A stretch of 64,000 nt of DNA. Origin: Tritonibacter multivorans. Its GTDB lineage: Bacteria; Pseudomonadota; Alphaproteobacteria; Rhodobacterales; Rhodobacteraceae. This document shows, in pieces, positions 1 to 64,000 of the stretch. The position numbers were made by a program, and so were the translations under genes. The stretch is taken from assembly GCF_001458415.1 (NCBI RefSeq), contig NZ_CYSD01000033.1, forward strand, positions 1 through 64,000, given 5' to 3'. The notes below the pieces were generated by a model. The model was given only the letters and a program-made list of their open reading frames with translations. It ran no database searches and had not been told where the DNA came from. Positions within the stretch are counted from its first letter, which is position 1; the number at the start of each line of letters is the position of its first letter.

Positions 1-94
1 CGTGCTTTCGGCACAGGTCTGCGCACTTCGCGCCTGCCTCATGCTCCGCCAGGATGCCAATAATCTGCTCGTCCGTGAATCTCGTTCGCTTCAT
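1..94 (-). CDS. IS3-family transposase OrfA, N-terminal fragment (cut by window edge)
   Basis: Reading the minus strand from the ATG at 94 gives MKRTRFTDEQIIGILAEHEA followed by GAKCADLCRKH, which continues past base 1. This is the start of the small helix-turn-helix OrfA of the IS407/IS51-like branch of the IS3 family, which binds the element ends and, after programmed frameshifting, forms the OrfAB transposase. Only about 31 residues are inside the window. The frame is open to the edge. Nothing can be said about whether the rest is intact. Confidence 0.75.
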   Translation of the reverse strand, partial: MKRTRFTDEQIIGILAEHEAGAKCADLCRKH

Positions 95-157
95 TGTCCG
101 TCCTCAGGTTGGGCCGGACTCTAATCGCAGGTGGAGGAAAAATCCCGTGGCAGGTCA
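1..157 (-). mobile_element. End of an IS3-family element running off the left edge
   Basis: The minus strand carries the beginning of an IS3-family orfA and its short leader, so only one terminus of the element is inside the window. The proposed outer end is at about 157, where the neighbouring transposase gene stops abruptly at a TGA followed by CCTGCCACGGG. IS3-family termini usually begin with TG, which fits. No second copy of this end is visible, so the exact boundary and the target duplication cannot be confirmed. Confidence 0.6.
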
Positions 158-1038
158 GAAGGCGACCGGGCTTTTCCAGCCCAATGCTGAGTGTCGGCGG
201 CGCGGATTGTAGAAGCCGTTGATGTACTTGAAGATGGCTACCTCGGCTTCTCTGCGCGTCTGCCATGACCGTCTCCAAATCAGCTCAGCTTTGATCGTTT
301 TCAAGAACGTCTCAACGGCCGAGTTGTCATAGCAATTACCCTTGCCGCTCATCGATACGTGGAACCCGTGCTGGCGCAGGATCTTCTGATAGTCATGTGA
401 ACAGTATTGCGACCCGCGATCCGTGTGATGGATGCAGCCCTGAGGCGGTTGCCGTAATGCGATGGCCATCTTCAAAGCCCGGATCGCGAGATCACGCTTC
501 ATTCGGTTGCTCACCGCCCAACCAATGACACGCCGGGAGTGCAGATCAAGGATCACAGCAAGATAAAGCCATCCCTCACGCGTCCACACGTAGCTGATAT
601 CGCCCGCCCATTTCTGATTGGGCGCACTCGCATGGAAGTCCCGGTTCAGCAGATTAGGGGCAATGTTGAACGCATGGTTGCTGTCAGTGGTCACCTTGTA
701 TTTCTTGGAGCGTTCGACACGGATACCATTCTCGCGCATCAATCGACCGACGCGGCCCCTCTCGGCAGAATGCTTTGCATTCGCCTGCCGGGCAATGGAT
801 GGCCGATATTCAAACCGAGCTCTTTCAACTCCTCCGTCATTCTTAGCCTGCCATAGCTGCCCAAGCTGAGGCGAGATTGTTCCTTGATGTGTGCCAGAAC
901 ACCCATGTCGGTTCGCTGCCGTTGGCTGGCCGGGCGGCTGCGATAGGAACGTAAGCCTCGCTCGCTGACATCCAGTACCTGGCAAAGCCGGTTGGTCGGG
1001 TAATCGCAGCCATGCTCTTCGATGAACCGAAACCTCAT
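155..1038 (-). pseudogene. IS3-family transposase OrfB (rve integrase), frameshifted
   Basis: The catalytic part is clear: NQKWAGDISYVWT holds the first Asp, HHTDRGSQYCS the second, and NSAVETFLKTIKAEL the Glu of the DDE triad, followed by the usual INGFYNPRRRHSALGW. The N-terminal HTH_21-like part (starting MRFRFIEEHGCDYP at 1038) lies in another frame and stops at about 739 after ELGLNIGH. The two frames meet near 780-815, where roughly 40 extra bases separate LNIGH from the expected RVGRLMREN. This is within orfB, so it is not the programmed orfA/orfB frameshift. The gene should be non-functional. Confidence 0.8.
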
Positions 1039-1310
1039 GGCTTTTGGCTCGCGAAGAAGGCTGTGGCCTTTTTTAGAATATCCCTCTCCTCCTTAAGAAT
1101 GCGGTTCTCGCGTCGAAGCCGTTCATTCTCACGAGCAAGATCCAGATCTTTGTCGGACACCACATCGGTGTCCCGATGCGCGGTGACCCATTTGTTCAAT
1201 GTCGATAAGCCAACACCCAAATCTGAGGCCACTTGTTTGCGTGTCAGCCCACTCGTGAGCGCGATCCGCACCGCGTCAGCCCGGAACTCATCCGTCCGTT
1301 TCAATCCCAT
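1035..1310 (-). CDS. IS3-family transposase OrfA
   Basis: About 91 residues, starting MGLKRTDEFRADAVRIAL. It has a helix-turn-helix (SGLTRKQVASDLGVGLSTLNKW) and a C-terminal leucine-zipper-like coiled coil (LARENERLRRENRILKEERD), the usual plan of IS3 OrfA, which recognises the terminal repeats and dimerises. The ATG at 1310 is preceded by AAGGAG at good spacing; an upstream in-frame start at 1331 lacks this. The gene itself looks intact, but its partner orfB is broken, so the element cannot make a full transposase alone. Confidence 0.85.
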   Translation of the reverse strand: MGLKRTDEFRADAVRIALTSGLTRKQVASDLGVGLSTLNKWVTAHRDTDVVSDKDLDLARENERLRRENRILKEERDILKKATAFFASQKP

Positions 1311-1481
1311 AGTTCGTCTCCTTTGTTGCAATAAATGCTATCAAAGGAGCGGCATCAAACCGTGACAGGTCCATTTGTCATCTTTTCTAAGACCGCCACT
1401 GTAACACCTCGCTGGTACAGGCTTGTTCAGAACGCCCTTGTTTTAAAGGGTTTTCTGCGAAATCAACATGTTATGGAGATT

Positions 1482-1557
<76 letters not shown>

Positions 1558-1902
1558 TTCCAGGTCCGCGTGGCTGTAAAGCCTTGCGGTGTGAGGAGCG
1601 ATTTAAGGCAGGGGCGCGCGGGCTGCAAGCGGAAAATGCAGGAAGCTGCGTTTTTTTACCTGGTGCTCTGCCACTTGGGCCGGAAGGGGGCAGCGCGCTG
1701 TGGAGGGGCGAAAAATGGCAAACAGCCACGCAAGTGAGGTTGCACACGGCAGGCTGGGTCAAAGGAGATCCGGCGGGGCGTTTGAGCAGGGTAAGTTCCA
1801 GCAGGGGGCGTTCCAGCAAAAGAAAAGGGGGCCAGCGCAAGGCGGCCCCCTCATTCCGGTCGGAACCCGGTCCGGATCGCTCCGGAAACGCGGGCACGAC
1901 GA
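1558..1902. other. Intergenic region between tRNA-Ala and the FYDLN-acid gene
   Basis: This stretch holds the presumed tRNA promoter (minus strand, just right of 1557) and, at its right end, the terminator of the neighbouring minus-strand gene. No convincing protein gene is visible on either strand. The short open frames here have no recognisable sequence or ribosome-binding site. Confidence 0.6.
1818..1850 (-). terminator. Rho-independent terminator of the FYDLN-acid gene
   Basis: The arms GGGGGCC (1827-1833) and GGCCCCC (1844-1850) form a hairpin. On the minus strand it is followed by TTTTCTTTT, about 50 bases past the stop codon. Confidence 0.85.
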
Positions 1903-2232
1903 TTAGGACTCGTCGTCCTCGGATGCCACATCGGCAATCTCGTCCAGCGAGACATTGTCCTCGTCGTCATCGTCATCCAGGACATCATCGCCCAGATCCA
2001 TGTCAACGGCATCATCATCATCGTCCAGAACCACGTCTTCGCCGTCGAGGTTCTGTTTGGCTTTCAGGTTCGCTGCATCTTCGGCATCTGCCTCGATCAT
2101 GCGAGTCTTGGTGGTGTCAACTTCGACGATCTCGCCCGTGTAGGGGCTAACGATCGGATCTTTGTTCAGGTCATAAAAGCGTTTGCCGGTGGTCGGGCAG
2201 ACGCGTTTCATACCCCATTCTTCCTTGGGCAT
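1903..2232 (-). CDS. TIGR02300 / FYDLN-acid family protein
   Basis: A 109-residue protein of unknown function, typical of Alphaproteobacteria. The N-terminus carries the family signature (KRVCPTTGKRFYDLNKDPIVSPYTGE). In many relatives this segment looks like a CxxC zinc ribbon, but here a single Cys remains. The second half is extremely acidic, with runs of four to five Asp (VVLDDDDDAVDMDLGDD and DDDDDEDNVSL). The ATG at 2232 follows AAGGGG at suitable spacing; a long upstream in-frame extension is not credible. The gene is monocistronic, with its own terminator. Family assignment is sure; the function is unknown. Confidence 0.9.
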   Translation of the reverse strand: MPKEEWGMKRVCPTTGKRFYDLNKDPIVSPYTGEIVEVDTTKTRMIEADAEDAANLKAKQNLDGEDVVLDDDDDAVDMDLGDDVLDDDDDEDNVSLDEIADVASEDDES

Positions 2233-2340
2233 GGTGGTCCCCTTGAATATAGCTTTGTATAGCGTGAGTCGTATCGACGATTCAGGTGCCTTGCCATATG
2301 AAGAAACCACTGTCAAAGCCTTATGCGCAAGGGGCTGCCC

Positions 2341-3039
2341 ATGTCTGACTATCACTTGCCCGGAGAGCCACCGGTGCCGCTGATTCTGCGGCGCTCTGCC
2401 CGGGCGCGGCGAATTTCGCTGCGGATTTCCTCGCTCGACGGTCGGGTGACCCTGACATTGCCCGGTCGCGTGCCGGAAGCCGAAGCCCTGGCCTTTGCCG
2501 AAGAGAAGGCGGACTGGATCCGGTCGCATCTTGCCAATCACGCGGGGCTTGCGCCGGTGCGGATTGGGGGGGGCGTGCCGATCGAGGGGCAGGAGGTTGA
2601 AATCCTGCCTGGACAAGGCCGTGCCGTGCGCCGGGAAGAGGGGCGGGTGTGGGTGCCGCCAAACGGCGCGCCCAAACGGCTGGAGCGGTATTTGCGCGAA
2701 CTGGCGCGCGATCGGCTGGTTGCAGCGTCGGATTTTTATGCTGAACGGTTGGGGCGCTCGTACAGTCGGATCTCGCTGCGGGACACGCGGTCGCGCTGGG
2801 GCTCCTGTTCGGCGCAGGGGGCGCTGATGTATTCGTGGCGGCTGATCCTGGCCCCGCCTGCGGTGCTGCGCTATGTGGCCGCGCATGAGGTCGCGCATCT
2901 GGCCGAAATGAACCACTCGCAGGCGTTCTGGGATCAGGTTACACGGATCCACGGCCCCTATGAGGACGCCCGTCGCTGGTTGCGTACAGAAGGAAATGCA
3001 CTGCATCGCTATCGGTTTGACGTGGCGGACGACGCTTAG
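2341..3039 (+). CDS. YgjP/DUF45-type (SprT-like) zinc metallopeptidase
   Basis: A 232-residue protein of the M48-related YgjP (DUF45) family. The zinc site is explicit: HEVAH at residues 182-186 and a third ligand His in AEMNHS (192), preceded by the family motif SRWGSCS (151-157). The N-terminal half (RRSARARRISLRIS) is the usual basic beta-rich region. Members are cytoplasmic and poorly characterised; proteolytic activity is inferred from the motif. The start at 2341 follows AAGGGG; an in-frame ATG six codons upstream is less likely. A GntR gene follows 58 bases later on the same strand. Confidence 0.9.
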   Translation: MSDYHLPGEPPVPLILRRSARARRISLRISSLDGRVTLTLPGRVPEAEALAFAEEKADWIRSHLANHAGLAPVRIGGGVPIEGQEVEILPGQGRAVRREEGRVWVPPNGAPKRLERYLRELARDRLVAASDFYAERLGRSYSRISLRDTRSRWGSCSAQGALMYSWRLILAPPAVLRYVAAHEVAHLAEMNHSQAFWDQVTRIHGPYEDARRWLRTEGNALHRYRFDVADDA

Positions 3040-3078
3040 GGCGCGATTGCCCTGCGGGGGATTGATCTTTTGGCAATT

Positions 3079-3088
3079 TGTGATCACA
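3079..3088. promoter_or_regulatory. Palindrome TGTGATCACA before the GntR gene
   Basis: A perfect 10-base palindrome lies 10 bases upstream of the GntR start codon. FCD-type GntR regulators often repress themselves through short palindromes, so this may be the operator. An identical palindrome occurs at 9656-9665. Confidence 0.4.
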
Positions 3089-3097
3089 TGTCAGCCT

Positions 3098-3760
3098 ATG
3101 GAAAAGATTGCCTCCCTGCCGCGGGCTCACGCCGAAACTTCTGCGTCTGCTCATGAACGTGTCTATCGAACGCTTCGCACGCGGATCATGCATGGAGAGC
3201 TGGCGCCGGGAGAGGCGCTGACCCTGCGCGGGATCGGTAAGGAATTTGGGGTTTCCATGACGCCTGCGCGCGAGGCCGTGCGCAGGCTGGTTGCGGAAGG
3301 GGCATTGTTTCTGTCCAGTTCGGGCCGCGTGTCCACGCCAGAGCTGACCAATGAGCGCATCGAAGAGCTGGCGGCCCTGCGGGCCCTGATCGAGGTCGAG
3401 CTGGCCTCTCGAGCGCTGCCACGGGCGCATATGGCGCTGATTGACCGGCTTCAGACCATCAACGGTGTCGTAGCGGAGATGATCTCCAAACGGGATGCCG
3501 TCGGATATATCCGCACCAATCTGGAATTTCACCGCACGCTGTATCTGCGGGCGCAGGCACCCGCGATGCTGGCCATGGCAGAAACGGTCTGGCTGCAGCT
3601 GGGGCCGACCATGCGGTCGCTCTATGGGCGTCTGGGCCGCACAGAGCCGCCGCATAATCACAAGCTGATCATTGCGGCGCTCAAGGCCGGGGACGAGCCG
3701 GGGCTGCGCCTTGCGCTGCGTTCAGATGTGACCCAGGGGCTGCGCCTGCTTGCGACCTAA
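3098..3760 (+). CDS. GntR-family transcriptional regulator, FCD (FadR) subfamily
   Basis: A 220-residue regulator. Residues about 18-75 form the winged helix (HERVYRTLRTRIMHGELAPGEALTLRGIG, then MTPAREAVRRLVAEGAL). Residues about 95-210 form the helical FCD effector domain, with FHRTLY and HNHKLIIAAL supplying the usual metal-binding histidines. Members sense small organic acids and usually regulate a neighbouring catabolic gene, but none is obvious here. The start at MEKIASLP (3098) was preferred because the upstream frame overlaps the YgjP gene and is not GntR-like. Confidence 0.9.
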   Translation: MEKIASLPRAHAETSASAHERVYRTLRTRIMHGELAPGEALTLRGIGKEFGVSMTPAREAVRRLVAEGALFLSSSGRVSTPELTNERIEELAALRALIEVELASRALPRAHMALIDRLQTINGVVAEMISKRDAVGYIRTNLEFHRTLYLRAQAPAMLAMAETVWLQLGPTMRSLYGRLGRTEPPHNHKLIIAALKAGDEPGLRLALRSDVTQGLRLLAT

Positions 3761-3771
3761 AGCAGGGGCCC

Positions 3772-5766
3772 CTAATTCCGCAGATTAAGCGCTTCTTCTG
3801 AAACGGTCAGAATCGGTTGCAGCCAGCCGCTGTCTTCCATGCGTTTGCTGAACACCTTTGCGCCTTCCACGGTGTAGTGCCCGTAATCGGGAAAGTACTT
3901 TTCAAGCTGCCCGTTGGATGTAAAGCAACGCTGTTCAGCGCGCGAGCAGACGAAATCCATGCGGTCCAGGACCAGCACCTGCGGGTAGAGTGTCTGGATC
4001 CGTGCGATTTCGGCATTGGCCGCTGTCACCCGCTGGTCCTGTTTGCCGCTTTCGAACAGCGCGTAGTGGTCGCGGTCCGAACGTTCCGAAATCTCGGGGC
4101 CATTGGTGAGACCCTCGCTCATGGCTTCGTGTAGCAGTTTGTCGAAATGGGTCCATTTGCCGCCAAGATAGATTGGGAACTCAAAGACGTTCTTTAGCAA
4201 AATCACCGTTTTTCCATCAGACAGGATCTGTTCGACCAAGGGCTGGAGATTGTTGATGTCATTGCCACCCACAATTTTGTAGCGACTGGCGATCATCACC
4301 ACTTCGGCCATCTGGTAGTTTGTATTGGCAAACAGACGGTGGTCCTTGGTGAGGTTGGAAATCTGCGCATTGAAGCGCCCGACTTGCAAATGGTGCGCGG
4401 CCGTGGGGCTGAGGTGGAGGAGGTTGAACACATCCTTGGAGTGGGAATTGCCAACCAGCAACAGGCGCAGTCTGCTGTCCTGTTCGTCAAACCATTTGCG
4501 GTCGTTGTTGCCCTTGCTGCAGTCGCCGACGCATTCCAGCCCCTTTGCATAAGACCGCAGCATGGCCCAGGATTGTTCTTGCAGGCGCTTGTTGTTGTTT
4601 TCAAAGCGCAGAAGATTGGCTTCTTTGTCGAGCAGATTGTAGCGCCCATTCCCATAGGGCAGGGCGGCATTGAAATTCACAAACAACCCAACCGCAAGAA
4701 AGGCCGCCAGCCCGCCACTGCTGAGGACAAACACACGGTTCTGAGACGCCGTGCTGTGGCGCAGGGGTGTTTCAATGAACTTCCATGACGCCCAGGCCAA
4801 CAAAAGGGTCAGGGCGATCAGTGCGACCATCACCTGCCACGGGGGTTCGTGCAGGGCGTTGTGGCGCGCGAAGGAAAACAGCGGCTGATGCCAGAGATAG
4901 GCACTGTAGGAAATCAGACCAATACCGACCATGGCCCGCAGGCTCAGCAGCTTTTGGACAAATGTGCCGGGGCGGGCGAATAGGATGATCAGTGCCGTCC
5001 CAACAGTGGGCAGCAAGGTTGTGAGACCGGGGGTTGGCGTAAATTTGGAGAAGGTAAAAACCGAGTAGCCAATCATGCCAAGCCCCAACGCGCTGAGCGT
5101 GTTCTGAGCAAGCACAGGCAGGGCCAACACGTTTCCACGCAGATACAGCGCACAAAAGCTGCCGATGAGCAGCTCCCAAGCGCGGGTGGGCAGCAGGTAG
5201 AACGCACCCGAGGTGTCGCGCGGCAACAGCCAGAGCGCGCCGATCAGGCTGAGGGTGAACAAGACCCCCAAACTAAACACCACAAAACGTTGCCCTTTCG
5301 GAAACAGCAGCATCAGAAGGGGCGGGAAGAAAATGTAGAACTGCTCTTCGACGGCGAGGCTCCAGGTGTGGAGCAGAGGTTTCAGTTCGGCCGCGGTATC
5401 GAAGTAATCACTCTCGAGCCAGAAATAGATATTGGAGGAGAATGTGGCTGTGGCAACGATGCTGCGGGCAAAGTCTTTGAAGTCATGTTTCAAGAGAAAC
5501 ATCCACGCCATCACCAGCGACACAAGGCAAACCACAAACAGCGCAGGCAGAATACGCCGCGCGCGCCTCTCGTAGAACTTGAGGATCGAAAACTTTCCTT
5601 GCGCCAGCTCGTCTACAATGATCGTGGTGATCAGATAGCCACTGATAACAAAGAAAACATCCACGCCGACGAAGCCGCCGCCGAAGGCCGTAAAACCAGC
5701 ATGGAAAAGAATCACGGGAAGTACAGCGACGGACCGCAGCCCATCGATTTCGGAACGATACTTCAC
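3772..5766 (-). CDS. O-acyltransferase, OafA/YrhL type with C-terminal SGNH domain
   Basis: A 664-residue inner-membrane protein. Residues 1 to about 350 are an acyltransferase-3 domain with about ten membrane helices, opening with YRSEIDGLRSVAVLPVILFH and VDVFFVISGYLIT. After a linker comes a periplasmic SGNH-like hydrolase domain, with VGNSHSKD around residue 450 and the Asp/His pair in FPDYGHYT near the C-terminus. Relatives move acetyl groups from cytoplasmic acetyl-CoA to O-antigen, exopolysaccharide or other envelope glycans. The acceptor is unknown because no polysaccharide cluster is nearby. The gene stands alone, facing the GntR gene. Confidence 0.9.
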   Translation of the reverse strand: MKYRSEIDGLRSVAVLPVILFHAGFTAFGGGFVGVDVFFVISGYLITTIIVDELAQGKFSILKFYERRARRILPALFVVCLVSLVMAWMFLLKHDFKDFARSIVATATFSSNIYFWLESDYFDTAAELKPLLHTWSLAVEEQFYIFFPPLLMLLFPKGQRFVVFSLGVLFTLSLIGALWLLPRDTSGAFYLLPTRAWELLIGSFCALYLRGNVLALPVLAQNTLSALGLGMIGYSVFTFSKFTPTPGLTTLLPTVGTALIILFARPGTFVQKLLSLRAMVGIGLISYSAYLWHQPLFSFARHNALHEPPWQVMVALIALTLLLAWASWKFIETPLRHSTASQNRVFVLSSGGLAAFLAVGLFVNFNAALPYGNGRYNLLDKEANLLRFENNNKRLQEQSWAMLRSYAKGLECVGDCSKGNNDRKWFDEQDSRLRLLLVGNSHSKDVFNLLHLSPTAAHHLQVGRFNAQISNLTKDHRLFANTNYQMAEVVMIASRYKIVGGNDINNLQPLVEQILSDGKTVILLKNVFEFPIYLGGKWTHFDKLLHEAMSEGLTNGPEISERSDRDHYALFESGKQDQRVTAANAEIARIQTLYPQVLVLDRMDFVCSRAEQRCFTSNGQLEKYFPDYGHYTVEGAKVFSKRMEDSGWLQPILTVSEEALNLRN

Positions 5767-5927
5767 AGAAAAAACCTCAACTCACTAAACAAACTCACAA
5801 AATCTGCACGATCGCAGGCGGTCCGCCGTCAGCCCAAAAACACAAGCCGACGCGCATCACAAACACAGCGTAACACAAAGTTGCGATTGAAACACCCAAG
5901 CGGCGCTTCTTGCGGCGGGCGGCGCAC

Positions 5928-5954
5928 AAAAAAGGGAGGCAAAACTGCCTCCCC
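5928..5954 (-). terminator. Terminator of accA
   Basis: The arms GGGAGGCA (5934-5941) and TGCCTCCC (5946-5953) enclose a four-base loop. On the minus strand the hairpin ends in a run of T, about 30 bases after the accA stop. Confidence 0.85.
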
Positions 5955-5982
5955 TTTGCATTCGCTTGGCGACTTGTGCCGC

Positions 5983-6945
5983 TTAGGCCGCCAGACCTTT
6001 GGAGCCAAGGTCGAGGAAACGCTGGCGGCGGTCCTTGATCAGGGCTTCGGCGTCTTTGCCTTTCATTTCGCTCAGCATCTCGGTGATGGCCGCGCGTACA
6101 ACGCTGTAGGTTGCGGGGATGTCGCGGTGTGCGCCGCCCATCGGCTCGGGGATCACGCGGTCGGCGACGCCCAGCTGTTCCAGATCCTGCGCGGTCAGGC
6201 GCAGCGCTTCGGCCGCTTCGCGCATTTTCTCGGCGTCTTTCCACAGGATCGAGGCACAGCCCTCGGGAGAGATCACCGAATAGACGGAATGTTCCAGCAT
6301 CGCCACACGGTTGGCGGTGGCAAAGGCCACAGCGCCACCAGAGCCACCTTCGCCGATGATCACGGAAATCAGCGGTACACCGATCTTCAGGCACATTTCA
6401 GTCGAACGGGCGATGGCCTCGGACTGGCCGCGCTCTTCTGCGCCTTTGCCCGGATAGGCACCGGCGGTGTCGACCAGGGTGATGACCGGCAGGCCAAAGC
6501 GGCCGGCCATTTCCATCAGGCGGATCGCCTTGCGGTAGCCTTCGGGGCGGGCCATGCCAAAGTTGTGGTCGATGCGCGATTTGGTGTCATGGCCTTTCTC
6601 GTGGCCAATCACCATCACGGGCTGGTCGCCAAAGCGGGCCAGACCGCCCATCACCGCGAGGTCATCGGCAAAGTTCCGGTCACCGGCCAGCGGCGTGTAT
6701 TCGGTGAACAGTTCTTTGATGTAGTCGCGGCAATGTGGACGGTTGGGGTGACGCGCCACTTGGCATTTCCGCCAGGGCGTCAGGTCTTTGTAGAGATCCT
6801 GAAGAAGCTGAGCCGCCTTGGCGTCCAGCGCGCTGGCCTCGGCTTCGACATCCATTTCTTCGTTGGACCGGGCGAGGGCGCGCAGCTCTTCTGCTTTGCC
6901 TTCGATTTCGGCCAGGGGTTTCTCGAAATCCAGATACTGGGTCAT
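5983..6945 (-). CDS. accA: Acetyl-CoA carboxylase carboxyltransferase subunit alpha
   Basis: A 320-residue cytoplasmic enzyme. It forms the (alpha-beta)2 carboxyltransferase with AccD and moves the carboxyl group from carboxybiotin-AccB to acetyl-CoA, giving malonyl-CoA for fatty acid synthesis. The sequence has the standard opening ([19 protein letters not shown]), the coiled N-terminal region, and the crotonase-like core with [19 protein letters not shown] and IGEGGSGGA (oxyanion hole). It matches family members along its full length. The gene is monocistronic with a strong terminator. accD is not in the window, which is normal. Confidence 0.97.
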
Positions 6946-7103
6946 GCTGTCCCTACTCGTCGCGTTTAACCGCTATATGACCTTAGGTCGCATCAGATGC
7001 AACAGTTGGCCGACCAGAGGCAGTTTTGCGCAGGTCTTCAGTTCCGCAAGATCTGGTAAGCGAGGGCATGTCAGAACGGTTTCAGGAACCGAAAGAGGGG
7101 AAC

Positions 7104-7940
7104 ATGGCACAGAGTTACGAGGCCCGGATGCTGCGGGTGATTGATCACATTCACCACGCGCCGGTGGACCAGTTGTCATTGGATGATCTGGCGGATGTCG
7201 CGGCGATGTCGCGGTTTCACTTTCACCGGGTGTTTGTCGCCCTGCGCGGCGAAACCGCAGCGCAGGCTGTGCGGCGGATCCGCCTGTTTCAGGCTGCGGC
7301 GCAACTGGTGCAGAGCGACAGCAGCATTGAGGCAATTTCGGCCCGGTCTGGCTATGCCAATGTGCCCGCCTTTGCCCGCGCCTTTCGGGCGCAATACGGG
7401 CTGCCCCCCGGTCGGTTTCGCGAACAGGGGCTTCTTCGCCCCATGCCTGCGACCCTGAAAAAAGGAGAGACCAAAATGTTTAACGTTGAAATCAAAGACC
7501 TGCCCAACCGCCGACTGGCGAGCCTGCCGCATAAAGGCGATTATAATTCCATCGGCCACGCGTTTGAACGCATTGCCATGATCTGCAGCACCCGCGGGCT
7601 CTGGCCGCAGGTCCAAGGGATGCTGGGCATCTACTACGATGACCCGGACGCGGTGGCGGCCGAGGACCTGCGCTCTGCGGCTGCGGTGATTGTCCAGCCC
7701 GACACGCCCGTCGAAGATCCGCTGACAGAAAGCGCGGTTCAGGGCGGCCGGTCCGCTGTGCTGACGTTCAAGGGCCCCTACGCCGGTCTGCGCGAGGCCT
7801 ATCTGTATCTTTATGGCGATTGGTTGGCGCAGTCCGGCGCAGAGCCGCGGGACGAGCCCCCCTATGAGGTGTATCTGAATGACCCGTCTGACACCGCGCC
7901 CGAGGATCTGCTGACGGAGATCTGTGTGCCGCTGAAGTGA
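7104..7940 (+). CDS. AraC-family regulator with C-terminal GyrI-like effector domain
   Basis: A 278-residue protein. The N-terminal 110 residues hold two AraC helix-turn-helices (LSLDDLADVAAMSRFHFHRVF and SIEAISARSGYANVPAFARAF). From MFNVEIKDLPNRRLASLPH onward there is a GyrI-like/SOUL-type domain that binds hydrophobic ligands in regulators such as Rob and BmrR. The DNA-binding part comes first, as in Rob/SoxS-like multidrug regulators. The start at 7104 follows GAGGGG. It is divergent from accA. The downstream LysE gene is convergent, so the target cannot be read from position. Confidence 0.88.
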   Translation: MAQSYEARMLRVIDHIHHAPVDQLSLDDLADVAAMSRFHFHRVFVALRGETAAQAVRRIRLFQAAAQLVQSDSSIEAISARSGYANVPAFARAFRAQYGLPPGRFREQGLLRPMPATLKKGETKMFNVEIKDLPNRRLASLPHKGDYNSIGHAFERIAMICSTRGLWPQVQGMLGIYYDDPDAVAAEDLRSAAAVIVQPDTPVEDPLTESAVQGGRSAVLTFKGPYAGLREAYLYLYGDWLAQSGAEPRDEPPYEVYLNDPSDTAPEDLLTEICVPLK

Positions 7941-7944
7941 CGCT

Positions 7945-8541
7945 TTACTTTAGCAAAATGGCGGCCAGAAGCGAGGCAACAAGCAGGGCCGCCATGGACC
8001 AGTTGAACAGGCGCAGCCGGGTGGGATTGGTCAGAAACTTGCGAATCTGCAAGCCAAGCACCGTCCATGTGGTGGTGGAGAGGCATCCCATCATCACATA
8101 GGTCCCACAGACCCAGAGGATCGCGCCAAGGCTGCGGTCGGTGGCATAAAGCGTGATCGCCCCCAGCGCCATCGCCCAGGCCTTTGGGTTGACCCATTGG
8201 AATGCGGTTGCCTGTAGAAACGTCAGAGGCGCGCCGCCGGTTTGGCCTTCGCCCGGTGCCGCGGCATTGGCCAGCTTCCACGCCAGCCACAGCATATAGG
8301 CCACGCTGGCCACAGTCATCACCACCGCCAGCTGCGGGATCAGATCAAACAGCTGCATCACGCCCAAGCCCACTGGCAGGATCATCAGCGGAAAGCCCAG
8401 GCCCACGCCCAGCATATGCGGGATCGTGCGGCGGAAGCCGAAGTTCGCACCAGAGGCCATGAGCATCAGATTGTTCGGGCCCGGTGAGATCACCGTGCCA
8501 AAGGCAAAGCCTGCAAGGGCGAGGAAAAGTTCGTAGGTCAT
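7945..8541 (-). CDS. LysE/RhtB-family amino acid exporter
   Basis: A 198-residue membrane protein with about six hydrophobic helices. It has the family hallmark GTVISPGPNNLMLMASGANFG near residues 16-36, followed by the usual PHMLGVGLGF. LysE-type carriers export amino acids or analogues by proton antiport. The substrate is not predictable. It is divergently transcribed from an Lrp/AsnC regulator 72 bases away, the classic exporter-regulator arrangement (LysE/LysG or Lrp types), so amino-acid-induced expression is likely. Confidence 0.88.
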   Translation of the reverse strand: MTYELFLALAGFAFGTVISPGPNNLMLMASGANFGFRRTIPHMLGVGLGFPLMILPVGLGVMQLFDLIPQLAVVMTVASVAYMLWLAWKLANAAAPGEGQTGGAPLTFLQATAFQWVNPKAWAMALGAITLYATDRSLGAILWVCGTYVMMGCLSTTTWTVLGLQIRKFLTNPTRLRLFNWSMAALLVASLLAAILLK

Positions 8542-8613
8542 GGCGGGATTTTTCCCCCAAAAGCGCCAAATGAAATTGTGTTTTTCACGGGTTTTGGTCT
8601 ATTTTCACAACTT

Positions 8614-9066
8614 ATGGCGAAGATGGATCAAATAAACCAACAGATATTGCAGGAACTGTCCCGCGATGGGCGGATCTCGAACCTTGAGCTGGCAGAGCGC
8701 GTGGGGCTGTCGCCTTCGGCCTGTCTGCGCCGGGTTCAGGAGCTGGAAAAATCGGGGGTGATCACCGGCTACCGCGCGGTGCTGGACCGGCAGGCTATGG
8801 GCGCGGGGTTTGTGGCCTATATCGGTGTTGGGCTTGGGGACCACAGCAAAGAAGCGCAAGAGGCGTTCGAGCGCGCCATGGCGGCGGCGCCCGAAGTGGT
8901 GGAATGCCACAATATTACCGGCACCATTGAATATCTGCTGCGCGTCGAAAGCGCTGATCTGCCCAGCTACAAACAGTTCCACACCAATGTTCTGGGCACC
9001 TCGCCGCATGTGACGGCGATCACCACCTATGTGGTGATGGGCTCGCCCAAGGATCAGCGCGCCTGA
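8614..9066 (+). CDS. Lrp/AsnC-family transcriptional regulator
   Basis: A 150-residue regulator. The N-terminal helix-turn-helix is clear (INQQILQELSRDGRISNLELAERVGLSPSACLRRVQELEKSG). The C-terminal RAM domain, which binds amino acids and mediates octamer assembly, covers roughly residues 70-145 (GVGLGDHSKEAQEAFERAM, VVECHNITGTIEYLLRV). It is divergent from the LysE exporter and probably controls it. Two starts, MAKMDQ at 8614 and MDQINQ at 8623, are possible. Neither has a good ribosome-binding site. Confidence 0.9.
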   Translation: MAKMDQINQQILQELSRDGRISNLELAERVGLSPSACLRRVQELEKSGVITGYRAVLDRQAMGAGFVAYIGVGLGDHSKEAQEAFERAMAAAPEVVECHNITGTIEYLLRVESADLPSYKQFHTNVLGTSPHVTAITTYVVMGSPKDQRA

Positions 9067-9081
9067 GGGACAATTTGGCAG

Positions 9082-9588
9082 TTACTGGGCGGCGGTGCGG
9101 GCAATGGTTGCAAAAATCTGGTCCAGCTCTTTGCAGATCACGTCCAGCTCCGGTCCGGCTTCGGCCAAATAGGGGGCAAAGACCGTCGATGGCAGCTTAT
9201 AACTCAGATCGGCAGAGCCATCGGCGTTTTCGGTGACATAGAACCGGATCGGGGCTTCGATCATTGCAGGCGTCGACAGGTCGAGCACGCGCACGGCATA
9301 GACATTGTTGAACACGCCAATGACCCGGTTGCCGGGGATGCGGACACCGCGCCCACGGGCGACCTCGGTTGGGCCGGCCTCGGTCACGATGCCAAATTTA
9401 TTGGCCTTCACTGCCGCCTTCAGATCGCCGATCAGCTGGGCGTAGGATTTGCTGGTTTTCCGATAAGACCAGCCGGGGCGCGAAGACATTTCGTCCACCT
9501 GGACCGACCCGTTTTCGGCAAAAACCGGGGGCGCAATGGCGGGCGAAAGGAAGAAAAGTGCAAGCGGTAGGGCAGTCAGCAGTCGCAT
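9082..9588 (-). CDS. Secreted DUF302 protein
   Basis: A 168-residue protein with an N-terminal signal peptide (MRLLTALPLALFFLSPAIA, cleavage near PPVFA) and a DUF302 domain (RKTSKSYAQLIGDLKAAVKANKFGIVTE, with the pattern RVIGVFNNVYAVRVLD). It is probably periplasmic. The function of DUF302 is unknown. The start at 9588 is preferred over 9603 because GGAGG sits just before it. A TGTGATCACA palindrome lies about 70 bases upstream. Confidence 0.85.
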   Translation of the reverse strand: MRLLTALPLALFFLSPAIAPPVFAENGSVQVDEMSSRPGWSYRKTSKSYAQLIGDLKAAVKANKFGIVTEAGPTEVARGRGVRIPGNRVIGVFNNVYAVRVLDLSTPAMIEAPIRFYVTENADGSADLSYKLPSTVFAPYLAEAGPELDVICKELDQIFATIARTAAQ

Positions 9589-9655
9589 GGGAACCTCCGT
9601 CATGAGCTTTTGCGATCATTTTACCGGAGGTTGAGGGCGCAGGGGTGCAAATTAT

Positions 9656-9665
9656 TGTGATCACA
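9656..9665. promoter_or_regulatory. Second TGTGATCACA palindrome, upstream of the DUF302 gene
   Basis: Identical to the palindrome at 3079-3088 before the GntR gene. It sits in the 92 bases between the mcl1 stop and the DUF302 upstream region, a sensible operator position for the DUF302 gene. Confidence 0.35.
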
Positions 9666-9695
9666 CCCCTGCTTTATTGGTAATTTGCCTATGGT

Positions 9696-10658
9696 TTAAC
9701 CGTTCTGGGCAATCAGTTCGGCTTGGGCGACGATCACTTCGGCCTGTTTGATCGAAGCAATGTCGACCAGACGGCCTTTGTAGACGGTGGCGCCTTCGCC
9801 GTTTGCCTTGGCTTGTTCCATTGCCGCAAGAATCTCGCGTGCCTCGGTGACGGCGTCTTCAGAAGGGGTGAAGACCTCATTGGCCAGCGCGATCTGTTTC
9901 GGGTGGATCGCCCATTTGCCGACCATGCCCAGCGTGGCAGAGCGTTTCGCCTGCGCGATATAGCCGTCGTCATCAGAGAAGTCGCCAAAGGGCCCATCGA
10001 CGGGCAGGATACCGTGGGTGCGGCAGGCGGCGACAATGGCGGCCTGCGCCCAGTGCCAGGGGTCGGACCAGTGTTTCGCGCCCTCGCGCAGCATATAGTA
10101 ATTTTCCTGCGTGCCGCCGATGCCGGTGGTCTGCATCCCCATGGAGGCGGCGAAATCCGCAGCCCCCAGCGACATCGCCTGCAAGCGCGGGCTGCTGGCA
10201 GCAATGGCTTCCACATGGGCGATGCCCGCGGCCGATTCGATAATGACCTCGAAGGACACCGGTTTGGTGCGGCCCTTCGCGGCCTCGATCGCGGTGACCA
10301 GCGCGTCGACCGCATAGACGTCTTCGGCGCAGCCCACTTTGGGGATCATGATCTGGTCAATCCGGTCGCCAGCTTGCTCCAGCAGATCCACTACATCGCG
10401 GTACCAATAGGGGGTATCCAGCCCGTTGATGCGCACGGACATATATTTGTTGCCCCAATCCACAGTGTTCAGGGCCTCGATCACATTGGCGCGGGCGGTG
10501 TCCTTGTCGGAGGGGGCAACCGAATCCTCTAGGTCGAGGTTGATCACATCCGCAGCCGAGGCCGCCATCTTCGGGAACAGTTTGGTGTTGGAGCCCGGGC
10601 CAAACAGCTGGCAGCGGTTGGGGCGTGCAGGGGCGGCGGGCTGGATCCGAAAGCTCAT
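9696..10658 (-). CDS. mcl1: L-malyl-CoA / beta-methylmalyl-CoA lyase
   Basis: A 320-residue HpcH/HpaI-type lyase. It opens MSFRIQPAAPARPNRCQLFG and continues very close to Rhodobacter sphaeroides Mcl1, including VINLDLEDSVAP (acidic metal site), VRINGLDTPYWYRD, IIESAAGIAHVEAI and SLGAADFAASMGMQTTGIGG. Mcl1 reversibly cleaves beta-methylmalyl-CoA to glyoxylate and propionyl-CoA, and malyl-CoA to acetyl-CoA and glyoxylate, in the ethylmalonyl-CoA pathway for C2 assimilation. It is cytoplasmic and Mg-dependent. It diverges from dgcN across a 316-base region with two strong palindromes. Confidence 0.93.
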   Translation of the reverse strand: MSFRIQPAAPARPNRCQLFGPGSNTKLFPKMAASAADVINLDLEDSVAPSDKDTARANVIEALNTVDWGNKYMSVRINGLDTPYWYRDVVDLLEQAGDRIDQIMIPKVGCAEDVYAVDALVTAIEAAKGRTKPVSFEVIIESAAGIAHVEAIAASSPRLQAMSLGAADFAASMGMQTTGIGGTQENYYMLREGAKHWSDPWHWAQAAIVAACRTHGILPVDGPFGDFSDDDGYIAQAKRSATLGMVGKWAIHPKQIALANEVFTPSEDAVTEAREILAAMEQAKANGEGATVYKGRLVDIASIKQAEVIVAQAELIAQNG

Positions 10659-10712
10659 GTGTCTTGTTCTCCGGGTTCATAAATTGCGTCAATCTTGCCC
10701 GAATGGTTATTT

Positions 10713-10734
10713 CCTTGCGTGCCGCTTCGCAAGG
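10713..10734. promoter_or_regulatory. Inverted repeat CCTTGCG-N8-CGCAAGG
   Basis: A perfect 7-base inverted repeat with an 8-base spacer, about 55 bases upstream of mcl1. It could be an operator. On the plus strand it could also form a hairpin followed by T-rich sequence. Confidence 0.45.
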
Positions 10735-10739
10735 ATCTT

Positions 10740-10756
10740 TTTGCAGTTGCAGCAAA
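10740..10756. promoter_or_regulatory. Inverted repeat TTTGC-N7-GCAAA (LysR-like T-N11-A)
   Basis: A perfect 5-base inverted repeat around a 7-base spacer, 6 bases from the palindrome at 10713-10734. The layout fits a LysR-type operator. A LysR gene lies at 14437, but no direct link is shown. Confidence 0.4.
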
Positions 10757-10974
10757 TGCACCGCAGCGTCGTTTCGGAGATTCGCATGCTGCGCTGCGTC
10801 ATTACTTGCTTAAAACTTAATCGATGCGGGAGGAAATTCGATGAATTGTTCAAAATGGGGATGAAATCCCGAAAATTTCGCAATCGAGCTGGAGTTTGAG
10901 ATCATCTTGCACCGCGTCACCTCCAAAGTCGTTGGGAAACTGCATCTTTTAGATAAAGACGAAAGGGCCAGGCC

Positions 10975-11976
10975 ATGATCGAAACTCCTTACCTGCTGTT
11001 CTTGGGCGACGTGCCCGATATGCTGGCTGCCAAAGTGGCCATCGGCATCCGCGACTGGCGTCCGGAAAACGCCGTGGGGCAGATCTCTCTGCCGGGCTGC
11101 GGCGCGGATCTGGGCCTGACCGAAATGACCCTGGCCGAGGCACAGGAAGCAGGCGCCAAAACCCTGGTCATTGGTGTGGCCAACCGTGGCGGCATGATTT
11201 CCCAAGCGTGGAAAGAGCTGCTGGTTCAGGCGCTGGAGATGGGCTTTGACATTGCTTCTGGCCTGCACAACCTGCTGCGCGATGAAAACGATCTGGTGGC
11301 GGCTGCACAGACCCACGGTTGCACCCTGCATGATGTGCGCATCCCGACCGTGGCCTATCCGATTGCCAACGGCAAACCCCGCACCGGGAAACGCTGCCTT
11401 GCGGTCGGCACCGACTGTTCGGTGGGCAAGATGTACACCGCGATGGCAATGGATGCGGAAATGCAGAAGCGTGGGATGAAATCCACCTTCCGCGCCACCG
11501 GCCAGACCGGCATCCTGATCACCGGTGGCGGCGTGCCGCTGGATGCGGTGATTGCCGACTTTATGGCCGGCTCCATCGAATATCTGACCCCGGACAATGA
11601 TCCGGATCACTGGGACCTGATCGAAGGTCAGGGGTCGCTGTTCCATGTGTCCTATTCTGGTGTGACCATGGCGCTGGTTCATGGCGGCGCGCCGGATGCG
11701 CTGATCCTGTGCCACGAGCCGACCCGCACCCATATGCGCGGCCTGCCGGACTATTCCGTGCCGTCGCTGCAGGAGCTTGCGGACACCGCGCTGCCGCTGG
11801 CGCTGCGCGCGAACCCGGCCTGTAAGATTGTTGGTATCTCGGTCAACACCCAGCACCTGAGCGAAGAGGAGGCGGTTGCCTACCTCGCCAAGGTTGAAGA
11901 AGACATGGGCCTGCCGGCCGTGGATCCCTACCGCCACAGCGCCGCGCGCCTGGTCGATGCGCTGGACGCAATCTGA
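10975..11976 (+). CDS. dgcN: D-glutamate N-acetyltransferase (DUF1611 family)
   Basis: A 333-residue DUF1611 protein. The N-terminal third resembles a small Rossmann domain. The rest holds a P-loop-like segment AVGTDCSVGKMYTAMAMD near residue 145, followed by KSTFRATGQTGILITGGGVPLDAV. DgcN of Pseudoalteromonas acetylates D-glutamate with acetyl-CoA to N-acetyl-D-glutamate, and homologues are widespread in Rhodobacterales. The assignment rests on family plus the adjacent dgcA. Older databases call such proteins 'DUF1611' or 'NAD-dependent epimerase'. The start at 10975 follows AAAGGG. It is first in a plus-strand series dgcN-dgcA-dat. Confidence 0.85.
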   Translation: MIETPYLLFLGDVPDMLAAKVAIGIRDWRPENAVGQISLPGCGADLGLTEMTLAEAQEAGAKTLVIGVANRGGMISQAWKELLVQALEMGFDIASGLHNLLRDENDLVAAAQTHGCTLHDVRIPTVAYPIANGKPRTGKRCLAVGTDCSVGKMYTAMAMDAEMQKRGMKSTFRATGQTGILITGGGVPLDAVIADFMAGSIEYLTPDNDPDHWDLIEGQGSLFHVSYSGVTMALVHGGAPDALILCHEPTRTHMRGLPDYSVPSLQELADTALPLALRANPACKIVGISVNTQHLSEEEAVAYLAKVEEDMGLPAVDPYRHSAARLVDALDAI

Positions 11977-11988
11977 GGTTTAACTTCG

Positions 11989-12051
11989 CCGGATGGCGCC
12001 TGTGGCGCGCTGCGGGAGCCTCCGGCGGGGATATTTTTAAAAAGATGAAGT
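11989..12051. repeat. Intergenic repeat with 'GGGGATATTT...AAAGATGAAG' core (copy 1)
   Basis: GC-rich, partly self-complementary DNA (GCCGG at about 11990 with CCGGC at 12022-12026) leads into the core at 12027-12050. The same core recurs at 52387-52413 (inverted) and 57801-57827. It lies between dgcN and dgcA, so it may attenuate or process the transcript rather than end it. Confidence 0.6.
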
Positions 12052-12074
12052 CAGGGCGCTGATCTTTGGGCCGA

Positions 12075-12130
12075 CCGTCAGGGTTGGGCCGGGGTCTTGT
12101 GCTTTGGCGGGCCTGCCGTCAGGGTTGGGC
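12075..12130 (+). repeat. Direct repeat CCGTCAGGGTTGGGC, two copies
   Basis: Exact 15-base copies lie at 12075-12089 and 12116-12130, with a 41-base period, immediately upstream of dgcA. This could be a protein-binding pair or a small tandem duplication. Confidence 0.55.
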
Positions 12131-12157
12131 GTGAATAAACGAGCGGAGGGCTCTTTC

Positions 12158-13123
12158 ATGAAGCTGAGCGTGCAAGGTGATGTCTTTAAACTGGCGCAGG
12201 TCTTCACCATTTCCCGCGGCTCGCGCACCGAAGCCAAAGTGCTGACGGTCAAGGTGGCGCAGGATGGGCATGTGGGCTGGGGCGAATGCGTGCCTTACGC
12301 GCGTTACAATGAAACGCTCGAGAGTGTGACGGCGGAAATCGAAGGTCTGCCCGAAAGCTTCACCCGCGCTGAACTGCAGGATCTGCTGCCTGCGGGTGCG
12401 GCGCGCAATGCCGTGGATTGTGCGCTCTGGGATTTGGAGGCGAAACAGGCGGGCAAACGCGCCTGGGATCTGGCCGGGCTGCCTGCGCCGGGGCCAGAAA
12501 TCACCGCCTATACGCTGTCGCTGGACACGCCGGAAAACATGCAGGCGCAGGCCGCAAAGAATGCCTTCCGCCCGCTGTTGAAGATCAAGCTTGGCACCCC
12601 CGACGATATGCCCCGGCTGGAGGCTGTACGCGCCGGTGCGCCAGAGTCGAAAATCATTGTTGACGCCAATGAGGGATGGTCCGCTGAGGTCTATGCCGAT
12701 CTGGCCCCGCATCTGGTGCGACTGGGCGTGGCGCTGGTTGAACAGCCGCTGCCCGCTGGCGATGATGATGCGTTGATCGGGATGGAGCGCCCGGTGCCGG
12801 TCTGCGCCGACGAGAGTTGCCATGACCGCGCCAGCCTAGCGGATCTCAAAGGCAAATATGACGTCATCAACATCAAACTGGACAAAACCGGTGGCCTGAC
12901 TGAGGCCCTGAAGCTGCGCGATGCAGCGCTGGCCGAGGGCTTCGAGGTGATGGTGGGCTGTATGGTCGGATCGTCACTGGCGATGGCCCCTGCGACACTG
13001 GTGGCGCAGGGTGCGGTTGTGACAGACCTTGACGGGCCGCTGCTTCTGGCCGAAGACCGGGACCAACCGTTGACTTTTGACGCCGCAGGGGTGCACCCGC
13101 CCGTTGCCGCGCTGTGGGGCTGA
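12158..13123 (+). CDS. dgcA: N-acetyl-D-glutamate racemase (dipeptide-epimerase-like, enolase superfamily)
   Basis: A 321-residue enolase-superfamily enzyme of the muconate-lactonizing/dipeptide epimerase subgroup. The catalytic KxK is in LLKIKLG near residue 148. The metal ligands are the Asp of IIVDANEGW, the Glu of VEQPLP and the Asp of CADES, and the second catalytic Lys is in NIKLDKTGG. These two lysines allow racemisation. In Pseudoalteromonas the homologue DgcA converts N-acetyl-D-Glu to N-acetyl-L-Glu. Databases often name such proteins L-Ala-D/L-Glu epimerase, which remains an alternative. The ATG at 12158 follows GGAGGG. It lies 181 bases after dgcN and 10 bases before dat. Confidence 0.85.
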   Translation: MKLSVQGDVFKLAQVFTISRGSRTEAKVLTVKVAQDGHVGWGECVPYARYNETLESVTAEIEGLPESFTRAELQDLLPAGAARNAVDCALWDLEAKQAGKRAWDLAGLPAPGPEITAYTLSLDTPENMQAQAAKNAFRPLLKIKLGTPDDMPRLEAVRAGAPESKIIVDANEGWSAEVYADLAPHLVRLGVALVEQPLPAGDDDALIGMERPVPVCADESCHDRASLADLKGKYDVINIKLDKTGGLTEALKLRDAALAEGFEVMVGCMVGSSLAMAPATLVAQGAVVTDLDGPLLLAEDRDQPLTFDAAGVHPPVAALWG

Positions 13124-13133
13124 GGAGAAGAAC

Positions 13134-13994
13134 ATGACCCGTACCGTTTACGTGAATGGCGAATACCTGCCAGAGACAGAGGCCAAGGTCTCGATCTTTG
13201 ATCGTGGGTTTTTGTTTGCGGATGCTGTCTACGAGGTGACCTCGGTGCTGGATGGCAAGCTGATCGATTTTGAAGGCCACGCCGTGCGTCTGGAGCGTTC
13301 GCTGAACGAGCTGGAGATGAAATCCCCCTGCACCAAAGACGAACTGCTGGAGATCCACCGCAAGCTGGTTGAGCTGAACGGCATCGAAGAAGGTCTGGTT
13401 TACCTGCAGGTGTCCCGTGGGTCGGATGGCGACCGTGATTTTGTCTTCCCCGGCGAAGACACCGAACCGTCGCTGGTGCTGTTCACCCAGAACAAGCCCG
13501 GTCTGGCCAACAGCCCGGCGGCGCAAAAAGGCGCCAAGGTCATCTCGATCGAGGATATCCGCTGGGGGCGTCGTGACATCAAAACCGTGCAGCTGCTGTA
13601 TCCGTCCATGGGCAAGATGATGGCCAAGAAAGCGGGGTGTGATGATGCCTGGATGATCCAGGATGGCTATGTGACCGAGGGCACCTCGAACAACGCCTAT
13701 TACGTCAAGGATGGCAAGATCATCACCCGCCCGCTGTCCAATGACATCCTGCATGGCATCACCCGCAAGGCGGTTCTGCGTCTGGCGGAAGAAGCACAGA
13801 TGCAGATCGAAGAACGCCTGTTCACCATTGATGAGGCCAAAGAGGCTGATGAGGCCTTCACCACCTCGGCCTCGGCCTTTGTGATGCCGGTTGTGGAAAT
13901 CGATGGCGCAACTTTGGGCGATGGCACACCGGGGCCGATCGCCAAGCGTCTGCGCGAGATTTATCTGGAAGAGAGCCGCAACAGCGCGATCTGA
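13134..13994 (+). CDS. dat: D-amino-acid aminotransferase (PLP fold type IV)
   Basis: A 286-residue class IV aminotransferase. The PLP lysine is in RRDIKTVQLL near residue 145. The opening FDRGFLFADAVYEVTSV and the C-terminal TEGTSNNAYYV and HGITRKAVLRLA match D-amino acid transaminases. Dat moves the amino group between D-amino acids and 2-oxo acids (D-Ala + 2-oxoglutarate to pyruvate + D-Glu). It starts 10 bases after dgcA with GAGGAGAAG upstream, so the two are almost certainly co-transcribed, and it would feed D-Glu to DgcN. Branched-chain aminotransferase activity is the main alternative. Confidence 0.88.
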   Translation: MTRTVYVNGEYLPETEAKVSIFDRGFLFADAVYEVTSVLDGKLIDFEGHAVRLERSLNELEMKSPCTKDELLEIHRKLVELNGIEEGLVYLQVSRGSDGDRDFVFPGEDTEPSLVLFTQNKPGLANSPAAQKGAKVISIEDIRWGRRDIKTVQLLYPSMGKMMAKKAGCDDAWMIQDGYVTEGTSNNAYYVKDGKIITRPLSNDILHGITRKAVLRLAEEAQMQIEERLFTIDEAKEADEAFTTSASAFVMPVVEIDGATLGDGTPGPIAKRLREIYLEESRNSAI

Positions 13995-14016
13995 TCGCCG
14001 TGGGGCCCAGACAGTC

Positions 14017-14045
14017 AAAAGGCCGCCCTTGGGGCGGCCTTTCTT
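14017..14045 (+). terminator. Terminator after dat
   Basis: AAAGGCCGCCC and GGGCGGCCTTT enclose a short loop and run into TTTCTTT, about 25 bases past the dat stop. It ends the dgcN-dgcA-dat unit. Confidence 0.9.
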
Positions 14046-14254
14046 TATGTTCTCGTGAGTGAGCTTTTGCGCCGTTTGGCGAAGCGGGATGTAAAATGCA
14101 CCTCCCGTGTGTCGGCGGCCGACGGAGCGTTTCGCAGGCTCTCTCGGGCTTCCATTAAGGCCTGACGTGCCTCGCGAAAGTTATTGTCACGAGCGCATTC
14201 TATGGCGTAATCCACCAATTTACTAAGCGCCCGGCGTTCCCGGTCTGAGCCCAT
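14045..14254 (-). CDS. Hypothetical small protein
   Basis: A 69-residue basic protein (MGSDRERRALSKLVDYAIECAR... RFAKRRKSSLTRT), mostly helical by composition, with no recognised domain. The ATG at 14254 follows GGGGAGGACG at ideal spacing. A second start at 14362 also has a good GGAGGG site and would give 105 residues, adding a polar low-complexity N-terminus. The shorter form is preferred on composition. It is divergent from the LysR gene and convergent with dat. Confidence 0.6.
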   Translation of the reverse strand: MGSDRERRALSKLVDYAIECARDNNFREARQALMEARESLRNAPSAADTREVHFTSRFAKRRKSSLTRT

Positions 14255-14436
14255 GTCGTCCTCCCCTGCCACCTGCGTTTGAAGGTCACGCCGATCCCCC
14301 TTCCGGGCTTTCGGAATTCGGGTCTGATTTGCTATGCTGTTCGTATGTGCAGCGTTCGCCATTCGTGCCCTCCTAAACGTTGTGTTAATTTTGCGGACAG
14401 CTCGGTTCTTAAGCAATCGACGGAGAGAATTAACCT

Positions 14437-15360
14437 ATGAACAAGATCGATATTTCAAACATTTCCGGGCAGAGCATGCGTGTGTTCCTGGCGGTTTATG
14501 ACGAAATATCAGTAAGTAAGGCGGCTTTACGTTTGGGGCAGAGCCAGTCTTCGGTCAGCCATACATTAGAGAAACTGCGTGGAATAATGGGGGCAGAGTT
14601 ATTCCAAAAATCCGGCAGAGGGATCGTGCCGACCGCTTTGGCGACACGGGTGGCTCCGGTCCTGCGCCAGATTGTGGCGGATCTGGAAAGTTTGGGGGAA
14701 AGCGACGATTATGATCCGGCCGAGGACAAGTCGCCAGTCATCATTGCCCTGAACGGCAGCGCCATGGCGGTGATGTCGTCACGGTTGCGCGAAACCCTGT
14801 GGGAGACGGTGCCGTTTCGGGAAATCTGCCTGCGCGAACTGGGGTCGCGCGATAATCTGGAGGATTGTCTGCAACGTCAGGAGGCGGATCTGGCCATTGT
14901 GCCACGCCTCAATACCTATCCGCAGACACTGCAGCATTCCGCGCTCTATAAGGATCGGTCGGTGATTTACTACGACCCAAGCCAACGTGGGCCGGTGACC
15001 ACCATCGAGGACTATGGCAGCGCCCGCCATGCGGTGCTGGATTTTGGTGGCCGCACCAAAAGCAATGTTGAACAGCAACTGGCGCAATGGGCGATCAACC
15101 GCGAAGTTTGCCTGCGGGTGCAAAATGTCTGGCTGATGGCTGAAGCCCTGACAGGGTCGGATATGATCACCACATTGCCCGAAACCCTTAGCCGTGGGCC
15201 GCTGTCGCACCTGGAGACCTGCGAGCCGCCCTTTGTGAAGGCGCCTTTCACCTTCGATCTGACCTGGCATATCCGCCAGGAGAATTCGGCCCGCAATCTG
15301 TGGCTGCGCCGCATGGTGCAGCGCAGCGTCGAAGGGCTATTGGCCGCCGCTTCAAAGTGA
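14437..15360 (+). CDS. LysR-family transcriptional regulator
   Basis: A 307-residue LysR protein. The N-terminal helix-turn-helix is clear (FLAVYDEISVSKAALRLGQSQSSVSHTLEKLRGIMGAELFQKSGRG). The effector domain covers about residues 95-300 (SPVIIALNGSAMAVM, then EADLAIVPRL). NodD/NahR-type members have a similar build. Its position near dgcN-dgcA-dat and the T-N11-A-like site in the mcl1/dgcN region suggest, but do not show, that it controls D-Glu genes. The start ATGAACAAG at 14437 follows GGAGAG at about 8 bases. Confidence 0.9.
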   Translation: MNKIDISNISGQSMRVFLAVYDEISVSKAALRLGQSQSSVSHTLEKLRGIMGAELFQKSGRGIVPTALATRVAPVLRQIVADLESLGESDDYDPAEDKSPVIIALNGSAMAVMSSRLRETLWETVPFREICLRELGSRDNLEDCLQRQEADLAIVPRLNTYPQTLQHSALYKDRSVIYYDPSQRGPVTTIEDYGSARHAVLDFGGRTKSNVEQQLAQWAINREVCLRVQNVWLMAEALTGSDMITTLPETLSRGPLSHLETCEPPFVKAPFTFDLTWHIRQENSARNLWLRRMVQRSVEGLLAAASK

Positions 15361-15675
15361 TCAGGGTTTGTCCGAGACGTTTTCTTTGAAAGCGGTCTCA
15401 AACGCGGCCTGCTGTTTGGGGCTGGCGTCGGTCTGATAGTTGGCCTTCCACTCTGCCATGGTCATCCCATAGAACAGCTCGCGGGCCTCATCCTTGCCCA
15501 TCTCGATGCCTTTTTCATTGGCCGCTTCTTGATACCAGCGGCTCAGGCAGTTGCGGCAGAACCCGGCGAGGTTCATCATATCGATGTTCTGCACATCGGT
15601 GCGGTCCTGCATCAGGTGCTGTTGCAGACGGCGGAAGGCGGCGGCTTCGAGTTCGATGCGGGTTTGGTCGTCCAT
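15361..15675 (-). CDS. DUF1244 domain protein
   Basis: A 104-residue DUF1244 protein. The family signature MNLAGFCRNCLSRWYQEAA, with two conserved Cys, is followed by KDEARELFYGMTMAEWK. It is a small cytoplasmic protein of unknown function found in Alpha- and Gammaproteobacteria. The start at 15675 was chosen because the domain begins at MDDQTRIELE. It converges on the LysR gene without a gap and may be co-transcribed with the upstream amidohydrolase gene, 65 bases away. Confidence 0.88.
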   Translation of the reverse strand: MDDQTRIELEAAAFRRLQQHLMQDRTDVQNIDMMNLAGFCRNCLSRWYQEAANEKGIEMGKDEARELFYGMTMAEWKANYQTDASPKQQAAFETAFKENVSDKP

Positions 15676-15740
15676 GGGATCCTCTTGTCGGCTCGTGGCT
15701 GTGTTGGTTTTCTGTGATGTAGGGCTGGGCCCGAGTTTTG

Positions 15741-16508
15741 TCAGCCCTCGGCTGTCTCGGTGGCCGCAAGTGCCTGCGGGAGCAGATCTGCGAGATGATG
15801 GGCCCATTGGACTTGTTGCGCGGCTGTGGTGATCAAGTCATTGCGCAGCTCCACCAGCGTGTTGGGGCGCCCCTGTTTGGTGCCATGGCGGTCGATGGCA
15901 TCGCCGGGCAGGTAGCCTGTGTAGGGTTCATTGTCGCCCACGGTCAGGTCGCCCGGCGCGGCCAGCATATCAATCAGGGCAGGGGACAGGCGTTCGCCAT
16001 CGGGATACAGAATGCCGATCTCCCAGGGACGGGGCGGGCGACCGCGCAGTTGCGGGGTGAAGGAATGGATGGCCACGATAATGGTGTCGTCGCGCCGCGC
16101 CGCCAGCTCTGCCACTGTATCGTGATAGGGGCGGTGGCAGCGGTTCAGGCGCATGTCCAGCTCTGCCTCGTCGGCGTGGCGGTTTGCCGGAATGATGGTG
16201 CCGTCGTATAGTTTCATCAGCAGCGTCGGGTCATCTTCGCCGCGATTGGGGTCAATCACCAGCCGCGAAAAGTTCGAGGCCACAACCGGCGCGCCCAACG
16301 CATCCCCCAGCGCCCGCGCCACGCCATAGGCGCCGGGATCATAGGCAATGTGGCGTTCCATGTCCTCGGCTGGAAGGCCAAGGTCACCGCCATTGACAAA
16401 GGGCGGGATGTAATTGGTGGCGTGATCGCAGGTAATAAGCCAGCGACTGTCCAATTCGGTTCCGTGTGTGAAAAAAGCTGTGTATGTCATTGCCGTGTCA
16501 TCAATCAT
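15741..16508 (-). CDS. N-formylglutamate amidohydrolase family protein
   Basis: A 255-residue FGase-family hydrolase (PF05013). Recognisable parts are WLITCDHATNYIPP near the N-terminus, FSRLVIDPNRGEDD, IIVAIHSFTPQLRGRPRPW-like and VELRNDLI at the C-terminus. The zinc ligands are probably the conserved His/Glu residues of these blocks. The classic reaction is N-formyl-L-Glu to formate and L-Glu in histidine degradation, but no hut genes are here. Nearness to dgcN/dgcA allows another acyl-glutamate substrate. The start is uncertain: 16508 (MIDDTAM) or 16490 (MTYTAFF). Confidence 0.82.
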   Translation of the reverse strand: MIDDTAMTYTAFFTHGTELDSRWLITCDHATNYIPPFVNGGDLGLPAEDMERHIAYDPGAYGVARALGDALGAPVVASNFSRLVIDPNRGEDDPTLLMKLYDGTIIPANRHADEAELDMRLNRCHRPYHDTVAELAARRDDTIIVAIHSFTPQLRGRPPRPWEIGILYPDGERLSPALIDMLAAPGDLTVGDNEPYTGYLPGDAIDRHGTKQGRPNTLVELRNDLITTAAQQVQWAHHLADLLPQALAATETAEG

Positions 16509-16658
16509 TGATCGACCTATAGGGGAGTTGCGGCGAATTTGGAATTGCGCCATAAGACCCCCGAAGAAATGTTTGCGTTAACATCCGTCATGTAGGATAC
16601 CAGACGCGACCTAGCCGCACAGCCATTATTCTGATCCGTTCCGGAGGAAATCGAGCCC

Positions 16659-18104
16659 ATGAAACGCACCCGTAGTGTCAAAATCGTCGCCACACTTGGC
16701 CCGGCCTCCGAAACATACGAGACCATTCGCGCCCTGCACGAAGCGGGCGCTGACGTGTTCCGCCTGAACATGTCGCATGGCTCTCATGAAGAGATCGCAA
16801 AAAAGCACGAGATCATCCGCAAGGTCGAAGAAGACCTCGACAGCCCGATCGGCATTCTGGCCGACCTTCAGGGCCCGAAGCTGCGCGTTGGTGTGTTCGC
16901 CAATGGGTCCGAGGAGCTGGTTGAAGGCGCGAAGTTCCGCCTTGATCTGGACAAAACCGAAGGCGACCTGAACCGCGTTTGCCTGCCGCACCCGGAAATC
17001 TTCCAGGCGCTGGAGCCGGGCGCATCGCTGCTGGTCAACGACGGCAAAATCCGCCTCAAGGTCGAAGATTGTTCTTCGGAGCACGCAAACTGCATTGTCA
17101 CCACCGGTGGCACCATTTCCAACCGCAAGGGTGTGAACGTGCCCGACGTGATGCTGCCGCTGGCGGCGCTGTCGGAAAAAGACCGCGCGGATCTGGAATT
17201 TGTCTGCTCCCTCGGGGTGGACTGGCTGGCGCTGTCCTTTGTGCAGCGTGCCAAAGACGTGTTTGAAGCCCGCCAGCTGGCAGATGGCCGCGCTGCGGTT
17301 CTGTCCAAGATCGAAAAGCCGCAGGCGGTTGAGAACTTTGACGAGATCCTTGATGCCTCTGATGGCATTATGGTTGCCCGTGGGGATCTGGGTGTGGAAC
17401 TGCCGGTGGCCGCTGTGCCGCCGATCCAGAAGCGCCTGATCCGCAAGTCCCGTGCAGCGGCGAAGCCGGTGATCGTGGCCACCCAGATGCTGGAGAGCAT
17501 GATTGAGAGCCCGATGCCGACCCGCGCCGAAGTGTCGGACGTGGCAACCGCGATCTATGAGGGCACTGATGCGATCATGCTGTCTGCGGAATCTGCGGCC
17601 GGTCAGTACCCGATCGAAGCGGTCAACACGATGAACCGTGTGGCCATCGAAGTCGAAGGCGACCCGACCTACCGCGATGTGATTGTGGCGTCCCGTCAGG
17701 CGATGGGCGACAGCCTGGCCGACGGTATTGTGGCTGCAGCCCGCGAAATCGCGGAAAAGACCGACATCAAGGCCATCTGCTGCTTTACCCAGTCCGGCAC
17801 CACCGCGCTCTTGACCTCGCGCGAGCGTCCGTTTGTGCCGATCCTGGCGCTGACCCCGCTGCGCGACACTGCACGCCGTCTGGCGCTGAGCTGGGGCTGC
17901 TACTGTGTTGAAACCGCCAAAGTGGACCGGTTCAAAGGCGCGGTTGTCTCGGCGGCGCGTGCAGCCCGTTCCGGTGGCTTTGCCTCGGAAACCGATCAGG
18001 TCGTTGTCACGGCAGGTGTGCCGTTCAACGTGCCGGGCACGACCAACATCCTGCGCATTGCGCCTTGTGATGAGCGTTTGATTTACAACACCGACCCGGA
18101 ATAA
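16659..18104 (+). CDS. pyk: Pyruvate kinase
   Basis: A 481-residue enzyme of glycolysis (phosphoenolpyruvate + ADP to pyruvate + ATP). It begins MKRTRSVKIVATLGPAS and contains VFRLNMSHG, the catalytic Lys in LSKIEKPQAVENFDEI, the metal ligands in DGIMVARGDLGVELP, and IVATQMLESMI near the effector-binding half. The length and domain order (TIM barrel with inserted B domain, C-terminal alpha/beta domain) are normal. GGAGGAAATCG precedes the start. A small membrane-protein gene follows 33 bases downstream and may share the transcript. Confidence 0.97.
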   Translation: MKRTRSVKIVATLGPASETYETIRALHEAGADVFRLNMSHGSHEEIAKKHEIIRKVEEDLDSPIGILADLQGPKLRVGVFANGSEELVEGAKFRLDLDKTEGDLNRVCLPHPEIFQALEPGASLLVNDGKIRLKVEDCSSEHANCIVTTGGTISNRKGVNVPDVMLPLAALSEKDRADLEFVCSLGVDWLALSFVQRAKDVFEARQLADGRAAVLSKIEKPQAVENFDEILDASDGIMVARGDLGVELPVAAVPPIQKRLIRKSRAAAKPVIVATQMLESMIESPMPTRAEVSDVATAIYEGTDAIMLSAESAAGQYPIEAVNTMNRVAIEVEGDPTYRDVIVASRQAMGDSLADGIVAAAREIAEKTDIKAICCFTQSGTTALLTSRERPFVPILALTPLRDTARRLALSWGCYCVETAKVDRFKGAVVSAARAARSGGFASETDQVVVTAGVPFNVPGTTNILRIAPCDERLIYNTDPE

Positions 18105-18137
18105 GGTCGTTCCAACAACGACTCTTAGGGGCAGTCC

Positions 18138-18362
18138 TTGATCGAAAGTGACTATCTATTGGTGGCGGGGTTTGTTCTGGCTTGGCTGGGGCTCCCCGCA
18201 CTTGTTGCGGCCTATGCCAACCGGCACAGGCCGCATTTTGCTGTGGTCTTGATGCTTGCGGGCGCGGGCTGTATTGCCTATGCCGCCCACAGCCGCGAAG
18301 GTGGCTATGATATGGCAGAGCTGCCGGTGGTATTTTTCCGGGTCTTGGGCCAGCTTTTCTAG
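18138..18362 (+). CDS. Small membrane protein of unknown function
   Basis: A 74-residue protein starting with TTG (LIESDYLLVAGFVLAWLGLP), preceded by GGGG. It has two hydrophobic helices, about residues 7-26 and 35-50, and a short hydrophobic C-terminal stretch. No domain is recognised. It follows pyk by 33 bases, which suggests co-transcription. The non-ATG start lowers confidence, but codon use resembles its neighbours. Confidence 0.65.
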   Translation: MIESDYLLVAGFVLAWLGLPALVAAYANRHRPHFAVVLMLAGAGCIAYAAHSREGGYDMAELPVVFFRVLGQLF

Positions 18363-18500
18363 ACGAATCTCTTGCACATTTTGCTGTCCTTCGGTAAAGG
18401 GCTGCTCTGTTCGCGCGTCCGGCCGAAGTGGCATGCCGTGTCGCGTGCAATTGCGATCCTCAATAATCGCTGCAGCGAACACCAAAAAAAGGAGACCGAA

Positions 18501-18701
18501 ATGCCCAAAATGAAGACAAAGTCGAGCGCCAAGAAGCGCTTCAAGGTGACTGCGACCGGTAAGGTCAAAGCTGCTCAGGCCGGCAAACAGCACGGTATGA
18601 TCAAACGCACCAAGAAATTCATCCGCGACGCCCGCGGCACCACCACCCTGTCCGCACCGGACGCAAAGATCGTTAAGGGCTACATGCCCTACGCCCGCTA
18701 A
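18501..18701 (+). CDS. rpmI: 50S ribosomal protein L35
   Basis: A 66-residue, very basic protein ([20 protein letters not shown]... [11 protein letters not shown]), the standard L35 sequence. AAAAGGAGACC precedes the ATG; longer upstream frames are not part of L35. It is followed 15 bases later by rplT. infC, often upstream in other bacteria, is absent here, so the rpmI promoter probably lies in 18363-18500. Confidence 0.98.
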
Positions 18702-18716
18702 GAGGAGATCTGAGAT

Positions 18717-19082
18717 ATGTCCCGCGTTAAAGGTGGTACCACAACTCACGCCCGTCACAAGAAGGTCATCAAGGCAGCCAAAGGTTACTACGGCCGCCGC
18801 AAGAACACCTTCAAAGTTGCCCGTCAGGCCGTCGACAAGGCGAACCAATATGCAACTCGCGACCGTAAGAACCGCAAGCGCAATTTCCGCGCACTGTGGA
18901 TCCAGCGTATCAACGCTGCTGTGCGCGCACACGACGAAGCCCTGACCTACTCTCGCTTCATCAACGGCCTGAACCTGGCCGGTATCGAAGTGGACCGTAA
19001 GGTTCTGGCCGACCTGGCCGTGCACGAGCCCGAAGCATTCGGCGCGATCGTCCGTCAGGCACAGGACGCGCTGGCTGCCTAA
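18717..19082 (+). CDS. rplT: 50S ribosomal protein L20
   Basis: A 121-residue protein, [30 protein letters not shown], which binds 23S rRNA early in 50S assembly and in many bacteria represses its own operon through the leader. It is full length, with the conserved [26 protein letters not shown] precedes the start. A strong terminator follows. Confidence 0.98.
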
Positions 19083-19104
19083 GCCTCCGCTGACTGCGAA
19101 AAAA

Positions 19105-19136
19105 GAAAACCCGTCGAGCAATCGGCGGGTTTTTTT
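19105..19136 (+). terminator. Terminator of rpmI-rplT
   Basis: AACCCG..CGA pairs with TCG..CGGGTT and the hairpin is followed by seven T residues, about 25 bases past rplT. Confidence 0.9.
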
Positions 19137-19206
19137 GTTGGTTAAAGGCGCATGGGTGCGAACGGTGCCGGGGGCATTGCGGTGGTCGAAAGGGCACGGA
19201 GGTCGC

Positions 19207-19223
19207 TCATGGTTAATTTTTCG
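19207..19223 (+). promoter_or_regulatory. CtrA-like half-matching box before the Hint gene
   Basis: TTAA-TTTTTCG-TAAAC matches the TTAA-N7-TTAAC consensus of the cell-cycle regulator CtrA, with one mismatch in the second half. It lies about 70 bases upstream of the Hint-protein start. Confidence 0.35.
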
Positions 19224-19290
19224 TAAACAATTCCCTAAAATTGCCCCAATTGAGTCCTTTGCTACGACCTGAGCAAATCAGGTGAGCACA

Positions 19291-20358
19291 ATGGCCCGCA
19301 TAAGCGAACTGCACTATTCCAATGCCTACGCAAACTCCTCTGGCGTGTCAGAGTTCTTGGAGGTTGCATTGCGTCCACGCGACGATGCGGCGGATTTTGT
19401 GGTGTCGTTTTACAATCAGGACGGCTCGGTTGGTCTTGAGGTTCCGCTGACCCATCCAGACGTCATTGTCACGCCCGATCTCGACAATGATGAAATGGTC
19501 TATGTGATCTCGGCCGATCATTTCAACATGTTCCTGACCGACCCCGATGGCAGCGGTTCCAACAACTACGAAGCGTTTGCGCTGACCAATACCGAAACCG
19601 GTGAGGTGATCGATTTCTACGATATCGGCGGTGGCACCCAGGAAATCACGGCGCTGGATGGGGCGGCGGCGGGGGAAACCTCGGTCAATCTGCCGGTACT
19701 GACCGGCCCGCAAAGCACCACCACCACCCTGCAGTTCAACCAGCCCAATCCTGATGATCTGGTGCATGCGGCCGTGAACGCCGGTGATTCCGGTCTGGCC
19801 TGTTTTGTGGCGGGCACGCTGATGGATACGCCTGATGGCCCCCGCCGGGTCGAGGATCTGCGCCCCGGCGATCTGGTCCTGACCGAAGATGCGGGCGCAC
19901 AGCCGATCATCTGGGCCGGGCAGCGCACCGTCGCAGGGCAGGGGAAGTTCGCCCCGATCACGATCTCCAAGGGCACCTTGGGGGCAGAACGGGACCTGCA
20001 GGTCTCTCCGCAGCACCGGCTATTGATCGCGGGCTGGATGGCAGAGCTGTACTTTGGCGAAGACGAGGTGCTTGCTCCGGCCAAGGCGCTGGTCAATGGC
20101 GACACGATCTATCGCGCGCCTTGCGACGCGGTCACCTATGTCCATGTGATGTTTGAACAGCACCAGCTGGTCACAACGGCGGGGCTGATTTCGGAAAGCT
20201 TCCTGCCGGGCCCGCAGGGGCTGAACGGCTGGCCCTGCGAGATGAGCGAAGAGCTGTTCGCGCTGTTCCCGGAGCTGCGCTATTCGCCGGATGCCTGTGG
20301 CATGGCGGCGCGGCGCATCTGTCGTGCATCAGAAGCGGCGGTTCTCGATATTTACTGA
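19291..20358 (+). CDS. Hint (Hedgehog/intein) domain protein
   Basis: A 355-residue protein. Residues 1 to about 165 form an acidic, beta-rich region beginning ARISELHYSNAYANSSGVSEFLEV, reminiscent of a lamin-tail-like domain (inference). Residues about 170-310 form a Hint module: the nucleophilic Cys of LACFVAGTLMDTPDGPRRVEDLRPGDLVLT, then LQVSPQHRLLI with the catalytic-type His. Such modules can cleave their own N-terminal peptide bond. There is no signal peptide; secretion by a type I system is typical of relatives. ATG 19291 was preferred over the GTG at 19282. Confidence 0.87.
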   Translation: MARISELHYSNAYANSSGVSEFLEVALRPRDDAADFVVSFYNQDGSVGLEVPLTHPDVIVTPDLDNDEMVYVISADHFNMFLTDPDGSGSNNYEAFALTNTETGEVIDFYDIGGGTQEITALDGAAAGETSVNLPVLTGPQSTTTTLQFNQPNPDDLVHAAVNAGDSGLACFVAGTLMDTPDGPRRVEDLRPGDLVLTEDAGAQPIIWAGQRTVAGQGKFAPITISKGTLGAERDLQVSPQHRLLIAGWMAELYFGEDEVLAPAKALVNGDTIYRAPCDAVTYVHVMFEQHQLVTTAGLISESFLPGPQGLNGWPCEMSEELFALFPELRYSPDACGMAARRICRASEAAVLDIY

Positions 20359-20363
20359 ACGGC

Positions 20364-21350
20364 TTACTGCCGCAGGTCTGGCGTCTGATTCCCGGCTGTC
20401 TTGTCGCGGCGGCTGCCCCGCGCCAGCAGGCTGATGCCAAACATCGCGCCAATCGGGATCAGCGACCAGGGGCCGGACTGGCTCATCAGGTTGATGCACA
20501 GCAGGAAAATCGACAATACCCAGATTTGGATCGGCACGGATTTGAAGGTCTTGCGCCCCACCATCTCGGTGCCATGGCGCAGCCCATAGAGCATCCCAAA
20601 CACAAGAACCGGCCAGGCGGGCCAGAAGCTGCCACCGCTGCCAATGTTCATGATCACCGCAACGCCAACGCCGCCCGCAACCCAGGGCAGGCGTTTGTCC
20701 ATGACCCGTGCCGGTAGATCCGCTGCGGTCTGGGCCGAGGCAGAGGCGGAGTCAAAATCATCCTCCCAGACCTGTGACACCTTGCTGCGCGGACGCGGCA
20801 CATCGACCTTTGGGCGCAGGCTGTCCATCCGCGCAGTGGCTTCCGCGCCATAAGTGATGCGAAAGACTTCAATTTCTTCGGGCAGGTTCTTGGCGCGGCG
20901 TTCACCGAGGTAGTCAAAGCCGATGTTGAACTTGTTCTTCACCTGATCATAGACCTGCCGCGAAATCAGAATGCCGCCGGGGTCTGCCATGGCCTGCAGC
21001 CGCGCAGCAAGGTTCACGCCTTCGCCGATCAGATCCGCGCCATCGCAGATCACATCGCCCAGATGCACGCCAATGCGGAAGCGCAGGCTGTTTTCAGCCT
21101 CGCCCAGTTCCTGCTGCACGTCCAGCGCGCAGCGCACGGCTTCGACCACTGAAGGGAAATCCGCAATCAGCCCGTCACCTGCGGTATTGGCCACCCGGCC
21201 GCCGCGCTGTTCGATCAGTTTGAAAAACACCTTCTGCGCGGCCTTGAGGGCGGCATAGGTGCCATCCTCATCCGCCTCCATCGCCGCCGAGAAACGTTCG
21301 GCGTCAGCGGCCAGAATGGTTGTCAGCTTGCGGGTAACGGCGGCATTCAT
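20364..21350 (-). CDS. Class III adenylate/guanylate cyclase with C-terminal membrane segments
   Basis: A 328-residue protein. The cyclase domain is at the N-terminus: TTILAADAERFSAAM holds the first metal Asp, GGRVANTAGDGLIADF the second, and GADLIGEGVNLAARL the purine-specifying Asp and the transition-state Asn/Arg. After a linker rich in Arg/Pro/Ser (about 185-225) come several hydrophobic helices (LPWVAGGVGVAVIMN; WPVLVFGMLYGL; IWVLSIFLLCINLM; LIPIGAMFGISLLA). Whether it makes cAMP or cGMP is not decided by sequence. The start MNAAVTRKL at 21350 is the domain boundary. It is convergent with the Hint gene and divergent from pheS. Confidence 0.88.
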   Translation of the reverse strand: MNAAVTRKLTTILAADAERFSAAMEADEDGTYAALKAAQKVFFKLIEQRGGRVANTAGDGLIADFPSVVEAVRCALDVQQELGEAENSLRFRIGVHLGDVICDGADLIGEGVNLAARLQAMADPGGILISRQVYDQVKNKFNIGFDYLGERRAKNLPEEIEVFRITYGAEATARMDSLRPKVDVPRPRSKVSQVWEDDFDSASASAQTAADLPARVMDKRLPWVAGGVGVAVIMNIGSGGSFWPAWPVLVFGMLYGLRHGTEMVGRKTFKSVPIQIWVLSIFLLCINLMSQSGPWSLIPIGAMFGISLLARGSRRDKTAGNQTPDLRQ

Positions 21351-21552
21351 GAAATCTGCTCCAGCGGCAGGAGGGCATATGGTTTGATGCCAATGTGGGC
21401 AGCGCTGGCGCGTCTTGCAAGTTCCCTTTTGCGCGAAATCGGGGATTTGCGGCAACCTGCGGGTCTTTGGTCGCAACGAAGGCCCGCCCGTCCCCTTGCT
21501 TTCGCGCGGTTCTGTGGTAGCAGGGCAGGAAAGCGAAACTTGAGGGGCCGTC

Positions 21553-22626
21553 ATGGACGATCTTAAGGCAAAATACCTGGCGCAGATCGCCGACGCACAG
21601 GATGAAAACGCGCTGGAGGCCGTGCGCCTCGCGGCTGTGGGTAAAAAAGGCGAAGTGGCGCTGAAAATGCGCGAGCTGGGCAAGATGACACCCGAGGAAC
21701 GCCAGGTGGCGGGCCCGGCGCTGAATGCCCTGAAGGACGAGATCAACACCGCGCTGGTCGCCAAGAAGGCCGCTCTGGCGGATGCCGCGCTGGACGAACG
21801 TCTGCGGTCGGAATGGCTGGATGTCACCCTGCCCACGCGTCCGCGTCGGGCGGGCACCCTGCACCCGATCGCGCAGGCCAGCGAAGAGCTGACCGCGATT
21901 TTCGCACAGCTGGGCTTTTCCGTGCAGGAAGGCCCGCGCGTGGACACCGACTGGTATAACTTTGACGCGCTGAACATCCCCGGCCACCACCCCGCGCGGG
22001 CCGAGATGGACACCTTCTACATGCACCGTGCGACAGGCGACGACCGTCCGCCGCATGTGCTGCGCACGCATACCAGCCCCGTTCAGATCCGCTCGATGGA
22101 GAAACTGGGCGCGCCGCTGCGTATTATCTGTCCCGGCGGCGTCTACCGCGCCGACTACGACCAGACTCACACGCCGATGTTCCACCAGGTCGAGGGCCTC
22201 GCGCTCGACAAGGACATCTCCATGGCGAACCTGAAATGGGTGCTGGAAGAGTTCGTGAAATCCTTCTTCGAGGTCGACAATGTGGAACTGCGCTTCCGCG
22301 CGTCGCACTTCCCCTTCACCGAACCCTCCGCCGAGGTCGACATTCGCTGCTCGTGGAAAGACGGCACGCTGAAGATCGGCGAGGGCGACGACTGGATGGA
22401 GATCCTCGGCTCTGGCATGGTGCACCCCAAGGTCATCGCCGCTGGTGGCATCGACCCGGAGGTCTATCAGGGCTTTGCCTTTGGCATCGGCATCGACCGT
22501 CTGGCGATGCTGAAATACGGCATCCCCGACCTGCGCGCCTTCTTCGAGTCGGACCTGCGCTGGCTGCGTCACTACGGCTTCCAATGCCTCGACGTGCCGA
22601 CGCTGCATGGTGGTCTGAGCCGTTAA
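21553..22626 (+). CDS. pheS: Phenylalanine--tRNA ligase alpha subunit
   Basis: A 357-residue catalytic subunit. It has the N-terminal coiled coil (residues 1-90), motif 2 ([20 protein letters not shown]), the phenylalanine pocket ([18 protein letters not shown]) and motif 3 ([20 protein letters not shown]). It charges tRNA-Phe as an (alpha-beta)2 tetramer with PheT. Its partner gene is 1.4 kb downstream, separated by two unrelated genes. GAGGGGCCGTC precedes the ATG. Confidence 0.97.
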
Positions 22627-22627
22627 T

Positions 22628-22924
22628 ATGTATCTCTTCGGCTTCTACCTTGCACGCTACGTGGATTGGTGTGAGGCCGTTTCAAAAGCTGCGCCGCGCT
22701 GGAAAATCTTTCTGGCAGGCGCAGCTTTTTTTGTTTTTGCGATAGGGTTGATGTTCTTTGCCCCAGCCGTGATTGGCGGCCCTGTCCTTGTTTGTGGCGG
22801 CGTGCCTGTCAGCGTTTTTTTCGGCATTGATCAACGCATTCAGAGACAGCGCGTGTTGCGGCAACAAGAAACTCAAGCACAACTGAGGAAGACGAGGAAA
22901 CTCCTCAAGGGGTTTCGAAAGTAA
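22628..22924 (+). CDS. Small membrane protein of unknown function
   Basis: A 98-residue protein beginning one base after the pheS stop (TAATATG), so translation is probably coupled. It has two hydrophobic helices (about 27-45 and 48-66) and a basic C-terminal tail rich in Gln, Arg and Lys (IQRQRVLRQQETQAQLRKTRK). No known domain was recognised. Confidence 0.7.
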   Translation: MYLFGFYLARYVDWCEAVSKAAPRWKIFLAGAAFFVFAIGLMFFAPAVIGGPVLVCGGVPVSVFFGIDQRIQRQRVLRQQETQAQLRKTRKLLKGFRK

Positions 22925-23029
22925 TCGTCAGGCGGCTTGCGGCTTTGCGTACGTCGGCCCATCCATTGTTTTGCCTTCGGCGCTGGCGCGTTGTCGTTTC
23001 TGTTCAGTTATTCCCCGGTCGATAGACCG

Positions 23030-23093
23030 GGCAGCGCCCGACCCTCCCCCCGGGAGGGCGCTTTCGCACCCACCCAGGGTCGGGCGCTGCCCT
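23030..23093. repeat. 17-base inverted repeat around GGGCAGCGCCCGACCCT
   Basis: Perfect 17-base arms (23030-23046 and 23077-23093) enclose 30 bases that include a smaller CCCTCC/GGGAGG hairpin. It lies in the 258-base gap after the pheS-linked membrane gene. No T-run follows, so it is not a classical terminator. The GGGCAGCG/CGCTGCCC ends also appear in the repeat at 57768-57796. Confidence 0.75.
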
Positions 23094-23182
23094 CCGTTTT
23101 CGTCAGCATTTGTCGCGTCTTGACGGTTTCCCCTAGGGCGGCTTAGGGCATCCTTCGGCAAAAGACCGAAGGAGCCGCCCCC

Positions 23183-23956
23183 ATGACCACCATTCTCATT
23201 GTCGAAGGCAACACCCCCGATCTGGTGGTCAAAGGCCATTCTGGCTCCTACGGCTTCCTGCGGGCCTTTGCGGATTTCGCGCCCGAGGTCGAGCTGCGGC
23301 TGGTGTCTCCTTACGCGGCGGATCTGTCGTCCGCGCAGCTCGGGGGCGTTGATGGGGTGATCTTTACCGGGGCCGGTACGCCCTTTGGGGTGGATGCGCC
23401 CGAAGCAGCGCCCCTACGCGCAGCGATGGAGCTGGTGTTCACCACAGGGCTGCCCGTCTGGGGGTCGTGCAATGGCATGCAGCTGGGCGCCTATGTGCTG
23501 GGCGGCACCGTCGGTGATTGCCCCAATGGCCGCGAGATTGGCGTGGCGCAGAACCTGCAGATCACTAAGGCCGGGCAGGGGCATCCGATGATGGAAGGGC
23601 GTGCAACCGGGTTCTCTGTGCCCTGCATTCACCGTCACGAGGTCACCTCGCTGGGGCCGGACACCGTGCTGATGGCCTTCAACGCGCACACGCAGATCCA
23701 GACCATCGCCTGCCAATCCGGCACGGTGGATTTCTGGGGCGCGCAGTATCACCCGGAACTGAGCCTTGCGGATATTGGTGTCTATGCTGCGGGCGATGCC
23801 TTTGGCGACAATGACACCTTGCTGCGCGATCTGCAGACCGGCGATTCTGATGCGGCGGCGGCCGCGCGTCTGGGGACTGACCCTGCGCAACTGGCTGCAC
23901 GAACACTGGAACTGCAGAACTGGCTGGGGCATGTGCGCCGCAAAGCTGCGGTTTAA
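23183..23956 (+). CDS. Class I glutamine amidotransferase-like protein
   Basis: A 257-residue protein with a GATase-1 fold. The nucleophile Cys is in VWGSCNGMQLGAYVLGG near residue 95, and the His/Glu pair in WGAQYHPELS near residue 193. It resembles GMP synthase-type or gamma-glutamyl hydrolase-type amidotransferase domains without a synthase partner, and most relatives are uncharacterised. The acceptor is unknown. It sits alone between pheS and pheT with CCGAAGGAGCC upstream. Confidence 0.85.
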   Translation: MTTILIVEGNTPDLVVKGHSGSYGFLRAFADFAPEVELRLVSPYAADLSSAQLGGVDGVIFTGAGTPFGVDAPEAAPLRAAMELVFTTGLPVWGSCNGMQLGAYVLGGTVGDCPNGREIGVAQNLQITKAGQGHPMMEGRATGFSVPCIHRHEVTSLGPDTVLMAFNAHTQIQTIACQSGTVDFWGAQYHPELSLADIGVYAAGDAFGDNDTLLRDLQTGDSDAAAAARLGTDPAQLAARTLELQNWLGHVRRKAAV

Positions 23957-24045
23957 GCCTCGCGCCCCCGCGCCACCCTTGCGCCTGTGCGAAATCTTTG
24001 TCATTGCCTCTGGCAACCATTGATTTTGCCAAAGGGCGCTGAGAC

Positions 24046-26442
24046 ATGAAATTCACCCTCTCCTGGCTGAAGGACCACCTCGACACGAATGCATCGGTCG
24101 AGGAAATCACCGAAACCCTCACCGACCTCGGTCTCGAGGTGGAAGAGGTCGTGAACCCGGCCGACAAGCTCAAGACCTTTACCCTCGCCAAGATCGAAGA
24201 GGCCGAGCAGCACCCCGATGCCGACCGCCTGCGCGTCTGCAAGGTGAGCACGGATGAGGGCGAAAAGCAGATCGTCTGCGGTGCGCCCAATGCGCGTGCT
24301 GGCATCACCGTGGTGCTGGCAAAGCCTGGCGATTATGTGCCCGGTCTGGACTTCACCCTCTCTGTCGGCAAGATCCGCGGCGTGGAAAGCCACGGCATGA
24401 TGGCGTCCTGGAAAGAGCTGGAGCTGGGCGAAGACCACGACGGTATTATCGAACTGCCCTCGGGCGCGGTGGGCGACAAGCTGGTGGATTGGCTGGCGGA
24501 AAACGACCCCGCCAAAGTTGACCCGATGATCGAGATCGCAATCACCCCAAACCGCCCCGATGCGCTGGGCGTCTATGGCATTGCCCGCGATCTGGCGGCG
24601 CGCGGTCTTGGCACGCTGAAAACCACCGACTACAAACCGGTCGAGGGTCAGTTTGCCTCCCCCATCAAAGTCACCATTGACGAAGACACGCTGGACGGCT
24701 GCCCGCTGTTCACCGGTCGTGTGATCCGTGGTGTGAAAAACGGCCCCAGCCCGAAATGGCTGCAGGACCGTCTGACTGCGATTGGCCTGCGTCCGATCTC
24801 GGCGCTGGTGGATATCACCAACTTCTTCACCTTTGACCAGAACCGCCCGCTGCACGTCTTTGACGTGGCCAAGGTCGCGGGCGACCTGCGTGTGCACCGC
24901 GCCGCCGGTGGCGAGACACTGCAGGGTCTGGACGAAAAAGAATACACATTCTCTGCCGGTCAGATCGTGATCTCGGATGACAACGGTGTGGAAAGCATCG
25001 CGGGCATTATGGGCGGCGAAGAAACCGGCTGCACCGACGAAACCGTGGATGTCTTCCTCGAAAGCGCCTTCTGGGATCACGTGCAGATCGCAACCACGGG
25101 CCGCGCGCTGAAGGTCAACACCGATGCCCGCTACCGGTTCGAACGCGGTGTGGATCCGGAATACACCTATGAGGGTCTGGAGCGTGCGACGCAAATGATC
25201 CTTGATCTCTGTGGTGGTGAAGCGTCCGAGGTCGTGGCCGCGGGTGACGTGCCCAGCCATGCCCGCGCCTACAAACTGAACCCAGAGCGCGTTCAGTCCC
25301 TCGTGGGTATGGAAATCCCCGAATCCGAACAGCGCCAGACCCTGACCCGTCTGGGCTTCCGTCTGGAAGGCAACCTGGCCCATGTGCCGTCCTGGCGTCC
25401 TGACGTGCAGGGCGAGGCCGATCTGGTCGAAGAGGTCGCGCGTATTGCGTCCCTGACCAAACTGCAGGGCAAACCGCTGCCGCGCCTGACCGATGGCATC
25501 CCCGCCGCCGTGATGAGCCCGATGCAGCGTCGCCTGCAGATGGCCCGCCGCACCACCGCTGCGCTGGGCTATAACGAGGTCATCAGCTACACCTTCATCG
25601 ACCAGAAAGCCGCTGCGCTGTTTGGTGGCGGTGATGATGCGACCATGCTGGCCAACCCGATTTCCTCGGAAATGTCGCACCTGCGTCCCGACCTGCTGCC
25701 GGGTCTGCTGCAGGCCGCAGCCCGCAATCAGGCGCGCGGTCAGTCCGATCTGGCCTTGTTCGAGGTCGGACCGGCCTTCACCGGTGGGGAACCGGGCGAA
25801 GAACGCATCCAGATCTCGGGCCTTTTGGTCAACCGCAATGGCCCCAAGGACGTGCATGGCGCCTCGCGCGCGATGGATGTCTATGACGCGAAATCCGATG
25901 TAGAGGCTGTCCTCGCCGCGATTGGCGCGCCGGCCAAGGTGCAGATCCTGCGCGAAGGCGATGCTTGGTGGCACCCGGGCCGTCACGGCCGCATCTGTCT
26001 GGGTCCGAAAAAGACCCTTGGCGTCTTTGGCGAACTGCACCCCAAAGTTCTGAGCGAGCTGGGCATCAAAGGCACCGCCGTGGCCTTCACCATCTACCCC
26101 GAAGAAATCCCGCTGCCGCGCAAATCCGGCGCAAGCCGCGGCGCGCTGGCGATTTCTGACCTGCAAGCGGTGGAGCGTGACTTTGCCTTTGTTGTCGACG
26201 CAGGTGTAGAGGCGCTGACGCTGGTCAATGCCGCCGCCGGTGCCGACAAAGCGCTGATCGAAGACGTGCGCGTCTTTGACGAGTTCATCGGCGGCTCGCT
26301 GGGCGAGGACAAGAAATCGCTGGCAATCACCGTGCGTCTGCAGCCCAAGGACAAAACCCTGACGGAAAAAGACATCGAGGCGGTCAGCGACAAGATCGTG
26401 GCCAAGGTGACCAAAGCCACCGGTGGTGAGCTGCGCGGCTAA
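24046..26442 (+). CDS. pheT: Phenylalanine--tRNA ligase beta subunit
   Basis: A 798-residue subunit with the complete architecture: N-terminal B1 region (MKFTLSWLKDHLDTNASVEEI), an EMAP-like tRNA-binding domain (about 40-150), B3/B4 editing domain (SALVDITNFFTFDQNRPLHVFD), B5 domains (TDARYRFERGVDPEY) and the C-terminal ferredoxin-fold anticodon-binding domain (LQPKDKTLTEKDIEAVSDKIVAKV). It binds tRNA-Phe and hydrolyses misacylated Tyr-tRNA. CGCTGAGAC precedes the start. A good terminator follows. Confidence 0.97.
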   Translation: MKFTLSWLKDHLDTNASVEEITETLTDLGLEVEEVVNPADKLKTFTLAKIEEAEQHPDADRLRVCKVSTDEGEKQIVCGAPNARAGITVVLAKPGDYVPGLDFTLSVGKIRGVESHGMMASWKELELGEDHDGIIELPSGAVGDKLVDWLAENDPAKVDPMIEIAITPNRPDALGVYGIARDLAARGLGTLKTTDYKPVEGQFASPIKVTIDEDTLDGCPLFTGRVIRGVKNGPSPKWLQDRLTAIGLRPISALVDITNFFTFDQNRPLHVFDVAKVAGDLRVHRAAGGETLQGLDEKEYTFSAGQIVISDDNGVESIAGIMGGEETGCTDETVDVFLESAFWDHVQIATTGRALKVNTDARYRFERGVDPEYTYEGLERATQMILDLCGGEASEVVAAGDVPSHARAYKLNPERVQSLVGMEIPESEQRQTLTRLGFRLEGNLAHVPSWRPDVQGEADLVEEVARIASLTKLQGKPLPRLTDGIPAAVMSPMQRRLQMARRTTAALGYNEVISYTFIDQKAAALFGGGDDATMLANPISSEMSHLRPDLLPGLLQAAARNQARGQSDLALFEVGPAFTGGEPGEERIQISGLLVNRNGPKDVHGASRAMDVYDAKSDVEAVLAAIGAPAKVQILREGDAWWHPGRHGRICLGPKKTLGVFGELHPKVLSELGIKGTAVAFTIYPEEIPLPRKSGASRGALAISDLQAVERDFAFVVDAGVEALTLVNAAAGADKALIEDVRVFDEFIGGSLGEDKKSLAITVRLQPKDKTLTEKDIEAVSDKIVAKVTKATGGELRG

Positions 26443-26754
26443 CCTGATCTCACCTATGATAATTGAAGAAACGCGCCTCATCCGAGGTGCGTTTTTTTTG
26501 GTTTATCACGCCGCGATTTTCTGTGGAGAGCAGTCTTTGCAATCGTATGATACCACGGGAACGCCGCAAGGATACACATCGGTCAAACACAGCACTGATT
26601 CTAAAGATGCAGGGTAGATGCCGTTCTGTAAGCCGCTAATTCTGCGTGAGAAACCTATTTTTAATGGGTGTTTTGTTATCTCTGAGATGTTGTGAATCGT
26701 TCCGAATTTTCCACTTTTTTGACCGCCATCAGCCTAAAAGAAATTTGAAACCTC
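26443..26754. other. Intergenic region between pheT and the 164-residue orphan gene
   Basis: After the pheT terminator come about 250 bases of noticeably AT-richer DNA (TTTTTAATGGGTGTTTTG, AATTTTCCACTTTTTTGACC), likely the promoter region of the next gene. No open frame here has coding character, and no structured RNA family was recognised. Confidence 0.5.
26469..26499 (+). terminator. Terminator of pheT
   Basis: AAACGCGCCTC pairs with GAGGTGCGTTT around ATCC and is followed by eight T residues. Confidence 0.88.
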
Positions 26755-27249
26755 ATGTCTCATACTCCTAGACAAGATCGCCGGGTGTCACGGTTCCATG
26801 TCACGCCCGAGAGCGAAGACGCCGGTCTGTTTAAGAATGGCATGACACAGGTAGATCTGGTTCTGGTTCCCATTTTTGGAAAGACAGCGCGCGGCGATAT
26901 CACCGTTCGTGGCTATGTCGATGACACCAAAGAGGTGTCAGTCGTGTTTGCCGGGCGTCGCAAATCGGATTTCTCGGGGCTGAAACAAGAGCTGCGTCTG
27001 ATGCTGACGCAGGCCAATTTCTCGGCTGCGCAACGGCGCGAAGACCCGCCACCGCTCAAGACCATTCGGCTGCCCGTCCAAATCGAAGGCAGCTGGCGGC
27101 AAAGGTTTGAACGGGATGCCTCCGGGGATGAGCGCCGGACGTTGCAGTTCCTTGCAGCCCGCTGGGCGTATCTGGATCGCACAGGCGCGAGCGTTACCGC
27201 CGGAAAACGGGCTGTTCAGCCCTCGGCTAAAAACTTGGCCAGCTTCTGA
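26755..27249 (+). CDS. Hypothetical protein, no recognised domain
   Basis: A 164-residue, soluble, basic protein starting MSHTPRQDRRVSRFHVTPES. The middle alternates hydrophobic and polar residues (DLVLVPIFGKTARGDITVRGYV, KEVSVVFAGRR), suggesting a beta sheet; the second half is helical and Arg/Gln-rich. There is no signal peptide or membrane segment. An AT-rich promoter-like region precedes it. It is monocistronic, and I do not recognise the family. Confidence 0.6.
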   Translation: MSHTPRQDRRVSRFHVTPESEDAGLFKNGMTQVDLVLVPIFGKTARGDITVRGYVDDTKEVSVVFAGRRKSDFSGLKQELRLMLTQANFSAAQRREDPPPLKTIRLPVQIEGSWRQRFERDASGDERRTLQFLAARWAYLDRTGASVTAGKRAVQPSAKNLASF

Positions 27250-27303
27250 CAGGTCGACTGCGACGGGGGGCACGGCGCATGGGCCGCTTGCTTGGCAGGC
27301 CTT

Positions 27304-27313
27304 GGGGGGGGGG
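27304..27313 (+). repeat. Homopolymer of ten G
   Basis: Ten consecutive G residues lie about 80 bases upstream of ytoQ. Long G tracts slip during replication and can vary promoter spacing. Confidence 0.7.
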
Positions 27314-27393
27314 CATGTGTCTGCAATGGCCTATGCCTGCCAATGGTTTCAGGTTAGGTCTGGCGCAGACATGGCAGAACACAGGAGGCCGCA

Positions 27394-27843
27394 ATGACAC
27401 TGAAAATCTATCTTTCCGGTGAAATCCACACCGACTGGCGGGAACAGATTACCGACGGCGCGGCGGGTCTTGATGTGACCTTTGACAGCCCGGTCACCGA
27501 CCATGATGCCTCGGATGATTGTGGCGTGGCCATCATGGGGGCTGAAGACAAAAAATTCTGGCACGACCACAAAGGCGCCAAGCTGAACGCCATCCGCACC
27601 CGCCGTGGCATTGAGGGCGCGGATCTTGTCGTTGTCCGCTTTGGCGAGAAATACAAACAGTGGAACGCGGCGTTTGACGCAGGCTACGCGGCCGCACTGG
27701 GCAAATCGGTTATTGTCCTCAGCCCGCCCGAACATCAGCACGCCTTGAAAGAGGTGCACGCCGCCGCACTCGCTGTGACAGAGACACCGCAGCAGGTGGT
27801 CGAGATCCTGCGCTATGTGCTGAAGGGGCAATTGCCGGGCTAA
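27394..27843 (+). CDS. ytoQ: YtoQ family protein
   Basis: A 149-residue protein of the YtoQ family, related in fold to nucleoside 2-deoxyribosyltransferases. It opens MTLKIYLSGEIHTDWREQI and has ADLVVVRFGEKYKQWNAAFDAGYAAALGK, the usual substrate-pocket Glu/Asp region, then VIVLSPPEHQHALKE. It is cytoplasmic; the biochemical function is unknown. CACAGGAGG precedes the ATG. It ends at a strong terminator. Confidence 0.88.
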   Translation: MTLKIYLSGEIHTDWREQITDGAAGLDVTFDSPVTDHDASDDCGVAIMGAEDKKFWHDHKGAKLNAIRTRRGIEGADLVVVRFGEKYKQWNAAFDAGYAAALGKSVIVLSPPEHQHALKEVHAAALAVTETPQQVVEILRYVLKGQLPG

Positions 27844-27865
27844 GCGCGCGGTTGCCAAGACAGAC

Positions 27866-27906
27866 AAAAACGCCCCGGTCCGAAAGGAGCCGGGGCGTTG
27901 TTTTTT
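27866..27906 (+). terminator. Terminator of ytoQ
   Basis: AACGCCCCGG (27869-27878) pairs with CCGGGGCGTT (27890-27899), then GTTTTTT. The A-run on the other side lets it also serve the converging mscS gene. Confidence 0.9.
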
Positions 27907-27921
27907 GCGAAAGGGTGGCGA

Positions 27922-28728
27922 TTAGCCAGCTTTCTGAATTTCCACGGAATGCGGGTAGGGGATCGAAATACCTTCGGCGTCAAAGGCTTCTTTTACGCCT
28001 TGGGTCATCGCGAACTTCAGTTCCCAGTAATCCGCCGCGTCGCACCAGATGCGGGTGGTCAGATCAACAGAGCTGTCACCAAGGTTGGTCACACGCACCC
28101 AGGGTTCCGGATCCTGTTTGACGCGCGCGTCGGCGTTGGCCAGCTTCAGGATGATGGCTTTGGCTTTCTCGATGTCGTCGCCGTAGTCGATGCCAAACAC
28201 CATATCCACGCGACGGGTGTCATGGGCCGAGAAGTTGGTGATGATCGACCCCCAGGCCTGACCGTTGGGCACAATGATCTGAACATTGTCGGCGGTTGCC
28301 AGTTCGGTCACAAACAGGTTCACGTCCTTCACGGTGCCCGCAGTGCCGCCGATGTCGACAAACTGACCCAGTTTATAGGGGCGGAACAGGATCAGCATGA
28401 AACCGGCAGCAATGTCGCTCAGCGTGCCCTGCAGCGCCAGACCAATGGCCAGCGTGGCTGCGCCCAGCATTGCAACAAGGCTGGTGGCCTCAATGCCAAA
28501 AATACCCAGAACCGCAACCAGCACGATCGCCAGCAGCACCCAGCGCACAACCGATGCTGCAAAGTTGCCAATCGTATTGTCGATGTGTTCAGAGGCGTTT
28601 ACGCGCTTGCGCACCACGCTGGAAATCCAACCTGCTGCGATCCAACCTACGACCAATACGGCCAGTGCCTTTGCGCCGTTCAATACCAGCGGCATATAGG
28701 CGTTTGCCTGTTCTACGACTTGTTCCAT
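27922..28728 (-). CDS. mscS: MscS-type small-conductance mechanosensitive channel
   Basis: A 268-residue inner-membrane channel. It has three transmembrane segments in the first 130 residues; the pore helix TM3 is Gly/Ala-rich (LVAMLGAATLAIGLALQGTLSDIAAGFMLILFRPYKLG), followed by the cytoplasmic beta domain (VDIGGTAGTVKDVNLFVTEL, IIVPNGQAWGSIITNFS) and the vestibule. It opens on membrane tension to release solutes during osmotic downshock. The start MEQVVEQA at 28728 follows CAGGAAAAAG. It lies directly downstream of mscL on the same strand, although a terminator separates them. Confidence 0.93.
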   Translation of the reverse strand: MEQVVEQANAYMPLVLNGAKALAVLVVGWIAAGWISSVVRKRVNASEHIDNTIGNFAASVVRWVLLAIVLVAVLGIFGIEATSLVAMLGAATLAIGLALQGTLSDIAAGFMLILFRPYKLGQFVDIGGTAGTVKDVNLFVTELATADNVQIIVPNGQAWGSIITNFSAHDTRRVDMVFGIDYGDDIEKAKAIILKLANADARVKQDPEPWVRVTNLGDSSVDLTTRIWCDAADYWELKFAMTQGVKEAFDAEGISIPYPHSVEIQKAG

Positions 28729-28741
28729 CTTTTTCCTGTCC

Positions 28742-28775
28742 AAAATAAGAGGGAAGGTGCAGAACGCGCCTTCCC
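28742..28775 (-). terminator. Terminator of mscL
   Basis: GGGAAGG (28751-28757) and CCTTCCC (28769-28775) form a hairpin that ends in TCTTATTTTG on the minus strand, between mscL and mscS. Confidence 0.75.
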
Positions 28776-28800
28776 CCACATGCCCAAATTTGCGGGCGGG

Positions 28801-29226
28801 TTATCGTTTCAGCGAATCGCGGATTTCCAGCAGGACATCCAGTTCGCTCGGGCCTGCGGGGTCTTCCGCGACCTCTTCCGCGGGGCTTTCCATCGCGGAT
28901 TTCACCTTGTTCACATAGCGAACCAGCATGAACACCACGAAGGCAACGATCAGGAAGTTGATCACCGCCATAAAAAACGCCCCATAGGCAAAGACCGCAG
29001 CGCCGGCCTCGCGGGCGGCCTCTAGCGATCCGTAGGAGCCATCGCCCGACAGGACGACAAAATTGTTGGTGAAATCCAGACCGCCTGTGAACAGCCCGAT
29101 GATCGGGTTCAGCAGGTCATCGACCATGGATTTCACAATTGCGGTGAACGCGGCCCCAATAATGATGCCCACCGCCATATCCATCACATTGCCCTTGGCA
29201 ATGAATTCCTTGAACTCGTTAAACAT
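28801..29226 (-). CDS. mscL: Large-conductance mechanosensitive channel
   Basis: A 141-residue channel subunit (pentamer). The N-terminal amphipathic helix and TM1 are [27 protein letters not shown], followed by the periplasmic loop, TM2 ([25 protein letters not shown]) and a C-terminal helical bundle ([14 protein letters not shown]). It opens near lytic tension. The start at 29226 follows GGGAGAGTTAC and gives a normal-length protein; an upstream extension does not match. Confidence 0.96.
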
Positions 29227-29322
29227 GTAACTCTCCCACAACATAAGATGCCGGTGAGGGTACGTGTGCTCTGAGGTTCTGTAAATTTTTAAATAACCTC
29301 TTTCAACCAGCGCGTTAGGGGA

Positions 29323-29362
29323 AAAAACAAACGCCTCCCTCACCTTGCGGTGAGAGAGGCGC
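29323..29362 (-). terminator. Terminator of ald
   Basis: GCGCCTCTCTCACC pairs with GGTGAGGGAGGCGT around GCAA on the minus strand, then TTTGTTTTTT. It lies about 40 bases after the ald stop. Confidence 0.9.
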
Positions 29363-29398
29363 AAAGCCACCAAAAAGGATAGCGGCCTATTCTTTAGG

Positions 29399-30514
29399 TT
29401 ATTGCACCAGAGCTTTGGCCGAAACAACCTCAATGCCAAGCGCCTTGCCGACCGCGTCATAGGTCAGCTGACCCGCGTGCACGTTCAGGCCGTTCAGCAG
29501 ATGCGGATCGTCTGCGCAGGCCTGTTTCCAGCCCTTGTCGGCCAGCGCCAGCAGGAAGGGCAGGGTGGCATTGCCAAGCGCCTGTGTCGACGTGCGCGCA
29601 ACCGCACCCGGCATGTTGGCCACACAGTAGTGCATGATGCCATCGACCTCATAGATCGGTTCTGCGTGGGTGGTGGCGCGAGAGGTTTCAAAGCAGCCGC
29701 CCTGGTCAATGGCGACGTCAACCAGCGCTGCGCCCGGCTTCATCTCTGCCAGATCTGCGCGGGACACCAGCTTCGGCGCTGCGGCACCCGGGATCAGAAC
29801 CGCACCGATGACCATATCGGCTTCGCGGACCAGCTCTGCGGTGGCACCAGCGGTTGCATAGCGGTTTTTGAAGTCACGGCCGAAGACATCGTCGAGATAC
29901 TTCAGGCGGGTCAGCGAACGGTCCAGAACGGTCACATCGGCGCCCATGCCTGCGGCGACTTTGGCGGCGTGGGTGCCCACAACACCGCCGCCGATCACAA
30001 CAACCTTCGCCGGAGCCACGCCGGGAACGCCGCCCATCAGGACGCCACGGCCGCCATTGGCTTTCTGCAGGGTCCATGCGCCCATCTGCGGCGCCAGACG
30101 GCCAGCCACTTCGGACATCGGCGCCAGCAGGGGCAGGCCACCATTGTTGTCTGTCACGGTTTCATAGGCAATCGCGGTGCACCCGGACTCCAGCAGGTCC
30201 TTGGTCTGCTCGGGGTCGGGGGCAAGGTGCAGATAGGTGAACAGCAGCTGGCCTTCGCGCAGCATCTTGCGTTCAATCGCTTGGGGCTCTTTGACCTTTA
30301 CGATCATGTCGGCGGTGGCAAAAATCTCTGCGGCGGTGTCCAGAATGGTGGCACCGGCGGCGCGGTAATCTTCGTCGGTGAAGCCCGCACCCAGGCCTGC
30401 GCCGGCTTGAATGACAACCTCGTGGCCGCGATTTACGGCTTCACGGGCGGCGTCCGGCATCATGCCGACGCGGAATTCTTGCGGTTTGATTTCTGTTGGG
30501 CATCCGATTTTCAT
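29399..30514 (-). CDS. ald: Alanine dehydrogenase
   Basis: A 371-residue NAD-dependent enzyme: L-alanine + NAD + H2O to pyruvate + NH4+ + NADH. It starts [18 protein letters not shown]. It has catalytic Lys/His regions in KVKEPQ and [10 protein letters not shown], and the Rossmann motif [27 protein letters not shown] near residue 170. It ends normally. It is cytoplasmic and usually hexameric. It is divergent from an Lrp-type regulator 144 bases away, as is common for ald-aldR pairs. Confidence 0.96.
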
Positions 30515-30565
30515 GACTTGCTCCCCGAGCTTAAGTGTCTTTAGGTAAACTGTGACACGGTCTTC

Positions 30566-30611
30566 GCAAAATTTGCTGCTTTATTGGGCACATCGAAAAG
30601 ATGGCTTTCGA
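30566..30611. promoter_or_regulatory. Two palindromes in the ald / Lrp-regulator intergenic region
   Basis: GCAAA-A-TTTGC (30566-30576) and TCGAAA-N7-TTTCGA (30593-30611) lie between the divergent starts. Paired A/T-centred palindromes suit an Lrp-family protein that contacts several sites. Confidence 0.5.
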
Positions 30612-30658
30612 AGAATTTCCTGCTATAAGCGCCCAAAGCGCAAGAAAGGGGCCGTCAA

Positions 30659-31120
30659 ATGGAGCTGGACCAGTTAGATCGTCGCATCCTTGGGGTGTTG
30701 CAGAAGAAGGGCCGCATCTCGAACGCGGAGCTGAGCGAAACCGTCAACCTGTCCGCTTCGGCCTGCCATCGCCGGGTGCAGCGTCTGGAGGAGGAGGGCT
30801 TTATTCGCGACTATGTGGCCCTGCTGGATGCGCGGAAAATGAAGGTGCCAACGACCGTCTTCGTCGAAATCACCCTCTCGGGGCAAGCCGACGAGGTTCT
30901 GGATGCCTTTGAGAAAGCTGTGGCGCGTATTCCGGACGTTCTGGAATGTCATCTGATGGCGGGCACAGCGGACTATATTCTGAAGGTTGTGGCTGAAAAC
31001 ACCGAGGATTTCGCCCGGATCCACCGCCAGCACCTGTCCCGTCTGCCCGGCGTCGCCCAAATGCAGAGTTCCTTTGCCTTGCGGACCGTGTTTAAAACCA
31101 CAGCACTGCCTATTCCCTGA
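30659..31120 (+). CDS. aldR: Lrp/AsnC-family regulator, probable AldR
   Basis: A 153-residue protein with helix-turn-helix LDQLDRRILGVLQKKGRISNAELSETVNLSASACHRRVQRLEEEG and a C-terminal RAM domain (VFVEITLSGQADEVLDAFEKAV, HLMAGTADYILKVVAENTEDF). Divergent location from ald strongly suggests that it activates or represses alanine dehydrogenase in response to alanine. GGGGCCGTCAA precedes the ATG. The symbol is given by context. Confidence 0.85.
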   Translation: MELDQLDRRILGVLQKKGRISNAELSETVNLSASACHRRVQRLEEEGFIRDYVALLDARKMKVPTTVFVEITLSGQADEVLDAFEKAVARIPDVLECHLMAGTADYILKVVAENTEDFARIHRQHLSRLPGVAQMQSSFALRTVFKTTALPIP

Positions 31121-31348
31121 TCGCGGCGTCGAGGACGGGGGTAATTTATACCGAAGGGCTTGCGAAGCGGCAAAAAATCACGTTCCCTTTTGACTTGTCC
31201 CCATGATAGCGACTCTCCGTATCCGGGTGTCTGTATCGAAAGAACCCGGAATTGGTGCTGAAAAATGCCGCTTTCGCCGGGCGTTGACACCAAAGGATCA
31301 CATCCTGACGTTATCTGGGCAGAAGCAGCGACTAGAAGGAGAACCGCC

Positions 31349-32269
31349 GTGAGTGACAGCGACATCGAAAATTATTCATTCGACTGGCTGGAGGCGGAGC
31401 TTCAGGACACGCTGGACGAGGATTTCGAGATCGAATTTGCCGAGCCCATGCTGTCGATGGAGCTTCGCAAGATCTACCGGGCGCAGCACCCCGAGATGCT
31501 GGACCGGAAGGTCTATTTTCAGAACCTGCTGCGTCTGCAGGCTGAATTGATCAAGGTTCAGGACTGGGTGCAGCACACCGGTGCCAAGGTCTGTATTCTG
31601 TTTGAGGGCCGCGACAGTGCGGGCAAAGGGGGCGTGATCAAACGCATCACCCAGCGCCTGAACCCCCGTGTGGCCCGCGTTGTGGCTCTGCCTGCGCCCT
31701 CGCGCCGGGAACAGAGCCAGTGGTATTTCCAACGCTACGTGCCGCATTTGCCGGCGGCGGGTGAAATCGTGCTGTTTGACCGGTCCTGGTACAACCGCGC
31801 CGGTGTTGAACGGGTGATGGATTTCGCCACACCGGATCAGGTCGAACAATTCTTTAAAGACGTTCCCGAATTTGAACGCATGCTGGTGCGCTCGGGTATT
31901 ATTCTGCTGAAATACTGGTTCTCGATCACCGACGAAGAACAGCAGCTGCGATTCATGATGCGCATCCATGACCCGATGAAGCAGTGGAAACTGTCGCCGA
32001 TGGATCTGGAGTCGCGCATCCGTTGGGAGCAGTACACCAAAGCCAAGGAAGAGATGTTCGAACGCACAAATATCCCCGAAGCGCCCTGGTTCATTGTGGA
32101 AGGCAATGACAAAAAGCGCGAGCGGTTGAACTGTATCGAACACCTGCTGACCAAGATCCCGTACGAAGACGTGCCCAGCGAAAAGGTCAGCCTGCCGGAT
32201 CGGGAGTATAACCCGGATTATGAACGGCGGTACTTGCCGGACGAGCTCTACGTGCCAAAGATCTACTAA
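31349..32269 (+). CDS. ppk2: Polyphosphate kinase 2
   Basis: A 306-residue PPK2-family enzyme. The Walker A motif is LFEGRDSAGKGGVIKRI, followed by the lid region (ALPAPSRREQSQWYFQRYVPHLP) and Walker B LFDRSWYNRAGVERVM. It transfers phosphate between polyphosphate and nucleotides, usually driving NDP to NTP; class I is likely for a single domain of this size. The GTG start at 31349 follows AAGGAG at 9 bases and fits better than an ATG 28 codons upstream. The acidic N-terminal 60 residues are variable in the family. Confidence 0.92.
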   Translation: MSDSDIENYSFDWLEAELQDTLDEDFEIEFAEPMLSMELRKIYRAQHPEMLDRKVYFQNLLRLQAELIKVQDWVQHTGAKVCILFEGRDSAGKGGVIKRITQRLNPRVARVVALPAPSRREQSQWYFQRYVPHLPAAGEIVLFDRSWYNRAGVERVMDFATPDQVEQFFKDVPEFERMLVRSGIILLKYWFSITDEEQQLRFMMRIHDPMKQWKLSPMDLESRIRWEQYTKAKEEMFERTNIPEAPWFIVEGNDKKRERLNCIEHLLTKIPYEDVPSEKVSLPDREYNPDYERRYLPDELYVPKIY

Positions 32270-32271
32270 CC

Positions 32272-32303
32272 AGAAAAGCCCGGCCAAGAGCCGGGCTTTT
32301 CTG
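32272..32303 (+). terminator. Terminator of ppk2
   Basis: AGAAAAGCCCGGC pairs with GCCGGGCTTTTCT around CAAGA, directly after the stop codon. Confidence 0.85.
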
Positions 32304-32341
32304 TTCGGGGCGGGGGAAGTCAGACCCCGGTCGGGGCCGTG

Positions 32342-33745
32342 TTATGCAAATACGATATCGTCGGCCAAAGCTGACAGATTGTTTAGACCTTCCAGAAACA
32401 ACACATCGCCGCCTCCGAAATTCAGTTCGAGCCCGTCAGATGTAACGAGACCGAAGGTGTCGATCACTTGGTCAGCATTGCCGCTTCCCGCCAGATCGCG
32501 GGTCAGCGACAGGATGTCTTCACCTAGGCGGAAATCCTCAATCACGTCGCTATCGAACCCTTCATCGAAGACAAAAGTATCCGCCAAGGTGCCGCCGCGG
32601 AGCGTATCATTGCCGGTTCCACCTTCCAGAACATCGACGCCCTGATTGCCCTGCAAAAGGTCATTGCCGGAACCGCCATTCAGTGTGTCATCTCCGGTGC
32701 CACCAAATAGTTGGTCATTGTTGCTGCCGCCGGACAGACGGTCCGAGCCAAAGTTGCCGTAGAGCGTATCGTTGCCGCCATTGCCGTCAATGGTGTCCCA
32801 GGCGGAACCGCCTGACAGCCAATCATGACCATTTCCGCCATTGATTTCGTCGTCGCCTTCAGAGCCATAGATGCTGTCATTCCCATCGCCTCCATTCAGG
32901 CTGTCCCAGCCCGAGCGACCATAGATCGTATCACTGCCAGAGCCGCCGTCGACGTAATCAGCGCCGTCACCGCCAGAGATAAAGTCATTGCCGCTTTCGC
33001 CAAACAGACGATCGCGTGCGGAGTTGCCAAATATCCGGTCATCGCCGGTGCCACCTCGCATGGTGTCATTGCCAGTGCCGCCGTTCATTTCGTCGTCGCC
33101 ACCGCGACCTTTGACCGTGTCATGACCGTGCCCACCGGACAGTTCATCGGCGTCGCTGCTGCCGTTTAAGGTATCATTGCCGGCACCCGCGATAAGGCTA
33201 CCGCGGCTGGTCAATTCCAGGTCATCATCGCCTGCGGTTCCGTTTGTTACAGGCACAGAAGATCCGCCCGAGCCCGGATCTAGAGTAACGTCCGCTGTGG
33301 TGCGGGCGAAATTCTGCGTCACCATCAGGGAATCATAGGTGAAGGCGCCATGGGTGAAATCCCCGTTTTCCAGACCAATGCCAATGTACTGGAAATCAGG
33401 GTTCAGAATATTCGCGCGATGGCCCGGGCTGTTCATCAGCGCATTGTGAAGGTCCACGACATCATCGCTCAGACCCGCTGCGCCACGGGTGCTTTGCCAG
33501 GCAACGTTTTCGGCGCTGGCCCAGCGGCCAGAAAACTCAAAACCTGCGTCTTCCATACGCTCATGGGGCGATGAGTCATCCTCTCCGGTGTGAGAGAAGA
33601 TGTCTTCTTCCAGCATCCATTCGCTGTGCTCTTCGGCGGCTTTGTTCAGATCTTGTTCAAGCTGAAGGGCGTTGAGGCCCCGGCTGGTGCGTTCTGCGTT
33701 GATCAGCGACAGCATTTGCAGCTCAAGCTCATTGGCGATGCTCAT
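32342..33745 (-). CDS. CAP (SCP/PR1) domain protein with RTX calcium-binding repeats
   Basis: A 467-residue acidic protein. Residues 1 to about 155 are a CAP domain ([75 protein letters not shown]). Residues about 170-420 are some twenty nonapeptide RTX repeats ([19 protein letters not shown] type) that bind Ca2+. The C-terminal 50 residues ([16 protein letters not shown]...) resemble a type I secretion signal. There is no Sec signal. It is expected to be secreted by an ABC-type exporter encoded elsewhere. Function unknown; CAP proteins can be lipid-binding or hydrolytic. Confidence 0.92.
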
Positions 33746-34117
33746 GCGAGCGTACCTCCTTGTCAGTCATTCCTACGCCCGATGGGGTGCCCCAAAGGTG
33801 CAGATTGTGTCCCGCTAACACGGTGTTGCGAGAGAGAGCAGCCAAGGAAAAGCTAGGTGCGAAAAGTGACCAAATTTTGCTGATTTGACGAATTGCGCTC
33901 GGCAAAAAACCGCAGTTTACTTCGATTTTTATGAATTTAGGCCCCTCAAGCGCCTTTTTGCTTATGCCTGTTGCGGTTTTTTGGAAACCGCCTCCGTACA
34001 GGAAAGGCCGTCAGAGGGGGAGGGAATCATTCCGTCAAAAAGAAACCCCCGCGGCCGAAGCTGCGGGGGTTCTTTATTCTCAACAGTATCCAGAAGAAGC
34101 CGGACACGAGCGGGATC
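33746..34117. other. Intergenic region between the CAP-RTX gene and rpsU
   Basis: This 372-base gap holds the CAP-RTX promoter (AT-rich stretch 33860-33960 on the minus strand side) and the rpsU terminator. A hairpin GCGGTTT-N5-AAACCGC lies at 33973-33991. No gene is supported. Confidence 0.55.
34040..34073 (-). terminator. Terminator of rpsU
   Basis: AACCCCCGC (34044-34052) pairs with GCGGGGGTT (34063-34071). On the minus strand it is followed by TCTTTTTGA, 45 bases after the stop. Confidence 0.85.
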
Positions 34118-34324
34118 TTAGAGCAGACCCTCGCGCTGAGCCTTCTTACGCGCCAGTTTACGGGCACGGCGGATCGCTTCAGCTTTCTCGCGCGCTTTTT
34201 TCTCGGACGGCTTTTCGAAATGTTGCTTGAGCTTCATTTCGCGGAAGACGCCTTCGCGCTGCAGCTTTTTCTTCAGGGCACGGAGCGCCTGGTCGACGTT
34301 ATTGTCGCGAACACTAACCTGCAT
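34118..34324 (-). CDS. rpsU: 30S ribosomal protein S21
   Basis: A 68-residue basic protein, [22 protein letters not shown]... [15 protein letters not shown], the normal S21 length. It binds near the 3' end of 16S rRNA and helps mRNA selection. It is divergent from the coq9 gene and monocistronic, as is usual in Rhodobacterales. Confidence 0.97.
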
Positions 34325-34463
34325 GTGGTTGTCACCACCTTTCTAGATTTGAGTTGCATGGAAATTGCAGGAAGTGGCCGTATAGCAAGGCCGCTCTAAA
34401 TTGTCTAGTACTGGCGTCAGAGCCAGAAGCAACCAGGCCCAAACAGGGCAGGAGAGGGTGAAA

Positions 34464-35207
34464 ATGGGCGAACAGACACAGGAAATCCGCGATCAACTCT
34501 TGGATGCGGCGCTGCTGCATGTGGTTTTCGATGGCTGGAGCGAGACCAGCTTTAAGGCAGCCGTGGATGATTCGGGGATCGATCCGGCCTTGGCCATGGC
34601 GCTGTTTCCCCGCGGCGCGCTGGATCTGGCACTTGCCTATCACAAACGCGGCGATGAGGTCATGAAGACCCGTCTGGCAGCCACCGACCTGACCCAGATG
34701 CGGTTTCGGGACCGGGTGGCCTTGGCTGTGCGCTACCGGCTTGAGGCCGCCGAGGACAAAGAAGCCGTGCGCCGGGGCGCCACGCTTTTTGCGCTGCCGA
34801 CACATGCGGCAGAGGGGGCAAAACTGGTCTGGGGCACGGCGGATGCCATTTGGAACGCGCTGGGCGATACCTCTGAGGACGCCAATTGGTACAGCAAACG
34901 TGCGACCCTTTCGGGCGTCTATTCCGCAACGGTTCTGTTCTGGCTTGGCGATGACAGCGCCGATCATCAGGCGACTTGGGATTTCCTTGACCGTCGCATC
35001 GACAATGTGATGCAGATTGAAACGCTCAAAGCCAGCGCCCAGAAGAACCCGCTTCTGAAACCCTTCCTTGCGGGGCCGAATTTTCTGGCCTCTCTGGTGC
35101 GCAAACCAACAAGCGTGGATGACTTGCCGGGCCGCTGGACACAAAGCGGTATGGGAACGGGCGGCATGGGAGCGGGCGGAATGGGGCCGGACTCCGCTGC
35201 GGAATAA
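34464..35207 (+). CDS. COQ9 family protein
   Basis: A 247-residue protein with a TetR-like N-terminal fold (IRDQLLDAALLHVVFDGWSETSFKAAVDDSGIDPALAMALFPRGALDLALAYHKRGDEVM) and the COQ9 C-terminal domain (LVWGTADAIWNALGDTSEDANWYSKRATLSGVYSATVLFWLGDDS), whose surface patch binds lipids in ubiquinone synthesis. The C-terminus ends in a Gly/Met-rich tail (SGMGTGGMGAGGMGPD), probably disordered. GGAGAGGG precedes the ATG at 34464. A quinone oxidoreductase gene follows 70 bases later. Confidence 0.9.
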   Translation: MGEQTQEIRDQLLDAALLHVVFDGWSETSFKAAVDDSGIDPALAMALFPRGALDLALAYHKRGDEVMKTRLAATDLTQMRFRDRVALAVRYRLEAAEDKEAVRRGATLFALPTHAAEGAKLVWGTADAIWNALGDTSEDANWYSKRATLSGVYSATVLFWLGDDSADHQATWDFLDRRIDNVMQIETLKASAQKNPLLKPFLAGPNFLASLVRKPTSVDDLPGRWTQSGMGTGGMGAGGMGPDSAAE

Positions 35208-35277
35208 CCGTATTCCCTGCTTGGCGGGGTTGGGGGCTGGGTGCTAGGCCTGTGGGAAACCATCAGGAGGACCCAAG

Positions 35278-36282
35278 ATGCCCCAGACCCTGCCCGACAT
35301 TATGCAGGCCGTTGAGATTTCCGAATTCGGCGCACCCGAGGTCCTGAAGCCCGTGTCGCGTCCCGTGCCCTCTGCGGGGGCAGGGCAGGTTGTGATCCGG
35401 GTGGCCTATGCGGGTGTGAACCGCCCCGATGCCCTCCAGCGTGCTGGCGGTTATATGCCACCAAAGGGCGCAAGCGATCTGCCGGGGCTGGAGGCCTCGG
35501 GCGAGATTGCAGCGATCGGGGCCGGGGTTACGGGCCTTGAGGTCGGCGACAAGGTTTGCGCGCTGTTGCCCGGTGGCGGTTATGCGGAATATGTCATGAC
35601 ACCGGCGGCCCATTGCCTGCCGATCCCAGAAGGGGTCACCCTGAAAGAGGCCGCCTGCCTGCCCGAAACCTGCTTCACCGTCTGGTCCAATGTTGTGACC
35701 CGTGGCGGGCTGAAAGCGGGGGAGCGGTTCCTGGTCCACGGCGGGTCATCGGGTATTGGCACAACTGCGATCCAGCTGGCCAAGGCGCTGGGCGCGCGGG
35801 TCTTTGCCACCGCCGGATCCGAGGAAAAATGCGCCGCCTGTCGGGCGCTTGGCGCAGAAGTTGCGATCAATTACCGCGAGGATGACTTTGTCGAGGTGCT
35901 GCGCGCTGAAGGTGGGGCGGATCTGATCCTTGATATGGTCGGGGGCGATTACCTGCCGCGCAATGTGAAAGCCTTGGCGGACGATGGCCGTCTGGTACAG
36001 ATTGCCTTTCTGCAGGGGCCCAAGGTCGCGCTGAACTTTGCCCATGTGATGATGCGGCGGCTGACGATTACGGGATCGACCCTGCGACCGCAGAGCGATC
36101 TGGCCAAGGCGGCGATTGCGCAAGATCTGTCAGAGGCCGTCTGGCCGCTGGTCGCAGCCGGTAAGCTGCGCCCGGTGATGGACAGCAGCTTCCCCTTGGC
36201 AAAAGCGGCAGAGGCCCATGCGCGTATGGAAAGCTCGGCTCATATTGGCAAGATTGTTCTGGAGGTGGCAGGCGAGCTCTGA
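35278..36282 (+). CDS. NAD(P)H-quinone oxidoreductase (MDR family, zinc-free)
   Basis: A 334-residue medium-chain reductase close to PIG3/QOR. The N-terminal GroES-like domain has VAYAGVNRPDALQRAGGYMPPKGASDLPGLEASGEI. The Rossmann motif is VHGGSSGIGTTAIQLAKALGARVFATAGSEEKCAACRALGA near residue 160. There is no structural-zinc Cys cluster. It reduces quinones with NADPH by one or two electrons. AGGAGGACCCAAG precedes ATG 35278; an in-frame ATG eight codons later is less favoured. It is downstream of coq9, which is suggestive but not proof of a shared quinone role. Confidence 0.9.
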   Translation: MPQTLPDIMQAVEISEFGAPEVLKPVSRPVPSAGAGQVVIRVAYAGVNRPDALQRAGGYMPPKGASDLPGLEASGEIAAIGAGVTGLEVGDKVCALLPGGGYAEYVMTPAAHCLPIPEGVTLKEAACLPETCFTVWSNVVTRGGLKAGERFLVHGGSSGIGTTAIQLAKALGARVFATAGSEEKCAACRALGAEVAINYREDDFVEVLRAEGGADLILDMVGGDYLPRNVKALADDGRLVQIAFLQGPKVALNFAHVMMRRLTITGSTLRPQSDLAKAAIAQDLSEAVWPLVAAGKLRPVMDSSFPLAKAAEAHARMESSAHIGKIVLEVAGEL

Positions 36283-36287
36283 CCTCT

Positions 36288-36373
36288 GTGGCCGCAGGCC
36301 ACACCGGCCAAGGTCGGTGGCGCCGCGCGCTTGGGGGCCGGGCAAACCTGCCCAGCCCCCAAGCGCGCGGCGC
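36288..36373. repeat. Long GC-rich hairpin (19-base arms) with flanking palindrome
   Basis: GTGGCC-GCA-GGCCAC (36288-36302) is followed by perfect 19-base arms at 36320-36338 and 36355-36373, with an inner GGGC-N6-GCCC extending the stem. It lies between two convergent genes, where it could end or protect both transcripts. There is no T-run. Confidence 0.8.
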
Positions 36374-36408
36374 GCGCCCAGCCGCAACGGGTGCGGTGTT
36401 TCCTGCTG

Positions 36409-37338
36409 TCAGACAACGGCGCGCCGGTAGAGGTGCCAAGTGGCATGACCCAGCAGGGGCACCACGATGACAAGCCCCAGAAACATCGGGATTGACCCCA
36501 CAACCAGCAGGCTGCCCACCATGGCGCCCCATGTCAGCGACAGGCGGCGGTTTTTGCGCAGCATCTCCATGGATGTGGACACTGCGATTGGCAGCCCAAC
36601 CGGGCGATCCAGAAGCAGGGGGAACGACACGATGCTGACCGCCAATGCCGCCAGCGCAAAGCCTGCGCCCACAAGCGTGCCCGCAATCGTCATCACCCAG
36701 CCCATCGGCGTGGTGAGCGCGGCCGTAAACAGCGCCAGCGCGCTCTCTGGCATCTCTGGGCCCAGTGTCAGCACATAGATGAACTGCGCCGCCAGCATCC
36801 AGCCAACAAACAGCCCGCCCAGATAGAGGCCAAGCAGCAGAATCGGCCCAAAAGCCGGGGACCGCAGCACCGAAAACGCCGCCATCCAGCGCATCTCTTC
36901 CCCGGCTTCGCGACGGCGCGACATCTCGTAAAGGCCAATCGCGGCCACCGGTCCGATCAGGGCAAAGCCCATAATCATCGGAAACAGCAGCGGAATCATC
37001 TCGAGCCGAAAGCCAAGGCTGACCATCGCCACGCCAATCAGCGGGTAGATGAACACCAGAAACATGGCATCAGATCGGGCCGCGGTGAAATCCGACCATC
37101 CAGCGGTCAGCGCGGCGCGCAGGTCCTCCATGGTGATCTTGCGCACCTCGGGATGGGCTGCGCTGTCGCTGCGTATTTCCTCAACGGTTTCAGCAGCATG
37201 GCTGCCCGCGCGACCAAGGCTTTGCATGGCCCAGCTGACCGGGTTGCCAATGGTGCGGTCGCGGCCCTCTGCGTCCGGGTGCGGGGTGCCATTGGTGCCC
37301 CCTCCCGCTGTTCCAATGTCGGATGTGATGTCTGTCAT
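36409..37338 (-). CDS. DUF2189 integral membrane protein
   Basis: A 309-residue protein. A polar N-terminus of about 75 residues is followed by about six membrane helices with the DUF2189 pattern (AALTAGWSDFTAARSDAMFLVFIYPLIGV, GLYEMSRRREAGEEMRW, SIVSFPLLLDRPVGLPIAVSTSMEMLRKN). Function unknown; such proteins occur singly in Rhodobacterales. The start at 37338 follows GGAGGCCTGCC. Confidence 0.88.
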   Translation of the reverse strand: MTDITSDIGTAGGGTNGTPHPDAEGRDRTIGNPVSWAMQSLGRAGSHAAETVEEIRSDSAAHPEVRKITMEDLRAALTAGWSDFTAARSDAMFLVFIYPLIGVAMVSLGFRLEMIPLLFPMIMGFALIGPVAAIGLYEMSRRREAGEEMRWMAAFSVLRSPAFGPILLLGLYLGGLFVGWMLAAQFIYVLTLGPEMPESALALFTAALTTPMGWVMTIAGTLVGAGFALAALAVSIVSFPLLLDRPVGLPIAVSTSMEMLRKNRRLSLTWGAMVGSLLVVGSIPMFLGLVIVVPLLGHATWHLYRRAVV

Positions 37339-37503
37339 GGCAGGCCTCCTCTCCTGAGCCGATGAACGGCGCCTGAGGGGCGGGGGAGAAAGGCTGCTAG
37401 TGTAAGATTTGGTTCAGTCGGCAGGACCTGTCCCGGCGCCTCACAAGTGCGCTTAGGATGAGCTTACCATAAAATGGCGCTCAATGCGGGTCACAACTGC
37501 CGG

Positions 37504-37535
37504 GCGCGGGCCTCACGTTTCAGCGAGGCCCGGCT
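37504..37535 (-). terminator. Possible terminator hairpin of the RNase T2 gene
   Basis: GGGCCTC (37508-37514) pairs with GAGGCCC (37525-37531) shortly after the stop on the minus strand. It lacks a T-run, so termination is uncertain. Confidence 0.45.
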
Positions 37536-37543
37536 GGCTCGGC

Positions 37544-38200
37544 TCAGCGCACGGGCGTGAACCGGGCGTCTTTCATGCGGCAGTCCTTGATCACATCACG
37601 GCCGCAGGGCACGGGCTCCAGATCACGGCTGAGGCAGACGCGCGCTTCCTGAATAAAGCCGTCGCGACAGGTGATGGTCAGGCTGTCTTTGGACCATGTG
37701 GGGTTTTCTTTCAAAAACGCTTCTTCCACCAGCGACGCAGGCAGACGCACCTCGCGGGGGATCTTGCGGAAGATCGCAGGCCGGTTCACCCGGGTGTAAG
37801 CCTCTCGCATCAGGGCATAATACTGCCCGCCTGTCAGGCCGGTGCAGGTGCCGTGTTTCTTCCACTGGTGCCAGGCCAGACCAGCGGTGCCCATAATGTC
37901 GGCCATCTCATTGCTCATCCGGCGCGTCGGTGGCCCGTGGGGCGTGCGACAATAGCTGGGCCAACCCTGATGGAACTGCGGCCACAGCCCGTGCAGCGTC
38001 CAGCCGTGGTCATGACGCGCATCGCATTGGTCCGACCCTTTGGCATCGCCTTCGATTTCGCACCAATTGGGCGACCAGCTGAGCGCCAGAACATAGTAAT
38101 CAAATTCGCCCGCCCGTTCGCCGTCGGCCCGTGCGCTGGGCGCAAGGGTTGCGCCAATAAGGGCAAACAGCCCCAGAAATGTGAAGAAAAGCCCCCGCAT
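37544..38200 (-). CDS. Secreted ribonuclease T2 family protein
   Basis: A 218-residue protein with a signal peptide (MRGLFFTFLGLFALIGATLAPSARA). Both active-site blocks are intact: CAS I WTLHGLWPQ and CAS II WHQWKKHGTC, with catalytic histidines. Eight or so Cys suggest disulphides, fitting a periplasmic or secreted enzyme. RNase T2 cleaves RNA non-specifically via 2',3'-cyclic phosphates (RNase I-like scavenging). The length is normal. It is monocistronic. Confidence 0.93.
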   Translation of the reverse strand: MRGLFFTFLGLFALIGATLAPSARADGERAGEFDYYVLALSWSPNWCEIEGDAKGSDQCDARHDHGWTLHGLWPQFHQGWPSYCRTPHGPPTRRMSNEMADIMGTAGLAWHQWKKHGTCTGLTGGQYYALMREAYTRVNRPAIFRKIPREVRLPASLVEEAFLKENPTWSKDSLTITCRDGFIQEARVCLSRDLEPVPCGRDVIKDCRMKDARFTPVR

Positions 38201-38366
38201 TCGCCTCTTTCCTTATGAAAACAAGGCGACTATATAGAAACCAAGTTCCCCGACAACGGAAACCCGCCCGAGGATTGCCACGGGCCGCCTGTTTCAGGCG
38301 ACAGGAGAGGTTTATCTGCCGCTCAGGATACGTCGGGGGCAGACGTGTTTATGAAGGAGAAGACAC

Positions 38367-39134
38367 ATGGCAAAACCGTTGATGGCCAAGGCGACCGCCG
38401 TGTGGCTGGTGGACAATACCACGATCAGCTTCAAGCAGATCGCAGATTTTGTTGGCATGCACGAACTGGAAATCCAGGGCATTGCTGACGGCGACGTTGC
38501 AGTTGGCGTGAAGGGCTTTGACCCGATTGCCAACAACCAGCTGACTCAGGATGAAATCGATTCGGCAGAGAACAACCCGCTTCACAAGCTGAAGCTGAAG
38601 TTCAACCCGGCCGCCGCAGGCGAAGAAAAACGCCGTGGCCCGCGCTACACCCCGCTGTCCAAGCGCCAGGACCGTCCGAACTCGATCCTGTGGCTGGTGA
38701 AGTTCCACCCGGAACTGGCCGATGCCCAGATCGCGAAACTGGTGGGCACCACCAAGCCGACCATTCAGTCGATCCGCGAGCGCACCCATTGGAACATCGC
38801 CAATATGGAACCGATCGACCCGGTTGCGCTGGGCCTGTGCCGCCAGTCCGAACTGGACTCTGCTGTGCAGAAAGCCGCTGCTGCCAAGGCTGCAGAAGGT
38901 GGCGTGATGAGCGACGACGAACGCCGCAAGCTGGTCTCCACCGAGCAGTCGCTGGAGATGGACGCAGAGCCGAAGATCCCCTCCGCCATTGAAGGTCTGG
39001 AGACCTTTACCCTCGGCGGCACCGATGAGCCCAAGGAAGAAGAGCCGCTGCCGGATGCCGACAGCTTCTTCAACCTCCCGAACTCGGACGAGGACGAAGA
39101 TGAAGACGAGGGTGGCATCGACCCGCGCTTCTGA
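38367..39134 (+). CDS. trcR: DUF1013 protein, TrcR family cell-cycle transcription factor
   Basis: A 255-residue protein highly conserved in Alphaproteobacteria. The N-terminus (MAKPLMAKATAVWLVDNTTISFKQIADFVGMHELEIQGIADGDV) and middle (LSKRQDRPNSILWLVKFHPELADAQIAKLVGTTKPTIQSIRERTHWN) hold two helix-turn-helix-like units. The C-terminus is very acidic (NSDEDEDEDEGGIDPRF). In Caulobacter the DUF1013 protein TrcR associates with RNA polymerase and affects CtrA-dependent cell-cycle control. Family assignment is sure; the same role here is an inference. GAAGGAGAAG precedes the ATG. Confidence 0.9.
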   Translation: MAKPLMAKATAVWLVDNTTISFKQIADFVGMHELEIQGIADGDVAVGVKGFDPIANNQLTQDEIDSAENNPLHKLKLKFNPAAAGEEKRRGPRYTPLSKRQDRPNSILWLVKFHPELADAQIAKLVGTTKPTIQSIRERTHWNIANMEPIDPVALGLCRQSELDSAVQKAAAAKAAEGGVMSDDERRKLVSTEQSLEMDAEPKIPSAIEGLETFTLGGTDEPKEEEPLPDADSFFNLPNSDEDEDEDEGGIDPRF

Positions 39135-39158
39135 TCCGTTTTCAAATTATCAAATTCC

Positions 39159-39189
39159 AAAGCCATGCCGCCTCGGCATGGCTTTTTTT
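39159..39189 (+). terminator. Terminator of trcR
   Basis: AAGCCATGCCG and CGGCATGGCTT enclose a three-base loop and are followed by TTTTTT. Confidence 0.92.
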
Positions 39190-39225
39190 ATTGCACCCAC
39201 GCGCCATTCTAAAAGCTTGCGCCAT

Positions 39226-39244
39226 GGTTAACAGAAGGTTAACC
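39226..39244 (+). promoter_or_regulatory. CtrA-type box TTAA-N7-TTAAC
   Basis: Within GGTTAACAGAAGGTTAACC, the two TTAA halves (39228-39231 and 39239-39242) are exactly seven bases apart. This is the full CtrA consensus, about 60 bases upstream of an RTX gene and downstream of trcR. Confidence 0.6.
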
Positions 39245-39302
39245 CTTGCACGGTGCTGCCAATATTAGGTGGCGTATTTATTTGTTTTTATTGGAGATTA
39301 CT

Positions 39303-40490
39303 ATGACGGCTTTGGACGTTATTGGCGAAGGCTTTGACGAGGATCTTGAATTCTTTGATCTGGAAGGCGAGGTGCGCCCCCACGTCGTGTCTGTGACCCC
39401 CAGCAATGGCACCAGCGATGTTTCAAATGACGTTGTGCTCGAGTTTGTCTTTAGCGAAGAGGTGTTTGCAAACCGCACTGGCGTGATTCTTATGGTGAAT
39501 CAAGACACATTCGAAGGGTTCTGGATCAAGGCCGACGACACGCATCTTGTACAGATCGAAGGCAATACCGTAACCATCACCCCGGCTGAGCACCTTCAAC
39601 CGGGCGTGCAATATTCCATCGAGGGGTTTGAGCGTGCGTTTCTGACTGCCGACGGTGGGACGTTCCTTGATGTTGGTGGCGAAGAAGCTTCGCCGTTTTA
39701 CTTTACGGTGTCCGAAGACGCGGCGGATTCGCAACCGCAATATCTCGGCAGCGCAGCGGCAGACCTGCTGCGGGGCGGCAGCGCCGATGACATCCTGCGT
39801 GGCAGCCGCGGAGATGATATTTTGTCCGGTGGCGAAGGCAATGACAGTCTCTATGGCTCCAGAGGGGACGACGAGCTGCTCGGCGGCGTTGGCGCGGACT
39901 ACCTGCAGGGTGCGACCGGCGATGACTTCCTGTTGGGAGGTGAAGGCGATGATACGCTTGGTGGCGGCACCGATAACGACCTGCTGGATGGGGGCACAGG
40001 CGCGGACCGCCTGATCGGTGGCGACGGGTCTGATTTCCTGGTCGGCGGAGAAGGCAATGATTTCCTGAACGGCGGCACCGGCAATGACAACCTACTGGGC
40101 GGCGCGGATGATGATCGCCTGCAGGGCGGTGTTGGCTATGACGTTCTGGAGGGCGGCACTGGCAACGACACGCTGGTGGGCGGCGCCGACGGGGATCTGT
40201 TTGTTTTCCGCAGCGATTTCGGTCCGTATGATGGTCCCTACATTGACGATGTGGAAGAGTGTTTCATTTCTGGCGGCCACGATGTGATTGCGGACTTCAA
40301 CAGCGAAGAAGGCGATCTCATTCAGATTCTGGTCGATGATGTGTACAACTTCGAAACCGTGATGGAGACCGCAGAGCAGCAGGGTCGCAATGTGCTGTTT
40401 GATTTGGGCGAAAGTGGCACCCTGATGGTGCAGAACATCCAGATCGAAGACCTCAGCAGCTCTGATTTCAATTTTGGTTATGCCACGTGA
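39303..40490 (+). CDS. RTX protein with N-terminal SbsA-type Ig-like domain
   Basis: A 395-residue, very acidic protein. Residues about 22-130 form a Big_5/SbsA-like Ig domain (RPHVVSVTPSNGTSDVSNDVVLEFVFSEEVFANR... PGVQYSIEG). Residues about 155-310 hold about sixteen RTX nonapeptides (GGEGNDSLYG, GGTGNDNLLG). The C-terminal region (FNSEEGDLIQILVDDV... FNFGYAT) resembles type I secretion signals. No Sec signal. It is probably a secreted or surface-attached Ca2+-binding protein. The start MTALDVIGEG at 39303 follows TTGGAGATT. Confidence 0.9.
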   Translation: MTALDVIGEGFDEDLEFFDLEGEVRPHVVSVTPSNGTSDVSNDVVLEFVFSEEVFANRTGVILMVNQDTFEGFWIKADDTHLVQIEGNTVTITPAEHLQPGVQYSIEGFERAFLTADGGTFLDVGGEEASPFYFTVSEDAADSQPQYLGSAAADLLRGGSADDILRGSRGDDILSGGEGNDSLYGSRGDDELLGGVGADYLQGATGDDFLLGGEGDDTLGGGTDNDLLDGGTGADRLIGGDGSDFLVGGEGNDFLNGGTGNDNLLGGADDDRLQGGVGYDVLEGGTGNDTLVGGADGDLFVFRSDFGPYDGPYIDDVEECFISGGHDVIADFNSEEGDLIQILVDDVYNFETVMETAEQQGRNVLFDLGESGTLMVQNIQIEDLSSSDFNFGYAT

Positions 40491-40510
40491 TTACTGGTTA
40501 CCAAAAAACC

Positions 40511-40543
40511 AGAAAGGGCCGCATTCTCGCGGCCCTTTTTTGT
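40511..40543 (+). terminator. Terminator of the SbsA-RTX gene
   Basis: AAAGGGCCGC and GCGGCCCTTT around ATTCTC, then TTT, about 20 bases after the stop. Confidence 0.9.
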
Positions 40544-40617
40544 ATCAGCCCTTGCCCTGTGGCGGTGCCAATAGTAGGCATTCCGGCAACCTGATGCGTG
40601 CAAGGAGGCTGTTTCCT

Positions 40618-41469
40618 ATGGATGATCCGAAAACACTGGTGTCTACCGACTGGCTGGCGGCTCATCTGAAGGATCCTGACCTGCGCATTCTGGATGCGTC
40701 GTGGTATCTGCCCGCGATGGGGCGCGATGCGAAGGCCGAGTATAATGCCGCGCATATCCCTGGCGCGCGTTTCTTTGATATCGATGACATTTCTGACCAC
40801 CGTTCCGATCTGCCGCATATGGCGCCGCCGGTTGAAAAATTCATGTCCCGCCTGCGGGCGATGGGTGTCGGCGACGGCCATCAGGTTGTGATCTATGATG
40901 GGGCCGGTATTTTCTCTGCAGCGCGTGTGTGGTGGTTGTTCCGCCTGATGGGCCAGATGAATGTGGCCGTGCTGGACGGTGGTCTGCCCAAATGGACCGC
41001 TGAGGCGCGCGAGGTGGAAGATTTGCCGCCTGTGATCCGCGACCGCCACATGACCGTGCGGGTGCAAAACCATATGGTCCGCGACGTGACACAGGTGTCT
41101 TCTGCGGCCAAGCTGGGCGACCATGAAATCATTGACGCCCGCGCCGGCGAACGCTTCCGTGGCGAGGCCCCCGAACCCCGCGAAGGCATGCGGGCCGGTC
41201 ATATTCCGGGCTCCAAGAACGTGCCGTTTACATCGCTTTTGAACGGCGATGGCACCATGAAATCCCCCGAGGACACCCGCGCGATCTTTGAGGCCGCCGG
41301 CGTGGACCTTTCAAAACCGGCTATTACCAGCTGCGGCTCTGGCGTCACCGCCGCAGTGCTGAGCCTCGCCCTGGAGCGCATGGGCAAACATGACCATGCG
41401 CTTTATGACGGGTCTTGGTCCGAATGGGGCGCCTTTCCTACACTTCCCGTTGCGACCGGAGAGAGTTGA
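40618..41469 (+). CDS. sseA: Thiosulfate / 3-mercaptopyruvate sulfurtransferase
   Basis: A 283-residue two-domain rhodanese. The N-terminal domain is inactive (STDWLAAHLKDPDLRILDASWYLP). The C-terminal domain carries the active-site loop ITSCGSGVTAAVL with the catalytic Cys near residue 235, plus FRGEAPEPREGMRAGHIPGSKNVPF. The CGSGVT loop is typical of 3-mercaptopyruvate sulfurtransferases. AAGGAGGCTG precedes ATG 40618. The aminotransferase gene starts 3 bases after its stop, so the pair is co-transcribed, possibly for cysteine breakdown (aminotransferase makes 3-mercaptopyruvate). Confidence 0.93.
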   Translation: MDDPKTLVSTDWLAAHLKDPDLRILDASWYLPAMGRDAKAEYNAAHIPGARFFDIDDISDHRSDLPHMAPPVEKFMSRLRAMGVGDGHQVVIYDGAGIFSAARVWWLFRLMGQMNVAVLDGGLPKWTAEAREVEDLPPVIRDRHMTVRVQNHMVRDVTQVSSAAKLGDHEIIDARAGERFRGEAPEPREGMRAGHIPGSKNVPFTSLLNGDGTMKSPEDTRAIFEAAGVDLSKPAITSCGSGVTAAVLSLALERMGKHDHALYDGSWSEWGAFPTLPVATGES

Positions 41470-41472
41470 GCA

Positions 41473-42657
41473 ATGTTCGAGAACCTGAAACCCCAGCCCG
41501 CCGACAAAATCCTGGCGTTGATGCAGATGTTCCGCGAAGACCCGCGCGAACAGAAGATCGACCTTGGCGTTGGTGTCTATAAAAATGCCGAGGGCGTGAC
41601 CCCGGTGATGCGCGCTGTGAAGGCCGCAGAGAAACAGCTGTGGGAAGCGGAGACGACCAAGGCCTACACCGGTCTGGCCGGTGATCCGGCTTACGGCGAC
41701 GCGATGATCAACCTGATCCTCGGATCTTCCGTGGCGCGCGATACGATCGCCGCTGTGGCCACCCCCGGCGGCACCGGTGCGGTGCGTCAGGCGTTTGAAC
41801 TGATCAAAATGGCCAACCCCGGCGCACGTGTGTTCGTGTCTGACCCGACCTGGCCGAACCACCTGTCGATCCTGAAGTATGTCGGCATTGAAACCGTGAC
41901 CTACCGCTACTTCGACCGCGAGACCCGTGGTGTGAACTTTGACGGCATGATGGAAGACCTGAAGGGCGCGCAGAAAGGCGATGTGGTCCTGCTGCACGGC
42001 TGCTGCCACAACCCGACCGGCGCCAACCTGAACCTGACCCAGTGGCAGGAGGTTGTGGATCTGCTGAACGCTCAGGGCCTGATCCCGATGATCGACATTG
42101 CCTATCAGGGCTTTGGTGATGGTCTGGAAGAAGACGCCGCTGGCGTGCGTCTGGTGGCGTCCAGCTGCCCCGAGACCCTGATTGCGGCGTCCTGCTCCAA
42201 GAACTTCGGCATCTACCGCGAACGCACCGGCCTGTTGATGGCGGTGGCGAACGATGCCTCTGGTCAGGCGCTGAACCAGAAGACGCTGGCGTTCCTGAAC
42301 CGCCAGAACTACTCCTTCCCGCCGGATCACGGCGCGCGTCTGGTCACCATGATCCTGAACGACGACGCCCTGCGCGCCGACTGGGCCGCAGAGCTGGAAG
42401 AGGTCCGTCTGGGCATGCTGGGCCTGCGTCAGAGCCTTGCCGATGAGCTGCAGCGCCTGACCGGTTCTGACCGTTTCGGCTTTATCGCGCAGCACCGCGG
42501 TATGTTCTCGCTTCTGGGCACCACGCCCGAGCTGGTCGAGAAAATGCGTGTGGATGCAGGTATCTACATGGTAGGCGACAGCCGCTTGAACATCGCAGGC
42601 CTGAACGCTCAGACCGTGCCGATCCTCGCCAAAGCGATTGTTGACGCGGGCGTCTAA
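41473..42657 (+). CDS. Aspartate/aromatic aminotransferase (class I)
   Basis: A 394-residue PLP enzyme of the AspC/TyrB group. Recognisable are DLGVGVYKNAEGVTPVM, the PLP contacts in LHGCCHNPTGANL, and the Schiff-base Lys in IAASCSKNFGIYRERTG near residue 245. It transfers amino groups between Asp/Tyr/Phe (and possibly Cys) and 2-oxoglutarate. The downstream hmg pathway would benefit from tyrosine transamination, but that cluster is 8 kb away. It overlaps functionally with the sulfurtransferase gene just upstream. Confidence 0.92.
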   Translation: MFENLKPQPADKILALMQMFREDPREQKIDLGVGVYKNAEGVTPVMRAVKAAEKQLWEAETTKAYTGLAGDPAYGDAMINLILGSSVARDTIAAVATPGGTGAVRQAFELIKMANPGARVFVSDPTWPNHLSILKYVGIETVTYRYFDRETRGVNFDGMMEDLKGAQKGDVVLLHGCCHNPTGANLNLTQWQEVVDLLNAQGLIPMIDIAYQGFGDGLEEDAAGVRLVASSCPETLIAASCSKNFGIYRERTGLLMAVANDASGQALNQKTLAFLNRQNYSFPPDHGARLVTMILNDDALRADWAAELEEVRLGMLGLRQSLADELQRLTGSDRFGFIAQHRGMFSLLGTTPELVEKMRVDAGIYMVGDSRLNIAGLNAQTVPILAKAIVDAGV

Positions 42658-42678
42658 GCCATTGGCACCCAACAGATC

Positions 42679-42713
42679 AAGGGCCGCATCCATGGGGTGC
42701 GGCCCTTTTTTTG
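42679..42713 (+). terminator. Terminator of the sulfurtransferase-aminotransferase unit
   Basis: AAGGGCCGCA (42679-42688) pairs with TGCGGCCCTT (42698-42707), then a T-run. Confidence 0.9.
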
Positions 42714-42716
42714 TCT

Positions 42717-43760
42717 TTAAAACCCAAAGTGGTCGGCAATGGCGTCGATCACCTGCGCATGCACCGCGGCACGATCGGTGCCCTCGGGGTCGGTGCAGAC
42801 CGGGTCATCCTGTTCTTCGGCCAAAATCGCCTCGCCCATGGGCTTGCAGCGGGGCAGGGCGGTGAAGTGGCTGGCGGGGTCTATCACCACGCGCGCCGCC
42901 TCTGGCAGCTTGGCCCACAGATCACTGCCCCGCGCCGACAGATCGGTGGCCTGCAACCGGTCGGCCGCGTTGCCCAAGGTCAGCAGCAGCGCAGGCACCG
43001 CCAGATCATCCGCCATCTCTTGGGTGATGCCATAGGTGAGGCCGGGGTCAATCGCCGCGACGGATGTGACTTCGGGCAGCCGCCAGTCCGCCTGCCATTT
43101 CTCTTGATCCACATCCCGCAGGTCCACACCCGCGCGCACCAGATCATTGCAATGGGTCGATTTGCCCTCCGCCTGATCACAATAGAGCGCATAGGCCGCC
43201 CCATCCCCGCGCAGGCCGCCAAGGCTCAGTGCGGTCCAGCCACCATAGGAAAACCCCGTGGCATGAACACGGGTCAGGTCCATATGCGGGGCGAAGGTTG
43301 CGTCCCCTTGCAGCGCGTCCAGCGCGACGGCCATATCCTGCGCGCGGGTCCAGTGGTCCATGCCTTTGACCATGTCGAAATCACCAAAACTGGTGTTGGG
43401 GTGATCCACACCGACCACAATGGCACCCCGCGCCGCCAGCCCTTCGCCCAGCCAGGTTAGCGACCGGGTCAGCCCGCCCAGACCATGCGACATCAGCACA
43501 ACCGGCTGCTGCCCCGCAGCAGGGGCGGCGTCCTGCCACATCTGATGGCCATAGAAGACGGCGTTTTCTGCCACTGTGCTCTGCTGGCCGCTGTCTTCCG
43601 CAGCCGGGTAAAACAGGGTGACGCGCATATCGCGGCTGTGATGCGGGGCCTCGACCATAAGGCTGCGGGTGCCGATCGGGTCTGCCTGCGCGGCGCAAAA
43701 GCCAAGGCTGGCCAGCGTGGCGGCGATGCCGGTGATACGGGAAAAAATATGCGGCGACAT
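42717..43760 (-). CDS. Secreted alpha/beta hydrolase, platelet-activating-factor acetylhydrolase-like
   Basis: A 347-residue protein with a signal peptide (MSPHIFSRITGIAATLASLGFCAAQA). The catalytic Ser is in the nucleophile elbow GFSYGGW near residue 170; the oxyanion region is SHGLGGLTRSLTWL; a His is in PASHFTAL. Four Cys suggest periplasmic disulphides. The family includes PAF acetylhydrolases and dienelactone-hydrolase-like esterases. The substrate is unknown. It is divergent from a membrane AraC-type regulator that may control it. Confidence 0.85.
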   Translation of the reverse strand: MSPHIFSRITGIAATLASLGFCAAQADPIGTRSLMVEAPHHSRDMRVTLFYPAAEDSGQQSTVAENAVFYGHQMWQDAAPAAGQQPVVLMSHGLGGLTRSLTWLGEGLAARGAIVVGVDHPNTSFGDFDMVKGMDHWTRAQDMAVALDALQGDATFAPHMDLTRVHATGFSYGGWTALSLGGLRGDGAAYALYCDQAEGKSTHCNDLVRAGVDLRDVDQEKWQADWRLPEVTSVAAIDPGLTYGITQEMADDLAVPALLLTLGNAADRLQATDLSARGSDLWAKLPEAARVVIDPASHFTALPRCKPMGEAILAEEQDDPVCTDPEGTDRAAVHAQVIDAIADHFGF

Positions 43761-43861
43761 AGGGTGTGTTCCTTTCAGGGTCGTCTGCGTTGACCCCGTG
43801 GTGGCAAATTGGTCGCGCGCCCGCGTCCTCGAACCGGTTTAAGGTCGCCTGCGGCCGGATC

Positions 43862-43896
43862 TTGCACCAAATTGACCGGATATTGCACCTTTGCAC
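43862..43896 (+). promoter_or_regulatory. Repeated TTGCAC(C) motifs upstream of the AraC gene
   Basis: TTGCACC occurs at 43862-43868 and 43883-43889, spaced 21 bases apart, with a third TTGCAC at 43891-43896. Directly repeated half-sites two helical turns apart suit AraC-family binding in this divergent promoter region. Confidence 0.4.
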
Positions 43897-43922
43897 GCCT
43901 GATAAAGAGCGAGAGCCCCTGA

Positions 43923-44939
43923 ATGCCTGTCCTGCCGATCCCTTTGATCTTTTCCCTGATTCTGCTGGTGCTTTTGTCGCGCGCCCTGCTGCGGCGCACG
44001 CTGGGCCTCTGGTTGGGGCTGCTCTTGGCGGGATGTGCCCTGCAAAGCGCGCTGGTCGCTTTGGTCCACCACTATGGGTTTGGGGCTCTGCGCCCGGTCA
44101 TGCCCGTCAGTGCAGCCTGTCTGCCGCCGCTGGCCTGGCTTGCCTTTGTGGTCACCACGCAGCGCCCCCCAAGGCGCGGGGATCTGTGGCATGGGGCCGG
44201 GCCGCTGGCGAGTGCGGGGCTGCTTGCCCTGTGGCCCTCTGCACTGGACCCTTCGCTGATCTTGTTGTTTCTCGCCTATGGGGGCGCGATCGGCCTGCGG
44301 CTTGCCAAGGGGCGCGACAGCCTGACCCGGCTGGGGCTGGCCAGTGGGGATCTGCCCTGGCAGCTCTGGGGGCTTGTGGCCACGGTTCTGATAGGGGCTG
44401 GGATCAGCGACATCTGGGTCTGGGTGGATTTCGTCCGCTGGCAGGGGGCGCATGTGCCTCTGATCGTGGGGGTGTTCAGTGCCCTGAACCTATTGGTGCT
44501 GGGCGCTGTGGCGCTGGCGCCTGTGGTCTCGGAAGGGGAGGCAGGCGTGGCGGGGGAGCAGCCCCTGCTGCCGACGTCAGAGGAGGCGGGAAAAGACATC
44601 GGTCCCGATGCGCTTCAGCTCTTTGCAACGCTCGAGGCGCGGATGCAGCAGGAAGAGCTGTATCTTGACCCGGATCTGTCGCTGCAGCGTCTGGCGCGCA
44701 GGCTGGCGGTGCCGGTGAAACGGCTCTCGGCGGCGGTGAACGCCAGCACCGACGAGAATGTGTCCCGCTATGTGAACGCCTATCGGGTGGCGCGTGCGGC
44801 AGAGCTTCTGTCACAGGGCAGCAATGTGACCGAGGCGATGTTTGCGTCGGGCTTTAATACGAAGTCGAACTTCAACAGAGAGTTCCGCCGGATCAAAGGT
44901 AAGACCCCCAGTCAGTGGCGTCAGGCCCCGCGCACCTGA
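43923..44939 (+). CDS. AraC-family regulator with N-terminal membrane domain
   Basis: A 338-residue protein. About seven hydrophobic helices cover residues 1-205 (LIFSLILLVLLSRALLRR... GVFSALNLLVLGAVALAPVV). They are followed by a cytoplasmic AraC DNA-binding domain (LQRLARRLAVPVKRLSAAVN and VTEAMFASGFNTKSNFNREFRRIKGKTPSQWR). The layout resembles membrane-bound AraC regulators that sense envelope or lipid signals. It is divergent from the secreted hydrolase, its likely target. ATG 43923 directly follows GAGAGCCCCTGA. Confidence 0.88.
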   Translation: MPVLPIPLIFSLILLVLLSRALLRRTLGLWLGLLLAGCALQSALVALVHHYGFGALRPVMPVSAACLPPLAWLAFVVTTQRPPRRGDLWHGAGPLASAGLLALWPSALDPSLILLFLAYGGAIGLRLAKGRDSLTRLGLASGDLPWQLWGLVATVLIGAGISDIWVWVDFVRWQGAHVPLIVGVFSALNLLVLGAVALAPVVSEGEAGVAGEQPLLPTSEEAGKDIGPDALQLFATLEARMQQEELYLDPDLSLQRLARRLAVPVKRLSAAVNASTDENVSRYVNAYRVARAAELLSQGSNVTEAMFASGFNTKSNFNREFRRIKGKTPSQWRQAPRT

Positions 44940-45005
44940 CCGCCGGACAGCGGGGGCGCTCCCGCGGCTGAAGGGGCCTTGCGGCCCATTCCAGCCTTGG
45001 GCATG

Positions 45006-45113
45006 GCGCCGGGCTGCCGCCCGGCGCGGCACCGTTTGTGGCACAGAAAAGGATCCGGAAACGTCCTCTACGCCAGCCTCTTTCGAGACCGCGCGCGGCC
45101 GCAGGCCGCGCGC
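45006..45113. repeat. GC-rich palindromes downstream of the AraC gene
   Basis: GCGCCGGGC-TGCC-GCCCGGCGC (45006-45027) and GCGCGCGGCC-GCA-GGCCGCGCGC (45091-45113). The second shares the GGCC-GCA-GGCC centre with repeats at 36288-36302 and 52418-52432. Confidence 0.75.
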
Positions 45114-45208
45114 CTGGCCCAACGGGAGGAGATCATCTGTGATGATCGTACGACGGGCGGGAGTGCCTGCGAAACTGGCGCGCGGTTGCGGCGCAGCGAT
45201 TGCACAAA

Positions 45209-45239
45209 GGAAAACGCGGCCCCCTTTCAGGCGCCGCGT
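45209..45239 (-). terminator. Terminator of glnK-amtB
   Basis: ACGCGGC (45214-45220) pairs with GCCGCGT (45233-45239). On the minus strand TTTTCC follows, about 25 bases after amtB. Confidence 0.75.
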
Positions 45240-45264
45240 CATGTCTTGCATCAAAGATCAGGGC

Positions 45265-46614
45265 TTAGCCTGCTTTGAACTCCGGGTAGGCTTCCATGCC
45301 CAGCTCCGCCATGTCGAGACCGTTGATCTCGTCTTCCTCGGACACACGGATGCCCATGGTGGCCTTCAGGATGAACCACAGCACACCGGAGGTTACGATG
45401 GTGAAGATACCGACCACGATGATGCCATAGAGCTGAATGCCCAAAGTCGTACCATCAGGGTTCAGCTCAGACTGGTAGTTGGAGAGGCAAACCGCGATGG
45501 TGCCCCAGATACCAGCCATCAGGTGAACCGGGATCGCGCCAACAACGTCGTCGATCTTCAGCTTGTCCAGCATCGGAACTGCAAAGACCACGATCACACC
45601 ACCGATTGCACCGATCAGGGTCGCCATGCCCAGCGACGGGGTCAGCGGCTCAGCCGTGATGGACACGAGGCCCGCCAGTGCGCCGTTCAGGATCATGGTC
45701 AGGTCCGGCTTTTTGAACAGGATCTGGGTCAGGATCAGGGCTGCAACTGCGCCACCTGCAGCGGCTGCGTTGGTGTTGGAGAAGATGCGGGATACGTCGG
45801 CCACGTCACCCACAGAGCCCATCGCCAGCTGCGAGCCGCCGTTGAAGCCAAACCAGCCCATCCACAGGATGAATGTGCCCAGAGTTGCCAGCGCCAGGTT
45901 GGAACCGGGCATCGGAACGGTGCGGCCGTCTTTGTACTTGCCGATCCGCGGGCCGAGGATGATGGCACCGGTCAGAGCGGCCCAGCCACCCACAGAGTGC
46001 ACAACGGTGGAGCCTGCGAAGTCCAGGAAGCCAGCCGCGTCCAGGAAGCCGCCGCCCCATTTCCAGGACGCCTGCAGCGGGTAGATGACGGAGGTCAGCA
46101 CGATGGTAAAGATCAGGAACGGCCACAGCTTGATGCGCTCGGCCAGGGTGCCAGACACGATCGATGCGGTTGCCGCACAGAACATCAGCTGGAAGAAGAA
46201 GTCAGACCCGGTGGAGGCATAGCCATAGTCGTCGGCTGCGTCAGCGGTGATGCCAACTTCTTCCAGAACGCCGGGGCCCCAGACGCCGGACAGAACACCT
46301 TCGATGTTCCAGGTGCCCAGCGGGTACATCAGGTTGTAGCCGATGGCCCAGTAGAAGATCGCGGCCAGCGAGAACAGGGAGACGTTTTTGGTCAGCTGCA
46401 TGGTCACGTTCTTGGAACGCACCAGGCCCGCTTCCAGCATGGCAAAACCAGCGGCCATCCAGAAGACGATAATACCACCGATCAGGAACAGCAGGGTGTT
46501 GAAGATAAAGACAGAGTCAGTGGAGGGGTTCACACCCGGCACCACTTCGGCGCTGGCAAGACCCGGCAGGGCCGCCATCGCCGCTGTGGCGAGGGAGAGC
46601 TTTAGTTTGGTCAT
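45265..46614 (-). CDS. amtB: Ammonium transporter
   Basis: A 449-residue Amt-family channel with a signal-like N-terminus (KLKLSLATAAMAALPGLASA) and about eleven membrane helices. Signatures include MLEAGLVRSKNV, DFAGSTVVHSVGGWAALTGA (the conserved pore His) and NAAAAGGAVAALI. The second pore His lies in PVHLMAGIWG. It conducts NH3/NH4+ under nitrogen limitation and is blocked by GlnK. The start at 46614 is right after GGACGTGAAA. It lies 34 bases downstream of glnK, the classic glnK-amtB operon. Confidence 0.96.
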   Translation of the reverse strand: MTKLKLSLATAAMAALPGLASAEVVPGVNPSTDSVFIFNTLLFLIGGIIVFWMAAGFAMLEAGLVRSKNVTMQLTKNVSLFSLAAIFYWAIGYNLMYPLGTWNIEGVLSGVWGPGVLEEVGITADAADDYGYASTGSDFFFQLMFCAATASIVSGTLAERIKLWPFLIFTIVLTSVIYPLQASWKWGGGFLDAAGFLDFAGSTVVHSVGGWAALTGAIILGPRIGKYKDGRTVPMPGSNLALATLGTFILWMGWFGFNGGSQLAMGSVGDVADVSRIFSNTNAAAAGGAVAALILTQILFKKPDLTMILNGALAGLVSITAEPLTPSLGMATLIGAIGGVIVVFAVPMLDKLKIDDVVGAIPVHLMAGIWGTIAVCLSNYQSELNPDGTTLGIQLYGIIVVGIFTIVTSGVLWFILKATMGIRVSEEDEINGLDMAELGMEAYPEFKAG

Positions 46615-46648
46615 TATTTTCACGTCCTTTAAGGAATGAGCGCCGCTT

Positions 46649-47379
<731 letters not shown>

Positions 47380-49617
47380 ATGGCAACCGGCAACAACAAA
47401 GGCGGAGGGCGCAGACCTCTCGTGGCGGACCGTCGCTATTCTTCAAGCGCTGCAAAGCCGGGCCCCAAAAAGAAAGCCGCAAAACCCAAGACAGCCAAAC
47501 CCGCGACGCGCGCAGCGTCAGGCAAGGTGTCGGGCAAGGTGTCGGGCAAGGCGCGCCGCGCCCAAAGCCGCCCGACCAAACCGCGTGGCCTTCTGGGGTG
47601 GCTTTTGCTTCCGTTCCGTTGGGCATTTCGCCTGCTCTGGGCAGCGACCTGGCGGGTGGGTCTTGTGGCGGGCCTTGTTCTGGCCGGTGCAATCTATCTG
47701 CAATATGCGCAGCTGCCGGAACTGGCGGCGCTGCTGGACGGGCGCAATCGCGGCTCTGTAACGCTGGTGGACCACGAAGGCGAAATCTTTGCCTGGCGCG
47801 GGGATCAGTTTGGCGGTGTGGTCACGGCCGACACGGTGTCGCCGCATCTGAAAAACGCCTTTGTCGCCACCGAAGACAAACGCTTCTATCGTCACTTTGG
47901 CCTGTCGCCACGCGGCATTGCCTCGGCTGTGCGCATCAACCTCAGCGAAGGGCGCGGCCCGCTGTCGGGGCATGGGGGCTCTACCATCACCCAGCAGACC
48001 GCCAAGCTGATGTGTCTGGGCGTGGAATATGACCCGCAGCGCTGGAAGTCCGAGGCCGCTTACGAGGCCGACTGTCGCCGCGGTAATGTCTGGCGCAAAG
48101 CCAAAGAGGCCATTTATGCGCTGGCGATGGAGGTCAAATACACCAAGGACGAGATCCTCTCGATCTATATGAACCGCGCCTATATGGGCGGCGGCGCCTA
48201 TGGGGTCGAAGCGGCGGCTCAGCGCTACTTTGGCAAAAGCGCCAATCAGGTGAATGCGTCGGAGGCCGCGATGATGGCCGGTCTTCTGACCGCGCCCACA
48301 ACTTTGGCCCCCACCAATAACCTGCAACGCTCGCGCGATCGCGCCGCCACTGTGCTGCGCCTGATGGAAGAACAGGGCTATCTGACCTCAGAACAGCGCC
48401 GCCTGGCCTCTGCCGCGCCAGCCTCGCTCAGCGCGCAGGCCACCGCCCGCGCGGGTGGCTATTTCGCCGATTGGGTCATGGACAAAATCCCGGCGTTTCT
48501 TGGCGATGAAACCACTGAGGATGTGGTCATTCGCACTACGTTGGACAGACGCCTGCAAAAGGCCGCCGAGGATGCGCTGGTGCATGTGTTTGAAAACAAG
48601 GTGCGCAAAGGCTCCAAAGCGCAGGCCGCCATTGTCGTGATGAGCGCCGATGGCGCCGTGCGTGCGATGGTCGGCGGGCGCAATCTGCGGGCCTCTGGCC
48701 TGTTTAACCGTGCCACCCAAGCCAAACGGCAGACCGGATCGGCCTTCAAACCCTTTGTCTATGCCACCGCGCTGGAACTGGGCTATTCCCCGCTCGACCG
48801 GGTGCTGGACGCCGAATACTGTCTCAAGGTGCCCGGCTCGGGCAATTGGTGCCCGAAGAATTACACCCACAAGTTCTATGGCGAGGTCACAATGGCCCGC
48901 GCGCTGAAGGATTCCCTCAATGTGCCGGCCGTCAAAGTCTCCGAGGCCGTGGGCCGCGATAAGGTGCGTCTGGTGGCCGAACAATTCGGCATCGAAAGCG
49001 ATCTGGCCGCAGGGCCTGCGCTCGCGCTTGGCGCGTCCGAGGCCTCCCTTCTGGAAATGACCGGCGCCTATGCAGGCATTCTGAACGGGGGCTCGTCGGT
49101 AACGCCTTACGGTGTGAATGTGCTCAGCCTTGTGGGCGAAGGTGAGCCGCTGATCGGCAAGAGCGGCGGCATGGGGGAACGGGTGATCCGCGATGATGCG
49201 GCGCGTGAACTGGTGTGGATGATGAGCCAGGTGATCGACAATGGCACCGGCACCCGCGCGCAGATCCCGGGCTGGGAGGCAGCGGGCAAGTCGGGCACGA
49301 CCTCGGCTGCCAAAGACGCGTGGTTTATTGGCTTTACCGCAGATTACGTGGCGGGCGTCTGGATGGGCTATGACGACAACACCCCACTGACCGGTGTCAC
49401 CGGTGGTGGTCTTCCGGCTGAGATCTGGAAAGAAACCATGGTGCGCGTCCACGACGGTCTGACCCCACGCCCGCTGCCCGCATTGGCCCCGGCCCCGGTT
49501 GCCGCGCCAGAGCCTGCGCCGCAGCCGCGCCGCGAGAGACCAAACCTTGGCCAGCGGATCGAACGCGAGGTGGAACGCACCCTCGATGGGCTTTTGCGGG
49601 ATATCTTCGGCAATTGA
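47380..49617 (+). CDS. Class A penicillin-binding protein (transglycosylase/transpeptidase)
   Basis: A 745-residue bifunctional cell-wall enzyme. A Lys/Ala-rich cytoplasmic tail (about 1-75) is followed by one membrane helix (WRVGLVAGLVLAGAIYLQY). The GT51 domain has the catalytic Glu in ATEDKRFYRHFG, and HGGSTITQQTAKLM. The transpeptidase domain has SAFKPF (SxxK), KDSLN (SxN) and AGKSGTTSAAKDAW (KTG-type box). It ends in a Pro-rich, then charged, tail. It polymerises and cross-links peptidoglycan. The length is near PBP1a/2c types. The start at 47380 follows GGACAG. Confidence 0.93.
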   Translation: MATGNNKGGGRRPLVADRRYSSSAAKPGPKKKAAKPKTAKPATRAASGKVSGKVSGKARRAQSRPTKPRGLLGWLLLPFRWAFRLLWAATWRVGLVAGLVLAGAIYLQYAQLPELAALLDGRNRGSVTLVDHEGEIFAWRGDQFGGVVTADTVSPHLKNAFVATEDKRFYRHFGLSPRGIASAVRINLSEGRGPLSGHGGSTITQQTAKLMCLGVEYDPQRWKSEAAYEADCRRGNVWRKAKEAIYALAMEVKYTKDEILSIYMNRAYMGGGAYGVEAAAQRYFGKSANQVNASEAAMMAGLLTAPTTLAPTNNLQRSRDRAATVLRLMEEQGYLTSEQRRLASAAPASLSAQATARAGGYFADWVMDKIPAFLGDETTEDVVIRTTLDRRLQKAAEDALVHVFENKVRKGSKAQAAIVVMSADGAVRAMVGGRNLRASGLFNRATQAKRQTGSAFKPFVYATALELGYSPLDRVLDAEYCLKVPGSGNWCPKNYTHKFYGEVTMARALKDSLNVPAVKVSEAVGRDKVRLVAEQFGIESDLAAGPALALGASEASLLEMTGAYAGILNGGSSVTPYGVNVLSLVGEGEPLIGKSGGMGERVIRDDAARELVWMMSQVIDNGTGTRAQIPGWEAAGKSGTTSAAKDAWFIGFTADYVAGVWMGYDDNTPLTGVTGGGLPAEIWKETMVRVHDGLTPRPLPALAPAPVAAPEPAPQPRRERPNLGQRIEREVERTLDGLLRDIFGN

Positions 49618-49772
49618 GCCAAGCCGGCATGGCACGGGATGGGACGCCTTGCGTTGCCGGATGGGCGGTTTTGGCCTAAGCTTTCCCTCAGAACGTAAAT
49701 GGCTGGCCGAAGCGCTGGCTCAGGGGCAGGCGCAGGAGCAGAGTTGAGGCTTTAGCTTTGAAGGGGGCCGCC

Positions 49773-50255
49773 ATGTCGACCGATCCAAACATCTCATCTG
49801 CGGGGGCTGTGTTGCCTGCGGTGCGCACCACGGCGCGCGCTGTGATATGGCAGGGCGAAAAGGTATTGGTGCAAGTCAAGCAGACGCCCGAGGGGGGGAT
49901 CTATCTAACCCTGCCCGGGGGACGACTGGAACCGGGTGAGACACTGGCCGCAGCCACCGCCCGAGAGGTGTTCGAAGAGGTCGGGGCTGAGGTCGAAGTG
50001 ATCAGCCTTTTGCATGTGGCCGAACTTTACAAAGCCCGTCCCGAAGGGGTCCGTCATCAGGTCGAACATCTGTTTGATTGCAAACTGCGCGCGCCCTACA
50101 GCCCGCATATGGGCACCGATCCGGACAATAAACAGATCAACGTCCGCTGGGCCGATCCGGTGGCCGAAGCTGACCTGTTCGATCCCCCCTATGGCGCTGT
50201 TCTGGTCGAGGCCCGTGGCACGCTCTACCTCGGCGTTGTGCAGGATCAGAGCTAA
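49773..50255 (+). CDS. NUDIX hydrolase
   Basis: A 160-residue protein with a complete Nudix box, GGRLEPGETLAAATAREVFEEVGAE near residues 50-75, including the RExxEE metal-binding glutamates. It hydrolyses nucleoside diphosphates linked to another group. The substrate is not predictable. AAGGGGGCCGCC precedes the ATG at 49773. It ends close to a strong double palindrome. Confidence 0.88.
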   Translation: MSTDPNISSAGAVLPAVRTTARAVIWQGEKVLVQVKQTPEGGIYLTLPGGRLEPGETLAAATAREVFEEVGAEVEVISLLHVAELYKARPEGVRHQVEHLFDCKLRAPYSPHMGTDPDNKQINVRWADPVAEADLFDPPYGAVLVEARGTLYLGVVQDQS

Positions 50256-50329
50256 CCGCAGAACAGGCAGGCAGCGGCTCCCGCCCGTCGCCTGTGCATT
50301 GGAAATGCAAAAGGCTCCCGTTGGGCATG

Positions 50330-50388
50330 GCCGCGCGCGCCCGAAGGGCGCGCGCGGCCGGTCGCTTCGGGCCGCAGGGCCCGAAGCG
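50330..50388. repeat. Paired GC-rich hairpins between nudix and maiA
   Basis: GGCCGCGCGCGCCC-GAA-GGGCGCGCGCGGCC (50330-50360, perfect 14-base arms) and GCTTCGGGCC-GCAG-GGCCCGAAGC (50365-50388). They lie between two convergent genes, as with the repeat at 36288-36373. Confidence 0.82.
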
Positions 50389-50414
50389 AAACACCTCTGG
50401 CGCCATGTATTGGA

Positions 50415-51056
50415 TTAATCTGACGTGGGTTTTACTGCGTCCGGGTATGCGGCCTGAAAGGCCGGCAGTGCTGTGCAGGCGGCCTCGACTGCGCGGCACC
50501 GCGCCAACCCGTTCAGATCCACCTCCCAGCGGCGCGCATTATAGAGCTGTGGTATCAGGCACAGATCCGCAAGGCTTGGCTGCGCGCCCGTGCAATAGGG
50601 CTGCTGTTTCCACCGTGCGAGAAGCGCCTCAAAGGCCAAAAGGCCCGGGCGGATGAAATGCTGCATCCAACCCTGCATGTCCAATGCACCCTCGCTCAAC
50701 CCGGTGCCAAATCGCGCGACCGACAGGTTGCAGACCGGGTGCAAATCCACGGCAATCGCCTGCGCCAGCGCCTCTTGATGGGCCGCCTCGACAGGGTCGC
50801 CCGGGATCAACCCCAGTCCACGGGTCGCATCCAGATAGCGCAGAACGGCCAGAGACTGCGTAAACCGCTGCCCATCAATCTCCAGCACGGGCACGAGGCC
50901 TTGCGGGTTGCGGGCCAGATGGTCCTCTCCGCGCTGGTCGCCGACCACCAGATCAACGACGCGGCTCTCATAGGCGATGCCCGCAAGGTTCAGGGCAATC
51001 CGCACCCGGTAGCTCGCCGAAGACCGCCAATAGTCATAGAGAACCGCATCCGCCAT
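50415..51056 (-). CDS. maiA: Maleylacetoacetate isomerase (zeta-class GST)
   Basis: A 213-residue glutathione-dependent enzyme converting maleylacetoacetate to fumarylacetoacetate. It has the catalytic YWRSSASYRVRIALNLAGI (Ser-Ser-Cys-type loop in SSASYRV), the zeta-class GSH site, and the C-terminal PSLADLCLIPQLYNARRW. Third in the minus-strand operon hmgA-fahA-maiA, 3 bases after fahA. The family's usual Cys in the active-site loop is replaced by Ala here (SSAS), while the serine is kept. Confidence 0.93.
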   Translation of the reverse strand: MADAVLYDYWRSSASYRVRIALNLAGIAYESRVVDLVVGDQRGEDHLARNPQGLVPVLEIDGQRFTQSLAVLRYLDATRGLGLIPGDPVEAAHQEALAQAIAVDLHPVCNLSVARFGTGLSEGALDMQGWMQHFIRPGLLAFEALLARWKQQPYCTGAQPSLADLCLIPQLYNARRWEVDLNGLARCRAVEAACTALPAFQAAYPDAVKPTSD

Positions 51057-51059
51057 CCT

Positions 51060-52322
51060 TCAGCCCCGCGCAAACGGGTCGCTGCGCGCCGGCAGCAGGG
51101 TGCCACTGCAGTCGCCAAAGCCGACCGAGAACCCCTTGCCCTTGGCTGTGCCCTTCAGCACCAGCCTGTCGCCATCTTCAACAAAGCTGCGCGTCGCGCC
51201 GTCCTCCAGCTCCAGCGGCTCTTTGCCCCCCCAGCTGAGTTCCAAGAGCGAGCCGCGATTGCCTTTCTCCGGGCCAGAGATCGTGCCCGAGCCCAGAAGG
51301 TCGCCCACATTCATCGGACAGCCAGATGTGGCGTGATGGGCCAGCTGCTGGGCCGAAGAATAATACATCTCTTTATAGTTGGTGCGGGCAATTACGCTTT
51401 CAGACCCGCCTTCAGGCGTCAGCCCGACCTCCAGCTCAATATCATAGAGCATCGGCCCGCAGTCCTTCAGATGGTCCAACAGCTCGACCTCGCGCGCAGG
51501 GGTGTCACAGCGGAACGGCTCCAGCGCTGCTTTGGTGACGATCCAGGGGCTGATCGAGGTCGCGGTCGCCTTGGCCTGAAACGGACCCAGCGGCTGGTAT
51601 TCCCAGGCCTGAATGTCGCGCGCGGACCAGTCGTTCAGCAGCACATAGCCAAAGATCGCATCGTCAGCCGCCTGCACGCTCAAGGGCCCATCGGAGGCCA
51701 TGCCAACAATCGCGCCCATCTCCAGTTCAATATCAAACCGCGCCGACGGGGCCCAACGCGGCGCGGCGTCATTCGGCCCCTTCAGCTGCCCCCAAGGGCG
51801 CTGAACATCGGTGCCCGACACCACCACGGACGACGCGCGGCCATTATAGCCAATGGGGATATGCAGCCAGTTCGGCGGCAGCGCGTTCTCGGCGCCCCGG
51901 AACATTGTGCCCACATTGGTGGCATGGTGACGGCCCGCATAGAAATCGGTGTATTCCGAAACCTGAAACGGCATATGCATCTCTGCGTCCGCCTGCGGCA
52001 CAAGAAACAGCTCCACTTTAGCGCGCTCATTGGCCCCGTCTTCCAAAAGCGCCACAAGACGCGCACGCAGGGCGGTCCAGACAGCGGGGCCTTCCTCCAT
52101 CAACGGGTTCCACATCGGCGCGTCAAACAGCGGCTCTTCCCCTAGATCAACCAGACCGGCGGCCTCGGCTGCGGTGACATCCAGGATCATATCCCCGATC
52201 GCCACACCGCAGTGCGGCTCCTCCAGATCCGCGGTCGAGAACACGCCATAGGGCAGGTTGTTCAGCGGAAAGGGATGGGCGGCGGAATTGGCCGATGCCA
52301 CCCAGGATTTCATCAATGACAT
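51060..52322 (-). CDS. fahA: Fumarylacetoacetase
   Basis: A 420-residue hydrolase, the last step of tyrosine degradation (fumarylacetoacetate to fumarate and acetoacetate). It contains the N-terminal SH3-like domain (NNLPYGVFSTADLEEPHCGVAIGD) and the FAH catalytic region (YTDFYAGRHHATNVGTMFRG, DIELEMGAIVG, FGYVLLNDWSARDIQAWEYQPLGPF) with the metal-binding Asp/Glu. The start MSLMKSW at 52322 follows AAGGACAAAG. It precedes maiA by 3 bases. Confidence 0.95.
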   Translation of the reverse strand: MSLMKSWVASANSAAHPFPLNNLPYGVFSTADLEEPHCGVAIGDMILDVTAAEAAGLVDLGEEPLFDAPMWNPLMEEGPAVWTALRARLVALLEDGANERAKVELFLVPQADAEMHMPFQVSEYTDFYAGRHHATNVGTMFRGAENALPPNWLHIPIGYNGRASSVVVSGTDVQRPWGQLKGPNDAAPRWAPSARFDIELEMGAIVGMASDGPLSVQAADDAIFGYVLLNDWSARDIQAWEYQPLGPFQAKATATSISPWIVTKAALEPFRCDTPAREVELLDHLKDCGPMLYDIELEVGLTPEGGSESVIARTNYKEMYYSSAQQLAHHATSGCPMNVGDLLGSGTISGPEKGNRGSLLELSWGGKEPLELEDGATRSFVEDGDRLVLKGTAKGKGFSVGFGDCSGTLLPARSDPFARG

Positions 52323-52386
52323 AGTCTTTGTCCTTTCATGCAGCGCGGCGTAGCGCGCCAACTGCCCCGGCCACACAGGTCCGGGC

Positions 52387-52455
52387 CTTTCATCTTTTTC
52401 CAAATATCCCGGGGGAATTGGCCGCAGGCCAAGGGGGCAGCGCCCCTCCCCAAGG
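52387..52455. repeat. Intergenic repeat with 'GGGATATTT...AAAGATGAA' core (copy 2, inverted)
   Basis: The core lies on the minus strand at 52387-52413, then TTGGCC-GCA-GGCCAA (52418-52432) and GGGGGCAGCGCCCCTCC. It lies between fahA and hmgA, inside the operon. It resembles copy 3 at 57801-57827 more closely than copy 1. Confidence 0.65.
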
Positions 52456-52460
52456 CAGGG

Positions 52461-53816
52461 TCATTTCAACCCCGGCTCCCCATCGAATTTCTTCTCTATA
52501 TCGCTCCAGCAGTCGATATAGTCATCCTGCAAAGGGGCGTCTCGACCCGCGAATTCCGTCAGATGCTGGGGAAAACGGGTCTCGAACATAAACGACATGG
52601 TGTTTTCCAGCTTTTCCGGCCCAAGGTTCGAATTAGACGCGCCTTCAAAGGCCGTCTTATCAGGCCCATGTGGCAGCATCATATTGTGCAGGCTGATGCC
52701 GCCGGGGATGAAACCTTTTGGCTTGGCGTCATACTGGCCGTAGATATTGCCCATCAGCTCGCTCATGATGTTCTTGTGATACCAGGGCGGGCGGAAGGTG
52801 TTTTCCGCCACCATCCAGCGCTCCCGGAACAGGACAAAGTCGATATTGGCCACTCCCGGCACGCCCGACGGCGCGGTCAGCACGGTGAAAATCGACGGGT
52901 CCGGGTGGTCAAACAGCACCGCGCCCACTGGGCAATAGGTGCGCAGATCATATTTGCAGGGGGCGTAGTTGCCGTGCCAGGCCACCACGTCCAGCGGGCT
53001 GTGGCCGATCTGGGTCTCGTGGAACTGACCACACCATTTTATGGTCACGGTCGATGGCACCTCGCGGTCCTCAAAGGCCGCCACCGGCGTTTTGAAATCC
53101 CGCGGATTGGCCATGCAATTTGCGCCAATCGGACCGCGCCCGGGCAGCTCAAACTTCTGGCCGTAGTTTTCGCAGACAAAACCCCGCGCCGGCCCCTCCA
53201 GCACCTCCACCCGGTACAGCAGCCCGCGCGGCAGAATGGCGATCTCTTTCGGTTCCAGATCGATGATCCCCAGTTCCGTGCAGAACCGCAGACGCCCTTC
53301 CTGCGGCACCACCAAAAGTTCAGAGTCGGCCGAGAAGAAATAGCTGTCCACCATACTTTGGTTGACCAGATAGATATGGGTCGCCATGCCCACTTGCGTG
53401 TTCACATCCCCTGCCGTGGTCATGGACCGCATCCCCGTCAGCCAGGTCAGGGGCGCGTCGGTGTGGGGCATTGGGTCCCAGCGATACTGACCCAACGAGG
53501 TCACATCCGCAGGCATATGCGGGGCGCTTTTCCAATAGGGCAGATCGATCCGTTCATATCGGTGCGAATGTTTTACGCTGGGGCGAATACGATAACACCA
53601 GGACCGCTCCGGGCGTTCGGCGGTAAAGGCGGTGCCTGACAGCTGTTCGCCATAAAGGCCATAGTTGCATTTCTGGGGGCTGTTCATCCCCTCCGGCAGG
53701 GCACCGGGCAGGGCCTCGGTTTCAAAGTCATTGCCAAACCCAGGCATGTAGCCCGCATGCGGCCCCGCCTGTGTCGGGGCTTGGATCATCTGATGCGGCG
53801 CGGTGGGGCGATTCAT
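52461..53816 (-). CDS. hmgA: Homogentisate 1,2-dioxygenase
   Basis: A 451-residue Fe(II) dioxygenase that opens the aromatic ring of homogentisate to maleylacetoacetate. Markers are [19 protein letters not shown] at the start, [37 protein letters not shown], and [18 protein letters not shown] with iron-ligand His/Glu, plus [15 protein letters not shown]. It is first in the operon. The start [10 protein letters not shown] at 53816 is preceded by GAGGAGACCTGCG. Its promoter faces the MarR gene across tandem palindromes. Confidence 0.96.
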
Positions 53817-53857
53817 CGCAGGTCTCCTCTGGCAACGGCGTCCGAGTCCTTGGCTAA

Positions 53858-53897
53858 TAGTTGTTTTTGTAACTAACAATGGTTGATTTTGTAACTA
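53858..53897. promoter_or_regulatory. Tandem MarR-type operator palindromes
   Basis: TAGTT-N8-AACTA (53858-53875) and TGGTT-N8-AACTA (53880-53897) are centred 22 bases apart, two helical turns, between the divergent hmgA and marR genes. The spacers are nearly identical (GTTTTTGT, GATTTTGT). Confidence 0.65.
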
Positions 53898-53918
53898 CTG
53901 GGGTGCCACAATGGTCGC

Positions 53919-54386
53919 ATGACCCAAAATGCCCCCCTCACTCCCGATGTTCACCTCGATCCCGATGCGGACTTCGACGTGCAGGACTTCCTGCCCTTTC
54001 TACTCAGCCGCGCCGCAGAATTGTCCAGCCTCGATTTCCAGACGCTCTATAAGGGGCGCTACGGCATGCTGCGCGCGGAATGGCGGGTGATGTTCCATCT
54101 TGGCGTGTACGGCACGCTGACCGCAAAAGAGATCGGCAAACGCGCCAGCCTGCATAAAACCAAAGTCTCGCGCGCGGTGGCCAAACTGGCCGAGCGCCGC
54201 TGGATCACCCGGGCCCGCGATGAGCAGGACAGACGCGCGGAACATCTGGAGCTCACCACGGCGGGCCAGAAGGTCTATGAGGATCTCAAGGCTCATGCGG
54301 CAGCCCATGACCGCAAACTGGCGGCAAACTTCGAGAAAAAGGAAATAGAGCTGCTGCGTCGCATGCTGCGCCAGTTGGCAAGCTAA
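53919..54386 (+). CDS. hmgR: MarR-family regulator of the homogentisate operon
   Basis: A 155-residue winged-helix repressor. The DNA-binding part is clear (WRVMFHLGVYGTLTAKEIGKRASLHKTKVSRAVAKLAERRWITRARDEQDRRAEHLELTTAGQKV). Divergence from hmgA with palindromes between fits repression of hmg genes relieved by homogentisate. The DUF-free acidic N-terminus (20 residues) is unusual but common in relatives. The symbol rests on context. Confidence 0.85.
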   Translation: MTQNAPLTPDVHLDPDADFDVQDFLPFLLSRAAELSSLDFQTLYKGRYGMLRAEWRVMFHLGVYGTLTAKEIGKRASLHKTKVSRAVAKLAERRWITRARDEQDRRAEHLELTTAGQKVYEDLKAHAAAHDRKLAANFEKKEIELLRRMLRQLAS

Positions 54387-54423
54387 GGCAGAGTACCTAG
54401 ATTTACCGGAACCTTTTGACTGG

Positions 54424-55692
54424 ATGCTCCAAATGAACGACCTCTTGCCCCTGTCCCATGCGTCCGCGCTCAAAACCTGGTTGATCGATCAGGGGCTCAA
54501 AGGCACCGACCGCACGGATATGCTGCGCGAGTTTTGCGAACGTCTGGTCAATGCGGGCATTCCATTGCTTCGGATGCAGCTGGGGCAGCGGGCCTTTCAC
54601 CCGGAATTTGGTGGCATTGGCTTTACCTGGACCCGCGCGGATGGGCTGCGTCACGAGTATTTCGAGAACCCCGAACGCACCATCGACGAATGGCGTGACA
54701 GCCCGTTCTACCATCTGATCAACAACGCCAAGGTGGACATGGCCGAGGATCTGCTGGCGCCAAAGGGGCGGGATTATCCCATTTTTGAAGAGCTGCGCGC
54801 CATGGGCGGCACCGGCTATTTTGCCAATTGGCAGCCTGTTGGACCGCTCAGCCGCGAAGAATGTGAGCCGGAAAACTTTAACTCTGAAGGTGTTGTGGCG
54901 TCTTGGACCTGTGATGGCGGCGACGGCATGCGTGCGGAGTATCAGGATCTGATCCGCGCCTGTTTTGAGACCCTTGTCGTGGTTCTGTCGACCTCAGGGA
55001 ACCGTCAGATGGGCAGTGATCTTCTGAAGGTCTATCTGGGGCGGGACGCGGGCGAACGCGTGCTGTCCGGAGAGATCCGCCGCGGCTCTACGCAGGACAT
55101 CGATGCGGTTGTGTTTCTCTTTGATCTCAATGGCTTTACTGCCCTGTCCGAACGCCTGCCGGGATGCGAGGTGGTGGAGATGCTCAACAGCTATCTCGAT
55201 CATGTCATCGAAGTGGTGCAGGGACATGGCGGGAATATCCTCAAATTTCTCGGGGATGGTGTGCTTGCAATGTTCAACCTGGGCACGCTCGAGGCCGATG
55301 CCCGCGCGGCGCTCGATGCCGCTGCCGCCCTACAGGCGCGATTGTCGCAGGTGAATGATCAGCGCCAGACCAAAGGTCTGCCCCATGCGGGCTATCGGGT
55401 TACACTCCATGCCGGAGAGATCCTGTATGGGAATATTGGCGCAGAGAACCGCTTGGACTTCACTGTGATCGGCCCGACGGTGAATCTCACAGCTCGCATG
55501 TCCGATTTGCACCGGGCGGTGGACCGCGAGGTGTTGCTGTCCGAGGAAGTGCGCCGCGCTGCGGGGGAGGTCTCGCATGATCTTGTGTCGGTTGGCCGCT
55601 ACATGCTGCGCGGGGTGGCTGCGCCAATAGAGATGTTCACCATTTATCTCGCCGCAGAGGCACCCGCTGCCCCTTTGCCAACCATGTCGTAA
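54424..55692 (+). CDS. Class III adenylate/guanylate cyclase with N-terminal sensor-like region
   Basis: A 422-residue soluble protein. Residues 1 to about 200 form an uncharacterised region (LPLSHASALKTWLIDQGLKGTDRTDMLREFCERLVNAGIPLLRMQLG... WQPVGPLSREE). The cyclase domain is at about 235-400: VVFLFDLNGFTALSERL (first metal Asp), ILKFLGDGVLAMFN (second), and ENRLDFTVIGPTVNLTARM (Asp/Asn/Arg). It closely resembles rhizobial adenylate cyclases with a 'Cya' N-terminal cap. It has no membrane segments. The start may be 54424 or 54433; neither has a good ribosome site. Confidence 0.88.
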   Translation: MLQMNDLLPLSHASALKTWLIDQGLKGTDRTDMLREFCERLVNAGIPLLRMQLGQRAFHPEFGGIGFTWTRADGLRHEYFENPERTIDEWRDSPFYHLINNAKVDMAEDLLAPKGRDYPIFEELRAMGGTGYFANWQPVGPLSREECEPENFNSEGVVASWTCDGGDGMRAEYQDLIRACFETLVVVLSTSGNRQMGSDLLKVYLGRDAGERVLSGEIRRGSTQDIDAVVFLFDLNGFTALSERLPGCEVVEMLNSYLDHVIEVVQGHGGNILKFLGDGVLAMFNLGTLEADARAALDAAAALQARLSQVNDQRQTKGLPHAGYRVTLHAGEILYGNIGAENRLDFTVIGPTVNLTARMSDLHRAVDREVLLSEEVRRAAGEVSHDLVSVGRYMLRGVAAPIEMFTIYLAAEAPAAPLPTMS

Positions 55693-55814
55693 TTATTCAG
55701 CGGTTGCGCCCAGCCACAGCGGGGCCCTCCCGCCCCGTTCGGGTGAGGCACAGCCTCCCCACACACGCGTTGGGCCGGGCAGGCCGCGGCTGCCTTTGCT
55801 CCGCGAGCGCGGCC

Positions 55815-56624
55815 CTAGATGTCGATATCGACGCCCGGCAGTTCCAGCGTTTTCATCATATCGCGCAGTTCCTGACGGGCGGCGATATTGGAAATATTGA
55901 GCTGCTTGACGCCCACGTCCTTCAGGTCCAGCAGGGTCAGCCCCCGTGGGAACAGTTCGCGGAAGATCACGCGTTCGGAGAACCCGGGCGAAACCCGGAA
56001 GCCAATGCGCTTGGACAGCATTGAGATGGCGCGTTCCATCTTTTCTTTGTTGACCATGCGCTGGGTGCCGACGCGGTTGCGGATGACAATCCAGTCGATT
56101 GGCGGCAGCCCGGCTTGCGCGCGCAGCTGGCGGGCATTCCAGACCATTTCAGAGTAGACCGACGGGCCTTTGATGGCTTCCCCCTTGTCGTCCGTATGCG
56201 CCAGCAGATCAAAGTCGACAAAGCTGTCGTTCAGCGGTGTGATCAGCGTATCGGCCAGCGAATGCGCCACCTGAGACAGGCGCGTGTGTGATCCGGGGCA
56301 GTCGATCAGGATGAAATCATACTTCGGCTCAAGTTCGGAAATCGCCGCAGACAGCCGCAGGTCATAAATGTTTTCGCCGGGCTGCAAAGAGTTCGGGTCG
56401 ATTTCGGGCAGATCATAGAGCGACACCATCGGCAGCTCGAGATTGGAGTTGGCCATGAAATTCAGCCGGTTCTCCAGATAGCGCCCCAAGGATCGCTGGC
56501 GCAGGTCCAGATCCAGACCTGCGATCTTGTGGCCCAAGCGGGCCAAGGTGGTTGCGACGTGCATCGACACGGTCGATTTGCCCGCGCCGCCCTTTTCATT
56601 GCCGACGACAATAATATGCGCCAT
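55815..56624 (-). CDS. mipZ: Division-plane positioning ATPase MipZ
   Basis: A 269-residue ParA-like ATPase with a deviant Walker A motif (NEKGGAGKSTVSMHVATTLARLGHKIAGLDLDLRQRSLGRYLENR) and Walker B FILIDCPGSHTRLS. In Caulobacter MipZ forms a gradient from the poles via ParB and blocks FtsZ assembly, so that division occurs at mid-cell. The presence of mipZ is a hallmark of this class, which mostly lacks Min proteins. It is downstream of rpmE on the same strand, about 220 bases away. Confidence 0.95.
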   Translation of the reverse strand: MAHIIVVGNEKGGAGKSTVSMHVATTLARLGHKIAGLDLDLRQRSLGRYLENRLNFMANSNLELPMVSLYDLPEIDPNSLQPGENIYDLRLSAAISELEPKYDFILIDCPGSHTRLSQVAHSLADTLITPLNDSFVDFDLLAHTDDKGEAIKGPSVYSEMVWNARQLRAQAGLPPIDWIVIRNRVGTQRMVNKEKMERAISMLSKRIGFRVSPGFSERVIFRELFPRGLTLLDLKDVGVKQLNISNIAARQELRDMMKTLELPGVDIDI

Positions 56625-56789
56625 CTATCGGTCCCTCTGCGTGCTGCAGACCCTGTTGTGAGCCTGTCTTTTGCCTCGACTATAGAGAGGGGGCTTTTCA
56701 ATGGGAAGCGTGGAGAGGGCCTGAATTAGAGCCTATTTCTGCAGTGCAAATTCCTGCGGCAGCGCGCGGGGGCTGTTCAGCGCCCGCAA

Positions 56790-56823
56790 ACGAAAACGCC
56801 GCCCCAGAGGGACGGCGTTTCGT
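56790..56823 (-). terminator. Terminator of rpmE
   Basis: AAACGCCG (56794-56801) pairs with CGGCGTTT (56813-56820), shortly after the rpmE stop on the minus strand. Confidence 0.7.
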
Positions 56824-56843
56824 GTTCAAAACACAAGCTGGGA

Positions 56844-57065
56844 TTAGAAGCCCAGACCTTCGTATTTCGCTTTGAACTTGGACACGCGGCCACCGGCGTC
56901 CATCAGACGGGTGGAGCCACCGGTCCACGCGGGGTGCGCGGAGGGGTCGATGTCCAGTGCCAGCTGATCGCCTTCTTTGCCCCAGGTGGAGCGCATTTTG
57001 ACAATGGTGCCATCGGTCATTTTGACGTCGATGAAGTGGTAGTCGGGATGAGTATCGGCTTTCAT
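56844..57065 (-). CDS. rpmE: 50S ribosomal protein L31
   Basis: A 73-residue protein, [28 protein letters not shown]... [10 protein letters not shown]. It lacks the CxxC zinc motif, so it is the zinc-free type. It follows rplS 11 bases later, so both are probably co-transcribed. Confidence 0.96.
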
Positions 57066-57076
57066 AGAACCACTCC

Positions 57077-57448
57077 TTACGCTTTGGCTTTGTAGTTGCT
57101 GTCTTCTGCGATACGCGCGGATTTACCACGGCGGGAACGCAGATAGTAGAGTTTGGCGCGACGGACGCGGCCACGGCGAACAACTTCGATGCTCTCGATG
57201 TTGGTGGAGAACAGCGGGAACACACGCTCCACGCCTTCGCCGAAGGAAATCTTGCGGACGGTGAAGGAACCAGAGATGCCGTTGCCGTTCTTGCGGGAGA
57301 TGCAGACACCTTCGTAGTTCTGCACGCGGGAACGGGAGCCTTCGGTCACTTTGTAGCCGACGCGGATGGTGTCACCGGCTTTGAAGTCGGGGATGTCTTT
57401 CCCCAGCGCAGCAATCTGCTCCGCTTCGAGTTGTGCGATCAGATCCAT
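57077..57448 (-). CDS. rplS: 50S ribosomal protein L19
   Basis: A 123-residue protein, [34 protein letters not shown]... [16 protein letters not shown], located at the 30S-50S interface. It is full length. It lies downstream of trmD (394-base gap) and upstream of rpmE. Confidence 0.97.
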
Positions 57449-57842
57449 GATCGTCTCCTATGGTTGCTCGTGGTTTTTCCACGAAGTTTGCGAAACATCC
57501 CAGAGCTCCTGGTCCTCATCGGGTCCGCGGATCTGAAGGTCAGACTGCGCCCGCCGGAGATGGCTGTTTTTCCTTTTATTTCCCTTTGGTTCTGTCCCCT
57601 GATCCGATGAGAAAACCGGGGGGTGCGGACAGGCCAAAGTCCCGGCGACTCGCAAAGAGTTGCCCGGATGGACGGTCTTTAGTTGGAATGCGCCTGTAAA
57701 TCAAGGCCGTTTCGTCGCGAAACGCGTTGCGTGACGGGCGTACGCCGGGGCCGCAACGGGGGCAGGCGGGGCAGCGGTGGAGCGGGGCGCTGCCCCGCAC
57801 CCCGGGATATTTGAGAAAAGATGAAAGAGCAGCGCCTACGCC
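57449..57842. other. trmD-rplS intergenic region with a repeat
   Basis: This 394-base gap within the translation cluster holds copy 3 of the intergenic repeat (57768-57827). The rest is rplS leader DNA with no supported gene. A pyrimidine-rich patch (57550-57600) may contain an rplS promoter. Confidence 0.5.
57768..57827. repeat. Intergenic repeat (copy 3)
   Basis: GGGGCAGCG (57768-57776) pairs with CGCTGCCCC (57788-57796), followed by the 'CCCGGGATATTT...AAAAGATGAAAG' core at 57801-57827. The core differs from copy 2 by about two bases. Confidence 0.65.
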
Positions 57843-58658
57843 TTAGGTTTCGTCTTGGTCCTCGCGCTGCTGATAGGCGTCCCAGAGGTCGGGGCGGCGT
57901 TTGGCGGTGATCTCTTCGCTCATCTGCTGGCGCCATTTTTCCACGTTGCCGTGGTGGCCGGACATGAGCACATCGGGGATCTTGCGCCCTTTCCATTCGG
58001 CGGGCCGGGTGTATTGCGGGTGTTCCAGCAGGCCGGAGGAGAAGCTTTCTTCCTCGGTCGAGGCCTGATTGCCCAGGACGCCGGGGATCAGGCGCACGGT
58101 GGCGTCAATCAGGGCTTGGGCCGCCAGTTCGCCGCCGGTCATGACAAAATCACCCAGCGAGACCTCTTGGATATTGTAGTGTTCCAGCACCCGTTCATCG
58201 ACGCCTTCGAACCGACCGCACAGGAGGGTCATGCCGTCGCAGCGCGCCAAATTCTGCATCATCTTCTGGTCCATGCGGCGTCCGCGGGGGCTCAGGTAGA
58301 TCAGCGGCCAGTTGCCACGGGTGTCGGCTTGGGCTGTTTCAATTGCGTCGCCCAGCACATCCGCACGCAGCACCATGCCCGCGCCACCGCCTGCGGGGGT
58401 GTCGTCGACGTTCTTGTGCTTGCCAATGCCAAAGGGGCGCAGGTCGATGGTCTCGAGCTGCCAGAGGCCCTGTTGCAGCGCCTTGCCGGTGAGGCTTTCG
58501 CCGAGAACGCCAGGAAAGGCGCCGGGGAACAGGGTCAGGATCTTGGCCTTCCAGACACCGGCGAGGTCGGGGGTATCCGTCATCAGTTCGCGCGGTTTCA
58601 GGGTGGCGCCAATCGACAGGCGGCCGTGGGACTTGTGAGATTTGGTTGGCTTGCTCAT
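57843..58658 (-). CDS. trmD: tRNA (guanine-N1)-methyltransferase
   Basis: A 271-residue SPOUT methyltransferase that makes m1G37 in tRNAs, using S-adenosylmethionine. Markers are AKILTLFPGAFPGVLGESLTGKAL, GGGAGMVLRADVL, LLCGRFEGVDERVLEHYN and EEVSLGDFVMTGGELAAQ-like (EVSLGDFVMTGGEL). The N-terminal extension SHGRLSIGATLKPREL is also seen in relatives, so the longer start at 58658 was kept; 58583 is possible. Its upstream neighbour on the minus strand is rimM, with an opposing gene between. Confidence 0.95.
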   Translation of the reverse strand: MSKPTKSHKSHGRLSIGATLKPRELMTDTPDLAGVWKAKILTLFPGAFPGVLGESLTGKALQQGLWQLETIDLRPFGIGKHKNVDDTPAGGGAGMVLRADVLGDAIETAQADTRGNWPLIYLSPRGRRMDQKMMQNLARCDGMTLLCGRFEGVDERVLEHYNIQEVSLGDFVMTGGELAAQALIDATVRLIPGVLGNQASTEEESFSSGLLEHPQYTRPAEWKGRKIPDVLMSGHHGNVEKWRQQMSEEITAKRRPDLWDAYQQREDQDET

Positions 58659-58708
58659 GGGATGCTGTTTAATTCAATCGCGGCAGGGTGCAACAGAAAG
58701 AATATGGG

Positions 58709-59734
58709 ATGAGCCAGGACGAACAGTCGGCAGATGCGGTGCAGCTGCGTACGCAGGCGCTGTGGCCGCAGATTGCCGCAGATCTGGGCCTGTCCGGGGA
58801 CGGCGCAGGCTTTCAGCGGCTGCGGGTCAACCGGCGGATGGCGGCTCGGCGCTGCGCGATGGTGGTGCGGGACACAGGCGGCGGGGCCTATGTGCTGCGG
58901 GCGGATTTTGGTGCAGGCGGCGAGGCTGCGTTTCAGAAAGTTCTGGCCCGCCACATCGCAGCAGAAGAAGGTTTGCGGGATGTTCCGGGCGTTCGAGTGC
59001 CCAAAGTGCTGTGGCGGGACCCTGAGCAGAAGATCATTCTGTTGGAATTTGTGCCCGGCGATACGCTGTTTCGGGAAATGACGGCGGCGGACTTGGGGAT
59101 GGTGTCGCGGGGGGAGGTTCTGGAACAGGCCGGGCGCGCCATTGCCGCCCTGCACCGCTGTTCACAGGTAGGGGCGCGCAAATTCTGGCCGAAGGCGCAT
59201 CTGGAGCGGGTGTCGCAGGTGGCGCAAGAGGTGCGTGGGGGCCTGCGTGAGGTGCACCGGCCCAAGCGGTTTCTGGGTCTTTGTGCGCATCTGCATAAGG
59301 CCGGGCGCGCGGCCCGTGGGCATCCCTTTGAGGGCGCGCTGGAACATGGCGATTTGCATATGCGCAATGTGCTGCTGTCGGGTGAGGATCTGTGGTTCAT
59401 TGATTTTGCCAACCACAGTGGCATCTATCCGCAGCGTGACATCGCAAATTTCTGGTTGGCCAATGGCATGTTCCATCTGATCGCACCGGAAGATGACGGC
59501 GAGGTGGCGGCGGGCTTTTGCATGGTGGCGCAAGCCGATTGGGCGGCTTTTGAACGCGGCTATGGCGCCGGGCTCAGCGATGATCCGGTGGTGCGGTTTT
59601 TCTTTGCACTGCGGGTGTTTGACGCCTGGCTCAAGCAGGGGCACCAGCGCGATGGGCTGACGGCTGAGCAGGTCAGGCGCCGGACCGAACGGCTGGAGCG
59701 GGTGCTGAGCAGCTTGCAGGCCAGTGTGGCTTAG
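58709..59734 (+). CDS. Aminoglycoside phosphotransferase-like (APH) kinase-fold protein
   Basis: A 341-residue protein with the APH kinase fold. The catalytic loop is [11 protein letters not shown] near residue 215, and the Mg-binding Asp is in [10 protein letters not shown]. The N-terminal lobe has [18 protein letters not shown]. The substrate is unknown; similar single genes are rarely true antibiotic-resistance enzymes. It lies on the opposite strand inside the rimM-trmD interval, overlapping the rimM stop by 4 bases (59731-59734). ATG at 58709 was favoured over 58688. Confidence 0.85.
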
Positions 59735-60234
59735 AACAGCCCTTCGGGCGGGTCGGCGACAATGCGGCCCTGTGCCAGATCCACAGTTGGCACCGCATCC
59801 AGTGTAAACGGCAGCAGAACGGTGGTTTTCAACCCCGGCCCCTGGATTTCCAGCAGGTCTGCGGCGCCGTGGTTCTGCACCGATTTCACCGTGCCCAGGT
59901 GCGCCCCGCCGGTGTCAAACACCGCAAGGCCAATCAGGTCGGCGTGGTAAAATTCGTCATCGGGCAGTTTCGGCAGACGGTCGCGCGGCGCAAACAGGCG
60001 CAGGCCTTTCAGCGCGTCGGCCTCTTCCTTGGTCTCCACCCCGGTCAGGCGTGCCGCATAGCCGCCTTTGATGGCGCGGGTCAGGATGACGGAATAGCTG
60101 CCGTTGCCCTGCTCATCGGTGAGGGGGCAGTAGGCCTCGATCTCTTCCGGCATGGCGCAGAAGCTTTTGAGGCGGACCTCGCCGCGAACCCCGAAAGAGC
60201 CCGCAAGCGCGCCAACGCAGATCAGATCATCCAT
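59731..60234 (-). CDS. rimM: Ribosome maturation factor RimM
   Basis: A 167-residue 16S rRNA processing factor that binds S19 and matures the 30S head. It has the N-terminal RimM barrel ([30 protein letters not shown]) and the PRC-type C-terminal domain ([38 protein letters not shown]). The start at 60234 is fixed by family length and by overlap with the preceding small ORF (ATGGATGA). Confidence 0.96.
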
Positions 60235-60397
60235 TAAACTCTCCAGTGACGGGGCTGGCGCAGACGCGGGCCCCTGTGGTCGTGCGGGTCCATTCGCCGC
60301 CTGCCAGATCGCAGCGCTCGCGTGCGCCTGCACGTTCAAAAAGAACACCGGCGCCAAAGGCGACAGCCGTGAATATGATAAGGCGAATTAGTCCCAT
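60227..60397 (-). CDS. 56-residue small membrane protein overlapping rimM
   Basis: Minus-strand ATG at 60397 gives [20 protein letters not shown], then [20 protein letters not shown] and [16 protein letters not shown], stopping at 60227. It is a single hydrophobic N-terminal helix plus a short polar tail with two Cys. TTAGGGGAC precedes the start. Its stop overlaps the rimM start region by 8 bases, so coupled translation is likely. The composition is consistent with a real, secreted or membrane-anchored small protein. No family recognised. Confidence 0.6.
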
Positions 60398-60418
60398 GTC
60401 CCCTAACTGCCGGGGAAC

Positions 60419-61072
60419 TTAGCGGGTTTCAAGGGGCAGGTCACGATAGCGCCGTTCCCAGCCGCTTTCTTCCAGCTCTGGGATGTCGGAGAGCCGTTCG
60501 GGGTGGCCAATGCAGAAGTAACCGACAAGCTGCCAGTCTTCCGGCACGTTCAGGTCGCGGGTCAGCTGGTCCGGGTCGAGGATCGACACCCAGCCAAGGC
60601 CCAGACCTTCGGCGCGCAAGGACAGCCAGAACAGGGTGATCGCGCAGACCACCGAATAGCGGCGCATCTCGGGCATGGTGCCCGCACCCAATCCGTGGCC
60701 TTTGGTGGTGCTTTCATCGCAGAAAAACGCCATCTGTACCGGCGCATTGCGCATGCCCGAGAGTTTCAGCGTGGCGTAGCGGGCGGCTTTGTCCCCGCCG
60801 TATCCCTGAAGGGCGCGGTCGTTTGCGGCCTCGAAATTGGCCAATGCGGCAGCGCGGGCCGCGTCGCTTTCGACACGGATCAGCCGCCAGGGTTCAGACA
60901 GCCCGACCGAGGGGGCCATCTGGATGGCAGAGAGGCAGCGCCTAAGCACTGCCTCGTCCACTGCATCACTGCGAAAGCGCCGGACATCCCGGCGCAGACG
61001 CATGAGCAAATCCAATTGGCGGCGGAACGCCTCGGGGAAGTCGCCTTCCGGGTGAGGGGTCCGCGCGTCCAT
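60419..61072 (-). CDS. bluB: 5,6-dimethylbenzimidazole synthase
   Basis: A 217-residue flavin-destructase of the nitroreductase fold. BluB oxidatively breaks FMNH2 to make the lower base of vitamin B12. Markers are LRRDVRRFRSDAVDE, MAPSVGLSEPWRLIRV, EGLGLGWVSILDPDQL and ELEESGWERR. It lies 3 bases after rpsP, in the middle of a translation operon. A generic nitroreductase is the main alternative. Confidence 0.88.
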   Translation of the reverse strand: MDARTPHPEGDFPEAFRRQLDLLMRLRRDVRRFRSDAVDEAVLRRCLSAIQMAPSVGLSEPWRLIRVESDAARAAALANFEAANDRALQGYGGDKAARYATLKLSGMRNAPVQMAFFCDESTTKGHGLGAGTMPEMRRYSVVCAITLFWLSLRAEGLGLGWVSILDPDQLTRDLNVPEDWQLVGYFCIGHPERLSDIPELEESGWERRYRDLPLETR

Positions 61073-61075
61073 GGA

Positions 61076-61441
61076 TTATTCCTCAGCTGTTGCTTCGGCT
61101 GCTTCAGCGGCTTTCGCTGCTTTTTCTTCTGCGCGCTCTTGCGCTTTTTTGCCCGGAACAGCTTTGTTCGGGTTGTTACGCTCTTTCTTGGTCAGAACGC
61201 CTGCTGCTTCCAGCATACGTGCAACACGGTCGGTCGGCTGTGCGCCTTTGTCGAGCCATGCCTGGACTTTTTCCATGTCCATTTTCACGCGCTCTTCGCT
61301 GTCTTTCGGCAGCAGCGGGTTGTAGGTGCCCAGCTTCTCGATGAAGCGGCCGTCGCGCGGCATGCGGCTGTCAGCAGCCACGATGCGGTAGAAGGGACGC
61401 TTTTTGGAGCCGCCGCGGGCCAGACGAATTTTCATTGCCAT
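61076..61441 (-). CDS. rpsP: 30S ribosomal protein S16
   Basis: A 121-residue protein. It opens [24 protein letters not shown], then [26 protein letters not shown]; the Ala/Glu/Lys-rich C-terminal tail is typical of Alphaproteobacteria. In many genomes rpsP-rimM-trmD-rplS form one operon; here bluB and a small ORF intervene. AAGGAGATCTG precedes the ATG. Confidence 0.97.
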
Positions 61442-61499
61442 TGTTCAGATCTCCTTTGGATGGCGTTGAACGGGAAAGCCTGTGTCAGGTCAAGCCCGT

Positions 61500-61808
61500 T
61501 TATTCTTGGTGTTTCTTGTGGTGGCGAATGACCTCATCGATGATGAAGTTCAAAAACGCCTTGGCGAATTCCGGGTCGAGGTCGGCCGCGGTTGCCAAGT
61601 CTTCGAGACGTGCGATCTGGCGCGCTTCGCGGTCAGGATCGGACGGGGGAAGGTCGTGTTCGGCCTTGAGCTTGCCCACGGCCTGGGTGTGTTTGAACCG
61701 CTCGCCCAGCGTGTAGACCAAAATGGCGTCCAGACGGTCGATGCTCTCGCGGTGGCCTTTGAGGATCTCGGCGGCGCGGGCGACGGGGTCGTTTTGCAGA
61801 TCAGTCAA
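61500..61808 (-). CDS. Chorismate mutase (AroQ class)
   Basis: A 102-residue all-helical mutase, chorismate to prephenate for Phe/Tyr synthesis. It has the typical helix 1 (ILKGHRESIDRLDAILVYTLGERFKHTQAVGKLKAEHDLPPSDPDREARQI) with the Arg/Lys active-site pattern. The TTG start at 61808 overlaps the preceding stop (ATTGACTGA), indicating coupled translation. A fused prephenate dehydratase is absent. Confidence 0.88.
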   Translation of the reverse strand: MTDLQNDPVARAAEILKGHRESIDRLDAILVYTLGERFKHTQAVGKLKAEHDLPPSDPDREARQIARLEDLATAADLDPEFAKAFLNFIIDEVIRHHKKHQE

Positions 61809-62403
61809 TGGCCCATCCTTTCGGTTTAAAGAGCGGGTCGGCGTAGTGGTTGATTTCCATTTCGATCGCATCCCCAATCTGGCTGTTTTGCAGATCCGCC
61901 GGAGAGGGGTGGCGATAGACCGCGTCATTGCCGTCAATGGTGGCGGCTTCCGGGTCCTTCTTCGCGCCCAGCCGTTCGGCCAGACGGATCGAATCGAGGT
62001 TTTTCGGGTCAATATAGCTGACCGCGCCGTTCCAGCCCTGCTGGTCGTAGTAATAGGCGCGCGCCGCGTGGCTGGCCTCGAGCGCGTAGCCTTTGCCAGC
62101 GGCACCGGGCCAGATGATCCAGGCGATTTCCCGTTCGGGCCAGCCTGCGGGCTGCCAGCCCCCGGCCATGCCATAGGTTTCATCGGTCGCCTTGTCGTGG
62201 ATCATCCACATGCCAAAGCCCTTGATCTGCCAATGGCCGATTTCTGCGGCATAGAGCATCCATGCCTCGTAGGCATTCAGGGGGCCGCCCATGAAACGGG
62301 AGCGATAGGAGGTGAAGGTGGCTTTGAAATCCGGGTAATCCACGGCTTCGGGCGCGCGCAGGATCAGGCGGTTGGTTTCCAGCGTGGGGATGGTCACGGT
62401 CAT
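61801..62403 (-). CDS. GNAT N-acetyltransferase (RimJ/RimL-like)
   Basis: A 200-residue acetyltransferase. It opens IPTLETNRLILRAPEAVDYPDF; the acetyl-CoA site is around IIWPGAAGKGYALEASHAARAYYYDQ, and SIRLAERLGA is characteristic. Probably acetylates a protein N-terminus or small molecule. It overlaps the preceding GNAT gene by 4 bases (ATGA) and the mutase gene by about 8. Confidence 0.85.
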   Translation of the reverse strand: MTVTIPTLETNRLILRAPEAVDYPDFKATFTSYRSRFMGGPLNAYEAWMLYAAEIGHWQIKGFGMWMIHDKATDETYGMAGGWQPAGWPEREIAWIIWPGAAGKGYALEASHAARAYYYDQQGWNGAVSYIDPKNLDSIRLAERLGAKKDPEAATIDGNDAVYRHPSPADLQNSQIGDAIEMEINHYADPLFKPKGWAID

Positions 62404-62936
62404 GCGTAGGCCTCCACACTGCCGTCATCTTTGGGAAGGTGGCGGTAAACCAAGGTCGGCTTTTCGGCAAAAGGCACGGCGGCGTTTGCATCCAGAACCG
62501 CGCCCAGGCGTTCGGCCAGCGCAATAGAGCGGGCGTTTTCCGGCGCGATATAGCTGACGATCTTGGTCCAGCCCAGACGGCTGCGCGCATCCGCCACTGC
62601 GGCAACGGCGGCCTCATGAGCAAAGCCGTGCCCTTCGGCGCCGTCAAAGATCAGCCAGCCGATTTCGGTTTCGGGCCAGCCGTCCGGGAAGAACGGGCCA
62701 ACCAGACCAATAATGCTGTCATCGCCCTTGCGGGTCACAGCCCAGAGGCCAAAGCCTTTGAGCTCCCAGTGGCCAAAGATCGAAGCGGTGTTTTTCCACG
62801 CCATAAACCGGGGCACATTGCCCGCCGCATATTGCGACCGTTCGGACATATAGAAGGCAACAATAGCCTCCTTGTCGCGCGGCTCGGGGCGGCGCAACAC
62901 AAGTCGTTCGGTCGATATGGTCGGCGTGGCGGTCAT
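62400..62936 (-). CDS. GNAT N-acetyltransferase
   Basis: A 178-residue relative of the adjacent gene (TISTERLVLRRPEPRDKEAIVAFY; GFAHEAAVAAVADARSRLG; SIALAERLGA). The two look like a tandem duplication that has diverged. ATG 62936 directly follows the ffh stop (TTA at 62937-62939 on the plus strand), so it is co-transcribed with ffh. Confidence 0.85.
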   Translation of the reverse strand: MTATPTISTERLVLRRPEPRDKEAIVAFYMSERSQYAAGNVPRFMAWKNTASIFGHWELKGFGLWAVTRKGDDSIIGLVGPFFPDGWPETEIGWLIFDGAEGHGFAHEAAVAAVADARSRLGWTKIVSYIAPENARSIALAERLGAVLDANAAVPFAEKPTLVYRHLPKDDGSVEAYA

Positions 62937-64000
62937 TTACTTCTTTTTCTTTCCAAAGCCACCGAGGCCACCAAGGCCGGGCAGACCACCGGGCATGCCA
63001 CCCATGCCGCCAAGGCCCGGAAGGCCGCCGGGAAGACCCTTGCCGCCGCCCATGGCTTTGGCGGCTGCTTCCAGCGCTTTGGGGTCGATGTTGGAGGGGT
63101 CCATGCCTGCGGGCATGTCGGGCATGCTGCCTTTGCCGCCGAACATGCCAGCCATGGCCTGTTTCAGCATTTTGCCTTTGCCCATTTTGCCCATCTTCTT
63201 CATCACATCCGCCATCTGGCGGTGCATTTTCAGAAGCTTGTTCAGATCGCTGACCTCTTGGCCGGCACCGGCCGCAATGCGTTTCTTGCGCGAGGCTTGC
63301 AGCAGCGCAGGGTTGGCGCGTTCTTTCTTGGTCATGGACTGAATGAGGGCGACCTGACGCAGGATGACCTTGTCGTCAAAGCCTGCCTCTTCGACCTGTT
63401 TGGCCATTTTGCCCATGCCCGGCATCATCTGCATCATGCCCTGCATGCCGCCCATCTGCTGCATCTGTTCCAGCTGCATCTTCAGGTCGTTCATATTGAA
63501 CTGACCCTTCATCATGCGCTTCATCATGCGTTCGGCCTGTTCGGCCTCGATGGTTTCCTGGGCTTTCTCGACCAGAGCAACAATGTCACCCATGCCAAGG
63601 ATGCGGCCGGCGATCCGTTCTGGCTCGAAGGTCTCGATCGCGTCCATCTTTTCGCCGAGGCCCACGAAACGGATCGGCTTGCCGGTGACTGCGCGCATGG
63701 AGAAGGCGGCACCGCCGCGCCCGTCGCCGTCCATACGGGTCAGGACCACGCCAGAGATGCCAACTTTGGCGTCAAATTCCTCGGCGACCTCAACGGCGAC
63801 CTGACCGGTCAGACCGTCAACAACAAGCAGGGTCTCGCGGGGCTCAACTACGTTGCGAACCTCTTCGACCTCGCCCATGAGGGTTTCGTCGATGTGCAGG
63901 CGACCGGCAGTGTCGAGCATATAGACGTCATAGCCACCCAAGAGCGCCTGCTGTTTGGCACGTTTGGCAATGTCGACGGGTTTCTGGCCCGGCACGATCG
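62937..64000 (-). CDS. ffh: Signal recognition particle protein Ffh, C-terminal part (cut by window edge)
   Basis: The gene runs off the right edge; about 354 residues are inside. They include the G-domain parts (VYMLDTAGRLHIDE, LLVVDGLTGQ, VLTRMDGDGRGGAAFS, RFVGLGEKMDAIE) and the methionine-rich M domain (MMKRMMKGQFNMNDLKMQLEQMQQM) that binds SRP RNA and signal peptides. After it comes a Gly/Met/Pro-rich tail of about 60 residues (GLPGGLPGLGGMGGMPG), longer than in most species. Confidence 0.95.
   Translation of the reverse strand, partial: IVPGQKPVDIAKRAKQQALLGGYDVYMLDTAGRLHIDETLMGEVEEVRNVVEPRETLLVVDGLTGQVAVEVAEEFDAKVGISGVVLTRMDGDGRGGAAFSMRAVTGKPIRFVGLGEKMDAIETFEPERIAGRILGMGDIVALVEKAQETIEAEQAERMMKRMMKGQFNMNDLKMQLEQMQQMGGMQGMMQMMPGMGKMAKQVEEAGFDDKVILRQVALIQSMTKKERANPALLQASRKKRIAAGAGQEVSDLNKLLKMHRQMADVMKKMGKMGKGKMLKQAMAGMFGGKGSMPDMPAGMDPSNIDPKALEAAAKAMGGGKGLPGGLPGLGGMGGMPGGLPGLGGLGGFGKKKK

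Follow-up and report, generated by a model that had tools for sequence, protein, structure and literature searches.

In silico analyses were carried out on a window of 64,000 nucleotides from Tritonibacter multivorans, in which three CDS follow each other on the same strand and are themselves followed by a predicted terminator. The location of these genes and of the associated features is as follows:

10975..11976, + strand: dgcN, D-glutamate N-acetyltransferase (DUF1611), 333 aa, from the ATG at 10975 to the TGA at 11976
12020..12049, no strand assigned: repeat-like AT-rich element within the 181-base dgcN-dgcA gap, found by pattern search
12158..13123, + strand: dgcA, N-acetyl-D-glutamate racemase (enolase superfamily), 321 aa, from the ATG at 12158 to the TGA at 13123
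13134..13994, + strand: dat, fold-type-IV transaminase of the D-amino-acid transaminase subfamily, 286 aa, from the ATG at 13134 to the TGA at 13994
14018..14042, + strand: intrinsic terminator-like hairpin located 3' of dat, stem-loop with a T-rich tail

These coordinates agree with the sequence-only reading, which had placed the three ORFs in a row, with dgcA and dat separated by 10 bases and a terminator closing the unit. The hairpin has 11 pairs (8 G-C), a loop of 3 and a T-rich tail, and is the strongest of 6 terminator-like sites detected between 10600 and 14500, where shuffled sequences average 3.5; folding of the surrounding stretch gives -27.9 kcal/mol (z -2.3), a value equalled or bettered in 4 of 200 shuffles. 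Not mentioned in that reading were the 181-base gap separating dgcN from dgcA (11977-12157) and the AT-rich element that it holds. The 30-base pattern of this element was matched once at 3 mismatches or fewer, and a looser pattern returned two more sites in the window when 0 were expected. We infer that the unit is co-transcribed, this being less certain for dgcN-dgcA than for dgcA-dat because of the gap and its repeat-like element. A LysR gene (14437-15360) was considered as a conserved regulator and dropped, since it scores 100.1 bits on the BsrA model (cut-off 480) and since a relative above 150 bits occurs in one of 80 named loci, some of which have short flanks.

The identity proposed for the first two products was borne out by equivalog models. 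DgcN passes NF041892 with 542.7 bits (cut-off 480) over model positions 1-326 of 326, carries the C and N Pfam domains of DUF1611, and is matched over residues 1-333 by the solved homologue 7xrj (631.8 bits). DgcA passes NF042940 with 507.5 bits (cut-off 400), and its residues K142, K144, D169, E195, D218, K240, K243, D290 and D292 are invariant in the 145 aligned rows, which comprise 94 genomes with dgcN, 11 without it and 40 other loci of the class. Among these residues, we take K142, K144, D169, E195, D218 and K243 to be the catalytic lysines and metal ligands of the enolase superfamily, which are thus present in all rows.

The assignment of Dat as a D-amino-acid aminotransferase held at the level of the subfamily (NF005209, 388.2 bits, cut-off 320) and not at that of the D-amino-acid transaminase equivalog TIGR01121 (246.8 bits, cut-off 277.45). 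Residues Y33, V35, R101, F103, K150 and E182 are invariant in 117/117 aligned rows, and the trap residues of such transaminases presumably sit at the dimer interface. In the part of PMC12429042 covered here, Group I enzymes are described with a Tyr-Arg-His carboxylate trap, Group II enzymes with an RxxxxF motif and an Arg-[Arg/Lys] dyad, and the E. coli BCAT with a YxxxxFxGxR motif. Dat has the Tyr (Tyr33) and the Arg (Arg101) of the first, with Phe103 replacing the His in all 117 rows; at the position of the second it displays FxxxxYxV in the window. Elsewhere in the class, 20 sampled homologues have Phe (12) or His (8) at the trap position. The missed equivalog cut-off and the replaced His could be explained if Dat were not a D-transaminase but acted on L-branched-chain amino acids, or were some other enzyme of fold type IV. 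This we regard as highly improbable, given that NF005209 is passed, that the branched-chain model PRK08320 gives 180.4 bits for a cut-off of 363, that D-alanine aminotransferases rank first among its relatives of solved structure (208.5 bits versus 145.8 for the top branched-chain enzyme) and that the BCAT motif is unmatched (FxxxxYxVxS in Dat).

Based on these families, DgcN would convert D-Glu into N-acetyl-D-Glu, which DgcA would racemise to N-acetyl-L-Glu, and the latter would then be deacetylated or enter arginine metabolism through ArgJ and ArgE homologues. Dat, for its part, may act on D-Ala and other D-amino acids with 2-oxoglutarate to form D-Glu, D-Ala yielding pyruvate, and the D-Glu so made might in turn be removed by DgcN and DgcA. 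Both ArgJ (389.6 bits) and ArgE (356.6 bits) homologues pass their cut-offs in this genome. Because arginine synthesis has the DgcN-DgcA product as its first intermediate, and an ArgE-type route consumes acetyl-Glu one for one, the unit could serve to supply N-acetyl-L-Glu for arginine rather than to degrade D-Glu. This is very unlikely: where ArgJ recycles the acetyl group, the demand for N-acetyl-Glu is small, and no arg gene was noticed by eye beside the unit. A role of Dat in providing D-Glu for the cell wall was also considered less likely, since MurI is present in the same genome, where it narrowly exceeds its cut-off (147.6 bits for 146.65). No DadA passes its cut-off in the genome (227.5 bits of 383), which is weak evidence as a single one of 14 control genomes does so; the DadA model also hits 28 stretches at scores under the cut-off, so that other oxidation routes may exist.

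The distribution of the three genes was then compared in 120 genera of the family. All three were found in 94, dgcA and dat in 11, dat alone in 11 and none in four, so that nesting is strict, with dgcN within dgcA and dgcA within dat, and no other combination occurs (Fisher p of 1.6e-12 for dgcN with dgcA and of 1.7e-4 for dgcA with dat, uncorrected for kinship). For these counts, dgcN matches below 290 bits were treated as paralogues, which leaves 94 of the 95 genera listed and places G035, with a match of 107.9 bits only, among those lacking dgcN; a second dgcN match in G050 (308 bits) and the split halves in G108 were counted once per genome, and in five genomes a second dat match of lower score was disregarded. 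The order dgcN-dgcA-dat on one strand within 6 kb occurs in 87 of the 94 genera having all three genes. In 90 of these 94, dgcN lies at most 400 bases from dgcA, one exception being G062 where ca. 64 kb separate them. Between match ends, dgcA and dat are at most 400 bases apart in 82/105 genera and within 6 kb in 101/105; the four others have dat on the opposite strand (G018) or on a different contig (G008, G054 and G090). Inserts of 440-3186 bases separate dgcA from dat in 19 genera, and no pathway gene common to the 16 that were read could be found (G005, G076 and G102 being left out); as judged by eye, these inserts encode NUDIX-like products in four cases, exonuclease-like and esterase-like products in two cases each, and others that are single.

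Some of the conservation of gene order within the family is plain synteny among relatives, as the accA, mcl, DUF1244, FGase-like and pyk genes are often retained around the unit too. The dgcA-dat link, which the sequence-only reading had drawn from gene order and enzyme family, outlasts the outer neighbours: in 80 named relatives, dat follows dgcA in 72/72 having enough flanking sequence, whereas the upstream mcl is kept in 44/72 and the downstream DUF1244 gene in 40/67. These figures bear on the hypothesis that Dat is a housekeeping balancer of D-amino acids having its own chromosomal place, in front of which dgcN-dgcA landed in this lineage, the three genes being only loosely linked in function. 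In its favour, the 11 genera having dat alone often carry it next to an upstream mcl and/or a downstream DUF1244 gene (one or the other in 8, both in 4), and in G090, in which dgcN-dgcA occur on another contig, dat adjoins DUF1244 and pyk. Further, dat matches were detected in 112/190 genomes of the class and in none of 38 fetched flanks of dgcN-dgcA pairs outside the family, some of these flanks being shortened by contig ends. This sample derives from 47 class genomes outside the family of the window with dgcN, for which 40 loci were fetched, namely these 38, in all of which dgcN adjoins dgcA, and two of family f65. The constancy of the dgcA-dat order where outer neighbours are often missing, and gaps of at most 30 bases in 57/105 genera, argue against this hypothesis, which we hold to be unlikely.

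The dgcN-dgcA-dat unit is thus genuine, widely conserved and made of known enzyme families, with dgcA-dat as its persistent core and dgcN as an optional module missing in scattered genomes. In the 11 genera with dgcA and dat but no dgcN, the two genes are adjacent in 10, those of G008 being on different contigs; nine of the 11 genomes are at least 94% complete, and those of G055 and G093 are in one contig. On the DgcA+Dat tree, the lack of dgcN requires 9 changes, with five placements separated by branches of SH-aLRT of at least 90, while the dat-only state requires 10 changes for a shuffled mean of 10.7 (three dat rows left out). A replacement acetyltransferase was looked for beside dgcA among the neighbours of 10 loci and none was noticed by eye. 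The sequence-only reading had joined the three enzymes in one linear route from D-Ala to D-Glu and N-acetyl-Glu. As the whole story this is unlikely, because the genomes lacking dgcN are scattered on the tree while the DgcA active site is unchanged; dgcA-dat alone occurs in 11/120 genera, dat alone in 11, and dat in the flanks of the dgcN-dgcA pair in 0/38 loci fetched elsewhere in the class. The persistence of dgcA-dat with an optional dgcN suggests that DgcA probably also has a use without DgcN, on a substrate which DgcN does not make, perhaps L-Ala-D-Glu.

This last substrate points to muropeptide recycling, in which DgcA would mainly or also be an L-Ala-D/L-Glu epimerase and Dat would remove D-Ala, so that dgcA-dat would salvage pieces of the stem peptide and DgcN, where present, would add a branch for free D-Glu. 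Besides the retention of dgcA-dat in mostly near-complete genomes lacking dgcN and the 9 changes on the tree, several features of DgcA are consistent with it. It reaches 311.5 bits on the epimerase equivalog PRK15129, below the cut-off of 343; among its relatives of solved structure, the E. coli epimerase 1jpd ranks second; and the Asp-x-Asp of L-Ala-D/L-Glu epimerases is found as D290-x-D292 in 145/145 rows, which we take to be the pair that binds the ammonium group of the dipeptide in known enzymes of this kind. Structure 4gfi was presumably deposited with L-Ala-L-Glu. The DgcA residues listed further above are the same in genomes with dgcN, in those without it and in the other loci of the class, and a dgcA match without dgcN occurs in 21/190 genomes of the class, at E of 1e-50 or better and with an identity of only 38-50% in some. 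Conversely, DgcAs from genomes lacking dgcN still pass the NF042940 cut-off (438-508 bits in the four tested out of 11), and their sequence therefore marks no switch: no column of the 145-row alignment discriminates between the two groups, and the shift in DgcA versus Dat identity is not significant (11 versus 90, p 0.07). Moreover, inspection by eye of the neighbours of 10 loci revealed no muropeptide peptidase, and an unlinked N-acetyltransferase could replace DgcN. We regard muropeptide recycling as a possible explanation, short of probable, and as one compatible with the reading that we prefer.

The preferred reading, as judged from gene content and order, is that the three-gene unit probably consumes D-amino acids, with dgcA-dat as the core and dgcN as an option; we infer that its substrates are of the peptidoglycan type. 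A more detailed and, as a whole, rather doubtful version would have dgcA-dat, rather than dgcN-dgcA, as the stable roseobacter pair, in which DgcA, from a family of dual N-acyl-Glu racemases/L-Ala-D-Glu epimerases, and an unusual Tyr-Arg-Phe D-transaminase dismantle the D-Glu and D-Ala of peptidoglycan stem peptides, DgcN being an add-on for free D-Glu that was lost many times. In the sea, D-amino acids of bacterial walls make up a sizeable share of the dissolved organic matter and are consumed slowly; roseobacters commonly feed on such matter. If the preferred reading is true, dgcA followed by dat would represent one marker for genomes with a joint capacity to use D-Ala and D-Glu. The recurrent lack of dgcN offers natural test cases for the role of DgcA without DgcN, and bears on whether DgcA is fully described by its present annotation, which is solely that of an N-acetyl-D-Glu racemase.

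Finally, the unit was compared with known systems, from publications that were each covered in part. The idea that D-Ala and D-Glu are catabolised is largely in print already. Rhodobacteraceae strain LCG007 grows on D-Ala, D-Glu and peptidoglycan and has a D-amino-acid transaminase, a D-Glu N-acetyltransferase and an N-acetyl-D-Glu racemase (PMC11747546); D-Phe and D-Lys are the substrates given for its transaminase, and the part of that paper covered holds neither a description as one cluster nor mutants. In a deep-sea Nautella, D-amino-acid deaminases rather than transaminases are credited (PMC4836201). A dgcN/dgcA/dat cluster is named neither among the literature matches listed, which consist of titles and abstract openings and leave subscription journals mostly uncovered, nor in the parts covered of PMC12363236, PMC10845958 and PMC11747546; matches listed for DUF1611 relate to unrelated work only. 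DgcA belongs to the same superfamily as the L-Ala-D/L-Glu epimerases YcjG/YkfB (PMC5808125), yet falls below the cut-off of their model. The step proposed for Dat is of the same kind as that by which the marine Pseudoalteromonas CF6-2 uses D-Ala via a D-Ala aminotransferase (Yu et al. 2022, AEM), with Phe for the trap His in the Dat described here. The reactions of DgcN and DgcA have been reported for these families (Yu et al. 2023, ISME J), and the D-glutamate pathway described there shares with the present locus the same order and adjacency of two genes whose products both pass their equivalog models. It differs in that dat is attached downstream here, whereas the 38 loci fetched outside the family are all without it, and the unexpected part is that dgcA and dat stay together where dgcN is missing.

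Re-reading of the window returned exactly the positions of dgcN, dgcA and dat, and the 10-base gap between the latter two, that the sequence-only reading had reported. The locus is laid out as follows.

Features of the dgcN-dgcA-dat locus
10975-11976, + strand: dgcN, D-glutamate N-acetyltransferase gene
12020-12049: AT-rich repeat-like element after dgcN, in the dgcN-dgcA gap
12158-13123, + strand: dgcA, N-acetyl-D-glutamate racemase gene
13134-13994, + strand: dat, D-amino-acid-transaminase-family gene
14018-14042, + strand: terminator-like hairpin 3' of dat
14437-15360: LysR-family regulator gene, weakly BsrA-like (100.1 bits, cut-off 480)
15364-16553: DUF1244-like gene and N-formylglutamate-amidohydrolase-like (FGase-like) gene, near pyk

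The dgcN-dgcA gap spans 181 bases, and its AT-rich element has two looser copies within the window (52389-52411 and 57803-57825). A search of 10600-14500 gave no sigma-70-like promoter, an absence that means little in an alphaproteobacterium. The gene near pyk within 15364-16553 is one that we take to be DUF1244; it and the FGase-like gene are frequently kept close to dat in relatives.

Profile searches placed DgcN and DgcA above their equivalog cut-offs (542.7 versus 480 and 507.5 versus 400, respectively). DgcN has a close solved homologue in 7xrj (631.8 bits, residues 1-333), while the closest solved relatives of DgcA are the E. coli L-Ala-D/L-Glu epimerase 1jpd and 4gfi, 318 residues of which themselves score as a DgcA (471.6, cut-off 400). 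A second, distant DgcN relative occurs in the window's own genome (G000:C15:2060-2869; 31% identity, 112.4 bits), and comparable second matches were seen in a number of other genera. Dat lies above the D-amino-acid-transaminase subfamily cut-off (388.2 versus 320) and below that of the TIGR01121 equivalog (246.8 versus 277.45), its closest solved relatives being D-alanine aminotransferases. Its trap reads Tyr33, Arg101 and Phe103 in 117/117 aligned rows, where canonical enzymes have Tyr, Arg and His (excerpt of PMC12429042). Among 20 sampled class homologues from outside the family, Phe was found in 12 and His in 8, so that Phe is common in the Dat family and no peculiarity of this locus.

All three proteins were searched in 120 genera of the Rhodobacteraceae, with gaps measured between match ends. 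dgcN and dgcA lie at most 400 bases apart in 90 of the 94 genera having both, the others corresponding to three contig splits and one relocation. For dgcA and dat this holds in 82/105 genera, with the pair ordered within 6 kb in 101/105 and the whole unit in 87/94. Inserts between dgcA and dat are of several kinds (16 of 19 cases read); a NUDIX-hydrolase-like gene, named by eye, occupies this place in four genera (L016, L020, L021 and L032). Since the outer neighbours accA, mcl, DUF1244, FGase-like and pyk are frequently retained as well, named relatives were used as a control, namely the best 80 of at least 584 named DgcN loci. Among these 80, the top locus belongs to an unclassified Rhodobacteraceae MAG (95% identity), followed for the most part by Leisingera, Epibacterium, Roseobacter and Ruegeria, which suggests a roseobacter as the source of the window. 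dat follows dgcA in 72/72 loci with enough flank, whereas mcl adjoins the unit in 44/72 and DUF1244 is no more than 2.4 kb from dat in 40/67; a relative of the LysR gene adjoins the unit in 1/80. The three genes thus cohere better than their surroundings among these closest relatives, which were picked by DgcN and define the range of this conclusion. In one genome, G062 (L025, L026), a rearrangement has its breakpoint between dgcN and dgcA, leaving dgcN with mcl and accA, and dgcA with dat, DUF1244, FGase-like and pyk.

Occurrence of the genes is nested: 94 genera have all three, 11 dgcA and dat, 11 dat only and 4 none, and at the thresholds used neither dgcN without dgcA nor dgcA without dat was found in the 120 genera. 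Uncorrected for kinship, the dgcN-dgcA association has a Fisher p of 1.6e-12 and the dgcA-dat association one of 1.7e-4, the latter inflated by the 77-94% completeness of the four genomes that lack all three genes. Of the 11 dgcN-less genera, 7 carry mcl immediately 5' of dgcA and pointing away from it, a place it frequently holds elsewhere upstream of dgcN. Among dat-only genera, mcl is immediately 5' or DUF1244 3' in 8/11 cases, and both flank the gene in 4/11. The dgcN-less state requires 10 changes on the DgcA tree and 9 on the DgcA+Dat tree (shuffled-label mean 10.6). Branches are weak for the most part, two rows are long, and counts of this kind do not distinguish gain from loss; five dgcN-less placements are separated by branches with SH-aLRT of at least 90. 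From the scattered placements and the shared chromosomal position, we interpret the pattern as dgcN having been lost several times, with dgcA and dat retained.

A DgcA acting solely on the DgcN product would be idle in those 11 genera; alternatively, an unlinked acetyltransferase may substitute for DgcN there. The Asp290-x-Asp292 pair and the catalytic residues of DgcA are invariant across 145/145 rows, and no alignment column separates DgcA of dgcN-containing from that of dgcN-less genomes. In known dipeptide epimerases this Asp-x-Asp pair binds the substrate's ammonium group, and 4gfi was reportedly deposited with L-Ala-L-Glu. As the active site is unchanged, a DgcN-independent substrate of DgcA is likely, and kinship with L-Ala-D/L-Glu epimerases (excerpt of PMC5808125) makes L-Ala-D-Glu the obvious candidate.

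Outside the family, dgcN adjoins dgcA in 38/38 fetched loci, and none of the 38 carries dat within the flanks retrieved, which were short at some loci; in one genome, G282, a dat-like gene lies ca. 6 kb past dgcA, beyond the stretch first read. A gamma-glutamyltransferase-like gene, named by eye, was seen near dgcN-dgcA in 7/38 (e.g. L141, 8532-10409). In f65, another family of the class in which DgcN is 71-72% identical, dat directly follows dgcA at one locus, and another locus stops at a contig edge. Across the class, dgcA matches occur in 48/49 dgcN genomes, the exception (G210) having dgcN close to a contig end, and in 21/141 genomes without dgcN, where some of the matches are weak.

In the proposed route, Dat would convert D-Ala and 2-oxoglutarate to pyruvate and D-Glu, DgcN would acetylate D-Glu and DgcA would racemise the product to N-acetyl-L-Glu, the last two reactions being reported for these families elsewhere. 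ArgE- or ArgJ-type enzymes, both encoded in the genome, would then perhaps handle N-acetyl-L-Glu. The FGase-like enzyme (28.3 bits against TIGR02017, cut-off 278.75) might be a candidate for its hydrolysis. MurI is narrowly above cut-off in the same genome (147.6 versus 146.65), so that Dat would not be needed for wall D-Glu. No DadA above cut-off was found in this genome, where the model gave 28 weaker matches, and only 1/14 control genomes had one.

The observed unit was thus confirmed, and its interpretation as D-amino-acid salvage from D-Ala is partly supported: the identities of DgcN and DgcA and the subfamily of Dat speak for it, the absence of dgcN from genera keeping dgcA-dat against a single linear pathway. 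Most of the idea is already in print: the DgcN-DgcA pathway was published in 2023 (ISME J), and use of D-Ala by a marine bacterium via D-Ala aminotransferase in 2022 (AEM). The new comparative element is that dgcA-dat is the stable pair in the window's group; in the literature found, we saw no description of the three-gene unit, its restriction to this group, the strict nesting or the persistence of dgcA-dat without dgcN. Deep-sea Nautella strains use many D-amino acids, which their authors credit to deaminases (excerpt of PMC4836201). Rhodobacteraceae strain LCG007 is reported to have all three enzymes and to grow on D-Ala, D-Glu and peptidoglycan; its transaminase was assigned to D-Phe and D-Lys (excerpt of PMC11747546).
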